Shown: piece by piece, positions 1 to 47,707 of the stretch
How the letters are laid out: each line of letters opens with the position of its first letter
Numbering within the stretch: the first letter of the stretch is position 1
Source of the DNA: Thermoplasmatales archaeon
Lineage (GTDB): Archaea > Thermoplasmatota > E2 > DHVEG-1
DNA length: 47,707 nucleotides
Assembly: GCA_020341795.1 (NCBI GenBank)
Contig: CP070836.1
Span: forward strand, 1,208,752 to 1,256,458
Reading direction: 5' to 3'
The notes under the pieces: generated by a model
Told to the model about the DNA's origin: nothing
The model's database searches: none
What the model saw: the letters and a program-made list of their open reading frames with translations, nothing else
Translations under genes and position numbers: made by a program

Positions 1-365
1 GGCTTACCTGTAATCATACGAAACGATATCTCATTAAGAGTACCCCATCGACCTCCTATTGCAATTGTAACATCTCCAGCTCTAGAGACTAAAAAGTTTC
101 TTACATTACCAATATTTGTAGGAATTGCTATATCAATATAATCATTTGCTTCTTTATTATCAAAAGGCATAATTCCGACAGTAATACCACCTTCTTCTTT
201 TGCACCTCTACAGACAGCTTCCATTACCCCTCCATGACCTCCACAAATAATTACTCCATCTTTTTTAGCAACAAGTCTACCAACTATATATGCAATATCA
301 AGTGCATGTCGCGACAAATTTTCATCGGACACATCGCTTCCACATATAGAAATTAGTTTTTTCAT
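1..365 (-). CDS. TIGR00725/LOG-like Rossmann protein, 3' end cut by window edge
   Basis: An open frame starts with ATG at 365 and runs off the left edge (about 121 residues visible). It begins MKKLISICGSD and has the glycine-rich segment VIICGGHGGVMEAVCRGA followed by TVGIMP and FLVSRAGDVTIAIGGRWGTLNE, the arrangement of the TIGR00725/LOG-like nucleotide-binding Rossmann proteins (related to lysine-decarboxylase-like and DprA-like folds). Family members are about 160 residues, so roughly three quarters is present. The molecular function of this subfamily is not established; cytosolic. It is divergent from the ribosomal operon to the right, and about 100 bases separate the two starts. Confidence 0.8.
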   Translation of the reverse strand, partial: MKKLISICGSDVSDENLSRHALDIAYIVGRLVAKKDGVIICGGHGGVMEAVCRGAKEEGGITVGIMPFDNKEANDYIDIAIPTNIGNVRNFLVSRAGDVTIAIGGRWGTLNEISFRMITGK

Positions 366-413
366 GTGAAGGATTTATTAATATTTTGTTTTTAACTATT
401 TCTCCCAAAAATC

Positions 414-422
414 TTATAAATA
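414..422 (+). promoter_or_regulatory. TATA-like box of the L18e operon
   Basis: TTATAAATA lies about 44 bases before the L18e start. With the usual archaeal distance of about 25 bases to the transcription start, the message would begin near 445 and carry a short leader containing GGAG at 453-456, about 9 bases before the ATG. Assigned by pattern only. Confidence 0.6.
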
Positions 423-465
423 ATCCCCACTTACACCATATTTCGCATATCTGGAGAATATACCA

Positions 466-831
466 ATGACAAAAAAAGCAAATAAAACAAATCCTGCATT
501 GTTTTCTTTAATTCATGAACTGAAAAAACAATCAAATTTGAAAGATGCAGCTATTTGGAAAGATATTGCTTTAAGGCTTGAAAAACCTAAAAACAACTGG
601 CCTATTGTAAATCTTAATCGTATTAGTAAATACATAAAAGATAAAGAAACAGCATTAATCCCAGGAAAAGTCCTTTCAGATGGGGAACTAACTAAAAAAG
701 TATCAATTGCTGCATGGTCTTTTTCAGAAAAAGCACAAGTGAAAATTAAGAAAGCTGGAGGAAAATATATGACAATTGAAGAGCTATTGAAAAATAATCC
801 AGATGGAAAAAATATTAGGATATTGGGATAA
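466..831 (+). CDS. rpl18e: Large ribosomal subunit protein eL18 (L18e)
   Basis: 121 residues, the normal length of archaeal L18e. Opens with a basic segment (MTKKANKTNP) and has the family segments IHELKKQSNLKDAAIWKDIA, RLEKPKNNWPIVNLNRISKY, LIPGKVLSDGELTK and the end KYMTIEELLKNNPDGKNIRIL. Structural protein of the 50S subunit. First gene of a co-directional cluster L18e-L13-S9-RpoN, the standard archaeal order; L13 follows after 2 bases, so translation is probably coupled. The start is the first ATG after a GGAG site. Confidence 0.95.
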   Translation: MTKKANKTNPALFSLIHELKKQSNLKDAAIWKDIALRLEKPKNNWPIVNLNRISKYIKDKETALIPGKVLSDGELTKKVSIAAWSFSEKAQVKIKKAGGKYMTIEELLKNNPDGKNIRILG

Positions 832-833
832 TC

Positions 834-1247
834 ATGACAGCAATTATAGATGCAAATGGTGCAACTCTTGGAAGGTTAAGTACAAATACTGCCAAAAGAC
901 TTCTAAAAGGCGAAGATATTGCAGTAGTAAACTCTGAAAAAGCAATTATTTCAGGGAAGAAAAAAGCAATAATGGCTCGTTATAAACAAAAAAGAGAAGT
1001 TGGAACTTATCGTAAGGGTCCTTTTTTTCCTAAAATGCCTGATCAAATTGTAAAAAGAACAATTCGTGGTATGATACCATATCAGACACCACATGGACGT
1101 ACAGCTTTTAAAAAGCTAAAATGTTATATGGGTATTCCAGAAGAATTTGAAGGTAAAAAATTTGAAAAAATTACAGAAGCTGAAAAACAACCCGTTGATT
1201 TTATAACGATTGAAGAACTTTCAAGATATCTAGGGGCAAGGATATAA
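834..1247 (+). CDS. rpl13: Large ribosomal subunit protein uL13
   Basis: 137 residues. Shows the archaeal/eukaryotic L13 signatures: start MTAIIDANGATLGRLSTNTAKRLLKGEDIAVVNSEKAIISG, the middle KRTIRGMIPYQTPHGRTAFKKLKCYMGIPEEFEG and an archaeal-type C-terminus. Part of the 50S subunit. It lies 2 bases after L18e and 1 base before S9, so the cluster is likely translated as one coupled unit. Confidence 0.96.
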   Translation: MTAIIDANGATLGRLSTNTAKRLLKGEDIAVVNSEKAIISGKKKAIMARYKQKREVGTYRKGPFFPKMPDQIVKRTIRGMIPYQTPHGRTAFKKLKCYMGIPEEFEGKKFEKITEAEKQPVDFITIEELSRYLGARI

Positions 1248-1248
1248 A

Positions 1249-1653
1249 ATGGCGAAAAAAGTCATAAATACATCAGGTAAAAGAAAAACAGCAGTTGCTC
1301 GTGCAGCCGTTCAAAAAGGAGAAGGACTTGTTCGAATAAATAAAAAACCTGTTGAACTTTATGAACCTGAAATTGCTCGATGGAAGATTCTTGAACCAAT
1401 AAAAATTGCAGGCTCCCATATGGATAAAATCAATGTTGATGTTAAGGTTAATGGTGGTGGTTATATGAGCCAAGCAAGTGCTGCTCGTACAGCAATTGCA
1501 AAAGGTCTTTTAGAGTTTACTGGAGATCCAAGTTTAAAACTTGCATACTTGGATCATGATAGAAGTCTTCTTGTAAGTGATTCAAGAAGAAAAGAGCCAA
1601 AAAAACCTTTAGGTAGAGGTGCTCGTAAAAAAAGACAAAAATCATATAGGTGA
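1249..1653 (+). CDS. rps9: Small ribosomal subunit protein uS9
   Basis: 134 residues ending in the diagnostic basic tail of S9 ([22 protein letters not shown], whose last residues reach into the P site of the ribosome). N-terminal [26 protein letters not shown] and middle [21 protein letters not shown] are also typical. Third gene of the operon. Its stop overlaps the GGTGA ribosome site of the following rpoN gene. Confidence 0.97.
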
Positions 1654-1657
1654 AATT

Positions 1658-1882
1658 ATGATAATTCCTATAAGATGCTTCACATGTGGAAAAATTATAG
1701 GTGATGCATATAAAGAATATGAAAAACGCTATGCTGAATATAAAAATTTAATTAATTCCGGTGAAAAACCAAAAGAAACTCCAAAACAAATACTTGATGA
1801 TCTTGGTATTGATAGATATTGTTGCAGAAGAATGATTCTTACACATGTTGAGTTAATAGGAGAATCAGCACCTTACGAGTAA
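1658..1882 (+). CDS. rpoN: DNA-directed RNA polymerase subunit N (Rpb10)
   Basis: 74 residues from ATG 1658. I chose this start because the family begins [12 protein letters not shown] and a GGTGA ribosome site lies at 1649-1653; an in-frame upstream ATG at 1619 lies inside rps9. The zinc-binding pattern is complete: CFTCG near the N-terminus and RYCCRRM near the middle, followed by the conserved LTHVELI. It stabilises the assembly platform of archaeal RNA polymerase. Last gene of the ribosomal cluster; in many archaea rpoK or enolase follows, but here a tRNA and an integrated element follow. Confidence 0.96.
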
Positions 1883-1888
1883 AAATCC

Positions 1889-1912
1889 TTTTTTTATACA
1901 TAATTTTATCAA
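1889..1912 (+). terminator. Oligo-T terminator after rpoN
   Basis: A run of seven T (1889-1895) directly after the rpoN stop, with a second T-rich stretch beyond 1911 and no stem. This is the usual look of an intrinsic archaeal terminator. Assigned by composition and position only. Confidence 0.4.
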
Positions 1913-1953
1913 TTTTTATATATTACATGACAAACCATTGAGTTTATTTTTTT

Positions 1954-2027
1954 GGGCGCGTGACCTAGCCTGGATAGGGTGCTGGCCTTCTAAGCCAGAC
2001 GTCGCGGGTTCGAATCCCGCCGCGTCC
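1954..2027 (+). tRNA. tRNA-Arg, anticodon UCU (1987-1989 region)
   Basis: A full cloverleaf can be drawn: acceptor GGGCGCG paired with CGCGTCC, anticodon stem CTGGC/GCCAG around the loop CTTCTAA (anticodon TCT), and T arm GCGGG-TTCGAAT-CCCGC. 74 bases, no intron, and no encoded CCA. It decodes AGA. Its 3' half is the attachment site of the element to the right: the integrase gene on the opposite strand continues through the tRNA as antisense. Confidence 0.95.
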
Positions 2028-3200
2028 GTTCTTTTCAACAGGAAAAAATTCTAACGAATGACTCCCATTTTTCACGTTATTCGTTATTTGCAACAATTGT
2101 CGGACTTCTTTTTTCTTTGGTTTACCGTGTTTTCCTCCGATGTTTCGGCGTCGTTTAAGGGCGCGGTTTAACCATGATCCGGCTTTATCGTCGTATAACT
2201 TCGCTAAACTTATGTATTTGAGTGTTTGATCCAATTTTTTATGCCCATGCCAATCTTTAACTCTATATAGGATCGTGTTATCGTCTTTCCATTCAATACA
2301 ACGAGCCGTTGCGCTCCAATGCCTCATAACATAAGGCCAATAGATAGGCCATACTTCGCACCCGTATTTACTTAAAAACTTATTTCTTAAGTTGTCCTCG
2401 GTCCAACGTTTACCGGTTACGGGATTAATAAAAAGCGCGTCCTCGTCCCGATCTGCAAACCTTGGTCGAATTGTGTCAATATAGTTTTTAAAAGATTTAT
2501 TTGTTTTTGCGGTTGCTATGTTGTTTTCGAGTTTTAATATTCTTACGTTGTTGTGTTTTTTTGGCTCTGTAATTTTTATAGTCGGAAAGTTGCCGTTATA
2601 TAAAATAACGTCGTCTAAATTTAGAATGACGATTTCTTTCTCGGGCCTCATTCCAACCATAAAACCCGCGAAAAAATGGTATCGGATCAACTTGTTAAAA
2701 TATGGATCATTTGTATATTTATAGGATAAAATATCGTTTACTTTCTCCGGCATTGGTAATATAATACGGGTCCGATCTGGAATTGGTGGCAATTTGTATT
2801 TAGGCCATTCTTGGTAAACGCCCCAAACTCTGCACATCATTGTCCAAGCGTTCCTTCTATTTTTAAGAGCGTGCGGGTGTTCTTTATACTCGTTTGTTTT
2901 AATGTGGTCCATATATTGAAAAAAATTTGTCCAATGGAGTTTTTTGAAATTAACCGGGGATATAGGGTGTTTTTCCATAAGGTTAACGAGGTTTATAAGT
3001 TTTTTAAATGTGCTTTCGGCCTTGTTTTGTTTTGTTAAAGCATGGGTCCTTATATCGTCAAAAGTTACTTTTTCCGGATCATAAGTATAAGGCGGATAAT
3101 ATTCGCGTTTAATATCTACATTATACTTTTGAGCCTCCATATTTTCCCTTTCTTGGGATTTTTCTTTCTTTATTGAATTGCTTATATTTTTTAAAACCAA
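1965..3200 (-). CDS. Tyrosine recombinase (integrase), overlapping tRNA-Arg
   Basis: 411 residues. Start is TTG at 3200, supported by a strong GGAGGT site (3209-3214) 8 bases upstream; the first in-frame ATG is at 3140. The C-terminal half is a phage-integrase catalytic domain: Arg185 in GMRPEKE, Arg293 in WPYVMRHWSATA (Tyr290 stands where many family members have His), His320 in WHGHKKLD and nucleophile Tyr329 in TLKYI. The N-terminal part (about 45-135) resembles a SAM-like core-binding domain. The last 20 residues or so are antisense tRNA-Arg, so the host tRNA supplies the end of the gene. It would catalyse site-specific integration and excision. It looks intact. Confidence 0.88.
   Translation of the reverse strand: MVLKNISNSIKKEKSQERENMEAQKYNVDIKREYYPPYTYDPEKVTFDDIRTHALTKQNKAESTFKKLINLVNLMEKHPISPVNFKKLHWTNFFQYMDHIKTNEYKEHPHALKNRRNAWTMMCRVWGVYQEWPKYKLPPIPDRTRIILPMPEKVNDILSYKYTNDPYFNKLIRYHFFAGFMVGMRPEKEIVILNLDDVILYNGNFPTIKITEPKKHNNVRILKLENNIATAKTNKSFKNYIDTIRPRFADRDEDALFINPVTGKRWTEDNLRNKFLSKYGCEVWPIYWPYVMRHWSATARCIEWKDDNTILYRVKDWHGHKKLDQTLKYISLAKLYDDKAGSWLNRALKRRRNIGGKHGKPKKKEVRQLLQITNNVKNGSHSLEFFPVEKNGRGGIRTRDVWLRRPAPYPG
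2017..2030 (+). repeat. Left attachment-site repeat (inside tRNA-Arg)
   Basis: CCGCCGCGTCCGTT, matching 4328-4341 at 13 of 14 positions. It covers the last 11 bases of the tRNA and 3 bases beyond. The integrase stop lies further inside the tRNA, so the recombination core falls within the last codons of the integrase gene. Confidence 0.55.
2052..2086. repeat. Inverted TAACGAAT pair near left end of element
   Basis: TAACGAAT at 2052-2059 and its complement ATTCGTTA at 2079-2086, separated by 19 bases, just inside the element. The same octamer recurs three times near the other end, so it is likely a recombinase or accessory-protein binding site. It lies within the C-terminal codons of the integrase. 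Confidence 0.5.
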
Positions 3201-3208
3201 AAATAAGG

Positions 3209-3221
3209 ACCTCCAAAAAAC
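3209..3221 (-). promoter_or_regulatory. Ribosome site of the integrase, part of a repeated 13-mer
   Basis: On the minus strand GGAGGT stands 8 bases before the TTG start and decides that start. The 13 bases ACCTCCAAAAAAC (plus strand) recur exactly at 3547-3559, suggesting duplicated gene starts within the element. Confidence 0.6.
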
Positions 3222-3357
3222 ACAATATTTTTTAATTTTATTGAAAAAATAGATAATTACGGCAATTGTCTATAATTTTATAAAAAAGGTAATATATACT
3301 AAATTTTATTTTACAAATAAAAATTGTTAAATTAAAATATTTTGGGGGAGTATTATA

Positions 3358-3471
3358 ATGACAAAATGGAAACAAATTGGCAAATATTATGATATGATTG
3401 TAGAAGTAAATGGAAAAAATATGAGACTTATTGACATAGATGGAAAGGTAATTAAGGAATACAATACTTAA
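3358..3471 (+). CDS. Small 37-residue protein of the element
   Basis: ATG 3358 follows a strong GGGGGAG site (3344-3350) and a TATA-like ATATATA at about 3291-3299. The product has 37 residues (MTKWKQIGKYYDMIVEVNG at the start, ending DGKVIKEYNT), a mix of basic and acidic residues with no membrane segment. It could be a short beta-rich nucleic-acid-binding protein, but I do not recognise it. Encoded opposite to the integrase. The strong ribosome site is the main reason to call it. Confidence 0.5.
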   Translation: MTKWKQIGKYYDMIVEVNGKNMRLIDIDGKVIKEYNT

Positions 3472-3520
3472 AAATCTCAATGAGTCCTGTGAAAGTGAAT
3501 TTTGGAAACCATTAAAACCT

Positions 3521-3537
3521 AAATAATCATTTGTTTT
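3521..3537. repeat. 17-base near-repeat, copy A
   Basis: AAATAATCATTTGTTTT, matching 3791-3807 at 16 of 17 positions. In both copies an ACCTCC (minus-strand GGAGGT) follows within 13 bases. On the minus strand both encode a similar peptide: MKTNDYL in this copy and KKTSDYL in the other. Confidence 0.55.
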
Positions 3538-3603
3538 CAATTAAAAACCTCCAAAAAACGATTTATTTATAAATGATATTGATTTGTATAAATTGAGGAT
3601 ATT

Positions 3604-3783
3604 ATGGTTGAAATAAAATGTGTTTATTGTGTTAATGCAATAACCAGATATATTGATAAAAAAGGAACTGAAAAAGGTAACCTTGATGTGATTAAAAAAA
3701 CTGAGTGCGACCTTGGTTTTGAGATTAGATTGGGAGGCGTTCCTGGACCAGGTTGCGATGGAAAATATTTCGAACAGAAATAG
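3604..3783 (+). CDS. Small 59-residue cysteine-containing protein of the element
   Basis: ATG 3604 follows GAGG (3595-3598), and TATA-like TTTATAAAT lies about 3564-3573. The 59-residue product starts MVEIKCVYCVNAITRYIDKK and has four cysteines, at 6, 9, 35 and 51; the CVYC pair suggests a small zinc site. It ends PGPGCDGKYFEQK. Not recognised as a known family. It is flanked by the two copies of the 17-base repeat, as if carried as a cassette. Confidence 0.5.
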   Translation: MVEIKCVYCVNAITRYIDKKGTEKGNLDVIKKTECDLGFEIRLGGVPGPGCDGKYFEQK

Positions 3784-3790
3784 AATAAAT

Positions 3791-3807
3791 AAATAATCAC
3801 TTGTTTT
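3791..3807. repeat. 17-base near-repeat, copy B
   Basis: AAATAATCACTTGTTTT, partner of 3521-3537. The ACCTCC that follows (3811-3816) is exactly where the recognisable part of the ATPase gene stops, so this repeat probably marks a deletion or recombination junction. Confidence 0.55.
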
Positions 3808-3811
3808 TTTA

Positions 3812-4022
3812 CCTCCAAGCAATTGGAAAAAAATATTTTCTCCCCAGGGTAATGATGTATTGTATAATCCATAAACGAAAGCATGACCGAGGTTTTTCCG
3901 GTACCCTGGGAGCCTGTTATTTCTGTGAATACGCTTCCGCTATCCAGGTCGTGAATGTGTATCCTTTTAAGTATTCGCTCCGCGATGATCTCACTTTTTG
4001 ATAACACATTCTCATTTTTCAT
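3812..4022 (-). pseudogene. Truncated P-loop ATPase of the element
   Basis: ATG 4022 with GAGGTT (4029-4034) upstream. Residues 1-70 read well: a helical N-terminus, then VFTEITGSQGTGKTSVMLSF with Walker A GSQGTGKT at 37-44, then HHYPGEKIFFSNCLE, as in ATPases of archaeal viruses and plasmids (HerA/A32-like or Zot-like). After residue 70 the frame enters the repeat at 3791-3816 and then antisense of the 59-residue gene, with no Walker B. The open frame continues to 3624, but that part looks like chance coding. The gene has therefore lost its 3' part. Confidence 0.6.
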
Positions 4023-4165
4023 AAAAACAACCTCAAAAATCTAAAATCCAATTGAAATTTCGAAAGAAAAAAAGAATTATTTATGTGGGTGTCGGTATAT
4101 AGGTGTAATATAGGAAACGGTAATAAAAGGTATTTTAAAATCTCATAACTTTTTTTATTATTCAA
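4019..4165 (-). CDS. Possible 48-residue ORF coupled to the truncated ATPase
   Basis: TTG at 4165 has GGAGGT (4174-4179) exactly 8 bases upstream, the same geometry as the integrase start, and its TGA overlaps the ATPase ATG in an ATGA arrangement. The product (MNNKKSYEILKYLLLPFPIL at the start) is short and hydrophobic in the middle. No family recognised. Called on translation signals alone. Confidence 0.35.
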   Translation of the reverse strand: MNNKKSYEILKYLLLPFPILHLYTDTHINNSFFLSKFQLDFRFLRLFL

Positions 4166-4264
4166 ATTATGACACCTCCATATATTTGTATTAAAAAACA
4201 GTAAAAATGAGAAAAAGTAAAAAAATAAAAAAAAAGTTTTAGTTTAAAAATATTATCCACAAAA

Positions 4265-4298
4265 TAACGAATGGACGAATATAACGAATTATTCGTTA
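4265..4298. repeat. TAACGAAT cluster near right end of element
   Basis: TAACGAAT at 4265-4272 and 4282-4289 plus its complement at 4291-4298; the last two form the 17-base palindrome TAACGAATTATTCGTTA. They mirror the pair at 2052-2086 and lie about 30 bases inside the proposed right attachment site. Confidence 0.55.
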
Positions 4299-4327
4299 AA
4301 AATCCCTTCAATAGATAGGTTTTGACG

Positions 4328-4341
4328 CCGCCGCTTCCGTT
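4328..4341 (+). repeat. Right attachment-site repeat of the element
   Basis: CCGCCGCTTCCGTT, 13 of 14 identical to the tRNA end at 2017-2030. This GC-rich patch stands out in an AT-rich stretch, which supports its origin from a tRNA gene. Confidence 0.5.
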
Positions 4342-4503
4342 ATATTTTATTAATAACAATTAAGTAAATATACTAAAAAAAGTATTTCATTTAATAAATT
4401 TGGGATAGAAGATGGGATGCTTGATATTGAGTAGATTTCTAAATAATGGTATAAATTTAGAATTTTTTTTTAAAAAAATATTTTTAAATTTGAGGTTTTT
4501 TTA

Positions 4504-7278
4504 ATGAAAAATGAACCAGATATTATTAAACAATTACGAGAAGAAGAAAAACAAGGTATATTATATAGTAAAACAGCTAGCTCAACTGAATATATTAATC
4601 CTAAAGTAGAAACACAAGAAAAAGAAGTTGAAGAAGACGAATTTTCTGGAGGATTAAAAAGAATTCATGATGAAATAGATATCGATGAGTTCAAGTTAAA
4701 ATATCAAACAATTTTTGAAAATTATGGCATAGCAATCATAATTGCTGATAATAAGGAAAGAATAATTTCATGGAATAAGTATACTGAAGAGCTCCTGAAT
4801 ATGGAGGAAAAAGAATTATTTCTTAGAAATATTGGTACTTTATATCCATCTAATGAATGGAAAAAAATTAGGGAGGTAATTATTAGACAAAAAGGAATGC
4901 AATATCATCTAGAAACTAAGATTTGGACAAAAAAACATGAATTGATTGATGTCGATATCTCAATAAGTGTGTTGAAAGATCATAATGGAAAAATAATTGG
5001 TTCAATAGGTGTTATAAAAAATATAACAGAGCAAAAAAAAATAGAAAATGAGCTTGCTTTAAAACATGATTTATTAACATCTCTTTTAGAAAATATACCA
5101 GATTGTATTTATTTTAAAGATATTAATTGTGAATTTATAAAGGTCAACAATGCAAAGGCAAAACGTGCTAAAACATCTCCAGAAAAAATGATCGGTAAGA
5201 CTGAAAAAGATTTCTTTCCAAAAGATTATGCAAAAAACCGAATTGAAGAAGATAAAAAGATTATAAAGACAGGTAAATCCCTTGTAAATAAGGTTGAAAA
5301 AGTAACAGATGAGAAAGGTATTGAACATTGGGTGTCAATAACAAAAGTACCAAGATATAATGAATACGGGGAAGTTATTGGAACAGTAGGAATAAACAGA
5401 GAAATAACAGATATTAAAAAATCAGAAACCAAATATAAAAATATATTTGAGAAAGCAATTGATCCAATTGTAGTTATTGATAAAAATGGTATTTTTTTAG
5501 ATGTTAACAAACAAGTACAAAAATTACTTGGTTATAGTAAAAAAAATCTGATTGGGAAACGTTTTGATCAAGTAAAAATACTAACAGAAGAAAGTATCAA
5601 TTTAACAATGAGTAACTTAATGAAATGCATGAAAGGTGAAAGTATCCCACCGTATGAGATCAAAGTATTAAATAAAAACCAAGAAATTATTCCCGCTGAA
5701 ATAAATGCAAGCATATTAGCTGATAACAAAGGTATCATTGGGGAATTGGTAATACTTAGAGATTTAAGAGAAAGATATAAAACAACAAAAATTGAAAAAG
5801 ATTTCTTAGAGTCTGAAAGAAAGTTTAGAGAGATATTTGATTCAACAAGTGATTTTTTAATTTATCTTGAAAAAGGAATTATTCTTGACATAAATTTAAC
5901 AGCATTGCAGATGGCAAATTTAGAAAAAAAAGACATTATAGGAAAACATTTCAAAGCATTAGAAGAAATATTTAATGTAGAAGATATTAAAAAACACTTA
6001 AATGCAATTAATAACGCAAATAAAGGTCTAGAAGTAAAAGACTATGAAACAAAAATTAAAACAAAAAAAGGTACATATTACGAATTTTTATTTTCAGTTG
6101 ATATTATCAGTGATGAAGAAGAAATTAAAGGTATTCTTTTAAGAGGTCGTGATATAACAGCACGTCAAAGAGCTTGGGAGGAATTAGTAAAACTTGAAGA
6201 AAGGTATAGAATTCTTGCAGAAACATCTGCAGATGGTGTTATTACAATTGATCCAATTGGTAGATTAACTTATATAAATCCTTCTTTTGAAAAAATGATA
6301 AATAGACGCAAAAGTCAGGTTCTTGCTACATTATTTAGAGATTATCTTTCTGAAGATTCAGTGTATTTCTTCCAGCAGATTTTTATAGATGCTCGGATGA
6401 AGAATGAAAAAATTGAAAATATTGAACTTGGACTTGTTCTTCCAAATGGATCTGTAACTCCCATAGAGGTTAATATTGCTCCATATAAAAAAGATGAAGA
6501 TTTTGCAGGAATGGTATGTACGATACGTGATATCACAGAAAGAAGAAGAATTGAAGATGAACTTAAGAAGTCTGAGCGGTTAAAAAGAGAATTTATGAAT
6601 ATTGCAGCTCATGAACTTAAATCTCCTGTAACACCTATCAAAGGTTACCTTGAGTTAATAATTTCTGATAAAAAAGCAAGTAATCAAATTAAAGACTGGG
6701 CAAAGATTAGTCTTAGAAATTCTGAAAGATTACTTAATCTTGTAAATGACATTCTAGATGTTTCAAGGCTTGATACTGATACAATGAGATTTGAATTGGA
6801 GAAAATCCCAATCGTTGATCTCCTTGATGAAATATCAGAAGATATGAAAGCATCTGTTGAAAATAAAGGTATTAAATTTAAAACTAAAATCCCAAGAAAT
6901 CTACCTAGTATTATGGGTAATCGGCATAGACTTGCACAAGTCCTAAAAAATCTTTTAGTTAATGCGCTAAAATTTACTGATAATGGATCAATAAGTATAT
7001 TAGCAGAACAAAAGAAAGATTACATAGTGATTGAAGTTAAAGATACAGGAATTGGAATATCCAAAGATGAAGTAAAAAAAATATTTAACAAGTTTTATCA
7101 GGCTTATACTGGTGATGATCGTAAAAACGAAGGAACGGGTCTTGGTCTTTTTATTTGTAAAGAAATCCTCAAAAAACATAATGGGGATATATGGGTTGAA
7201 AGTCAAATTGGAATGGGTAGTAGTTTCTATATTAAATTACCTTATATACATAATATGTTCATAAATAATAAAAAATAG
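4504..7278 (+). CDS. Multi-PAS sensor histidine kinase
   Basis: 924 residues with no membrane segment, so a cytosolic sensor. Five PAS-type domains begin near residues 66, 190, 312, 440 and 570; each opens like KYQTIFENYG or ERYRILAETSADG and most end in an IxDITE/DIT-like segment. A HisKA domain follows with phosphoacceptor His703 in NIAAHELKSPVTP, then a HATPase domain with N box (LKNLLVNALKFTDNG), G1 (DTGIGIS) and G2 (GTGLGLFICKEIL). A GAGG site lies 8 bases before the ATG. No response regulator is next to it, so it is an orphan kinase. The signal is unknown; PAS domains could bind haem, flavin or small ligands, but no specific residue pattern is evident. Confidence 0.93.
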   Translation: MKNEPDIIKQLREEEKQGILYSKTASSTEYINPKVETQEKEVEEDEFSGGLKRIHDEIDIDEFKLKYQTIFENYGIAIIIADNKERIISWNKYTEELLNMEEKELFLRNIGTLYPSNEWKKIREVIIRQKGMQYHLETKIWTKKHELIDVDISISVLKDHNGKIIGSIGVIKNITEQKKIENELALKHDLLTSLLENIPDCIYFKDINCEFIKVNNAKAKRAKTSPEKMIGKTEKDFFPKDYAKNRIEEDKKIIKTGKSLVNKVEKVTDEKGIEHWVSITKVPRYNEYGEVIGTVGINREITDIKKSETKYKNIFEKAIDPIVVIDKNGIFLDVNKQVQKLLGYSKKNLIGKRFDQVKILTEESINLTMSNLMKCMKGESIPPYEIKVLNKNQEIIPAEINASILADNKGIIGELVILRDLRERYKTTKIEKDFLESERKFREIFDSTSDFLIYLEKGIILDINLTALQMANLEKKDIIGKHFKALEEIFNVEDIKKHLNAINNANKGLEVKDYETKIKTKKGTYYEFLFSVDIISDEEEIKGILLRGRDITARQRAWEELVKLEERYRILAETSADGVITIDPIGRLTYINPSFEKMINRRKSQVLATLFRDYLSEDSVYFFQQIFIDARMKNEKIENIELGLVLPNGSVTPIEVNIAPYKKDEDFAGMVCTIRDITERRRIEDELKKSERLKREFMNIAAHELKSPVTPIKGYLELIISDKKASNQIKDWAKISLRNSERLLNLVNDILDVSRLDTDTMRFELEKIPIVDLLDEISEDMKASVENKGIKFKTKIPRNLPSIMGNRHRLAQVLKNLLVNALKFTDNGSISILAEQKKDYIVIEVKDTGIGISKDEVKKIFNKFYQAYTGDDRKNEGTGLGLFICKEILKKHNGDIWVESQIGMGSSFYIKLPYIHNMFINNKK

Positions 7279-7290
7279 TTATAAAAATAA

Positions 7291-7644
7291 TTGGTGGTGA
7301 TAAACATCAAAAAAAAATGTCCGATTTGTGATTCAAAAGCTGTAAAACTTTATCAAAATAAAAGTTTTGATGGTAAAAGAACATGGGTTCCTACTGCTTG
7401 GATTTGTATAAAATGTGGTCATACATATAATGTTGCAGCAGATACTCTTATGTATAAAATTGGTAATGATCCATATGATGAATCTTTTAATCACAAATGC
7501 CCAAAATGTGATTTATGGCTTGTAAGATTATATAGACATATTAATCCAAAGCATGGTAAACAAAAATGGGTTTCAATGGGTTGGTATTGTACCAGATGCA
7601 AATACGCTTGGATGGATAAAAAAATTTTAGTGAAATTTACTTAG
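7291..7644 (+). CDS. Double zinc-ribbon protein, unknown function
   Basis: About 117 residues, 12 bases after the kinase and probably co-transcribed. Two similar halves each contain a zinc-ribbon pattern: CPICDS with CIKCG, and CPKCD with CTRCK, and each has a TWVPTAW or KWVSMGW stretch between the knuckles, so the protein arose by internal duplication. The start is uncertain: TTG 7291, GTG 7294 and GTG 7297 are all in frame and there is no clear ribosome site, while the nearby ATG is out of frame. No enzyme motif. Its place behind the kinase suggests, but does not show, a role in the same signalling path. Confidence 0.7.
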   Translation: MVVINIKKKCPICDSKAVKLYQNKSFDGKRTWVPTAWICIKCGHTYNVAADTLMYKIGNDPYDESFNHKCPKCDLWLVRLYRHINPKHGKQKWVSMGWYCTRCKYAWMDKKILVKFT

Positions 7645-7686
7645 AATATAGCAGATTTAATTAATGTTTAAAACCCAAAATTCAAT

Positions 7687-7741
7687 AACTATATATACTT
7701 GTCTAATGAGCTTTGTCTATTTAGACAAATACTATATAGTT
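7687..7741. repeat. Long imperfect inverted repeat upstream of L41e
   Basis: Arms 7687-7706 and 7721-7741 match as inverted copies except for one extra base and one G-T type difference, with a 14-base loop. The arms include TTGTCTAA / TTAGACAA. The left arm also holds a TATA-like ACTATATATAC, so this may be an operator overlapping a promoter, or an RNA hairpin. Confidence 0.5.
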
Positions 7742-7752
7742 CTTGGAGTTTT

Positions 7753-7786
7753 CCCTAAACCATTAAATAGAGGAATTTGTTTAGGG
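7753..7786 (+). promoter_or_regulatory. Leader hairpin before L41e and tRNA-Trp
   Basis: CCCTAAAC (7753-7760) and GTTTAGGG (7779-7786) are perfect inverted 8-mers with an 18-base loop. If transcription starts about 25 bases after the TATA-like box at 7688-7699, this lies in a leader of about 90 bases ahead of the L41e start. It could be a structured leader, perhaps controlling L41e; no known riboswitch class is recognised. Confidence 0.4.
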
Positions 7787-7815
7787 CAAGCTATAACATT
7801 AGAGGAAATCATAAA

Positions 7816-7914
7816 ATGAAACGTAGCTCAAGGGTCTGGAAAAAAAGACATAAAATGCGATGGAAATGGCGAAAAAAGAGAATGAGACGTGAAAAAAGAA
7901 GCAGAAGTAAGTAG
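7816..7914 (+). CDS. rpl41e: Large ribosomal subunit protein eL41 (L41e)
   Basis: A 32-residue, extremely basic ORF. Residues 14-32 read MRWKWRKKRMRREKRSRSK, which aligns closely with the core of eukaryotic L41 (about 25 residues). The first ATG (7816) has a GAGG site (7802-7805) about 11 bases upstream; an internal ATG at 7855 would give a product starting exactly at the conserved core, so either start is possible. L41 is a single helix at the subunit interface. It is only 15 bases upstream of tRNA-Trp and may be co-transcribed with it. Such genes are commonly missed because of their size. Confidence 0.85.
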   Translation: MKRSSRVWKKRHKMRWKWRKKRMRREKRSRSK

Positions 7915-7929
7915 TTTGAATTCTTAACT

Positions 7930-8070
7930 GGGGGCATGGTGTAACCCGGCATCATTGTGGGCTCCAGTTAGGGTATGATTAAAAAAGGGTCATCTGATTT
8001 AGTGATGAATAACTGGAGCGATGACCTAAGAAGAGACCCGCCGATCTGGGTTCAAATCCCAGTGCCCCCA
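7930..8070 (+). tRNA. tRNA-Trp (CCA) with intron
   Basis: Exons 7930-7967 and 8036-8070. Acceptor GGGGGCA pairs with TGCCCCC, discriminator A, no encoded CCA. Anticodon stem GTGGG/CCCGC surrounds the loop C-T-CCA-G-A with anticodon CCA at 7964-7966. T arm is CTGGG-TTCAAAT-CCCAG. The intron sits at the canonical archaeal position between bases 37 and 38, and intron ends TTAGG and CCTAA can pair to form the helix needed by the splicing endonuclease. Confidence 0.93.
7968..8035 (+). ncRNA. Box C/D guide RNA inside the tRNA-Trp intron
   Basis: Box C-like ATGATTA (7975-7981, one mismatch), D' CTGA (7994-7997), perfect C' GTGATGA (8002-8008) and D-like ATGA (8021-8024). The D' guide GGGTC pairs with the 3' exon so that the fifth base before D' faces C39. 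The D guide AACTGGAG pairs with the 5' exon end so that the fifth base before the D box faces C34, the first anticodon base. Both fit the N+5 rule for 2'-O-methylation, as known for the tRNA-Trp intron of haloarchaea. Weak points are the imperfect C box and a D box with A for C. Confidence 0.85.
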
Positions 8071-8111
8071 TCAGATTAATATAACAGAAAAAAATATGGA
8101 TGTGATTTGAG

Positions 8112-8321
8112 ATGATTAAAATCAATTTAAAAAATTATAGCTTCTATACTATTTTTTCAGTAATTCTTATTCTTATAGGAATTGGACTCTGGTTAGACTG
8201 GATTATAAAATATGGTGTAGTATATGATGTTGGAATTTATTCACTAGTTATTGTTTTCTTAATACCAGGAATAGTTGGTTTTATAATATCACTAATGGAT
8301 AAAAAAACAATTGAAGATTAA
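8112..8321 (+). CDS. Small membrane protein with two helices
   Basis: 69 residues with two hydrophobic stretches, about 13-32 (FSVILILIGIGLWLDWI) and 41-60 (GIYSLVIVFLIPGIVGFIIS), and a charged end DKKTIED. Integral membrane protein of unknown function. It follows tRNA-Trp by 41 bases and is convergent with gcvPB, overlapping it by 4 bases at the stops. A weak purine-rich site precedes the ATG. Confidence 0.6.
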   Translation: MIKINLKNYSFYTIFSVILILIGIGLWLDWIIKYGVVYDVGIYSLVIVFLIPGIVGFIISLMDKKTIED

Positions 8322-9760
8322 ATCATATTCCAAGTTAGAATAGGATTTTTTGTTGCACCTACTTCATCAACACGTTTAACCGATGTATTAATTGGTGAGT
8401 TTTTTACTATTTCTGGATCTTCATCTGCAATTTTTATAAGAGCATCAATATAACGATCAAGGTCTTCTTTTGATTCTGTTTCAGTTGGTTCAATCATCAA
8501 TGCTTCCATTACAATCATTGGAAAATAAACAGTAGGAGGGTGCAATCCATGATCAAGTAATCTTTTCGCAATATCTTTTGCAGTAATACCTTTCTCTTGC
8601 TTTAATTTCTCACAGCTTATAACAAATTCATGTTTACGAAGAGGTTTATAAGTCATCTTATATTTTCCACTCTCAAGAATTTTTTGTTTCATATAATTTG
8701 AGTTTAACACTGCTATTTCAGATGCTTCTTTAAGACCATCTTTACCCATTAAAGTAATATAGATATATGCTTTAAGTAAGACAGAAAAATTCCCATAAAA
8801 ACCCTTTATTTTACCGATTGATTCTGGTGCATCATAATCAAATATATAAGTTCCATCTTTTTTCTTTCCTATCCTTGGGATTGGTAAAAATTTTTCTAGT
8901 TTAATATTTACACCAACTGGTCCACTTCCTGGTCCACCACCACCATGTGGTGTTGAAAAAGTTTTATGAAGATTAAGATGTACGATGTCAAATCCCATAT
9001 CACCAGGTCGGGCTTCTCCCATTATAGCATTCATATTTGCTCCATCATAATATAATAATGCTCCTGCTTTGTGTACCATCTTTGATATTTCAAGTATGTC
9101 TGATTCAAAAATTCCAAGAGTGTTTGGATTTGTAAGCATAAAGCACGCAGTATTATTTGTAAGTGTTTTTTCTAAAATATCAAGGTCAACTGTTCCTTCT
9201 GTATTAGACGGAATTTCATTGATTTTATACCCTGCCATAGCTGCACTTGCTGGGTTAGTGCCATGTGCTGTATCTGGAAGTATCACCTCAGTTCTATGAG
9301 ATTCTCCTTTAGATTCATGATAAACCCTCGTAAGGAGTAAACCTAAAAATTCTCCATGTGCACCAGCAGCAGGTTGAAGACAAAAATAATCCATACCAGT
9401 TAAATCACATACCATACGTTCAAGTTCAAATAAAATCTGAAGATTACCTTGAATAGTTGAATAATCCTGAAATGGATGTGTACAAGAAAATTTATCCCAT
9501 GATGAAATTTCCTCACATATTCTCGGATTATATTTCATCGTACATGAACCCAAGGGGTACATACCTGAATCAATGCTATAATTCATTTGTGAGAGTCTAT
9601 GAAAATGACGAACAACTTGAGTTTCATCAAGGTTTGGGATATTAATATTTTTATCTCTTTGAAGTTCTTTTGGAATATTGTCAATTGTTTTTATTTTTAC
9701 TTTTTTAGATCCTTTTAGTTCACATAATAAAGGTTCATCATAAATAGCAGAATGATACGT
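8318..9760 (-). CDS. gcvPB: Glycine dehydrogenase (decarboxylating) subunit 2, ACG start
   Basis: 480 residues if it starts at ACG 9760. The first in-frame ATG is at 9586, but 58 codons before it already encode conserved sequence (YDEPLLCELKG and VVRHFHRLSQ, leading into NYSIDSGMYPLGSCTMKYNP). In that open frame there is no ATG, GTG or TTG. ACG stands 8 bases after GGGGGT (9769-9774), and YDEP then falls at the same distance from the start as in archaeal homologues beginning M-x8-DEP. The PLP lysine lies in NLHKTFSTPHGGGGPGSGP. With GcvPA it decarboxylates glycine and passes the aminomethyl group to H protein. One base after gcvPA. Confidence 0.93.
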   Translation of the reverse strand, partial: TYHSAIYDEPLLCELKGSKKVKIKTIDNIPKELQRDKNINIPNLDETQVVRHFHRLSQMNYSIDSGMYPLGSCTMKYNPRICEEISSWDKFSCTHPFQDYSTIQGNLQILFELERMVCDLTGMDYFCLQPAAGAHGEFLGLLLTRVYHESKGESHRTEVILPDTAHGTNPASAAMAGYKINEIPSNTEGTVDLDILEKTLTNNTACFMLTNPNTLGIFESDILEISKMVHKAGALLYYDGANMNAIMGEARPGDMGFDIVHLNLHKTFSTPHGGGGPGSGPVGVNIKLEKFLPIPRIGKKKDGTYIFDYDAPESIGKIKGFYGNFSVLLKAYIYITLMGKDGLKEASEIAVLNSNYMKQKILESGKYKMTYKPLRKHEFVISCEKLKQEKGITAKDIAKRLLDHGLHPPTVYFPMIVMEALMIEPTETESKEDLDRYIDALIKIADEDPEIVKNSPINTSVKRVDEVGATKNPILTWNMI

Positions 9761-9761
9761 T

Positions 9762-11105
9762 TTATGATACCCCCTTTAAAACTGAGACTAATTCATCAAT
9801 CTCTTGGTCACTATGAACTTCTGATATACCAAAAAGCATGCAGTTTTTTAATTCAGGATATTGTTGACTTAGAACAAATCCACCTTGAATGTTTCTATCA
9901 ATAAACATTTTGTAGATTTTATTAATATTAAATTTAGTTTCAATTACGAACTCATTAAAATGAAAACCTGTAAATCTTTTTTCAAAACCATTGATTGAAG
10001 TTATTTTTTCAGCAAGAGAATTTCCTTTTTCGAGATTGGTTCTTGCAAGTTTTTCAAGACCATTGCTTCCAAGCCATGAAAGATAAATCGAAGCAGTAAG
10101 TGCACATATCCCTTCGTTTGTACAGATATTACTTGTTGCTCTTGATCTCCTAATATGTTGTTCCCTTGTTTGAAGAGCCATGCAAAATGCTCTTTTACTC
10201 TGAGCATCTTTTGTTAATCCAATTAACCTACCTGGAATCTGCCGAAGGTATTCCTTTTTACATGCAAATATCCCAAGTGAAGAACCACCAAAATCCATAG
10301 TGTTTCCTAAAGCTCGTCCTTCTCCAATAACAATATCTGCACCATAATCACCAGGAGATTTTGTAACACCAAGAGATATCGGATCAACTCCAACAACAAA
10401 TAATGAACCAGATTTATTAACAATCTTAGATATCTCATTTACATCATCTTCAAAAATTCCAAAGAAATTAGGATTTTCTATATAAAAACCTGCAGTTTCA
10501 TTATCTATAGTTTGTTTAAGATTTGATAAATCAACTTTACCTGTTTTATAATCATATTTTATTTCTTTTATTTTAATACCTGAGCCTTTTGCATAATTAC
10601 CTAAAACACATTTTTTCTCCCATGATATGTTATGTGGAATTATAAAAGTTTTCTTTTTTAATATCCTAGAGCACATTAGGGCTGCTTCCGACAGAGCTGT
10701 CACACCGTCATATAATGAGCAGTTAGCAACATCCATACCTGTAAGCTCTGCAATCATACTTTGATACTCAAACATTGCTTGTAAAAAACCCTGACTAGCT
10801 TCAGATTGATATGGTGTATAAGCTGTAAAAAATTCTGAACGGGATGCTAAAGCTTTTACAGCTGAAGGCATAAAATGAAGTTTGATTCCTCCACCAAGAA
10901 AACATAGATGTTCATTACAGGAAACATTTTTTTCTGCGATTTTTCTTAATTTTTTTTCTGTTTCTTGCTGTGTTAAACCTTTATTAATATTTAGATTAGT
11001 AGTCCTAACTTTTTTTGGTATATCTGAAAAAAGTTCATCCATACTTTTTATTCCGATCTCTTTAAGCATTTCATTTTTAGCTTCAGAATTTGGAATGAAC
11101 TTCAT
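9762..11105 (-). CDS. gcvPA: Glycine dehydrogenase (decarboxylating) subunit 1
   Basis: 447 residues from ATG 11105, chosen because AGGAGG stands just upstream; an in-frame GTG 12 bases further up lies inside that ribosome site. Family segments: FLGGGIKLHFMPSAVKALASRSEFFTAYTPYQ, EASQGFLQAMFEYQSMIAELTGMDVANCSLYDG, GEGRALGNTMDFGGSSLGIFA and QTREQHIRRSRATSNICTNEG. Subunit 1 of the split archaeal/bacterial P protein of the glycine cleavage system. GcvT, GcvH and lipoamide dehydrogenase are not in the window. First gene of the gcvPA-gcvPB operon, divergent from the FAH-family gene. Confidence 0.96.
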   Translation of the reverse strand: MKFIPNSEAKNEMLKEIGIKSMDELFSDIPKKVRTTNLNINKGLTQQETEKKLRKIAEKNVSCNEHLCFLGGGIKLHFMPSAVKALASRSEFFTAYTPYQSEASQGFLQAMFEYQSMIAELTGMDVANCSLYDGVTALSEAALMCSRILKKKTFIIPHNISWEKKCVLGNYAKGSGIKIKEIKYDYKTGKVDLSNLKQTIDNETAGFYIENPNFFGIFEDDVNEISKIVNKSGSLFVVGVDPISLGVTKSPGDYGADIVIGEGRALGNTMDFGGSSLGIFACKKEYLRQIPGRLIGLTKDAQSKRAFCMALQTREQHIRRSRATSNICTNEGICALTASIYLSWLGSNGLEKLARTNLEKGNSLAEKITSINGFEKRFTGFHFNEFVIETKFNINKIYKMFIDRNIQGGFVLSQQYPELKNCMLFGISEVHSDQEIDELVSVLKGVS

Positions 11106-11187
11106 ACGCCTCCTCACGTGGGTATCATTAATATGTTAAAGAAACTTATTATGAAATGTTTAAATTATTTTAGTTAATGCAAGAATT

Positions 11188-11847
11188 ATGAAATTTTATC
11201 GTTTTAAAGATGGAATTGATAAAGAAATTGCTATAGGTAAACTCGTTTGTCTTGCAAGAACATATAGAAAACATGCTGAAGAGATGAAAACCTTTACTAC
11301 GAAGGAACCTCTCATTTTTTTAAAACCAGCAAGTTCTGTAATTTTTAATAATCAATCTATTATAATACCAAATTTGTCAAAATGCCTTCATCATGAAGTA
11401 GAACTTGGAGTTGTCATTGGTAAAAAATGTAAAAATATATCACGGGAAAAAGCTTTGAATTATGTCTTAGGATACTGTATTACATTAGATATTACAGCAC
11501 GTGATATTCAATCAGAGGCTAAGAAAAAAGGTTGGCCTTGGAGTATTGCAAAAGGATTTGATACGTTTGCACCAATTAGCGATGTTGTAATAAAAAAAGA
11601 AATTTCTGATCCCAATAATTTAGATATTATCTTAAAAGTAAATAATAAAGTAAGACAAAAATCCAATTCTAAATTTATGGTTTATTCTATTGAAAGGATA
11701 ATTGAATTTATTTCTAACATTATGACTCTTGAACCTGGAGATTTAATAATGACTGGAACACCTGAGGGAGTTAATGAGATTAAAAAGGGAGATGTCCTAA
11801 AAGCAAATCTTGGAAAAATCTGTAGTTTAAAAGTAGATGTTAGATAG
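11188..11847 (+). CDS. Fumarylacetoacetate hydrolase family protein (acylpyruvase-like)
   Basis: 219 residues, like compact FAHD1-type enzymes. Key parts: CLARTYRKHAEEM (catalytic-type His30), LHHEVELGVVIGK with metal-binding Glu70 and Glu72, ITLDITARDIQ with the third acidic ligand, GFDTFAPISD and TGTPEGV near the end. Members hydrolyse acylpyruvates or decarboxylate oxaloacetate; which one cannot be told here. No ribosome site, but TTTAAATTA lies about 25-30 bases before the ATG, suggesting a leaderless message. It precedes the thiolase operon by 73 bases and is probably a separate unit. Confidence 0.88.
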   Translation: MKFYRFKDGIDKEIAIGKLVCLARTYRKHAEEMKTFTTKEPLIFLKPASSVIFNNQSIIIPNLSKCLHHEVELGVVIGKKCKNISREKALNYVLGYCITLDITARDIQSEAKKKGWPWSIAKGFDTFAPISDVVIKKEISDPNNLDIILKVNNKVRQKSNSKFMVYSIERIIEFISNIMTLEPGDLIMTGTPEGVNEIKKGDVLKANLGKICSLKVDVR

Positions 11848-11920
11848 GTTTTTAGAAAATGTTTTAAATATTAATCATATTGCCTGACTACGTTTCTTAT
11901 TTGGAGGAGGCTATATTCAT

Positions 11921-13099
11921 ATGAAAGATGTTGTAATAGTGTCAGGTGTAAGAACAGCACAAGGAAAATTCGCTGGTTCTTTGAAAGGTTTTTCAGCTCC
12001 ACAAATTGGTGGAATTGTAATTAAAGAAGCGGTGAAAAGAGCAGGGATTAAACCTAAAGATGTTCAGGAAGTAATAATGGGAAATGTTGTACCTGCAGGC
12101 CTTGGTCAAAATGTTGCACGTCAAGCAGCAATTAATGCAGGGATTCCATATGAAGTAGGTGCTTTACATATTGATAAAGTGTGTGGTTCAGGTCTTAAAG
12201 CAGTAGTACTTGCAGCTCAAGCAATAAAATGTGGTGATGCAGATGTCATTGTTGCGGGTGGTATGGAAAGTATGAGCAACTGCCCATATGCTCTTCTCAA
12301 GGCTCGTTTTGGTTATAGATTATTTGATGGTAAAGTAGTTGATCTTATGGTTCGTGATGGATTATGGGATGTCTATAATGATTTTCATATGGGAAATACA
12401 GGTGAGGTTATTGCAGAACGGCATAATATTTCACGAAAAGATTGTGATGAGTTTGCTGCTTGGAGTCATCAAAAAGCTGCAAAAGCAACAAAGAATGATT
12501 GGTTTAAAGAAGAAATTGTACCAGTTGAAATACCTCAGAAAAAAACAGATCCAATAATTTTTGATAAAGATGAAGGAATTCGTGAGGATACAACTGTTGA
12601 AAAACTTGGAAAACTTCCACCATTTTTTAGAAAAGATGGTGTAGTGACAGCAGGAAATGCATCACAAATAACAGATGGTGCATCCGCAGTAGTTGTAATG
12701 AACAAGGAAAAAGCAGATAAACTAGGGATTGAATCATTTGCAACAATAAAAGGTTATAATACAAGTGGAGTTGAACCTGCATATGTAATGGGTGCACCAA
12801 TTCCAGGTATTAAGAAAATAATGAAAGATATGAACCTTAAGATCGATGATATTGATCTAGTTGAACATAATGAAGCTTTTTCATCTGCTAGTGCTACTGT
12901 TATGAAAGAAATCAATATCCCTAAAGAAAAATTCAATGTTCATGGTGGTGCAGTAGCTATCGGCCATCCAATAGGTTCAAGTGGATCAAGAATTTTAATA
13001 ACACTTATGTATGCGATGAAAAATCTGAGAAAACATCGAGGTCTAGCAACTATTTGTCTTGGTGGAGGTAATGCTGTTCAAATGATTATTGAGAGGTGA
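11921..13099 (+). CDS. Acetyl-CoA C-acetyltransferase (thiolase)
   Basis: 392 residues, bacterial-type thiolase length. Acyl-binding Cys88 in [12 protein letters not shown], His in [17 protein letters not shown], the general-base Cys379 in TICLGGGNA and the motif EHNEAFSS are all present. It would cleave acetoacetyl-CoA to two acetyl-CoA in beta-oxidation (or the reverse). A strong GGAGGAGG site precedes the ATG. Followed by the 3-hydroxyacyl-CoA dehydrogenase and crotonase in one operon. It is of the degradative type, not the archaeal SCP2-type thiolase paired with HMG-CoA synthase. Confidence 0.96.
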
Positions 13100-13107
13100 T
13101 AAGAATT

Positions 13108-13962
13108 ATGGTTGTTAAAAAAATAGGTGTAATTGGTGCAGGTCAGATGGGTCATGGTATAGCTCTTGTATCTGCACAGGCGGGATTTGATGTTATTATT
13201 CAAGATATAAAGGATGATTTTGTACAAAATGGACTTAGTAAAATCGATAAATTTTTAACTAAAAGCATTCAAAAAGAAAGAATTACAGCTAATGATAAAA
13301 AAAAGATAATGGCAAAAATAAAAGGTACTACTAAACTTGTTGATCTAAAAGATGTAGATATTGTAATTGAAGCTATTTTTGAAAATGTTAAGGTTAAAAA
13401 AGAGTTGTTCCAACAGATTGATAAGATATGTAAAAAAGATTGCATTCTTACATCTAATACAAGTACTATTCCAATTACTGATCTTGCATCTGTAACAAGC
13501 CGACCTGAAAAATTCATCGGTATGCATTTTATGAATCCAGTACCCGTAATGAAACTTGTGGAAGTTATACGTGGACTTAATACAGATGATGCAACTGCAA
13601 AAATTATTTTTGAGCTTTCAGAAAAGATGGGAAAGATACCGGTTGAGGTAAATGATAGCCCAGGTTTTGTAAGCAACAGAGTGCTAATCCCTATGATTAA
13701 CGAAGCAGTATATTGTTTATATGAAGGAGTTGGTACCCCTGAAGCTATTGATAATGTGATGAAACTTGGTATGAATCATCCAATGGGTCCTTTAGCACTT
13801 GCTGATTTGATAGGTCTTGATGTATGTCTTCATATCATGAATGTTTTATATGAAGGATTTAATGATTCTAAATACCGTCCATGTCCACTTCTTAAAAAAA
13901 TGGTCCAAGCAGGATATTTAGGTCGTAAAAATGGTAGAGGATTTTATGATTATTCTAAATAG
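13108..13962 (+). CDS. hbd: 3-hydroxybutyryl-CoA dehydrogenase
   Basis: 284 residues from ATG 13108, which follows GAGAGGTGAT; an in-frame GTG at 13096 overlaps the thiolase stop and is less likely. N-terminal NAD-binding [13 protein letters not shown], catalytic pair in SNTSTIPIT and [18 protein letters not shown], then DSPGFVSNR and the C-terminal [20 protein letters not shown] with GRGFYDYSK end. Normal length for single-domain HBD. Oxidises 3-hydroxybutyryl-CoA to acetoacetyl-CoA with NAD(P)+. Confidence 0.96.
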
Positions 13963-13970
13963 GTGTAACT

Positions 13971-14750
13971 ATGGCATATAAGAATTTAATAGTTGATAAA
14001 AAAGAGGGAATTGGATTTATTAAAATTAATAGACCAAAAGTTCTAAATGCATTAAATAGTGAAACAATTAAAGAAATTACAAAAGTAGTATGTGAACTTG
14101 AAAATGATAAAAAAATTAAAGTAGCAATTTTAACAGGTGAAGGTAAAGCATTTATTGCAGGAGCAGATATTTCTTCAATGGCAAATATGACACCACTAGA
14201 AGCTAAAGAATTTGCAAAACTTGGTCATATTATGCTTAATAAAATTGAGAGATCAAGAATTCCTTTTATTGCAGCTGTAAATGGTTTTGCATTAGGTGGA
14301 GGTTGTGAAATACTTCAAGCATGTGATATAGCAATTGCCGCAAAAAGTGCAAAACTTGGTCAACCAGAAATAAATCTAGGTATTCACCCTGGATTTGGAG
14401 GAACACAAAGACTACCAAGATTAGTTGGAATAATGAAAGCAAAAGAACTACTTTTAACTGGTAGAAATATTGATGGTGATGAAGCATTTAATATTGGACT
14501 TGTAAATATGGTTGTTGAAGATGATCAATTGATGGAGACAGCTGAAGATATAGCAGGAAAAATTGCAGGTAAATCATCTGTACAAATTCAATTTATAAAA
14601 GAATTAGTAAACACAGGATTAGATATTGATCTTAATTCAGCAAATTCATTGGAGATTTCATATTTTTCTTCAGGTTTTTCAACGTATGATCAAAAAGAAG
14701 GAATGAAGGCTTTTCTTGAAAAACGTAAACCTATTTTTAAGGGAAAGTAA
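13971..14750 (+). CDS. Enoyl-CoA hydratase (crotonase)
   Basis: 259 residues. Oxyanion-hole segment AFIAGADISSM, FALGGGCEILQACD with the first catalytic Glu, and GQPEINLGIHPGFGGTQRLPRLVG with the second Glu, the standard hydratase arrangement. Hydrates crotonyl-CoA to 3-hydroxybutyryl-CoA. An AGGTG site lies before the ATG, 8 bases after hbd; last gene of the operon. It is convergent with meaB, with only 7 bases between the stops. Confidence 0.95.
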   Translation: MAYKNLIVDKKEGIGFIKINRPKVLNALNSETIKEITKVVCELENDKKIKVAILTGEGKAFIAGADISSMANMTPLEAKEFAKLGHIMLNKIERSRIPFIAAVNGFALGGGCEILQACDIAIAAKSAKLGQPEINLGIHPGFGGTQRLPRLVGIMKAKELLLTGRNIDGDEAFNIGLVNMVVEDDQLMETAEDIAGKIAGKSSVQIQFIKELVNTGLDIDLNSANSLEISYFSSGFSTYDQKEGMKAFLEKRKPIFKGK

Positions 14751-14757
14751 ATATTAT

Positions 14758-15699
14758 TTACTTTAAAATTTTCCCAAGAATTTCATTAGCAGCGGTATAG
14801 GGGTCTACTTCTTTACTACTAATTTGATCCAGTTTTTTTTCAACAGTATTTTTTAATTTTGATTCATCAAAAATAAAATTCATTAAGCTTTTTTTTATAA
14901 TTTCAATCAACTCTGCCTCGTATCTAAGACGTCTTTGAGCTTCTATTTCCTTTGTTTTTTCTAAATATTTAAAGTGATTAATAATTTCCTTTACTAATTC
15001 CTCAATTCCTTTACCATCTTTTGATATAGTTTGCATAATTGGTGTTTTTCTATCTTTTTCAGAGCAACTAATATCTACAAGACTTTCAATCTCTGCAACA
15101 GCTTGCTGGACACCTTGTCTATCAGCTTTGTTTACAACATAGATATCTGCAATTTCCATTACACCTGCTTTTAGTGTCTGGATTGAATCTCCAAGTCCTG
15201 GGACGATTATGACTAAAGTAGTATCTGCAATTTTAATTACATCAACTTCAGCTTGACCGACTCCAACTGTTTCAACCATTATGACATCTTTTCCTGATGC
15301 GTCAAGAATCTCAACAACGTCATATACAGCACTAGTAAGGCCACCAAGCATTCCCCGGGTACCCATACTACGAATGAATACTCCATCATCCATGGCTAGT
15401 TCCATCATACGAACACGGTCACCTAGTAGTGCACCACCACTAAATGGACTAGTTGGATCTATAGCAATAATTCCAACTTTTTTTCTTTGTTTTCGAAAAA
15501 TACGAGTAAGCTCACAAATAAGTGTACTTTTTCCTGAGCCCATTACACCAGTGATTCCAATTATATGTGCATTACCTGTATGTGGATGAATATCAGCCAT
15601 AACTTTTGTTGCGGCTGAATCATTATTTTCAGCAAGGGTAATAAGTCGAGCAATTGCACGCTGATCTCCAGATAAAACCTTTTTAGCTATATCATTCAT
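14758..15699 (-). CDS. meaB: Acyl-CoA mutase GTPase chaperone (MeaB/ArgK family)
   Basis: 313 residues, typical length. P-loop [10 protein letters not shown], switch region [48 protein letters not shown] and the base motif VVNKADRQG. MeaB gates loading and repair of adenosylcobalamin in B12-dependent acyl-CoA mutases. Its ATG overlaps the stop of the small mutase subunit by 4 bases, so it is tightly coupled. Last gene of the order cobalamin adenosyltransferase, large subunit, small subunit, chaperone. Confidence 0.95.
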
Positions 15700-16091
15700 C
15701 TTTTCACATTCTTTTTAATAAAATCAACTATCACATCACAATGTGTACCTGGACCAAAAACACCTTTAATACCTTCTTTTTTAAGTTTTGGAATATCTCC
15801 CTCAGGAACAATTCCACCACCTACTATAAGCACATCTCCTAAACCTTTTTCTTGCATAAGTCGTGCGACATCAATAAATAATGTCATATGTGCACCAGAG
15901 AGTAAACTTAAACCAACCACATCAACATCTTCCTGGATTGCTGCTTCAATAATCATCTCAGCAGTCTGATGAAGGCCTGTATAAACAACTTCCATTCCTG
16001 CATCCCTTAATGCTCGAGCTACAACTTTAGCACCACGATCATGGCCATCAAGTCCTGGTTTGGCTATCAAAACTCTAATCTTACGTTCCAT
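15696..16091 (-). CDS. B12-binding small subunit of acyl-CoA mutase
   Basis: 131 residues, a stand-alone cobalamin-binding domain. It carries DGHDRG (Asp15, His17, Gly20), the DxHxxG motif whose His is the lower axial ligand of B12, then GLSLLSGAH and the glycine-rich [10 protein letters not shown]. It partners the catalytic subunit 12 bases upstream; this two-polypeptide form is normal in archaea. Substrate is set by the large subunit, so I do not name it methylmalonyl-specific. Confidence 0.95.
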
Positions 16092-16103
16092 CTTATATTC
16101 CTC

Positions 16104-17780
16104 CTAATAAATCGTAGGTTCAACATATTCTCCAAAAACATCTCTTAGTACTTGACAAGTTTCACCTAAAGTAGCATAGCTATGAACACAATCAAGGATA
16201 TATGGCATTAAGTTTTCATTACCTTCTGCTGCTTTTCTAAGTTTTTTAATATTTCGTTCATATTTAGCTTGGTTTCTATCTTTTCGAAGTTTTTTTAGAC
16301 GGTTTATTTGACGTTCTTCCCCTTTTTCATCCATCTTTAGAATCGGAATCTCTATCAGCTCATCCATCTTATAGTCATTTACACTAACAATAATACGTTT
16401 TTTTTCCTCAATTTCTTTTTGATATTTATATGCTGCATTTGCTATTTCTCGTTGATAAAAACCTTTCTCAATTGCTGGTAACACACCTCCAAATCGTTCT
16501 ACTTTATCCCAATAATCATATGTTTCTTTTACCATTTTGTCAGTAAGCCACTCTATATAATATGAACCACCTAGTGGATCGACAGTGCTAGTCACACCAC
16601 TTTCCTCAGCAATTATCTGTTGCGTTCGAAGAGCAATTCGTGCAGCTTTTTCTGATGGAAGAGCAAGAGCTTCATCCATTGAATTTGTATGAAGACTCTG
16701 AGTTCCGCCAAGAATAGCAGCAAGTGCTTGTAGTGTTACACGAGAAATATTAATTTCAGGTTGCTGTGAGGTAAGACTCACCCCTGCTGTCTGAGTGTGA
16801 AATCGCATAAAAAGAGACCTAGGTTTTTTTGCTCCAAGTTTTTTTAGCTCATTTGCCCAAATACGTCGTGCGGCACGATATTTAGCAATTTCTTCAAAGA
16901 AATCATTATGAGCATTAAAGAAGAAACTTAGACGAGGTGCAAAATCATCAATATTAAGACCACGTTTCATAGCCCATTTAACATATTCTACACCATTACC
17001 GATTGTAAAAGCAAGTTCTTGTAGAGCTGTACTTCCTGCTTCGCGAATATGATAGCCACTAATGCTTATTGTATTCCAGCCGGGTATTTCTTTGAAACCA
17101 AATTCAAATGTATCAACTATTAATCTCATACTAGGTTCTGGCGGAAAAATCCAGGATTTCTGAGCTATATATTCTTTTAAAATATCATTTTGTATTGTTC
17201 CACCAATAATTCGTCGATCAATACTACGGTTCTCAGCATTTGCAATATAAAAACCCCATACAATTGCTGCTGGACCATTGATGGTCATACTAGTAGTGAC
17301 TTTATTTATTGGAATATCTTTAAATAATATCTCCATATCCTTTAAACTACTAATTGCTACACCACATTTTCCAAACTCACCTCGTGATAATGGATGATCA
17401 GTATCATAACCATATAAAGTTGGATAATCAAATGCAACACTTAAACCGGTTTCACCATGTTTTAATAAATATTTGTAACGAAGATTAGTCTCTTCAGCAG
17501 ATCCAAAACCTGAAAACATACGAAATGTCCAAAGTTTACCTCTGTACATATTTGGATGAATACCTCTTAAAAAAGGAAAGTCGCCTGGAAATCCTATATC
17601 TTTTAAGTAATCAAGATGAAAAATATCAGCAGGCGTATAAAGATTCTTTATCTCATTTGCAGATAAGTTTTCAAACTTTTTTTTACGTTCAGTATGATTC
17701 TTAATATGCTTAGAATAAATTTCTTTTTGCCATTTATTTTTTTCACGTTTGATAATATCTATTTCTTTTTTATCAAACAT
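16104..17780 (-). CDS. B12-dependent acyl-CoA mutase, large subunit (isobutyryl-type residues)
   Basis: 558 residues from ATG 17780, chosen because GGAGGT stands 8 bases upstream; an in-frame start 27 bases earlier is weaker. Full-length TIM-barrel mutase with RGKLWTFRMFSGFGSAEETN, TGLSVAFDYPTLYGYDTDHP and GTIQNDILKEYI. At the positions that read the substrate in methylmalonyl-CoA mutase (Tyr89 and Arg207 of the Propionibacterium enzyme) it has His75 in RGIHPNMY and Gln207 in EYIAQKSWIFPP. The missing Arg means no salt bridge to a substrate carboxylate, so an isobutyryl/butyryl-type or hydroxyacyl-CoA is likelier than methylmalonyl-CoA. 16 bases after the adenosyltransferase. Confidence 0.93.
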   Translation of the reverse strand: MFDKKEIDIIKREKNKWQKEIYSKHIKNHTERKKKFENLSANEIKNLYTPADIFHLDYLKDIGFPGDFPFLRGIHPNMYRGKLWTFRMFSGFGSAEETNLRYKYLLKHGETGLSVAFDYPTLYGYDTDHPLSRGEFGKCGVAISSLKDMEILFKDIPINKVTTSMTINGPAAIVWGFYIANAENRSIDRRIIGGTIQNDILKEYIAQKSWIFPPEPSMRLIVDTFEFGFKEIPGWNTISISGYHIREAGSTALQELAFTIGNGVEYVKWAMKRGLNIDDFAPRLSFFFNAHNDFFEEIAKYRAARRIWANELKKLGAKKPRSLFMRFHTQTAGVSLTSQQPEINISRVTLQALAAILGGTQSLHTNSMDEALALPSEKAARIALRTQQIIAEESGVTSTVDPLGGSYYIEWLTDKMVKETYDYWDKVERFGGVLPAIEKGFYQREIANAAYKYQKEIEEKKRIIVSVNDYKMDELIEIPILKMDEKGEERQINRLKKLRKDRNQAKYERNIKKLRKAAEGNENLMPYILDCVHSYATLGETCQVLRDVFGEYVEPTIY

Positions 17781-17796
17781 ATCAGGAAACCTCCTA

Positions 17797-18315
17797 TTAA
17801 TAATCAATTCCTTTACGAGCTTCTACACCTTGTTGATAGGGATGTTTTATCTCAAGCATTTCAGTGACAACATCTGCAATTCTAACAATTTCAGAATTGG
17901 CATATCTACCAGTCAATACAAGCTCAAGATTCTCAGGTTTTTTCTCAATAAGTTTTATTAAATGCTCAACAGAGATTAATTTGAAATCAACTGCAACATT
18001 GATTTCATCAAGGATGATCATATCATACTTTTTTCTATTCATAAGTGATTTAGCACACTCAAATCCTTCTTTAGCAAGATCTATATCAATTTGTTCAGGT
18101 TTTTCTTTAGATACAAATTCATCACGACCATGTTGTGAAAATGTAAAATTATTAAGTTTTTCAAGTGCATCGAGTTCACTATACCTTCGACCTTTCATAA
18201 ACTGAATCATATGTACCTTTAAGCCTGCACCGGCTGCGCGTAATCCAAGACCAATAGCTGCAGTTGTTTTTCCTTTTCCTGGACCAGTATATACATGAAT
18301 GAAACCTTTATCCAA
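17797..18315 (-). CDS. cobA: Cob(I)alamin adenosyltransferase (CobA/BtuR type)
   Basis: 172 residues. P-loop GPGKGKTTAAIGLGLRAAG near the N-terminus, then MIQFMKG, DMIILDEINVA and LVLTGRYAN, the CobA/CobO signatures. It makes adenosylcobalamin, the cofactor of the mutase encoded directly downstream. The start is TTG at 18315 behind a G-rich site (GGTGGGGG); no ATG fits. First gene of the mutase operon, divergent from the acyl-CoA dehydrogenase gene. Confidence 0.95.
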   Translation of the reverse strand: MDKGFIHVYTGPGKGKTTAAIGLGLRAAGAGLKVHMIQFMKGRRYSELDALEKLNNFTFSQHGRDEFVSKEKPEQIDIDLAKEGFECAKSLMNRKKYDMIILDEINVAVDFKLISVEHLIKLIEKKPENLELVLTGRYANSEIVRIADVVTEMLEIKHPYQQGVEARKGIDY

Positions 18316-18410
18316 AGAATTCCCCCACCTGAAATTAACTAGCTTATTATATTTCTTTCTTTTAATACAAGATAGAAACCTTTATTTTTATTAACTAGAT
18401 TCCCACCCCC
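18316..18410. promoter_or_regulatory. Divergent promoter region, mutase operon / acyl-CoA dehydrogenase operon
   Basis: The 95 bases between the two operons hold AT-rich TATA-like stretches. For the plus strand TTTATTTTTATTAA lies about 25-30 bases before the ATG at 18411, which has no ribosome site, so a leaderless message is likely. Both operons act on short acyl-CoAs, so joint control from this region is plausible, but I see no clear operator. Confidence 0.4.
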
Positions 18411-19550
18411 ATGAAACTCGAGTTAAATGATCAACAAAAAATGATTAAAAAAATGGTTAAAGAGTTCGCAGAAAAACATATTGCACCATTTGCAGCTGAA
18501 TTAGATCAAAAAGAAGAATACCCAACAAAAATCCTTAAAGAAATGGCAAAACTTGGTCTTCTTGGAATTATAATTCCAACAGAATATGGTGGTGCTGGTC
18601 TTGATACAATAAGTTATGCAACAGTTATAGAAGAGATTTCCAGGAAATGTTCATCAACAGGTGTAATAACCTCTGTTCATAACTCACTTGTTTCTCATCC
18701 TATTATGAAATATGGAACAGAGGAACAAAAAAAAAAATATTTAACAATACTTGCAAAAGGAGAAGAAATTGGTGCTTTTGCAGCAACTGAGCCGAACGCA
18801 GGGTCTGATCTTGGTGCAATGCAAACGACAGCGGTTCTTAAAGGTAACAAATACATTATTAATGGTGATAAAACCTTTATAACAAGTGGTCCTGAGGCAG
18901 GTATAATTATTGTTTTTGCAGTCACAAATAAAGAAGCAGGTTCAAAAGGTATTAGTGCTTTTATCGTTGAAGATTCATTCAAAGGTTATAAAGTCGGAAG
19001 TATTTTTGAAAAACTTGGAATTAATGCTTCTAAAACCTCTGAGCTTATTTTTGAAGATATGGAAGTTCCAAAAGAAAATCTTCTTGGAAAAGAAGGTGAA
19101 GGATTCAAGATTGCTCTAAGTACTCTTGACGGTGGTCGTATTGGAATAGCTGCTCAAGCTGTAGGAATAGCTCGAGCAGCATTAGATGAAAGTATTGAAT
19201 ATGCAAAACAAAGGCAACAATTCGGTCGCCCTCTTGCAAAATTCCAAGCAATTCAATGGATGATTGCTGATATGGCAACACGAATTGAAGCAGCAAGGTA
19301 TCTTGTTTATAATGCATCATATTTAAAAGACAAAGGAGAACGGTTTTCAAAAGAAGCCGCAATGGCAAAGTTATATGCCTCTGAAACAGCGATGGATGCA
19401 GTGATTAAAGCTGTACAAATCCATGGAGGATATGGTTACACAAAAGAATATGCAGTAGAAAGATTATTCAGAGATGCAAAAATCACCGAAATCTATGAAG
19501 GAACATCTGAAATCCAACGCTTAGTAATATCTGGAAGTTTACTAAAATAA
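18411..19550 (+). CDS. Acyl-CoA dehydrogenase, short-chain (butyryl-CoA type)
   Basis: 379 residues, the length of short-chain enzymes. Flavin and substrate segments AFAATEPNAGSD, FITSGPEAG, GRIGIAAQAVGIARAA, KFQAIQWMIADMA, QIHGGYGYTKEYAVERLFRDAKI, and the catalytic base Glu363 in IYEGTSEIQRL. Introduces the alpha-beta double bond (for example butyryl-CoA to crotonyl-CoA) and passes electrons to the ETF encoded two genes downstream. First gene of an operon with acyl-CoA synthetase and EtfBA. Confidence 0.95.
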   Translation: MKLELNDQQKMIKKMVKEFAEKHIAPFAAELDQKEEYPTKILKEMAKLGLLGIIIPTEYGGAGLDTISYATVIEEISRKCSSTGVITSVHNSLVSHPIMKYGTEEQKKKYLTILAKGEEIGAFAATEPNAGSDLGAMQTTAVLKGNKYIINGDKTFITSGPEAGIIIVFAVTNKEAGSKGISAFIVEDSFKGYKVGSIFEKLGINASKTSELIFEDMEVPKENLLGKEGEGFKIALSTLDGGRIGIAAQAVGIARAALDESIEYAKQRQQFGRPLAKFQAIQWMIADMATRIEAARYLVYNASYLKDKGERFSKEAAMAKLYASETAMDAVIKAVQIHGGYGYTKEYAVERLFRDAKITEIYEGTSEIQRLVISGSLLK

Positions 19551-19572
19551 AACAATTAGTGGAGAAAAAATT

Positions 19573-21204
19573 ATGGGGGAGTTTAACTATTCAAAAGAAT
19601 TTCAGAAATGGAAATGGGATATTCCAGATGAATATAACATTGGTTATGATTGTGTAGACAAACATGTTAAAACAGAAAAGAAAAATAAAGTAGCACTATA
19701 TTGGGAGGATGACCTTGGTAACACTGATAAACTAACTTTTAATGATATGAAAAGACTAACTGATAAGTTTGGAAATGTTTTAAAAAATCTTGGATTAAAA
19801 AAACAAGATCGATTTCTACTACGTCTACCAAATCTATCAGAATTTCAAACAACATTTCTTGGTGGAGTAAAAATTGGTGCAATACCTATACCATCAAGCG
19901 TTATGTTCAGATCTCATGAAATTGAATACAGAATTAATGATAGTGGTTCAAAAATAGTAATTACAACTCCAAGATATGTACATGAAGTAAATGAAATAAA
20001 AAAACAATGTCCAACTCTTGAACATATAATAATTATTGGAGAGGCATACGATGATCAACTTTCTTATGAAAAACTGATGAGAGAAGCATCATCAAAATTA
20101 GAAATAGAACAAACAAAAAAAGACGATATGGCGTTTTTCTGCTACACATCTGGTACAACAGGTAATCCAAAAGCTGCAGTTCATCTTCACAGATGGGTAC
20201 CAGGAAATGATCCAAGTGTTTTATTTTGGCAAAATGGAAGAGACGATGACATACTTGCACATACTGGAGATCTTAACTGGATTTTCCCACTAGGAAATGG
20301 CTTTTTATATCCATGGCGGCATGGTTTTTCAACATTCATATATGATGGCAGGTTCAATCCAGAGAAATGGTATGAATTATTAGAAAAATATAAAATTACA
20401 AACCTTGCATCAGTTCCAACAGCATATCGAATGTTTGTAGCTGTAAAAGATGCTGATAAAAAATATGACTTATCAGGTCTTAGACATTGTATATCTGCAG
20501 GTGAACCATTAAACCCTGAAGTAATAAAAAAATGGAAAAAATTCTTCAAACTTGATATATATGATGGAATAGGTATGACAGAGATTATGGTATACCTATC
20601 AAATCTCATAAATATGAAAATTAAACCAGGGTCATGTGGCCGACCACAACCCGGAAAAATATGTGCAATTCTTGATGAACAAGGAAAAACTCTATCAAAA
20701 GGAGAATCAGGAGTGTTGGGAATAAAACAAACAGATCCAGGTCTTTTCAAAGAATACTGGAATAAACCTGAAATAACAAATGAGAGTTTTAAAAATGGTT
20801 GGTTTTTAACTGGTGATGTACTATATCAGGACGAAGAAGGATATTACTGGTTTAGTGGTCGTAATGATGACCTTATCATGGCAGCAGGATATCGAATATC
20901 ACCATTCGAAGTTGAATCTGCAATTATTTCTCATCCAGATGTACTTGAATGTGCAGTTGTTTCAAGTCCTGATGAAATAAGAGGATTTCTTGTCAAAGCA
21001 TTTATAGTACTTCATGATACAAACAAGGCATCAGATAGTCTTATTAAAAATATCCAGGAGCATACAAAAACTGTTGCTGCTCCATATAAATATCCAAGAA
21101 TAATTGAATTTGTAGAGGAATTACCAAAAACACAAAGTGGAAAAATTAAAAGAAAACAATTAAGAGAATTAGAAATTGAAAGGAAAGGAGTGAAAAAAAT
21201 ATGA
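19573..21204 (+). CDS. Acyl-CoA synthetase, AMP-forming (medium/short-chain type)
   Basis: 543 residues. AMP-binding core CYTSGTTGNPKAAVH, acceptor motif YDGIGMTE, TGDVLYQDEEGYYWFSGRNDDLIMAAGYRI hinge and the C-terminal catalytic lysine segment KTQSGKIKRKQLRE. The overall sequence is like the ACSM/benzoate-CoA ligase branch, acting on short, medium or aromatic acids. It would activate free fatty acid for the dehydrogenase upstream, although many archaea use ADP-forming synthetases instead. GGAG lies before the ATG, and the stop overlaps the etfB start by 4 bases. Confidence 0.93.
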   Translation: MGEFNYSKEFQKWKWDIPDEYNIGYDCVDKHVKTEKKNKVALYWEDDLGNTDKLTFNDMKRLTDKFGNVLKNLGLKKQDRFLLRLPNLSEFQTTFLGGVKIGAIPIPSSVMFRSHEIEYRINDSGSKIVITTPRYVHEVNEIKKQCPTLEHIIIIGEAYDDQLSYEKLMREASSKLEIEQTKKDDMAFFCYTSGTTGNPKAAVHLHRWVPGNDPSVLFWQNGRDDDILAHTGDLNWIFPLGNGFLYPWRHGFSTFIYDGRFNPEKWYELLEKYKITNLASVPTAYRMFVAVKDADKKYDLSGLRHCISAGEPLNPEVIKKWKKFFKLDIYDGIGMTEIMVYLSNLINMKIKPGSCGRPQPGKICAILDEQGKTLSKGESGVLGIKQTDPGLFKEYWNKPEITNESFKNGWFLTGDVLYQDEEGYYWFSGRNDDLIMAAGYRISPFEVESAIISHPDVLECAVVSSPDEIRGFLVKAFIVLHDTNKASDSLIKNIQEHTKTVAAPYKYPRIIEFVEELPKTQSGKIKRKQLRELEIERKGVKKI

Positions 21205-21962
21205 ATATAATAGTATGTGCAAAACAAGTAGTAGATATATCTGAGATGAAAATCGATCCAAGTACAAAAAAACCTATTTTAGAAGGTGTCCCTCAGAAAG
21301 TTAATGATATTGATAAAAATGCTTTAGAGGAAGCAATTAAAATAAAAGAGAAAATTGGTGGAAAAATAATAGTTTTAACAATTGGTCCAAGTGATGCTAA
21401 AGAAAGAATAAAAGAGTTACTTGCAATGGGTGCAGATGAGGGAATACTTGTAAACCCACCAGATAACAAAGATTATCATGTGGTTGCAAGCCTTTTAGCA
21501 AGTGCAATAAAAAAAATTGGCCAATACGATTTAATATTATGTGGTGAAGCATCAGTTGATCTTTTTTCAGGACAGATTGGACCACATTTAGCTGGTCTGT
21601 TAAACATCCCGCAAATTACATATGCTCAGAAAATAGATGCTGAAAAAGACAAGATTACAGCTGATCGAAACATGGGTGATAAAGCAGTTACAACAGAATC
21701 AACTTATCCAGTTCTCGTAACTGTTACAAAAGAAATTAATGAACCAAGACTGCCCAGTCTAATGCAAATTCTTGGTGCAGCAAGTAAACCTATCAATGAA
21801 TGGCCTGGTGATTCACTTGGTGCTGATACAAAATCATTAGTTGATACCGTTGAACTTAAAGGTGTTCCAATGGAGAGAAAAAACGTTGTCTATAAAGATG
21901 ATATTGATGAATCAATTGGAAAACTCGTTGAGAGTTTAATTAAAGAAGGAGTACTAAGGTGA
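21201..21962 (+). CDS. etfB: Electron transfer flavoprotein subunit beta
   Basis: 253 residues starting MNIIVCAKQVVDISEMKID, with VNDIDKNALEEAIKIKEK and the AMP/FAD-binding region LILCGEASVDLFSGQIGPHLAG. The usual DGDT(A)QVGP motif is changed to DLFSGQIGP, as in several archaeal ETFs. It pairs with EtfA to take electrons from acyl-CoA dehydrogenase. Translation is probably coupled to the synthetase through an ATGA overlap. Confidence 0.95.
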   Translation: MNIIVCAKQVVDISEMKIDPSTKKPILEGVPQKVNDIDKNALEEAIKIKEKIGGKIIVLTIGPSDAKERIKELLAMGADEGILVNPPDNKDYHVVASLLASAIKKIGQYDLILCGEASVDLFSGQIGPHLAGLLNIPQITYAQKIDAEKDKITADRNMGDKAVTTESTYPVLVTVTKEINEPRLPSLMQILGAASKPINEWPGDSLGADTKSLVDTVELKGVPMERKNVVYKDDIDESIGKLVESLIKEGVLR

Positions 21963-21968
21963 TAAATA

Positions 21969-22925
21969 ATGGTACTAGTTTACTCAAATGACAAAAAAAT
22001 TACAATCGAGCTTTTAAATAAAGCAAGTGAAATAGCAAAACAACTAAAAAAAAACACAACAGTTATAATAATTGGAAAAACGGATGATTCACTTGCTAAA
22101 GAGTATATATCTTATGGTGCTGATCAAGTTTTTATTATTGAAACAGATCAACAAAAATTCAAAGCAGAAGAATATGCAGGATTTCTGGAAAATGCAATTA
22201 AGGAAACTGGTTCTGAAACAATATTAATCGGTTCTAATAAAAACGGAAAAGAGCTAGCATCAAGACTTGCTGGAAAATTAAAAGCTGGTTGTATCATTGA
22301 TGCGATAAACATATATGTAAAAAATAAAAAAATTACAGCAGAACGAGTAGTATATAGTGGAAACGCTATAGCTATTGAACAATTTAACTCAAAACCTGAG
22401 ATTTTAACAGTTCCATCAAAGGTATTTAATCCACTTACCAAAAATGACAGTCGAACTGGAGTTATAATAAAAAAGAAATTTGATGTTGAAAAATATGCAT
22501 CAAAGATAACAAAAATACAAGAAATGCAAACTGATAGCGTAAATGTTGAGGATGCAGAGATAATAGTATCATGTGGTAGAGGTTTTAAAAACAAAGACGA
22601 TATAAAACTTGTACAAGAACTTGCTGATGTGTTAAAAGGTAAAACTGTAGGATGTAGTAGACCCATAGCTGCTGATCTAAAATGGCTTTCTGAGGACCAT
22701 TGGATTGGACTTTCTGGTCATAAAGTAAAACCTAAATTATACATTGCAGCAGGAATCTCAGGACAGATACAACACATAGCGGGTATGCGTGATTCAGGTA
22801 TTATTGTAGCGATTAATAAAGATCCAGAGGCACTTATTTTCAAATCCGCAGATTATGGCATAGTTGGAGATTTATATGAAATAATTCCAAAACTAACAGC
22901 TGCTGTAAAAGAAAAAATCGGATAA
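21969..22925 (+). CDS. etfA: Electron transfer flavoprotein subunit alpha
   Basis: 318 residues. C-terminal FAD domain intact: IIVSCGRGFKNKDDIKLVQ, VGCSRPIAADLKWLSEDHWIGLSGHKVKPKLYIAAGISG, QHIAGMRDSGIIVAINKDPEAL and FKSADYGIVGDLYEIIP. It holds the redox FAD of ETF. It follows etfB by 6 bases. The quinone- or ferredoxin-linked acceptor of this ETF is not in the window. Confidence 0.96.
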   Translation: MVLVYSNDKKITIELLNKASEIAKQLKKNTTVIIIGKTDDSLAKEYISYGADQVFIIETDQQKFKAEEYAGFLENAIKETGSETILIGSNKNGKELASRLAGKLKAGCIIDAINIYVKNKKITAERVVYSGNAIAIEQFNSKPEILTVPSKVFNPLTKNDSRTGVIIKKKFDVEKYASKITKIQEMQTDSVNVEDAEIIVSCGRGFKNKDDIKLVQELADVLKGKTVGCSRPIAADLKWLSEDHWIGLSGHKVKPKLYIAAGISGQIQHIAGMRDSGIIVAINKDPEALIFKSADYGIVGDLYEIIPKLTAAVKEKIG

Positions 22926-22965
22926 TTATAGATTATTATTTCAAAGCCTAATATTCTTAGGAGGA

Positions 22966-23505
22966 ATGGTATATATTACTAGAGATAAAGATAGGAAAAT
23001 TATAAAAAATATTCAAGATGAAAAAATTGCTGATTTTATTTTTATGCATTTACGTAACATGTGGGCTGTTGATGGATTATATTTTCTATTCATTGAAGAA
23101 AAATTTGGAACAGAAGAAGCAACAGAGATTGATAGTATGGTCTGGAATGCAATGGGTAAAATCGAAGCAAAGAGAATACGAAAGTTATTTAATATTAAAG
23201 AAAATGATATTAATTCTTTTATGAAAGCACTTGAATATTCTGGATGGGCAATGGATCTTGAAGATAAAGAAACATCTATAGAAAATAGTATTGGAATAAT
23301 CAGAAACAAAAAATGTAGAGTTCAAAATACAAGGCTTTCAAAAGGTTTATCTGAGTTTGGATGCAAACCTGTTAGATATAATTTCTTAAAATCATTTGCT
23401 AAAGAATTTAATCCTAATATCGAAGTTACCTGTAATGTTTGTCCACCAGATGAGCACTCTAAAGATCTATGGTGTGAATGGGAGTTCAAGATAAAAGGGA
23501 AGTAA
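22966..23505 (+). CDS. Unknown protein in acyl-CoA operon, possibly DUF6125-like
   Basis: 179 residues with no membrane segment. It shows a helical N-terminal part (IADFIFMHLRNMWAVDGLYFLFIEEKFGTEEAT) and a cysteine-containing end (VTCNVCPPDEHSKDLWCEWEFKI). The architecture recalls DUF6125 / thiazoline-carboxylate-hydrolase-like proteins found beside anaerobic acyl-CoA genes, but I am not certain of the family. The start is odd: AGGAGG abuts the ATG with only one base between, so initiation may be further in. It lies 40 bases after etfA and 3 bases before the dehydratase-like gene, so the two probably work together. Confidence 0.65.
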   Translation: MVYITRDKDRKIIKNIQDEKIADFIFMHLRNMWAVDGLYFLFIEEKFGTEEATEIDSMVWNAMGKIEAKRIRKLFNIKENDINSFMKALEYSGWAMDLEDKETSIENSIGIIRNKKCRVQNTRLSKGLSEFGCKPVRYNFLKSFAKEFNPNIEVTCNVCPPDEHSKDLWCEWEFKIKGK

Positions 23506-23508
23506 AAT

Positions 23509-24944
23509 ATGAGAACCTCCTCGGAATATAAAAAAAGCCTTAAACAGATGAGACCAAATATTTACAAATTTGGAGAATTAATTAAAGATGTAACAACACA
23601 TCCTACAACAAAAAGAACAGTTGAAGGACATAGTCAGATATTTAAAGCAGCACAAAAATCTGAATATAAAGAAATTCTTACAACTAAATCTCATCTAACT
23701 GGAAAACCTGTTATAAGATATCTCTCGATTCTAGGAAACGCAGATGATATGATAGCAAATGTTCGCATGAAACGGCTTATGTTTAATCTAACGGGTACAT
23801 GTACTGGCGGGCGTTGTGTAGGATTTAATGCAATTAATGCAATGTGGTCAACTACATATGATATGGACAAAGAATTAAACACGGACTATCATCAGAGATT
23901 AAAATCCTGGTTAATAGATGCACAAAACTGTGATATAACAGTTGCTGGTGCATTGACTGATCCAAAAGGCGATAGGACAAAAACTCCTTCTCAACAAAAA
24001 GATCCTGATATGAGTTTGCATATTGTTGAAAAAAAAGAGGAGGGAATTATTGTCCGAGGAGCCAAGGTTATGATATGTGGTATCGCAGCTGCTAATGAAG
24101 TTTTTATAATGCCAGGTATTGGTTATAAAGAATCTGATAAAGATTATGCAATAGCTTTTGCAATTCCCAGAGATAGCGATAATCTTACTATATAGAGGCT
24201 AGAAGACCTAGTGATAATAGAGAGTTGGAAGATGGTTTTGACATACCTGTAGAAATAGGTGGTATAACCCAAGCATATTTATTATTTGAAGATGTTTTTA
24301 TCCCAAAAGATAGGGTTTTTATGTGTCAAGAATACAAATATTCAATGAACGCAATTATGAATTTCATTGCGCCGTATCGAGCAGCTATTGGAGGGTGTGT
24401 CGCAGGTCAAGGAGATATGATGATAGGTGCTTGTGTACTTATGGCTAGAGCAAATGGTTTATCTGAAAAAACATTTAAAGATAAAATAACGCAGATGATA
24501 ATTAACAATGAAATCACTTATGGGATGGGTATTGCTGCAAGTGTGCTTGGTACAAAACATCCATCAGGAGTATGGATACCAAATCAACTTATATCAAATG
24601 TAAATAAAGTTCAAGTTGCAACTCTTCCTTATGAAACAAAAAGACTTGCTCAAGAAATAGCAGGTGGAATAGCAGAAACAGGATGTCTTCCATCTTGTAA
24701 GGATATAAATGATCCAAAATATGGAGACCTATTAAAGAAATATTTAAAAGCAAACTGCTCAGGTGAAACAAGGGTTAAAATTGCTCGACTATTAGAATGG
24801 TTAACAATAGGTGCAGGAGTTCCAGGATGTATGCATGGTGGTGGTTCACCGGATAGTGCCAGGTTAATGATTAATGCTAAAACAGATATAAATAAATATA
24901 TTGATCTTGTTAAAAGGCTTATTGATGTCAAAGAAGAATTTTAA
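23509..24944 (+). pseudogene. 4-hydroxybutyryl-CoA dehydratase-like flavoprotein, interrupted by a frameshift
   Basis: Two frames cover one protein of about 478 residues. Frame 1 runs from ATG 23509 to the TAG at 24193-24195; frame 0 resumes at GAG 24195 (EARRPSDNRELEDGFDIP) and ends at 24944. Restoring one base near 24193 joins them without loss. Family: 4-hydroxyphenylacetate-3-hydroxylase / 4-hydroxybutyryl-CoA dehydratase, with STTYDMD and FEDVFIPKDRVFMC. Compared with the Clostridium dehydratase, the Fe-S cysteines are C98-x4-C103 (usual spacing x3) and Tyr replaces the ligand His292 (APYRAAIGGC, with the last Cys kept). It could be a pseudogene, an assembly error or programmed frameshifting. 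Confidence 0.82.
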
Positions 24945-25063
24945 TTATAAACAAGTTTTAATTTTAACAACAATAAAGCAAATGCGATATTACTCATTTT
25001 GACATTTTTACACATTTGTTTTATATATAATCAATCTTAAAAATTGATATGCTATAGAATATC

Positions 25064-25207
25064 ATGGTAAAGATGATAAAAGGAAATAATCTGAAACATA
25101 AATATAGTAAAATAGTTGGATATGGATTTAAATGGGAGCTTGTTGAAGGATATAAAACTAAGAAAGGAAAAAAGATCCTACCATATTATAAAAAAAGTGG
25201 GATATAA
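25064..25207 (+). CDS. Possible 47-residue basic protein
   Basis: ATG GTA AAG start, product MVKMIKGNNLKHKYSKIVGY then FKWELVEGYKTKKGKK, ending YYKKSGI; strongly basic, no membrane segment. A good TATA-like TTTATATATAA lies at about 25019-25029, but there is no clear ribosome site. Not recognised. Could be a small nucleic-acid-binding protein or a chance ORF. Confidence 0.35.
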   Translation: MVKMIKGNNLKHKYSKIVGYGFKWELVEGYKTKKGKKILPYYKKSGI

Positions 25208-25366
25208 ATGGAAAAACAATAATTAATCACTAAAAAATATTGAAATTGTTTATTATATTTATTATTGATAAATTTTTAGAAAAAATTCATTTTAAATAAA
25301 AAATAGCAAAAAATAGGGATATATTTTTAAATAATTACTTTAATATTGTTTTTGCGGGGGAATACA

Positions 25367-25492
25367 ATGAAAAAAGAGAACTGTCCTTTTTGTGGACATC
25401 GGTGGGTAAGAAGTTCAGATGAATCACCAATAAAATGTCCAAGTTGTAAAAGTAAATTTTATAGTCAAGAGCAATTAGCTGAAAGAGAATAA
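25367..25492 (+). CDS. 41-residue zinc-ribbon protein
   Basis: A strong GCGGGGGAA site stands just before ATG 25367. The product contains ENCPFCGHRWVRSS and KCPSCKSKFYSQ, a complete CX2C-X16-CX2C zinc ribbon, and ends in an acidic helix (EQLAERE). Size and pattern suit a small archaeal zinc protein, possibly DNA-, RNA- or protein-binding. It stands alone between the dehydratase-like gene and a convergent regulator gene. Confidence 0.7.
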   Translation: MKKENCPFCGHRWVRSSDESPIKCPSCKSKFYSQEQLAERE

Positions 25493-25545
25493 TTAGATCA
25501 ATGATATATTTACCCTTAATGATAGATTGATAGTTGTAAAATTAC

Positions 25546-25896
25546 TCAATTTAATTTTATATTATCTTCTATTTTTAAAGATTTCATTACTTCTTTACCA
25601 AAAGTAGTTATACTATATAACCTGATGTTTTTTCCCCCTTTTATTTCTTCTACTAAACCAAGTCCTAAAAGTGATTCATCTTCTTTATATCTTGATTCCA
25701 TACCTCGCATTGCACCAATAACATTTGTTGGAGTTGTTTTAACATAATATGCAATTTCAGAAGTATAGCTACTACTAGGACTAATTTCAAAAAGATATTC
25801 TGCGATTTTCTTTCTAACATTACTTCTTCTGAGAGCTCTAATAACTAATGGTCTTTTAATATCGATACTATGTTCTAAATCATTCTCTTGCTGCAT
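25546..25896 (-). CDS. Winged-helix transcriptional regulator
   Basis: 116 residues from ATG 25896 (a TTG at 25905 is in frame). The middle reads as a winged helix: RRSNVRKKIAEYLFEISPSSSYTSEIAYYVKTTPTNVIGAMRGMESRY with a recognition-helix-like TTPTNVIGAMRGM, followed by a wing (LVEEIKGGKNIRLYSITTFGKEVM). This type is common in Thermoplasmatota and other euryarchaea. TATA-like TTTTATTAATAATAA lies about 25 bases upstream, so the message is probably leaderless. Its targets are unknown; the palindromic operators at 28742-28856 are one candidate. Confidence 0.75.
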   Translation of the reverse strand: MQQENDLEHSIDIKRPLVIRALRRSNVRKKIAEYLFEISPSSSYTSEIAYYVKTTPTNVIGAMRGMESRYKEDESLLGLGLVEEIKGGKNIRLYSITTFGKEVMKSLKIEDNIKLN

Positions 25897-25905
25897 CCCG
25901 TCCAA

Positions 25906-26490
25906 TTGTGGATGTATGTTATTATTAATAAAATTATTTATTGATGAATAATTAACTGCATATATACTTGCATATGCACCTTTATAGATATTTACATATG
26001 ATAATATTTAGATAATATGATAAAAAGTCATAATCATCTGTATATATATCCAAATATTTATCCAGATATATAAAAACAAGCAACTAACATAGTTATTTAT
26101 ATGACCAAATTATTATTAGAATTAAAATTTATGGGAAAAAGATGGATTTTCCAAAAAACCCTGTCTTTAAAGATGAAAATAATAAAAAAAGGACAAAAAA
26201 TTAAAATTGTAATACAGTTAAGATGTAACAGAACTAAGGTTTTTTTCTGAATATAATTTAGATACAATTTAGAAAATTTTTATTAGATATATGAGCAACA
26301 AAATCGATTAAGAAAAATTAGATAAACAATGTAGAAAAAAGTATGGAGATTTTTAGGACCTATTTTATGCTGTGAAAAAGCATGAAAAGATCAAGCATCA
26401 GTATATGAAAAAAAGGGTATGTATATAGTATATGGAATTGATAAAACAGATAAGATAAAAACATAATAAATAATCCAATTTTAAAATCTG
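25906..26490. other. Gene-poor AT-rich stretch
   Basis: Nearly 590 bases, rich in TATATA-like runs at the left (about 25960-26075). I see no convincing gene. A 49-codon plus ORF at 26101-26250 and short broken frames to about 26460 have no ribosome sites, and reading frames switch repeatedly, as in a decayed gene or plain spacer. Confidence 0.5.
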
Positions 26491-26724
26491 ATGCTGAGAA
26501 AAGATTTAAAAAAAGCTTTATTCAAATTAGTAAATATATGCATCAAAAATCAATATAAATTTTTTGAAAAATTTCGCATAGTTTTTATATGGTTTTTTAA
26601 TATTCTTATTGGGATTTCTGAGATGGGAAATGGATCTAAATTTGTTTATACTACACCAAAGCAGATACCATTGTTTGAAGAGGAAGATGATGGTGTTTTA
26701 AAACTCTATGACTGTAATAGGTGA
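26491..26724 (+). CDS. Hypothetical 77-residue protein
   Basis: ATG 26491, with an AATAAATAA TATA-like box about 25 bases upstream, so it could be leaderless. The N-terminal half is basic and partly hydrophobic (LFKLVNICIKNQYKFFEKFRIVFIWFFNILIGI, perhaps one amphipathic or membrane helix). The C-terminal half is polar and acidic (PKQIPLFEEEDDGVLKLYD). No family recognised. It is convergent with the protease gene. Confidence 0.4.
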   Translation: MLRKDLKKALFKLVNICIKNQYKFFEKFRIVFIWFFNILIGISEMGNGSKFVYTTPKQIPLFEEEDDGVLKLYDCNR

Positions 26725-26807
26725 AAACAATTTTTAATTTTTTTTAATCTTTAAAATAAGTAAGAATTTGTATAAAAGAATAAAAGTTGAAAGAATTACT
26801 CAAAGTC

Positions 26808-28727
26808 TTAAAATAATTTTAAAACGTTCCTGAGTAGTCTTTCAATTCTTGGTAAATTATCTATTAGTTTTTCAATTAAGCTATAATTATTTGGTTTTAC
26901 GATGTTTATGTTTTTTGGATCCTTTCCATCTTCAATTGCTATTGAGGGATCTGCAAACATTGACATTTCAAGGACAGTTTTTATGTCTGCTCCACCCCAA
27001 TCATCGTCATTACTAAAACTGCTAATATATTCGTTTAATGAATTGGCCCATACTTTTCCAAGTATTTTATCATTAATTATTCCTTTGAAGATGTGTACTT
27101 CCATCCAACCAAATAGACGCTTTGTTTCGTATACTCCATAGCTTCCATATCCAATACCAGATGCTCCAAATGATGCTATTCCTCCACCGACTTCTCTTAT
27201 GTTTTTCCATCCGATACATGTTTGTGAATCTGTATATTTATTACAAGAACAAGCATTGAATACTACAACAGGGAATTTATGATTATTATTTACATTATAC
27301 ATTTCATAATCATAATATAGCCATCCCGTATATGGTGAAATTATTGTTTTTGCTGGAAGCCAAGTCTTATCATCTTGAGGTGCATGTGTTGCCCAGCTAC
27401 CCCAACTGCCGTGTCCTGAGAAGTCAACGAAATCTACTCCCTCAATAAATCCATTTGCTATATTTTGTTTAGTTAGTGCTTGTGCTCCATTACTTTTTGA
27501 AGCCCATACTCTGATAGAAAGATATCCTGGTAGTTTTTTTAGAACTTCGTTATTTGCATATTCTCCTTCATTTACTTTTTGTGAATCATCTGGAAAAGTA
27601 TCTCCACCAATTTGTAAAATTTTATTAACCACCTTGTTATGATCTTCGAATTCGATAATTTTATTTATATAGGTTTTTAGTTCATTTGCATTGTTACATG
27701 GTATTTTTCCTAAATAGACATCGGGATACATATCAACATTTGACATGTCGTTTCCTGTTTGAGAGTATTCAGCATATTTTCCATCACCGTCTTTATCCCA
27801 ATTTGAAAATCCCATTTCAGAATTATATATATCTGCATAATAAAGATCACTTGGGAATGATTTTTCAAAATTACCTGAAGGAACCCATGCATATCTTACT
27901 GGAAATTGCTCTTCTCCAGATATTCCTGCACCTACTAGCAATAAGTATGTAATACCCCATTTCTCAATTGCTTCTTTTATATATAGCTTGATTGATTCTT
28001 GAGTATCAATACCTGTATCTGGTATTTCATCAAGTGTTACCATGATAGTTTTTACTTCATCATTGTTTTTATAGTTGACAAGAGCTTGTAGTTCGGTTGT
28101 ATATTCTTCTGGTGTAATAATTAACATGTCATATTCATCAGGGAAATTAATTGATTTAGTTGGTAAATTGTATGTTATTTCAATATTTGCATTTTGAGAA
28201 TATTGAATTGTGTTTGTTTGAGGATGATATTGAACTGGATTAAGGTTTAATGATAAAAATATTACATGTTCTCCGTCTTTTAGTCCAGCACCAGTTCTAT
28301 AACTATATTCATTAGCAGGATAAATCTCTAAATCTGAATAATCTTCTAAAGGTGATAATTTTTCAATATTATTATATGTATATAAGGTAGAGATAATTTG
28401 TGCATCAGGAGTAGATGATATAGGTTTTGATAGTTGTTTTTCTATTTTTTCAGAAAATGTAACTTTAACTTCAGATATTTTTGTACCAAAAGGATAAGTA
28501 TAAACTTTGGTAACTTTTGGTAATAATGGTTTTCCATCATTCATTATCTTTAATTTAGTCTCTTTTAATTCAATATCAACATAATTTTGATTTTCAATTA
28601 TATTTGGCTCAGAAAATTGTATAGTGAAATAATCTAGTTTTTCAATTTGTGAATCAGTTGTTGCAACAGCTCCTAGTCCACTAAGAACTAATATTCCGAC
28701 GATTAATATTGGTAGTATTTTCTTCAA
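26808..28727 (-). CDS. Secreted C25 (gingipain-type) cysteine protease
   Basis: 639 residues. Signal peptide at 1-23 (MKKILPILIVGILVLSGLGA). Residues about 30-200 resemble the C25 propeptide (KPLLPKVTKVYTYPFGT). The catalytic domain follows with His439 in VDFSGHGSWGSW and Cys493 in VVVFNACSCNKY, the His-Cys pair of gingipains. The last 20 residues (LIDNLPRIERLLRNVLKLF) form a hydrophobic/basic tail matched in the divergent neighbour. It would be exported and degrade extracellular protein, as proposed for sediment Thermoplasmatota. An operator palindrome lies between its TATA-like box (28759-28771) and its start. Confidence 0.92.
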   Translation of the reverse strand: MKKILPILIVGILVLSGLGAVATTDSQIEKLDYFTIQFSEPNIIENQNYVDIELKETKLKIMNDGKPLLPKVTKVYTYPFGTKISEVKVTFSEKIEKQLSKPISSTPDAQIISTLYTYNNIEKLSPLEDYSDLEIYPANEYSYRTGAGLKDGEHVIFLSLNLNPVQYHPQTNTIQYSQNANIEITYNLPTKSINFPDEYDMLIITPEEYTTELQALVNYKNNDEVKTIMVTLDEIPDTGIDTQESIKLYIKEAIEKWGITYLLLVGAGISGEEQFPVRYAWVPSGNFEKSFPSDLYYADIYNSEMGFSNWDKDGDGKYAEYSQTGNDMSNVDMYPDVYLGKIPCNNANELKTYINKIIEFEDHNKVVNKILQIGGDTFPDDSQKVNEGEYANNEVLKKLPGYLSIRVWASKSNGAQALTKQNIANGFIEGVDFVDFSGHGSWGSWATHAPQDDKTWLPAKTIISPYTGWLYYDYEMYNVNNNHKFPVVVFNACSCNKYTDSQTCIGWKNIREVGGGIASFGASGIGYGSYGVYETKRLFGWMEVHIFKGIINDKILGKVWANSLNEYISSFSNDDDWGGADIKTVLEMSMFADPSIAIEDGKDPKNINIVKPNNYSLIEKLIDNLPRIERLLRNVLKLF

Positions 28728-28741
28728 ATTTTTACCCCCAC

Positions 28742-28757
28742 ATTAACAGGTGTTAAT
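28742..28757. promoter_or_regulatory. Palindromic operator O1 (protease side)
   Basis: ATTAACAGGTGTTAAT: perfect 7-base arms around 2 bases. It sits between the minus-strand TATA-like sequence (CATATATATAAG, 28759-28770 on plus) and the protease ATG (28727), near the expected transcription start, a position suited to repression. Confidence 0.65.
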
Positions 28758-28811
28758 ATCATATATATAAGAATCTTATTTAAAGTTTTTTAAATAGATT
28801 TTTTTAATAAA

Positions 28812-28819
28812 TGTTAACA
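28812..28819. promoter_or_regulatory. Half-size palindrome TGTTAACA between the divergent promoters
   Basis: An 8-base palindrome sharing the TGTTAA/TTAACA core of O1 and O3, placed just before the plus-strand TATA-like ACTATAAATAG (28821-28831). Possibly an auxiliary binding site. Confidence 0.4.
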
Positions 28820-28840
28820 AACTATAAATAGTAGAATATT

Positions 28841-28856
28841 ATTAACAATTGTTAAT
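28841..28856. promoter_or_regulatory. Palindromic operator O3 (thioredoxin-like side)
   Basis: ATTAACAATTGTTAAT, the same 7-base arms as O1. It lies between the TATA-like box at 28821-28831 and the GGAGG site (28861-28865), at the expected transcription start of the plus-strand gene. Confidence 0.65.
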
Positions 28857-28871
28857 AATTGGAGGCGAGTT

Positions 28872-30092
28872 ATGAATTGGAGAAAAAAAATAGTAATTAT
28901 TGGGCTAGTAGCTACTATTGCATTACTTTTCTCATCTCTTAGTACAATGGGACTTGATGCAAGTATAGGGAAATCTGAAAATATAAAATTAGGAACTTAT
29001 AAAGGGCAATTAAGAGTCTATATTGCAGAACCACAGTCAAGATTTGATAACGATGATAGAGATCCATATCATTTTGGTTTTTTAGATTTCGCAATTGATG
29101 AAACTTTATCAATTGAGTATTTAGACACATATGTAAAAGAGGTTACATGGGTGGCTCAGGATGCTGGATTTAATAATGTTAGAGAAAATAATATTATTGC
29201 AATTGCTACTGTTTTTAATCCTGAAATAAATACAGGATATGCACGTCCTCCTTCCCAAAATAAATTTGATGCACATTACGTTGATGCAGCTGCAGGTGCA
29301 ACTCCTGGTGAAACAGGTCAAAATGAAGTAACAGAAGATTTCACCCATACTGTTTTTGTTGAAGAAGGTACAGCAACTTGGTGTCCATATTGTCCGGCAA
29401 TGGCTGAGGCTTTATATAGTGTATATTCCTCAGGAGATTACCCTTATTATTTTGTTGCATTAGTTGCTGATGAAGTTGATGCTGCATATGATTATCTGAT
29501 AAACAATTATAATTTATATGGTTATCCTTCAGCTTTTTTTGATGGTGGAAAAAAAGTTTTAGTCGGTGGATATGATGATGAATCTTATTATAGATCCAGA
29601 ATTGAACAATGTGGTGCAAGAGATGTTCATGAACTCGATTTAAGTATATCTGTTGAATGGGTTGCAGATGGAGTAATGGATATATCTGTAAGTATAACAA
29701 ACAATGAACAAATCGAAAACTTTCCACCTGAGAAACCAGATATCGATGGTCCAGCTAAGGGAAGTATAGGTGTTGAACAAGAATATATTATCTCTGCTGA
29801 GGATCCTAATGGAGATGATGTTTACTTTTGGGTTCAATGGTTTGAAGGATGTCCAGGTGTATCTTGGGAAGGACCATATAAATCGGGGGAAGATGTTATC
29901 TTTAAATATACATATGAAGAACAAGGAGACTATTTAATTCAAGTACAAGCAAAAGACACAGAGGGTGCTTTAAGTGAATGGGCATCTTTAGAAGTAAGTA
30001 TGCCTAAACCATACAGTATCTCAAGATTTTTATCATTTAGATTTCTTGATCAGTTTCCTCTTATATTAAATGTATTAAGGAATCTACTTTAA
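28872..30092 (+). CDS. Secreted thioredoxin-like protein with Ig/PKD-like domain
   Basis: 406 residues with signal peptide 1-29 (KKIVIIGLVATIALLFSSL). Residues about 155-250 form a thioredoxin-like domain with the redox motif C171-P-Y-C174 in GTATWCPYCPAMAEAL and the cis-Pro-type loop YGYPSAFFDGG. Residues about 285-378 form a PKD/Ig-like domain (PPEKPDIDGPAKG, AEDPNGDDVYFWVQW, YEEQGDYLIQVQAKDTEG). The tail FRFLDQFPLILNVLRNLL matches the end of the protease. Likely an exported thiol-disulfide oxidoreductase or anchored redox protein. Strong GGAGG site; divergent from the protease and with the same operator type. Confidence 0.87.
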   Translation: MNWRKKIVIIGLVATIALLFSSLSTMGLDASIGKSENIKLGTYKGQLRVYIAEPQSRFDNDDRDPYHFGFLDFAIDETLSIEYLDTYVKEVTWVAQDAGFNNVRENNIIAIATVFNPEINTGYARPPSQNKFDAHYVDAAAGATPGETGQNEVTEDFTHTVFVEEGTATWCPYCPAMAEALYSVYSSGDYPYYFVALVADEVDAAYDYLINNYNLYGYPSAFFDGGKKVLVGGYDDESYYRSRIEQCGARDVHELDLSISVEWVADGVMDISVSITNNEQIENFPPEKPDIDGPAKGSIGVEQEYIISAEDPNGDDVYFWVQWFEGCPGVSWEGPYKSGEDVIFKYTYEEQGDYLIQVQAKDTEGALSEWASLEVSMPKPYSISRFLSFRFLDQFPLILNVLRNLL

Positions 30093-30132
30093 AAGAAATA
30101 CATTTTAAAACCCTTTTTTCTTTTATTATTTA

Positions 30133-30801
30133 ATGAAATGTGCTGTTTTATTCTCTGGAGGTAAAGATTCAACCTATGCGATATTTTTAACAAAAAAATA
30201 TGACCATGAGGTTTGTTGTTTAATTTCAATTTTTTCTGATAATCCCAGTAGTTATATGTTTCATACACCATCTATTTTACAAGTGACAAAACAAGCCGAA
30301 GCTATGAACATTCCTATTATTATTTATAAAACTAAAGGTGAAAAAGAAAAAGAATTAATTGATTTAGAACAAGCAATAATAAAAGCAATAGATGATTTTG
30401 GTGTTGAAGCTGTTGTTACAGGCGCTGTTGAATCTGCGTATCAAGCATCTAGAATTCAAAAAATTAGTAATAGACTTGACATTGAGTGTTTTAATCCTCT
30501 ATGGCAAAAAGACCATTTTGAGCTTTTAAATGATTTAATAAAAAATAATTTTGATATATTAATAACAGGAGTTTTTGCATATCCTTTATCAGAAAAATGG
30601 CTGGGGAAAAAAATCGATCAAAAATTTGTTGAAGATATTGGAAACCTTTTTAAAAAATATAAAATTAATCCAGCTGGAGAAGGTGGAGAATTTGAAACAT
30701 TTGTATTAAATTGTCCCTTATTTAATAAGAAGTTAAAAATAGAAAGCACAAAAATTAAAGGAAAAAATAACTCTTGGAAAATGGATATCACGATAAAATG
30801 A
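30133..30801 (+). CDS. dph6: Diphthine-ammonia ligase (Dph6-type ATP pyrophosphatase)
   Basis: 222 residues. PP-loop LFSGGKDSTYAIF at the N-terminus and the family signature NPAGEGGEFETFVLNCPLFNKKL near the C-terminus; also VVTGAVESAYQASRIQ and ECFNPLWQKDHFELL. It completes diphthamide on elongation factor 2 by amidating diphthine. A leaderless start is likely (T-rich, no ribosome site). Its stop overlaps the start of a glutamine-amidotransferase-like gene by 4 bases. Confidence 0.92.
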   Translation: MKCAVLFSGGKDSTYAIFLTKKYDHEVCCLISIFSDNPSSYMFHTPSILQVTKQAEAMNIPIIIYKTKGEKEKELIDLEQAIIKAIDDFGVEAVVTGAVESAYQASRIQKISNRLDIECFNPLWQKDHFELLNDLIKNNFDILITGVFAYPLSEKWLGKKIDQKFVEDIGNLFKKYKINPAGEGGEFETFVLNCPLFNKKLKIESTKIKGKNNSWKMDITIK

Positions 30802-31334
30802 TTCTCGTTGTTAAATTATGTAAAGAAAAAATGCATGATTTAGAATTTGTAAAACCAATTGAAGATATCCTAATAAAAAATGATATTGAATTTAATTCCT
30901 TATTTTATAAAAATTTAGATACTAATACTTTATTAAAAACAGATAAGGTTATTTTATCTGGGACAAGTTTATTGGACAATGATTTTTCTGATAATCTTGA
31001 TTATTTCCATTGGATAAAAAATTTAAAAAAACCAATTTTAGGGATTTGTGGAGGTTTTCAAATTCTAGGATTAATGTTTAACGGAAGAAAAATCAAATCA
31101 GAAAAAATTGGTCTTTCAAATATTTATTTTGATAAAGAATTTCTTGGTGTAAAAGGTAAATTAGAAGTTTACGAATTACATAATTATTCGGTTAAGTCAA
31201 AAGAATATGAAAATTATGCAATATCAGATAATTGTCCAAAAGCAATAAAACATAAAAAAATGCCTTTTTATGGCGTATTATTTCATCCTGAGGTTAGAAA
31301 CAAAAATATAATTGTCGAGTTTTCAAAATTATAA
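30798..31334 (+). CDS. Class I glutamine amidotransferase domain protein
   Basis: 178 residues from ATG 30798, which overlaps the dph6 stop as ATGA; an earlier in-frame ATG at 30774 lies within dph6. The triad is visible: Cys84 in GICGGFQILG, His163 and Glu165 in GVLFHPEVRN, plus the YELHNYSV segment. The size and fold are those of the GuaA glutaminase subunit of archaeal GMP synthase, but the sequence is diverged. Coupling to an ammonia-using ATP pyrophosphatase suggests it feeds ammonia to Dph6. The alternative, that it is the GuaA glutaminase subunit, is less supported by context. Confidence 0.8.
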   Translation: MILVVKLCKEKMHDLEFVKPIEDILIKNDIEFNSLFYKNLDTNTLLKTDKVILSGTSLLDNDFSDNLDYFHWIKNLKKPILGICGGFQILGLMFNGRKIKSEKIGLSNIYFDKEFLGVKGKLEVYELHNYSVKSKEYENYAISDNCPKAIKHKKMPFYGVLFHPEVRNKNIIVEFSKL

Positions 31335-31808
31335 GAATTTATCAAATTCATCATTTCTTAATCTGTAATAATGCCATTCGGACATATGTTGTGCATTAAT
31401 TTTTTTATAAAATTTTAATCCAGGTTTATTCCAATCTAAAACATGCCATTCAATTCTACCACATTTTTTTTCTTTAGCTTTTTTAACACAAAAATTAAAC
31501 AATTTTTGTCCAACACCTTTATTTCTATGTTCTTTTAATACAAAAATATCTTCTAAATAAAGAGAAGGAAGTGCTAAAAAACTTGAGTAACTCATAAAAT
31601 AAATAATATATCCAATATAATTATCTTTAAATTTTGCTAAATATGCTTCGTATTTTGGACATTCAGATAATCCGTCTTTTCTTAATCGATGTCTTGCTTT
31701 CTCAGAAGGAGGATTAAGCTTTTCATATATTGCAAGCATATCAACAAGTTTTAGAAATTGATCAAAGTTTTCATCATTTATCATTTCAATTGTTATTTCA
31801 TCACTCAT
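31329..31808 (-). CDS. GNAT-family N-acetyltransferase
   Basis: 159 residues. Acetyl-CoA-binding segment VLKEHRNKGVGQKLFNFCVKKAKEKKCGRIEWHV with the Q/RxxGxG/A pattern, followed by WNKPGLKFYKKINAQ, typical of spermidine/diamine-type and N-terminal GNATs. The substrate is not predictable. It overlaps the end of the amidotransferase gene by 6 bases in convergent orientation, and is divergent from L10e. Confidence 0.88.
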   Translation of the reverse strand: MSDEITIEMINDENFDQFLKLVDMLAIYEKLNPPSEKARHRLRKDGLSECPKYEAYLAKFKDNYIGYIIYFMSYSSFLALPSLYLEDIFVLKEHRNKGVGQKLFNFCVKKAKEKKCGRIEWHVLDWNKPGLKFYKKINAQHMSEWHYYRLRNDEFDKFL

Positions 31809-31870
31809 TAAATCTTTAATACTAATATATATTCAAAAATATTATCATATGTAATATTTAGTAAAAAACA

Positions 31871-31879
31871 TTATAAATA
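31871..31879 (+). promoter_or_regulatory. TATA-like box of L10e
   Basis: TTATAAATA about 57 bases before the L10e ATG, the same sequence as the box of the L18e operon at 414-422. It implies a leader of about 30 bases. Confidence 0.55.
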
Positions 31880-31927
31880 CCAATTATATTTCGATTTTCC
31901 TACCAACAGATAGAAAATGATGTCAAT

Positions 31928-32428
31928 ATGGCACGAAAACCTAGTAGCATGTATAGATATGTCAGAGGACAACCCTCTACTCGCAAAGAGTATATGGGTG
32001 GAGTTCCAAATCCTCGTATTACGCAATTCGTATTAGGTAATAAAACATCCGAATTTCCAGTTAAATTATCTCTTACTGCCATTGAACGATGTCATGTGCG
32101 ACACAATGCACTTGAATCTGCTCGTATTACCATTAACCGTGCGATGGAGAAAAAAGTTGGAACAACAAATTTTAGAGTTAGAATAAGGGTCTATCCACAT
32201 GTTGTTCTTCGTGAAAACAAACAAGCAACAGGTGCTGGTGCAGATCGAGTTAGTCAAGGTATGAGAGCTGCATTTGGTAAAAATGTTGGAACTGCTGCAG
32301 AAATTAAAGCAAATCAAATAATTATGACAGTTGAAACATCAGAACAATTTATTGAAGCTTCAAAACAAGCATTGAGAAAAGCTGGTATCAAGATTCCTAC
32401 TCCATGCAAAGTTAATATTGAAAATTAA
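31928..32428 (+). CDS. rpl10e: Large ribosomal subunit protein uL16 (L10e)
   Basis: 166 residues. Starts MARKPSSMYRYVRGQPSTRKEYMGGVPNPRI and keeps ALESARITINRAMEKKVG, FRVRIRVYPHVVLRENK and GADRVSQGMRAAFGKNVGTAA, the archaeal L10e hallmarks. 50S subunit protein near the peptidyl-transferase centre. It appears monocistronic and is convergent with the site-2 protease gene. Confidence 0.97.
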   Translation: MARKPSSMYRYVRGQPSTRKEYMGGVPNPRITQFVLGNKTSEFPVKLSLTAIERCHVRHNALESARITINRAMEKKVGTTNFRVRIRVYPHVVLRENKQATGAGADRVSQGMRAAFGKNVGTAAEIKANQIIMTVETSEQFIEASKQALRKAGIKIPTPCKVNIEN

Positions 32429-32434
32429 AGTTTT

Positions 32435-33817
32435 TTAAATATATCTAAAGATAAATGGTGCAATTATTAAAAATAGTATTATCAATGAAATAACAAGGGA
32501 GATTTTTCTTACAATTTTATCAAGCTTTTCTGTTGATAAATCTTTTTTAACTTTCAATACAGTAAATCTAATGTAATCATTAAATAAAAATCCCCCATCT
32601 AGTGGCATCATAGGTAAAACATTAAATAGTCCTACCATGAGGTTTAACCAAGCAATCCAATAAAGAAGGTTTACGATTATCCAAAATGCGTTTTCTGGAA
32701 GAGCTTCTAAAGGTCCTTGAATTTTATATGAATCAGTAAAAGGTGAAGTTATTGGATTGTATCCATCAAAATAGCCCATAATAGGAAGCGCGATAAAATA
32801 AAAAATTTTTCTCATTGGATCTTCAGAAAACGGATTTTTTAACATATTTAGATTTTTATTTTCATCAACAAAAGAGTAAATACCAGTATGGCCTTTTCCT
32901 TTTGAAGAATTCGTAGGAATATAGTTATACATATCAGTAAGTTCAATATTTTTTGAAAATAATTGTTTATTGAAAATATAAGAAATTGTAATCGTGGTAT
33001 TTGCTTGAGATTCATTTAATATTAATATATACTGGTTAAATCTTTCATTTAAATTATCATAAGAGGAAAGATCGGTACCATTAAATTCTGTTATAATTGC
33101 TCCTTTTCTTATACCTATATCAAATGCAGGAGAATCTTCGTATACCTCATATACCGTCAATCCTTCACCTGGTTGAACCGCTGAAATAAAAATAAAAGAA
33201 AATAGCAATAAACATATAAAAAATACGACAAAATTACTAAGAGGTCCTACAGCATAAATCCTCATACGATTTGGTATATTTGTTTTTTTCATTTGTTCTT
33301 CATCAGGTTCAACAAAAGCACCAATTGGTATAATCAAATAAAGGAGACCCATTGATTTAATTTTTAATTCACCCACAAATGTTAAAATTCCATGAGAAAA
33401 TTCATGAACAATAATTGCAACAGCAAAGGCAATTAAAATATAGATTAAGTATTCGATTGGTAGAATTGGATTTATGCCAGGTAGAACCAGAGCGAACTCT
33501 GGTCCTGGGATTGAAGCTCTCTGTTCTGGAGATAGACCAAGAAGTATTATAAAATTCCAAATAAATAGAATAACAAATAGTATCATGACTATTAAGCAAA
33601 ATATAATTGCAAAATTTCCATAAGATTTCAAAAATCTTTTTCTCTTGGCTAATTTTTTTAAAAAATTAATTCCTCTTGTGGTTTTAAACATTAAAAAAGG
33701 TCCATAAAGAGATAAATTATATTTTTCTAAAATTCCTTTTTTACGTAGAAAAAATACTATTATATAAAATAATATTATTATAGCAAAGAAAATCATTAAT
33801 CCGTCAATGAATGTCAT
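32435..33817 (-). CDS. Site-2-protease-type membrane metalloprotease with PDZ domain
   Basis: 460 residues, multi-spanning. Zinc motif HEFSH (His138, Glu139, His142) in VAIIVHEFSHGILTF, second motif NVLPMMPLDGGFLFND near the C-terminus, and a PDZ-like insert around YEVYEDSPAFDIGIRKGAIITEFNG. An M50-family intramembrane protease that cleaves membrane-anchored proteins. Transcribed alone; a TTAATAAATA-like box lies about 25-30 bases before the ATG. Confidence 0.93.
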   Translation of the reverse strand: MTFIDGLMIFFAIIILFYIIVFFLRKKGILEKYNLSLYGPFLMFKTTRGINFLKKLAKRKRFLKSYGNFAIIFCLIVMILFVILFIWNFIILLGLSPEQRASIPGPEFALVLPGINPILPIEYLIYILIAFAVAIIVHEFSHGILTFVGELKIKSMGLLYLIIPIGAFVEPDEEQMKKTNIPNRMRIYAVGPLSNFVVFFICLLLFSFIFISAVQPGEGLTVYEVYEDSPAFDIGIRKGAIITEFNGTDLSSYDNLNERFNQYILILNESQANTTITISYIFNKQLFSKNIELTDMYNYIPTNSSKGKGHTGIYSFVDENKNLNMLKNPFSEDPMRKIFYFIALPIMGYFDGYNPITSPFTDSYKIQGPLEALPENAFWIIVNLLYWIAWLNLMVGLFNVLPMMPLDGGFLFNDYIRFTVLKVKKDLSTEKLDKIVRKISLVISLIILFLIIAPFIFRYI

Positions 33818-33865
33818 TATATCGTGCAGGGAATATGTTTTTATTTATTAATTTTCCTAGATGTA

Positions 33866-34561
33866 TTATAAATAATATATTTTCTTATAATCTGAATTTA
33901 CAATATCAATAAGTTTTTTACACCAATCTAGTTTTTTTAGCTTTTTGTTTTTATCCTTGTTTACCAAGAATGAATATTCACCTATTTCTCCATTAAAATC
34001 AAATCCTAATAAAAAGATTTTTTTTGCTTTGAAATGTTGAGCAAGAAAAACAGCTCTATCTCCATCAGTAAATCCGCCGTAATTAAAAAGATTTTTAAAA
34101 GTATTTGGATCTGTTTGGGTTGTACCAATAATATTATTCTTAAATTCTGATATATATTTTTTTAATTTATCAATATTATCACCATGAGCATGAATTATTA
34201 CAATGCTTCCTTTAGTAGAAGCATTTATTTGATCTTTTATAATCCCATCAAGATCTGTAACTATTATATCAGGCAAAATATTATATTTAACTAAAGCTGT
34301 TGTTGTACCATCTGATGCAATATTAATCTTTTTTTTTAACATTTTTTTATGTTTGTTTATCATTGATTCTAATGAGGGGCCAGCTCCAAATATAACAACC
34401 TCTTTGTTTTGAATTAAATGTTTTATAGTATTTTCTAATATGATATCTTTATCGTTTAATAATTTGTTTAATAAATTTGCTGATTTTATATCCTCCTTTT
34501 TTTGAATTTTAAAATCCTTTAAAATTTCTTCATAAATTGGAGCCCACTCTTTAAAAATCAT
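33866..34561 (-). CDS. mptE: 6-hydroxymethyl-7,8-dihydropterin pyrophosphokinase (MptE-like, DUF115)
   Basis: 231 residues. Key segments: EVVIFGAGPSLE, NIASDGTTTALVKYNILPDIIVTDLDG, IVIIHAHGDN, IGTTQTDP and GGFTDGDRAVFLAQHFKAKKIFLLGFDF. This is the archaeal pyrophosphokinase of tetrahydromethanopterin/folate-type pterin synthesis. It follows the DUF373 gene by 7 bases, and the two probably form an operon. Confidence 0.92.
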   Translation of the reverse strand: MIFKEWAPIYEEILKDFKIQKKEDIKSANLLNKLLNDKDIILENTIKHLIQNKEVVIFGAGPSLESMINKHKKMLKKKINIASDGTTTALVKYNILPDIIVTDLDGIIKDQINASTKGSIVIIHAHGDNIDKLKKYISEFKNNIIGTTQTDPNTFKNLFNYGGFTDGDRAVFLAQHFKAKKIFLLGFDFNGEIGEYSFLVNKDKNKKLKKLDWCKKLIDIVNSDYKKIYYL

Positions 34562-34568
34562 AATGCAA

Positions 34569-35696
34569 TTAATTCTTCTCAGCTATTGTTACTTTTTTTT
34601 CAATTTCATTTTCTTCTACAGGATGTATCTCTTTTACGTAATGGTAAGTTATAATTCCGATTAATAATATTAAAATACCAGTGATTGCAAATCCGAGAAA
34701 ACTTATATTTCCAAACTGTCCTATGTCAAAGGTTGCTGGTTTAAACGTAAAAGCTTTGTATAAGGTACTAAAAACAGCGTAAGAAATAAAACCAAAAGCT
34801 AATATTGAAAATGGTAAAGGCCAATATTTCCAATGTGCTTTTTTATCTTTGACATAAACATCTACTGCTCTTCCAAATATAGCAATTAAACCTGCGATAA
34901 CAATTCCAGGGATCATTGTCACTATAAATAAAATAATCGAAATGTGTTGATCTTGTGTTTTAAAATTAGTGTTATAATATGTAAAAAAAATAAATGCTAT
35001 TATTATCATAAGAGCAAGTCCATATGTATACACTGATAATTTTCCTGTTAAAAATCCTGATTTTATATCATTCATCATTACAGCGATTTTTTTCTCCCAT
35101 CGAAAGACTCTTACTAATAAATATATCCCAAGTGTTAGCAAGATTGCGCCAAATCCATAACTTGTTATGCCTAGCAAAACAAAAAATGCCCATACAATTA
35201 ATACCAAAGCTATTGGAAATATAAACTGTTTTTGAACTTTTTCATCATCAAGTATTTTTAATATTCTGTAATAAGTATCTTCTAATTCTTTACTTTGTTT
35301 AACACATACTCTGTTTACTGAATTAATTTTAATTCTTGATTGAATTATTGGTAATATATATTCATCTTCTGCACCATCTGATACTAAGATTACATTTTCT
35401 GCATTTGTTTCACTAATCACTTGCTCTAGCTGTTGTGATAGTATTTCATCTGATTTAAGACCTACACTAATACTACCACATATTGTGGCAATTTCCACAT
35501 CTTTATTTTCTTCCTTAAATTTATTAAATATTGATATTGCATAATAAATTGAGTTTAGATCAGAATCTTCAGCATCAGCTTGCCCTAATTTATTGGCAGC
35601 ATCTATGTTATTTTTTACACCTATTATTGGGCTTTTTACCTTAGCTTTTCGCCCAAAGTCATCATCCCGATCTACATTTAGAACAAGGGTTTTCAT
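34569..35696 (-). CDS. DUF373 family membrane protein
   Basis: 375 residues. The soluble N-terminal half (1-150) has the DUF373 hallmarks TLVLNVDRDDDFGRKAKVKSPIIGVKNN, AATKLG-like AANKLGQADAEDSDLNSI and DGAEDEYILPII. The C-terminal half has about six to seven hydrophobic helices. An archaea-specific family of unknown function. It is upstream of mptE with a 7-base gap, an association that may point to pterin or nucleotide metabolism, but that is only inference. Confidence 0.92.
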   Translation of the reverse strand: MKTLVLNVDRDDDFGRKAKVKSPIIGVKNNIDAANKLGQADAEDSDLNSIYYAISIFNKFKEENKDVEIATICGSISVGLKSDEILSQQLEQVISETNAENVILVSDGAEDEYILPIIQSRIKINSVNRVCVKQSKELEDTYYRILKILDDEKVQKQFIFPIALVLIVWAFFVLLGITSYGFGAILLTLGIYLLVRVFRWEKKIAVMMNDIKSGFLTGKLSVYTYGLALMIIIAFIFFTYYNTNFKTQDQHISIILFIVTMIPGIVIAGLIAIFGRAVDVYVKDKKAHWKYWPLPFSILAFGFISYAVFSTLYKAFTFKPATFDIGQFGNISFLGFAITGILILLIGIITYHYVKEIHPVEENEIEKKVTIAEKN

Positions 35697-35896
35697 AGCT
35701 TTCCAACCAATGTATCAATTAATTTCTATATAATAATTTTACTGTTAAATTTTATTAACTAATTTTCAAAATAATTATGATTTCACAAGATTTTGTTAAA
35801 ATAAGAATTTGATTTTAGGAAAAATTGCAAATATAACACGATTCAAAAAAATAGTAATTATTTTTATATGCAAATCATGATTGTCCTTCAGCAAAT

Positions 35897-36799
35897 ATGA
35901 AAAATTGGCAATTTTTTCTAATGATGATGACAGCCGTAATAGTTTGGGGTTGTGCGTTTCCTTTGATAACCATTGGATTAAAAGAACTATCCTTTATCAA
36001 TCTTACAATCATGAGATTTCTAGTAGTTTGTGTGGTATTTATTTTATTAATAATTTTGAAATTTAACTGGTTTTCAAAACTACATAAAAAAGATATCATT
36101 CCAATTTTTTTTCTAGGTTTTTTAGGTGTTATCGTTTATCATTTTGGTTTAAACTACGGTCAACAAAATAATGTATCACCTGGAGCAGCTAGTCTTATTA
36201 TCGCAACTATTCCAGTTCTGATACTCATTCTTGCGTCAATTTTTTTAAAGGAAAAAATAACAAGAGTAAAATTTTTAGGAATAATATTTGCACTTTTTGG
36301 TGTTGTAATTATTTCTTTATGGGGAAAAGAAAACACCTCTTTAGAAATCGAATATATTGTTGCAGCATTAGCAGTTTTTCTTGCAGCAATTATGGCTGCA
36401 ATCTATACTATAGTTGGAAAAAAAATGTTGAACAGATATAATGGTATATCATTGACAGCATATGCGTTACTTCTTGGTAGTTTAGGGCTTATTCCTTTTG
36501 TAAGCGGATCCTTAATTTCAGAGGTAGGATCTTTATCATTCAATGGATGGTTTGCTGTTTTTTTCCTTGGGATATTTTCAACTGTTATCGGTTATGGAAT
36601 ATGGTATATAGCACTAAAAATAAAAAATGCATCGGAGATTAGTATATATCTATATGCAGTACCTGTTATCGCTACACTTGTTAGTTATTTTGTTTTACAT
36701 GATAAGATAACAATGTTTTTCATATTAGGTGGAGCTTTTGTATTTTTAGGGTTGTTATTAGTTAATAAAAGAACGAAAAAATTGATTAAAGAATCTTAG
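35897..36799 (+). CDS. EamA/DMT-superfamily transporter
   Basis: 300 residues with about ten hydrophobic helices in two EamA repeats (residues about 8-138 and 152-292). Repeat signatures include VIVWGCAFPLITIGLKELSF, GAASLIIATIPVLILILASIFLKEKIT and ISIYLYAVPVIATLVSYFVLHDKIT. Exporter or importer of small metabolites; substrate unknown. A second, different EamA protein is encoded at 38206. Confidence 0.92.
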   Translation: MKNWQFFLMMMTAVIVWGCAFPLITIGLKELSFINLTIMRFLVVCVVFILLIILKFNWFSKLHKKDIIPIFFLGFLGVIVYHFGLNYGQQNNVSPGAASLIIATIPVLILILASIFLKEKITRVKFLGIIFALFGVVIISLWGKENTSLEIEYIVAALAVFLAAIMAAIYTIVGKKMLNRYNGISLTAYALLLGSLGLIPFVSGSLISEVGSLSFNGWFAVFFLGIFSTVIGYGIWYIALKIKNASEISIYLYAVPVIATLVSYFVLHDKITMFFILGGAFVFLGLLLVNKRTKKLIKES

Positions 36800-36812
36800 A
36801 TTCCAAATAACT

Positions 36813-37532
36813 ATGACAATACTTCTTTATATGGATAATATAGAAGGAAATTACGTGAAGGAATTTGATGCAGTTGTTATAAAAAATAAAAAAGACTATG
36901 TGTGTCTTGATCAAACTGCTTTTTATCCACTTGGTGGTGGACAACCTTCTGATACTGGTTATTTAGAATGGCATGGTAATAAATCTATTGTTAAAGAGGT
37001 TATTAAAAAGGCAAATTCTGTAAAGCATGTAATTGAGGGTGAAAAACCGGGAATAGGAACTAAAGTTCATGGTGTAATAGATTGGGAAAAACGCTATGGA
37101 CATATGAAAATGCATAGCGCTCAGCATATTCTTTCAGGTATTATTTTTAATGACTATAATGCAAGAACTGTTGGAAACCAAATTCATGCAGAATATTCAA
37201 GGGTTGATTTTCACCCGGTTAAATTTTCGGATGAGGATTTAGATAAAATTACGACGAAATTCAATGATATAATTGCTAAAAATCTACCAATAAAGATATA
37301 TGAAGAGGAGCGAGAAAGTCTTGAAAAAAGAGTATATCAGCAGAGAGCACATATTGATTTACTTCCAAAGTTTGTAACTAAGCTTAGAATTATTGAAATA
37401 GAAGGATTTGACATCTGTCCATGTGCTGGGACTCATGTTAGGAATACTAGTGAAATTCCAAAAATAGATAAATTAAAAAGAGATACGAAAGGTAAAGATA
37501 AAGATAGAATTATATATTCCTTAAAGAAATAA
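36813..37532 (+). CDS. alaX: Alanyl-tRNA editing protein AlaX (medium form)
   Basis: 239 residues. GGGQPSDTG near residue 41, zinc ligands His101 and His105 in MHSAQHILSG, and the second pair in CAGTHVRNT. A stand-alone editing domain that removes Ser or Gly mischarged on tRNA-Ala; length and GGGQPSD indicate the AlaX-M class. It starts 13 bases after the transporter and may share its message. Confidence 0.95.
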   Translation: MTILLYMDNIEGNYVKEFDAVVIKNKKDYVCLDQTAFYPLGGGQPSDTGYLEWHGNKSIVKEVIKKANSVKHVIEGEKPGIGTKVHGVIDWEKRYGHMKMHSAQHILSGIIFNDYNARTVGNQIHAEYSRVDFHPVKFSDEDLDKITTKFNDIIAKNLPIKIYEEERESLEKRVYQQRAHIDLLPKFVTKLRIIEIEGFDICPCAGTHVRNTSEIPKIDKLKRDTKGKDKDRIIYSLKK

Positions 37533-37538
37533 AATTAT

Positions 37539-37688
37539 TCATGCTTTAAATCTTATTTCTACATCATTTATTTCTTTGACGCCTTTAAGTGATCTTAACA
37601 TTCCACAAATACTATTTTTAATAAATTCAGCAGGAAACTCAGTAAGTTGAATTTTTTCACCATTTACCTTTACTAAAATATCTTTCAT
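37539..37688 (-). CDS. Small conserved-type protein behind mobB
   Basis: 49 residues: MKDILVKVNGEKIQLTEF at the start, ending VKEINDVEIRFKA. ATG 37688 is 1 base after the mobB stop, with GGAGG (inside the last codons of mobB) about 6 bases upstream, so translation is clearly coupled. The VNGexIxLxEF ... GMLRSLKG pattern resembles short conserved archaeal proteins of unknown role. The context suggests a link to molybdenum/tungsten cofactor, not shown by sequence. Confidence 0.75.
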   Translation of the reverse strand: MKDILVKVNGEKIQLTEFPAEFIKNSICGMLRSLKGVKEINDVEIRFKA

Positions 37689-37689
37689 A

Positions 37690-38130
37690 TCATTCCTCCA
37701 CATCCGCCATATGTTTTATAATGTTTAATAGAGAATTAAAATCTTCATCATAAGTATAAACAGTATTTTCCCGTAGTTCAATATCACCCAATCTTATTTT
37801 AGGAATATCTTTTTCAAATGCTCCTTCAACTAATATAATATCAACCTCATCAAAATTAGATATATTTTCAACTATTTGGTTAATTGTATGTTTTTGTTTT
37901 ATAATATAATCTGTCTCATTTTTTGAAGAAAGTATGATAAATTTTGATCCAGATTCTGCATATTTCCATGTATCTTTTCCAACTGTATCAAAACCAATTT
38001 TTTTATCCGTAATTTTAATTGATGCAATATTTAGACCTTTAGCTGATAATTCTTCTATTATCCTTAAAATTAATGTAGTTTTTCCGATATTTGATTTCCC
38101 ATAAAAACCTAGGATAAATGGTTTATTCAT
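37690..38130 (-). CDS. mobB: Molybdopterin-guanine dinucleotide biosynthesis protein MobB
   Basis: 146 residues. P-loop FYGKSNIGKTTLILRIIEEL at the N-terminus, then IASIKITDKKIGFDTVGKDTWKYAESGS, with the DxxGKDTxxYxxAGA-like segment of MobB, and VDIILVEGAFE. A GTP-binding accessory of the dinucleotide form of the molybdo/tungsto-pterin cofactor. The tungsten-enzyme operon a few kb to the right is a plausible client. Confidence 0.9.
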   Translation of the reverse strand: MNKPFILGFYGKSNIGKTTLILRIIEELSAKGLNIASIKITDKKIGFDTVGKDTWKYAESGSKFIILSSKNETDYIIKQKHTINQIVENISNFDEVDIILVEGAFEKDIPKIRLGDIELRENTVYTYDEDFNSLLNIIKHMADVEE

Positions 38131-38205
38131 TAAAGAGATGGTATATATATTAAAGGTATATGTTTTTTTATAATATACTTATAAAACCATAAACTCAAAA
38201 TAAAT

Positions 38206-39135
38206 ATGGATGTTTACTTTTCATTATTGATTGATTTGAAATTAAATAAACCGTATCTTGGGCTTTTTATTTCGATTATATCAGTATCTTCAGCTGCTGT
38301 ACTAATTAAAACTGTTTCATTCCATGAACAATTTCCATTAACTGTTGCTTTTTATCGTTTGGTATTTACTACATTACTTGTTTTACCTTTTGTAATATTT
38401 AGAAAAAAAATAAGAAATGAAATAATGAATCTATCAAAAAAATCTTTTTTTATTATGATTTTTATTGGGATTATTCTTGCTTCACATTTTGCATTTTGGA
38501 TTAGCAGCCTTGGTAAAACATCTGTTGCAAGTTCTGTTATATTAGTTACTTCTCATCCACTTCTAGTTGGTCCTATATCGCATTATTTTCTCAAAGAACG
38601 GCTCTCAAAAGCAAATATAATTGGGATTTTACTATCATTCTTTGGAGTTATTGTTTTGGTATATGGAAACAATATTTTTTCTACAAATAATATTGATTCT
38701 TTAGAAGGTAATATACTAGCAATTCTTGGGGGAATTGGTGCAGGTTTATATATTTTGGGTGGTAGAAAAGTCAGAAAAAATATTTCAGTTTGGACTTATG
38801 CTATTATCGTCTATAGTGTTGCAACTGTTGTGATTTTTATATTATGCTTAATGTTTAATTCCCCGATATTTGGATTTATTTTTCAAGATTATATGATTAT
38901 ATTACTTATTGCTGTTATTGCAGGTATATTAGGTCACACTTTGTATAATTGGTCATTAAAATATGTCCATGCATCTATTGCTTCAGTAGTTTTACTAGGA
39001 GAGCCAATTGGCTCATCAATTCTTGCTTATATAATACCATGGATTAACCAGATACCCTCAGAATATACGATTATTGGTGGAGCGATAATTCTTTCAGGTA
39101 TTTATCTAACAGCTAGAAAAACTGAAGAAAAATAA
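38206..39135 (+). CDS. EamA/DMT-superfamily transporter
   Basis: 309 residues, about ten helices, two EamA repeats. Segments include VSSAAVLIKTVSFHEQFPLTVAFYRLVFT, SHFAFWISSLGKTSVASSVILVTSHPLLVGPISHYFLKERL and GHTLYNWSLKYVHASIASVVLLGEPIGSSILAY. Substrate unknown. A CTTATAAAACC TATA-like sequence lies about 25 bases upstream and there is no ribosome site, so a leaderless message is likely. Confidence 0.92.
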   Translation: MDVYFSLLIDLKLNKPYLGLFISIISVSSAAVLIKTVSFHEQFPLTVAFYRLVFTTLLVLPFVIFRKKIRNEIMNLSKKSFFIMIFIGIILASHFAFWISSLGKTSVASSVILVTSHPLLVGPISHYFLKERLSKANIIGILLSFFGVIVLVYGNNIFSTNNIDSLEGNILAILGGIGAGLYILGGRKVRKNISVWTYAIIVYSVATVVIFILCLMFNSPIFGFIFQDYMIILLIAVIAGILGHTLYNWSLKYVHASIASVVLLGEPIGSSILAYIIPWINQIPSEYTIIGGAIILSGIYLTARKTEEK

Positions 39136-39181
39136 TACATTTAGCAAATTTTAATTACAATATTTAATATAGCAATAGGAT

Positions 39182-39757
39182 ATGCCAAAAGAAAATAATA
39201 CTAATCAATTAATAACACTAGGTCTAATAATTGTAATCATTATCGCAGCAATTATCCTGTTATATGTAAATTTCCCACGCACAGAAAATATAATACAAGA
39301 TGAAAATATATTAAATTTAAAATATGGTGATCAACAAATAAATTATACAATTTCTGAATTAGAATCACTTGAATCATATAATGGAATAGGTGGGTTTATC
39401 AATAGAGTCAATAAAACATATGGACCTTATGAATATACAGGAGTGCCCATCTCTTATCTTATAGAGCAAATGACTAATATACCTGAAAATTATAGTTTAT
39501 TAATTACAGCAAGTGATGGTTGGGAAACAACTTTTGATATAAATAAAATTCATGGAAATGTGGAAATTTATAACGAGACAGGTACCAAAGAAGGAACAGG
39601 AAACACAACAATGATAATAGCTTACAAGGAAAATGGAGAATATATAACCAATCCAGATGAAGGTCCCTATAGAGTAACTTTTGTTGATGATTACTATACA
39701 TCATCAAGTCTTTGGTCAAGAATGGTTGAATCGATTGAAATTATTGAAGAACAATAA
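39182..39757 (+). CDS. Membrane-anchored sulfite-oxidase-fold-like domain protein
   Basis: 191 residues. One N-terminal membrane helix (about 9-30, LITLGLIIVIIIAAIILLYV), so the rest lies outside the membrane. The domain contains NYTISELESLESYNGIGGF, GPYEYTGVPISYLIEQM, SLLITASDGWETTFDI and GPYRVTFVDD, the look of the small beta domain of molybdopterin-dependent sulfite-oxidase-type proteins without the cofactor cysteine. A shorter protein of the same kind is encoded at 41413 beside the tungsten-enzyme operon. Function unknown. Confidence 0.65.
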   Translation: MPKENNTNQLITLGLIIVIIIAAIILLYVNFPRTENIIQDENILNLKYGDQQINYTISELESLESYNGIGGFINRVNKTYGPYEYTGVPISYLIEQMTNIPENYSLLITASDGWETTFDINKIHGNVEIYNETGTKEGTGNTTMIIAYKENGEYITNPDEGPYRVTFVDDYYTSSSLWSRMVESIEIIEEQ

Positions 39758-39809
39758 TATCAAACCGCAACCTTTTTTTCTTACCTCATTTATATCCATT
39801 TTGTAATCA

Positions 39810-40526
39810 ATGAAAGATATAGCAGAACTTGTTAAAAACACTAAGAAATATAAAAAAGCTGTGATTCAAAAAACTTTTAAAAGTAAAAAAAACACTGTTG
39901 CATATGTTACACTTAATAAAAAACCTAGAGTTCTAAAATGGTTTGTTCCAGGTCTTAAAAGACAAATGAAAACAGAATATAGCATTTTAAAAAAAGGATC
40001 TAAAAAATTAAACATTCCTGCAGTTTATGAAATAGATGACAAAAACAATGTTATAACAACTCAATACATTATTGGTGAAAACCTATGTGATATAATCAAT
40101 GATAAAAACACAAGTAATAATGAAAAACAAAGACTCATAATTTTACTTGCAGATTGGTATATAAAATTTCATAATTATTTTAAAAACAAGAATCAATTCA
40201 TTATTAGAGGGGATTCAACTCTTAGAAATTTTATATTTACAGATAAAATATGGGGAGTTGATTTTGAAGAATCAAGAACAGGACAACCTGTTGAGGATAT
40301 TGCTGGAATATGTTCATCAATTCTCACAACAGCGCCTATGTTCACTAAAGAAAAATTTAAACTTTGTAAGCTTTTTATTGACACATATATACAACAAGCT
40401 CCTGGTCGTATTATGAAAGTAAACGAGGAGATTGCATATGCAATACTTGAAAAAATTCAATGGAGACAAGATGAAGAAGAAACACTTAGAAAATATTGTA
40501 ATAAAATTAGAATTAATGGGTTATAA
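39810..40526 (+). CDS. Protein-kinase-like / phosphotransferase (RIO/APH-type fold)
   Basis: 238 residues. An early VAYVTLNKKPRVLKWFVPG holds a likely ATP-binding lysine; ITTQYIIGENLCDII forms the hinge; the catalytic loop is IIRGDSTLRNFIFTD (Asp and Asn in HRDxxxxN position); and the metal Asp is in WGVDFEESRTGQPVEDIAG. A diverged eukaryotic-type kinase or small-molecule kinase of the Bud32/RfaY-like group. Substrate unknown. A TATA-like ATTTATATCC lies about 25 bases before the ATG. Confidence 0.82.
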   Translation: MKDIAELVKNTKKYKKAVIQKTFKSKKNTVAYVTLNKKPRVLKWFVPGLKRQMKTEYSILKKGSKKLNIPAVYEIDDKNNVITTQYIIGENLCDIINDKNTSNNEKQRLIILLADWYIKFHNYFKNKNQFIIRGDSTLRNFIFTDKIWGVDFEESRTGQPVEDIAGICSSILTTAPMFTKEKFKLCKLFIDTYIQQAPGRIMKVNEEIAYAILEKIQWRQDEEETLRKYCNKIRINGL

Positions 40527-40531
40527 AAACA

Positions 40532-40936
40532 CTAATAATAATTTATAACATACACAGTCGTTACTAATAAAACAAATATCATACCTATAACAATTACTAA
40601 TAAACCTAATATGAAACCTGCTAAGCCAAATTTATCTTTCCATTTTCCCCAGTATCCAACAGCACCTAGTATAGTTGCAATTATTCCCATAGGTAATTCA
40701 ACTACAAAGTAAAAAGGAGTGAAAAAACTAAGCCAAATCAAACACATTGATATTATACCTAATACTAAAGCAGTAATTCCAAATCCACTATGTTTATTTT
40801 GATCTTCAGTTGCACTATTTGTTTGTGTTCGAGTAGGTGTGGGTGCTACTTTTTCAAAAAATTTATGTCCACATTTTTTACAGAAATTTGTACCTTCCTT
40901 TACAGTTTCACCACATTCAGGACAATATTTTGGCAT
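40532..40936 (-). CDS. Zinc-ribbon membrane protein
   Basis: 134 residues. N-terminal zinc ribbon (YCPECGETVKEGTNFCKKCG), a Thr/Pro/Gln-rich linker and two to three membrane helices (GITALVLGIISMCLIWLSFF, GIIATILGAVGYWG, GFILGLLVIVIGMIFVLLVT), with a DUF4190-like look. An integral membrane protein of unknown function. It is convergent with the kinase-like gene. Confidence 0.82.
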   Translation of the reverse strand: MPKYCPECGETVKEGTNFCKKCGHKFFEKVAPTPTRTQTNSATEDQNKHSGFGITALVLGIISMCLIWLSFFTPFYFVVELPMGIIATILGAVGYWGKWKDKFGLAGFILGLLVIVIGMIFVLLVTTVYVINYY

Positions 40937-41059
40937 AATTATCTTCTTATTATAATCTTGTAATGGGTAGTAACCACATATTTATTAAATTTTTTTTATT
41001 ATCGAATTATTACACAAACAATTAAAAACAATGTTATGATACAAAAATGAGGGATAAAT

Positions 41060-41353
41060 ATGACTGAGGAAGATTCTTTTGATGAACTAATTAATAGAAT
41101 AAAAGATGAAAAAATCGATAAATCTAAATTATCTGATGAAGAAATTAAAAAAAGAAAACCAAAACCATTTCGCTATATTACTTATCAAGAAGAAATCGAA
41201 AAAGAACTTTCAGTATCTAATCAAAAAACAGTGATGACAAGTCAAGATGAACCAAAGATAATTGATAATAACTGGCAGATATTAAGCTTAGGGAATAATG
41301 AAACAATTGAAAACATAGTGAGAAGACATATTGTAAGTAGGAAATTTAAATAA
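41060..41353 (+). CDS. Hypothetical charged protein
   Basis: 97 residues, rich in Lys, Glu and Asp, no membrane segment and no cysteine. Starts MTEEDSFDELINRIKDEKID and contains PKPFRYITYQEEIEKELS, ending VRRHIVSRKFK. A GAGGGAT site lies just before the ATG. Codon pattern and ribosome site suggest a real gene. No family recognised. Confidence 0.6.
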   Translation: MTEEDSFDELINRIKDEKIDKSKLSDEEIKKRKPKPFRYITYQEEIEKELSVSNQKTVMTSQDEPKIIDNNWQILSLGNNETIENIVRRHIVSRKFK

Positions 41354-41412
41354 AAAAATTAAAATTTTGTTAGTCATAATTTTTAAATATATAGTATTTA
41401 ATCCGTCCACAA

Positions 41413-41820
41413 ATGTTTATAGGGAAGGAAAAAATAATTCCAATAATTGCAATGATTGTTTTGCTAATCGGTATATTTTCAGCAATATATGTAAATGCAA
41501 CTCAAATCAATAAGGATACAATTACGATAAATGAAAAAGAATTCACAATCGAACAGTTATTCAGATTTACATTATCCAAAACAATTTTAACAGACGAAGG
41601 AGAAAAAAATGGTATAGCACTCGATGATTTAATATATAAAATTGGTATTGAATGTGGAGAATGCAATGAGTACACATTTAAAGCAAAGGATGGATATCAA
41701 CAAACTGTAAATTGTGATTTAATGCAAAAAGGAGTATTAACAGATTATAGTAGAGTATATTTTTCAGATACAGCTCATGTGTTATGGGTTCGAGATGTAA
41801 TTGAGATAGAGGTAAGATAA
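41413..41820 (+). CDS. Short membrane-anchored sulfite-oxidase-fold-like protein
   Basis: 135 residues. N-terminal helix (about 9-28, IIPIIAMIVLLIGIFSAIYV), then ITINEKEFTIEQLFRFTLSK, KNGIALDDLIYKIGIECGECNEYTFKAKDGYQQTV and an end HVLWVRDVIEIEVR. Arrangement resembles 39182-39757, including the GI-x-LxxLI strand-helix. It has a Cys pair, CGEC. First gene of the tungsten-enzyme operon: the next gene starts 2 bases after its stop. Probably leaderless, with TTTAAATATATAG about 20-30 bases upstream. Confidence 0.65.
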   Translation: MFIGKEKIIPIIAMIVLLIGIFSAIYVNATQINKDTITINEKEFTIEQLFRFTLSKTILTDEGEKNGIALDDLIYKIGIECGECNEYTFKAKDGYQQTVNCDLMQKGVLTDYSRVYFSDTAHVLWVRDVIEIEVR

Positions 41821-41822
41821 AT

Positions 41823-42473
41823 ATGGAAAAAAATAAAAAGAAACTAATTGCAGGAATAATTTTATTTGGCTCTCTTTGGGGTTTTTCAGAAGTATTATTA
41901 GGATCTACTTTAGAAAATGCAGGAATTTCATCTGGAGGAATAATGACAGGGTTTTTTGCAATTACATTTCTTGTTGCAAGTAAAATTTTTTATCGACAAC
42001 CAGGTATTCAACTAGGAATGGGTTTAATTGCTGGTGGGCTTAGAATTTTCAATCCATTTGTAGGATGTCAAATCTGCTCAGCAATTGCAATAATGGTAGA
42101 AGGAGCAGTATTTGAATTGATATGGTATAAATTTTCATTTGATATTGAAAAATATAAAACATATACAATTCAAATGAGTATGGGAATTTTAACTGCCTTT
42201 CTGTTATATGTTTCAGGTTATACCATTACACAAATATTAACTCCGATCTTAGCTGGATCAGGTTTTTATTTTGAAAATCTAGTTATATTTATGCCAAGAA
42301 TATTAGCAAGTGGTCTTCTACCAGCATTAATTGGTGCTTTTATGGTTCCTGTAATAATGCAGATTAAAAAACTTGATTTGACAGTAAAGGACGATTTATA
42401 TTACCCTGCAACAATTAGTATATCTGTATTTTGTTGGATTTTTGTAATTAGCATATGGTTCATGATGGCATAA
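41823..42473 (+). CDS. Multi-spanning membrane protein of the AOR operon
   Basis: 216 residues with about six hydrophobic helices (AGIILFGSLWGFSEVLLG, GGIMTGFFAITFLVASKIFY, LGMGLIAGGLRIFNPFVGC, AIAIMVEGAVFELIWY, MGILTAFLLYVSGYTI, a C-terminal pair). The compact size and helix pattern recall S components of energy-coupling-factor transporters, but I cannot assign one. Contains GCQICSAIA with two cysteines. It lies between the small anchored domain protein and the ferredoxin, so it may anchor or supply the oxidoreductase. Confidence 0.65.
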   Translation: MEKNKKKLIAGIILFGSLWGFSEVLLGSTLENAGISSGGIMTGFFAITFLVASKIFYRQPGIQLGMGLIAGGLRIFNPFVGCQICSAIAIMVEGAVFELIWYKFSFDIEKYKTYTIQMSMGILTAFLLYVSGYTITQILTPILAGSGFYFENLVIFMPRILASGLLPALIGAFMVPVIMQIKKLDLTVKDDLYYPATISISVFCWIFVISIWFMMA

Positions 42474-42487
42474 GGAGAGTAATTTCA

Positions 42488-42937
42488 ATGGAGAAGCTAA
42501 AAACAGTGAAGATATTAAAATTTTATCCAGAGAAATGCGATGGCAGTAAAGAATGTGAAAAAGCATGTTCACAGATTCATTTCAAAACTGATGAAGGTGG
42601 CGATAAATCTGCGATTAAAATAATAAAAGACGGGGATTCATATAAGATGCATGTATGTGATCAGAGAGGACTTTGTCTTGATATGTGTCCAGTTGGAGCA
42701 TTGAAACGCAGGAAAAACGGAGTAATATTTCTTGATAAAGAAACTTGCATTGGTTGTCAAGCATGTGTTGGATTTTGTCCAATTGGTGCAATGAGAAAAT
42801 CAAAAACTAGAATTGAACCTTTTAAATGTATTTCTTGTGGAGCATGTGTTAGAGCATGTCCAAATGGTGCACTAGAGGATATCGATGTAAAAATTGATGA
42901 TATCAAAGAGGTAGTATATCATAAACAGGGGGCATAA
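42488..42937 (+). CDS. Polyferredoxin, electron partner of the aldehyde oxidoreductase
   Basis: 149 residues from ATG 42488, chosen because GGAGAG lies about 10 bases upstream and MEKLKTVKILKFYPEKCDG begins like related proteins; an in-frame ATG at 42455 lies within the preceding gene. Cysteine groups: CDGSKECEKAC, CDQRGLCLDMCPVGA, CIGCQACVGFCP and CISCGACVRACPNGA, enough for about four [4Fe-4S] clusters, as in DMSO-reductase/AOR electron-transfer subunits. It ends 2 bases before the oxidoreductase gene. Confidence 0.9.
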   Translation: MEKLKTVKILKFYPEKCDGSKECEKACSQIHFKTDEGGDKSAIKIIKDGDSYKMHVCDQRGLCLDMCPVGALKRRKNGVIFLDKETCIGCQACVGFCPIGAMRKSKTRIEPFKCISCGACVRACPNGALEDIDVKIDDIKEVVYHKQGA

Positions 42938-42939
42938 TT

Positions 42940-45273
42940 TTGGTTGAGGGACAAATACCTATCGAGGAATATAAAACAGGGAATACAAAACATAAATGGG
43001 ATTTTAATAAACTCAATTTCGCCCATAGAATAGTAGCAGAATATGATTATAAAAAAGGTGAAATAAATAAAGGATATGCAAATAGAACTCTATATATAAA
43101 CTTAGAATCAAGAGAAATCAAAGAAAAAAAAGTAACAGAAGATATGAAAAAAAAATTCACTGGTGGACGTGGCTTTGGTCTTAAACTCTTATGGGATGGT
43201 ATTAAACCATCAACTCGCTGGGATAGCAATGAAAACGAGTTGATTATAACAACTGGTCCCTTATGTGGAGCGACACAATATCCAGGATCTGGAAAAAGCA
43301 TATGTCTAACAGTTTCTCCATTAAAGGATATAATATGTGATAGCAATGTTGGTGGATTTTTTGGTCCTTACCTAAAATTTGCAGGTTTTGATGCAGTTGA
43401 GATACAGGGTAAAGCAAAACATGATGTGATAATTATTATTGATGGTGAAAAAGGAAAAATAACAGTTGAAACAGCTCCTTTAGAAGAAACAGATTCACAT
43501 CTATTAAACGAGCAGCTTACACATATGTATGCATCAGAGGACAATGATAAATCTAGACAGAAAATTTCAGTAGTTACAGCAGGTAAAGGTGCTAAGAATA
43601 GTTATTGGGGTTGTCTAAATTTTAGCTTTTATGATATCCGAAGAAAAGTCTCTCGTATGAAACAAGCAGGTAGAGGGGGGCTTGGAACTGTTTTTCGTGA
43701 TAAAAAAATTAAGGCAATTGTTGCAAAAGTAGAAAGCTTCACTGGTATCTCAAATAATCCTGCAAATCCTAATAAAATTGCTAGTGTTGGAACAAAACTA
43801 CATAGAGAAATTCGAGATCTTGATCGCTATCAATGTAATATGCGAGCAGTAGGTACAAGTCATCTTGTTGAAGTTATGGATGAATATGATTTATTGCCCT
43901 GTGAAAATTATAGATTTGGTAGTTTTCCAAAAGCATCAAAGATTTATTCACCTAAATTTTATGAACGTTTTACAAAGATAATACCTGATGGCTGCTGGCA
44001 TGGATGTACAATGGCATGTTCAAAAACTGTAGATGGATTTAAAGTAAAAACAGGTCCATATAAAGATCAAAAAGTAACAGTAGATGGACCTGAATATGAA
44101 ACAATAGCCTGTGGTTCAAATATGGGTCTTTGGAATCCAGATTGGATTCTTGAGTTTAATTTTTATTGTGATACTTATGGTCTTGATACTATATCTACTG
44201 GTACTAGTATCGCTTTTTATATGGAAATGTACGAGTATGGTATTTTAAATAAGAAACGTTGTGATAATCTTGAACTTTGTTTTGGCAACTTTGATGCTGT
44301 AATGGAGTTTATTCATAGACTTGCTAAGGATAATAAATCAGAGTTTATAACAGTTGCAGGGAAAGGAATCAGATGTGTAAAAGACTGGTTAAAAAAGAAT
44401 AGTTGGGGCGATCCTTTATTAATTGATGATTGTGGTATGGAGAGTAAAGGTCTTGAGTATTCCGAATATGTAACTAAAGAGTCACTTGCTATGCAAGGAG
44501 GATATGGTTTAACGTTAAAAGGTCCTCAACATGATGAAGCATGGCTTATTTTTATGGATATGGTTAACAATGCTATTCCTACTTTTAAAGAAAAAGCTGA
44601 AGCTCTTCATTATTACCCTATGTGGCGTACGTGGTTTGGATTGAATGGATTATGTAAACTCCCATGGAATGACATCGAACCAGCAAATAATGCTGAAACA
44701 GAAGAACCTACTAAAGTACCTGAACATGTTCAAAACTATGTGGAATATCAAAATGCTATGACTGGGTGGAATATTACAAAAGATGATCTTATCATGCAAA
44801 GTGAAAGATGTTATAATTGGCAACGAGCTATGAATGTGTGGATGGGACGTGGACGTAGAAAAGATGATTGGATCCCATATAGATCAATGGGTCCAGTTAC
44901 TGAAGTTGAATATTTATCTAGAAAAGATAGATATAATAAACTAATTGTTGAAAAGTTAGGTATTAAAGAAGATGAAGTTGAGAAGATGGATACTATCAAT
45001 AAAATCAAATTACTTTATGACTATAGACAAGATCAATATCAAAAACTTGCAGATGCAGTATATTTCCGACGTGGATGGACACCTAATGGTATACCAACAC
45101 CACAAAAAATGAAAAAATTAGGTTTTACTGATAAAAAAATCCTAGATATGCTTCAAAAAGCAATAGATGAAGATGATATAAAAGGACTCAATGTTTGGGG
45201 TGGAAAATATAAAAAAGGTGAAAAACCTCCAAGTATCGACCCTAAATATTGGGAAAAATGGAAAACATTATGA
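42940..45273 (+). CDS. Aldehyde:ferredoxin oxidoreductase family (tungsten-pterin) enzyme, long form
   Basis: 777 residues from TTG 42940 behind AGGGGGC; longer than the usual 600-650, with an N-terminal extension of about 45 residues and a long C-terminus. Core signatures: RTLYINLESREI, FTGGRGFGLKLLWDGI, TGPLCGATQYPGSGKSICLTVSPL, SNVGGFFGPYLKFAGFDAVEIQGKA and RMKQAGRGGLGTVF. Fe-S cysteines are Cys352, Cys356 and Cys360 (DGCWHGCTMACSK), spaced x3-x3 where Pyrococcus AOR has x2-x3, plus a late Cys in GLNGLCKLPW. Oxidises aldehydes (or a related substrate) with ferredoxin. The polyferredoxin lies upstream, ThiF and ThiS-like genes downstream. Confidence 0.93.
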   Translation: MVEGQIPIEEYKTGNTKHKWDFNKLNFAHRIVAEYDYKKGEINKGYANRTLYINLESREIKEKKVTEDMKKKFTGGRGFGLKLLWDGIKPSTRWDSNENELIITTGPLCGATQYPGSGKSICLTVSPLKDIICDSNVGGFFGPYLKFAGFDAVEIQGKAKHDVIIIIDGEKGKITVETAPLEETDSHLLNEQLTHMYASEDNDKSRQKISVVTAGKGAKNSYWGCLNFSFYDIRRKVSRMKQAGRGGLGTVFRDKKIKAIVAKVESFTGISNNPANPNKIASVGTKLHREIRDLDRYQCNMRAVGTSHLVEVMDEYDLLPCENYRFGSFPKASKIYSPKFYERFTKIIPDGCWHGCTMACSKTVDGFKVKTGPYKDQKVTVDGPEYETIACGSNMGLWNPDWILEFNFYCDTYGLDTISTGTSIAFYMEMYEYGILNKKRCDNLELCFGNFDAVMEFIHRLAKDNKSEFITVAGKGIRCVKDWLKKNSWGDPLLIDDCGMESKGLEYSEYVTKESLAMQGGYGLTLKGPQHDEAWLIFMDMVNNAIPTFKEKAEALHYYPMWRTWFGLNGLCKLPWNDIEPANNAETEEPTKVPEHVQNYVEYQNAMTGWNITKDDLIMQSERCYNWQRAMNVWMGRGRRKDDWIPYRSMGPVTEVEYLSRKDRYNKLIVEKLGIKEDEVEKMDTINKIKLLYDYRQDQYQKLADAVYFRRGWTPNGIPTPQKMKKLGFTDKKILDMLQKAIDEDDIKGLNVWGGKYKKGEKPPSIDPKYWEKWKTL

Positions 45274-45866
45274 ATATAAAAAAATCTGAAAAGATAAGTA
45301 AAAAGCTTAAAGGCTCTAGTGTAGGAATTGCAGGTCTCGGTGGACTTGGTTCAAACGCTGCAATATCTCTTGCTCGTATTGGAATCGGGAGACTTGTTCT
45401 GGTAGATTTTGACAAAATTGAAGAATGCAATCTAAATCGTCAATATTATTTTTTAGATCAAGTTGGAAAATATAAAACAGAAGCCTTAAAAGAAAACATC
45501 CAAAGGGTTAATCCATCAGTTAAAGTTGATATTAAAAACTATAAACTTAATAAAGGAGCAATGGACAATCCATTTCATAATGTAGATGTTATAGTCGAAG
45601 CTTTGGATAGTGCTGAAGAAAAAACTATTTTTATTGAAGAAATCATGCAGAATCTACCTAATATACCTCTTGTTGCGTGTAGCGGTACAGCAGGTTATGG
45701 AAATTCTGACAGAATTAAAACAAAACAAATTGGTAATCTATATCTTTGTCAGGATAAAGATGCTCGATCTAGTGATGATGATGTTCTTTTAGCACCTCGT
45801 GTATGTCTTATGGCAAATTGGGAGGCAAACATTGTTCTTGAGATACTCTTAGGAGAAGATAAATGA
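45270..45866 (+). CDS. ThiF/MoeB/HesA-type adenylyltransferase
   Basis: 198 residues from ATG 45270, which overlaps the oxidoreductase stop (ATGA); earlier in-frame ATGs at 45249 and 45258 are inside it. Nucleotide-binding SVGIAGLGGLGSNAAISLARIGIGRLVLVDFDKIEECNLNRQYYF with the Arg finger, and VDVIVEALDSAEEK. Length is that of single-domain ThiF. It would adenylate the Gly-Gly end of the small protein encoded next. This pair often accompanies tungsten-containing AOR genes and likely serves sulfur transfer for the pterin cofactor. Confidence 0.92.
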   Translation: MNIKKSEKISKKLKGSSVGIAGLGGLGSNAAISLARIGIGRLVLVDFDKIEECNLNRQYYFLDQVGKYKTEALKENIQRVNPSVKVDIKNYKLNKGAMDNPFHNVDVIVEALDSAEEKTIFIEEIMQNLPNIPLVACSGTAGYGNSDRIKTKQIGNLYLCQDKDARSSDDDVLLAPRVCLMANWEANIVLEILLGEDK

Positions 45867-46063
45867 GCATTAAGGTAAATGGTAAACAAGTTATCTGGAT
45901 TGAAAATGAAACTGTTAAACAGTTATTGAAACGGATGAAATATACTTTTCCACTTGTTGTAGTAAAAATAAATGATAAGTTGGTTCCAAGGAGTAGTTAT
46001 ACTGAAACAATAATACCAGATAAAGCAAAAATTGCTGTTATTCATATGATTAGTGGCGGTTAA
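45863..46063 (+). CDS. ThiS/MoaD-like sulfur-carrier protein
   Basis: 66 residues ending HMISGG, the Gly-Gly tail that is adenylated and thiocarboxylated by ThiF/MoeB-type enzymes. Beta-grasp-like: SIKVNGKQVIWIENETVKQLLKRM, VVKINDKLVPRSSY and AKIAVIHMISGG. It starts in an ATGA overlap with the adenylyltransferase gene. Last gene of the operon; probable sulfur donor for the dithiolene of the tungsten cofactor, although thiamine synthesis is an alternative. Confidence 0.92.
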   Translation: MSIKVNGKQVIWIENETVKQLLKRMKYTFPLVVVKINDKLVPRSSYTETIIPDKAKIAVIHMISGG

Positions 46064-46080
46064 TCATACTTTGTTATAAT

Positions 46081-46971
46081 TTAACCTGTTATTGTAAGAA
46101 TGCTAAATCCAAATGCAAAAAGAAAATATGTTGCATACATAAAAGCCCATGATAACGAGTTCTCAAGTCTGTTCACATTAGTATTATCTCTTATCATTAG
46201 ATAAAACACAAAAAATGAAGGAATTACTAAAAGCGATAAGAATATAAATTGAAAATCAAGAAAACCTGCATGAATTAACATTGGAATAAAAGCAAAAGGA
46301 AATATCATAAATGGTAAAGCTATCATTGCGGCATTTCTCACTCCATAAGTATTTATTAATGTTTTTGTACCGGTTAATTTATCAGCTTTTGCATCGGTTA
46401 TGTCCTTTGTAATTGAACCTCCGATTAAATATACCATTGCAATGATACCTATAGTTATAGGTAAAGGATGGATAATATTTCCAAATACGCTCCATGATGC
46501 AAGAATTCCCAATAATCCTCTTGGGATACCTAACCATACCATATTGAAATATAATTTATCTTTTAATCTTGGAGGAATTGAGTAAGTTACAGTGAATATT
46601 ATGATTAATGAAACAAATAGAAAAAATATCGGATTTATCATTAATGATATTACAATAGAAATCAGATAAAGTAATATACAAATAATTGTTGCTTCGGATA
46701 TTTTTACATCTCCACGAGGTATTGATCTATAGGGTTTTGATAATTTATCTGTTTCTAAATCTGTTATTTGATTTAAAGCATTTGATGCACCATTGAGAAG
46801 TGCTAGTGATATACTTGCAGGTAGAACAACAAACCAAAACACTGAGCTTAAATTTTCATTACTATTATAAATTAAGCTTGCAATCATAATACAAATTGAT
46901 ACAATAATTGGTGCTAATAATGTAAATGGTCGAACAAGATCGATAAAACCTTTACTTTTACTTGTTAGCAT
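46081..46971 (-). CDS. UbiA-family prenyltransferase
   Basis: 296 residues from ATG 46971, preceded by GAGGAA; an in-frame GTG 12 bases upstream overlaps that site. About eight to nine membrane helices. First Asp-rich motif NQITDLETDKLSKPYRSIPRG and second DITDAKADKLTGTKTL are present, so it should be active. In archaea such enzymes attach a geranylgeranyl group to make the second ether lipid bond, or prenylate quinones; I cannot decide which. Convergent with the tungsten-enzyme operon. Confidence 0.9.
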   Translation of the reverse strand: MLTSKSKGFIDLVRPFTLLAPIIVSICIMIASLIYNSNENLSSVFWFVVLPASISLALLNGASNALNQITDLETDKLSKPYRSIPRGDVKISEATIICILLYLISIVISLMINPIFFLFVSLIIIFTVTYSIPPRLKDKLYFNMVWLGIPRGLLGILASWSVFGNIIHPLPITIGIIAMVYLIGGSITKDITDAKADKLTGTKTLINTYGVRNAAMIALPFMIFPFAFIPMLIHAGFLDFQFIFLSLLVIPSFFVFYLMIRDNTNVNRLENSLSWAFMYATYFLFAFGFSILTITG

Positions 46972-47098
46972 ATCGTTCCTCACGCTATTTAATAATTTAA
47001 AATTGGAGTTTTATAAGCATTGTTTTACATCTGTTACCTAAATTAAGAATTTTTAAATACAATTATATCTGAGTAGGAAATTAACCTTATTTGATTAT

Positions 47099-47671
47099 AT
47101 GGGAAATTTCAGAGGATTTATAGCTATTGATATACCTAGTTTTCCAAAGTTATTAGAATTTGAAAATGAAATTAGAAATACTGATTCTAATATTAGATTA
47201 GTTGAACCAAAAAATATACATATTACATTAAAATTTTTAGGAGATACCTCAGAAGATAACATTGATAAAATTCAGGAGATAATAAAAGAATCTGTTAGAG
47301 AAATTAAACCATTTGCTATTAAATTTTCAGATACAGGTGCTTTTCCTAATCAGAATTATATTAAGATAATTTGGATTGGTATTCAAAATGCGGAATTAAT
47401 TAAAAAAATTGCATATTCAATTGATGAAAAATTAATAAAGTTGGGATTTGAAAAAGAAAAAAGATCTTTTTCAGCTCATTTAACAATTGGACGAGTAAAA
47501 ACTGCAAAAAACAAAGAAAAACTTGTTCAAATCCTTAATAAATATCAAAATACTGATTTCTTTACTCATAATGTTGAATCTATTAAGCTTAAAAAAAGTG
47601 AACGTACTCCTAAGGGACCAATATACTGCGGAGAGAAAAAGATAATAAAAAAAGTTGACATTCCCATTTGA
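47099..47671 (+). CDS. thpR: RNA 2',3'-cyclic phosphodiesterase / 2'-5' RNA ligase family
   Basis: 190 residues. Two HxT motifs of the 2H phosphoesterase fold: HITLKFLGD and HLTIGRV, with the N-terminal FRGFIAIDIP typical of ThpR. Hydrolyses 2',3'-cyclic phosphate ends of RNA; in archaea often next to the CCA-adding enzyme. A leaderless start is possible: TTTTTAAATAC lies about 45 bases upstream and no strong ribosome site is seen. Confidence 0.95.
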   Translation: MGNFRGFIAIDIPSFPKLLEFENEIRNTDSNIRLVEPKNIHITLKFLGDTSEDNIDKIQEIIKESVREIKPFAIKFSDTGAFPNQNYIKIIWIGIQNAELIKKIAYSIDEKLIKLGFEKEKRSFSAHLTIGRVKTAKNKEKLVQILNKYQNTDFFTHNVESIKLKKSERTPKGPIYCGEKKIIKKVDIPI

Positions 47672-47673
47672 AT

Positions 47674-47707
47674 ATGGTAGTATTGAGTAACCATGAAATT
47701 CAATGGA
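47674..47707 (+). CDS. Start of a gene cut by the right edge, possibly dCTP deaminase
   Basis: ATG 47674, 2 bases after the thpR stop, reads MVVLSNHEIQW before the window ends. This resembles the N-terminus of dCTP deaminases (M-x-LSDRDI-type), but eleven residues are too few for certainty. Another ATG in a different frame lies at 47693. Confidence 0.3.
   Translation, partial: MVVLSNHEIQW

Follow-up and report, generated by a model that had tools for sequence, protein, structure and literature searches.

The archaeal PGF-CTERM signal, which requires archaeosortase A, is a C-terminal and domain-independent tag that occurs in many copies per genome on exported proteins; its PGF motif is followed by a transmembrane helix and then by basic residues. 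The LPXTG/sortase and PEP-CTERM/exosortase systems follow the same logic, in which many proteins share one kind of C-terminal surface tag. Further modules of secreted proteins include the T9SS C-terminal domain of Bacteroidota, a longer beta-sandwich on C25, Omp28-like and PKD-containing proteins, and the cellulosomal dockerin, a short C-terminal module with a calcium-binding duplicated repeat that is carried by diverse enzymes. The MinD-type amphipathic helix is a short element at the extreme C-terminus of cytosolic proteins.

The tail described here was noticed on two proteins encoded in the window, a stretch of 47,707 nucleotides from an archaeal genome assembled as one contig of 1.79 Mb, and it resembles each of these systems in part. 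Like PGF-CTERM, it is C-terminal, independent of the preceding domain and present in many copies per genome on exported archaeal proteins, but the tails lack the PGF motif and the transmembrane stretch, and neither a basic cluster at the terminus nor a nucleophile motif is present. An LPXTG or PEP motif is likewise absent, and the claim of the initial annotation that the tail is distinct from PGF-CTERM and LPXTG was borne out when both were tested. The tail shares its cargo with the T9SS domain; however, it is helical and only ~25 residues long. It is much shorter than a dockerin and has no calcium-binding duplicated repeat, although it could similarly dock to a common partner. Its differences from the MinD helix are that its bearers are exported, that it has two helices with conserved prolines and that it is far more conserved in sequence. 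No significant match of the tail was found in Pfam, NCBIfam or the PDB, and no description of such a tail was found in the literature.

Two window proteins with related C-terminal tails

The two carriers are a protease and a thioredoxin-like protein (Table 1). Their open reading frames and C-termini proved to be exactly as first quoted, the tails are related over ~25 residues, and both proteins bear the signal peptide that had been proposed, seen by hydropathy as a hydrophobic N-terminus with no further membrane helix. The protease, which starts at a TTG codon and has the N-terminal signal peptide MKKILPILIVGILVLSGLGAVA, belongs to peptidase family C25 (PF01364 at 169 bits versus a cut-off of 23). 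Its Pfam match to Propeptide_C25 was weak, and no PKD domain stands in front of its tail. In the thioredoxin-like protein, AlphaFold2 placed strands in the PKD-like domain (residues 283-377, pLDDT about 80), followed, at low confidence (helix pLDDT about 50-56), by a linker (378-390) and then by a helix of its own at the C-terminus (391-405); the run used two sequences and was poor in overall confidence (mean pLDDT 48.6), with the PKD-like domain confident.

Table 1 Features of the two tail-bearing genes, with positions given in the window
Feature	Position	Strand	Details
C25 (gingipain-type) cysteine protease, secreted, tail carrier	26808..28727	-	639 aa; Pfam Peptidase_C25 2.1e-49
C25 catalytic domain	26940..28127	-	Pfam PF01364, residues 201-596
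C25 protease signal peptide	28659..28727	-	Hydropathy; end approximate, predicted cleavage site
C25 protease tail LIEKLIDNLPRIERLLRNVLKLF	26811..26879	-	Abuts stop codon; diverged member
Thioredoxin-like (CPYC) protein, secreted, tail carrier	28872..30092	+	406 aa; C-terminal PKD-like domain
Thioredoxin-like protein signal peptide	28872..28943	+	Hydropathy; AlphaFold2 helix at residues 3-21; end approximate
PKD-like beta domain ahead of tail	29718..30002	+	Pfam PKD, residues 313-375
Thioredoxin-like protein tail SISRFLSFRFLDQFPLILNVLRNLL	30015..30089	+	Abuts stop codon

Taken alone, the pair in the window is modest evidence of kinship, with 7/16 identities and an ungapped BLOSUM62 score that was matched by 6 of 5000 shuffles. 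A profile from the own genome, in which each tail was itself among the rows, gave E-values of 8e-7 for the protease and 2.6e-8 for the thioredoxin-like protein. With leave-out profiles the two tails scored 7.7 bits (11/1923 composition shuffles as high) and 10.1 bits (5/1970), respectively, and are thus diverged members of the tail family.

Distribution and conservation of the tail family

The consensus of the tail is I-N-x-L-F-L-R-F-L-E-N-[HF]-P-N-x-F-P-I-L-R-x-L-L-G-L-COOH. Many PKD proteins of the own genome end in ...SEWSDPLSVTMPKNK followed by about 25 residues, for instance YINRPILNFLQQHPNLFPILQQLLLKL. A 16-row profile found about 22 matches in this genome at E <= 3e-4, and weaker ones down to an E-value of about 0.15 were plainly the same tail. 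Nearly all of them lie within a few residues of the stop codon in signal-peptide proteins; the carriers without a signal peptide mostly have a broken frame, are masked, or extend too far at the start. As to DOMAIN INDEPENDENCE, the carriers include C25, M14 and papain C1 peptidases, DUF7901 and Omp28-like proteins, as well as subtilase S8, reprolysin-like M12B, arylsulfotransferase, PQQ-type propeller, thioredoxin-like and bare PKD proteins. Across one family of sediment archaea, dozens of secreted proteins with no other kinship, among them many digestive enzymes, share this tail. The link to PKD domains drawn in the initial annotation holds in that such domains frequently precede the tail, but they are not required. 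A tail that formed part of the PKD fold was rejected because it also follows other domains and because in the AlphaFold2 model the helix stands apart from the PKD-like domain, beyond a linker.

In its general layout, the last folded domain is followed by a short linker (often MPKNK), a helix, an H/F-P turn, an F-P and a second helix with an LLGL end. The register to the C-terminus is tight: of 90 tail matches, 64 stop exactly with the final residue and 86 no more than 3 residues from it. Positions P-13, F-10, P-9, I/L-8, L-7, R-6, L-4, L-3, G-2 and L-1 are conserved relative to the C-terminus, with 3.2-4.0 bits of information at P-13, F-10, P-9, L-7, R-6, L-3, G-2 and L-1. Residues held at such fixed distances exceed the needs of plain amphipathicity. 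Two covarying subtypes, ENHP(N/H/R)(M/L)FP and ERFPNAFP, occur at times in the same genome, H-14 going with M/L-11 and F-14 with A-11.

A second profile, built from 46 tails over 25 positions with the PKD part excluded, detected the tail throughout much of the source genome's family, which we take to be GTDB DHVEG-1: 37 of 45 genomes were positive, with several hundred matches and up to 64 per genome. Outside the family but within the class, two matches were obtained in one f10 genome and two borderline ones in f9. Among 293 genomes across the phylum, E <= 1e-4 was reached only by 36 family members and the same f10 genome. The f10 match (G078 C30) is a real tail on a signal-peptide protein ending in MPKNIDIHALFIHFLENYPDLFLILRFLLGMN; the f9 matches (G073 and G076) scored low and were rejected as chance. 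The eight family members without a profile match include several that are more than 90% complete. In some of these genomes the homologous proteins retain a diverged hydrophobic tail, and in several a hydrophobic/basic stretch of similar length follows an MPK motif; such tails fit looser physical requirements as well as a lost recognition. By ribosomal protein L10e, near relatives that bear a name include Thermoplasmatales archaeon SG8-52-3 and Thermoplasmata archaeon M9B1D. The own genus also carries drifted versions, the window tails being among the weaker ones. Some further genera show the same drift to a generic hydrophobic/basic tail, which suggests that recognition is relaxed in these and in the own genus but strict in others.

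The proposal of a sorting signal had been staked on an enrichment of the tail in exported proteins, and this enrichment was found. A signal peptide without a membrane helix was present in 81 of 87 tailed proteins versus 106 of 392 untailed ones from the same loci (Fisher p about 1e-31), a very large difference in a sample that is biased to tail loci and in which signal peptides were called by hydropathy instead of a trained predictor. Chance similarity was ruled out by this enrichment together with the family-restricted distribution.

The tails share on average 64-69% of their residues, within and between genomes alike. At identical tail residues the codons agreed with a frequency of 0.47-0.53, versus 0.45 expected from usage alone, and this codon randomisation ruled out a DNA-level repeat or recent copying of the tail. 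In two sets of proteins with diverged bodies (28-57% identical), the tails were the most conserved part, being 77-100% identical with a dN of 0-0.12, while dS in the tail ranged from about 1.3 to saturated in most pairs and was 0.3-0.6 in a few. Paralogues with bodies only 28-33% identical had tails that were 91-100% identical. Since the tails are conserved while the bodies and the synonymous sites diverge, the peptide is under strong purifying selection.

Tail in place of a lipid anchor in DUF4382 proteins

In a family-wide search, the majority of DUF4382 relatives proved to be lipoproteins of the form ...LLSGC IQEGTGTLVLQITDAP. Three genera (genomes G012, G030 and G043) lack the lipobox. In its place a signal peptide and a diverged spacer precede the tail LFERFPNAFPLLKYFLI of the FERFPNAFP type, which leads into EGTG(S/K)LV, the same start of the DUF4382 domain as in the relatives. 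In G012 the tail is thus internal, lying between the signal peptide and the DUF4382 domain, and this internal position indicates that a free C-terminus is not needed. The three tails are 62-75% identical with a dS of about 1.8 to saturated, and the upstream spacers are only 7-21% identical, so that the tail forms an island of conservation. The DUF4382 domain itself is about 78-84% identical among the three tail versions, a range that leaves out the domain identities with G012 from the tail/spacer comparison, which an indel distorts. The swap of the lipid anchor may have been a single event that spread between genera. The predicted product of G031 is a DUF7901-tail-DUF4382 fusion, which shows that gene fusion can produce this kind of architecture. 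The occupation of the lipid-anchor site by the tail is the best functional clue, and this one natural swap suggests what the tail would do.

Surface retention and its alternatives

We consider it somewhat probable that the tail acts as a portable tag for surface retention, to which a common putative partner would bind without a covalent bond; the localisation is predicted from sequence. The carriers would be exported by their Sec-type signal peptide, which would then be removed, and the helical hairpin would dock non-covalently to this partner on the outside of the cell, possibly a membrane protein or an S-layer component. Proteases, sulfotransferases and redox and binding proteins would in this way be kept on the cell and not lost to the sediment, with the tail acting like a very short dockerin or retention tag and not like a cleaved sorting signal. 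This agrees with the original view that exported proteins end in a short amphipathic tail, for which surface retention is the most likely role. A more specific version, plausible but held more tentatively, is a display system of receptor-docked helical hairpins that would be independent of sortase and archaeosortase, an archaeal counterpart of dockerin-cohesin with two subtypes (ENHP..MFP and ERFPNAFP) and a putative receptor. No Pfam dockerin match was obtained for tails or carriers up to E=10, nor was a cohesin identified. Three clusters of tail genes (G009:C3, G003:C49 and G033:C36) contained tandem tail genes, and no recurring extra gene that could encode a partner was found in them.

The main rival, which we regard as rather unlikely, is an in-plane membrane anchor, in which the two amphipathic helices would insert into the outer leaflet of the cytoplasmic membrane without a receptor, as in MinD but on the extracellular side. 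The tail has the amphipathic sequence that such an anchor calls for (the best 11-residue moment is about 1.5 s.d. above shuffles), and it carries a small positive charge (+1.2) and is mildly hydrophobic (GRAVY 0.45). These properties are retained by the diverged tails of the own and the tail-less genomes, and the replacement of a lipid anchor in DUF4382 proteins would suit this explanation as well. However, the net positive charge is weak and one acidic residue is conserved. The near-invariant P, F-P, R and G in a fixed register to the stop codon exceed the needs of lipid partitioning, and the same applies to the near-identity of tails in paralogues with strongly diverged bodies.

A processed signal, cut at the tail by an archaeosortase-like, sortase-like or rhomboid enzyme that would join the protein to a lipid or surface polymer, appears improbable. 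The tail shares with such signals its C-terminal position, its independence of the domain and its restriction to exported proteins, and one archaeosortase (TIGR04178) per genome is indeed present. Its presence does not track the tail, however. The enzyme occurs alike in tail-rich genomes, in tail-less ones (G042, G027, G022, G026, G029, G021 and G039) and in the neighbouring family, where all five f2 genomes searched have it, but it was not found in the tail-rich G044 (64% complete). The enzyme is explained by ordinary PGF-CTERM proteins, with PGF motif, transmembrane helix and basic end, which occur in the tail genomes on other proteins. The PF04203 sortase was detected in none of 80 genomes of the class, with the controls matched. 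The part of the initial annotation that pointed to a sorting signal with a co-occurring peptidase or transferase is not supported, as the sortase is absent from these genomes and the archaeosortase is independent of the tail. Furthermore, a C-terminal transmembrane segment was present in 0/82 tailed versus 12/119 untailed signal-peptide proteins, conservation extends up to the last residue with no basic terminal cluster, and the tail can also be internal. A canonical LSGC lipobox was found in none of the 82 tailed signal-peptide proteins; four loose matches were non-canonical.

Equally doubtful is a tag for export or assembly, by which the proteins would not be retained but would cross, or assemble past, a second barrier (S-layer or outer layer) or form multi-enzyme complexes bundled tail to tail. 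The cargo, with C25, Omp28-like and PKD proteins, is like that of T9SS, and the covariation of H-14 with M/L-11 versus F-14 with A-11 suggests packing within a defined helical structure. Nevertheless, no NCBIfam model of the T9SS C-terminal domain matched at E<=10, the matches to PorU were far below the cut-off and due to the C25 domain, and the replacement of a lipid anchor points to retention. Chance resemblance of hydrophobic C-termini deserves almost no weight: the window tails alone stand at about 1 in 200 to 1 in 400 versus shuffles, but the matches number in the hundreds and lie almost all in one family, as against about 0 for roughly 250 control genomes. With export enrichment and purifying selection besides, chance is refuted for the family as a whole.

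MBG-D archaea, which are relatives of the source organism, are abundant in marine sediment and, as described earlier by others, degrade buried protein and strongly transcribe extracellular C25 peptidases (PMC6461988). A retention tag on dozens of proteins per genome would let the cell-bound enzymes of such organisms be recognised directly from sequence. It would also allow the annotation of surface proteins in these genomes, make the receptor findable, and represent a C-terminal surface tag outside the logic of sortase, exosortase/archaeosortase and rhombosortase. M9B1D is a member of the MBG-D/Thermoprofundales set (PMC6461988). A hydrophobic/basic tail also ends the thioredoxin-like orthologues in G003 (L275) and in this named MBG-D genome (L128), where the C-terminus reads SHIFSSKLFDYLTSLRYILRNIIL.

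Tail-bearing gene clusters and tail subtypes

Tail-bearing secreted proteins of the same architecture occurred in tandem clusters at loci L270 and L271 (G009:C3), L275 (G003:C49) and L276 (G033:C36), which suggests local duplication of these genes. The tail alignment separated two subtypes by co-varying residues at positions -14 and -11, H with M/L and F with A; both were present in genome G006, and the two subtypes could reflect two partners.

Families with and without the tail

Many C25 paralogues in the own genome lacked the tail and ended abruptly in LLGDPSLKIGGY(P); thus, gingipain-type proteases with and without it coexist. DUF4382 proteins of most genomes were lipoproteins with an SGC lipobox, and those of three genera carried a signal peptide and the tail. 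A DUF7901-tail-DUF4382 fusion was found in G031 (L314).

Other C-termini and an apparently split frame

Both here and in neighbouring families, a further recurrent C-terminus of secreted proteins was a Big-like domain ending in AYDNxGNSxSDExxVW[KR]FF. The own genome also encoded PGF-CTERM-like proteins (GTPGFEFILSIVAIFILFLFFRYKK; GAIPGFRLIIIIIAIELVAITINYRKKRK) and one archaeosortase. In the window, a 4-hydroxybutyryl-CoA dehydratase-like frame was apparently split across two ORFs, possibly by a frameshift or an assembly error.

Coordinates of the features described
Feature	Location
DUF4382 loci compared	L311:1501-2187, L312:1444-2232, L313:1495-2199 versus L315, L316, L318
Untailed C25 paralogues (examples)	L013:6609-8423, L025:1610, L040:4869
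AYDN-type ending	L038:4338, L037:473, L289:1363-3306, L301:782-2134, others
PGF-CTERM-like proteins	L032:1436-2815, L003:2471-4327
Archaeosortase	G000:C1:1785809-1786084
Apparently split frame (window)	22966-24944; ORFs 23509-24195, 24225-24944
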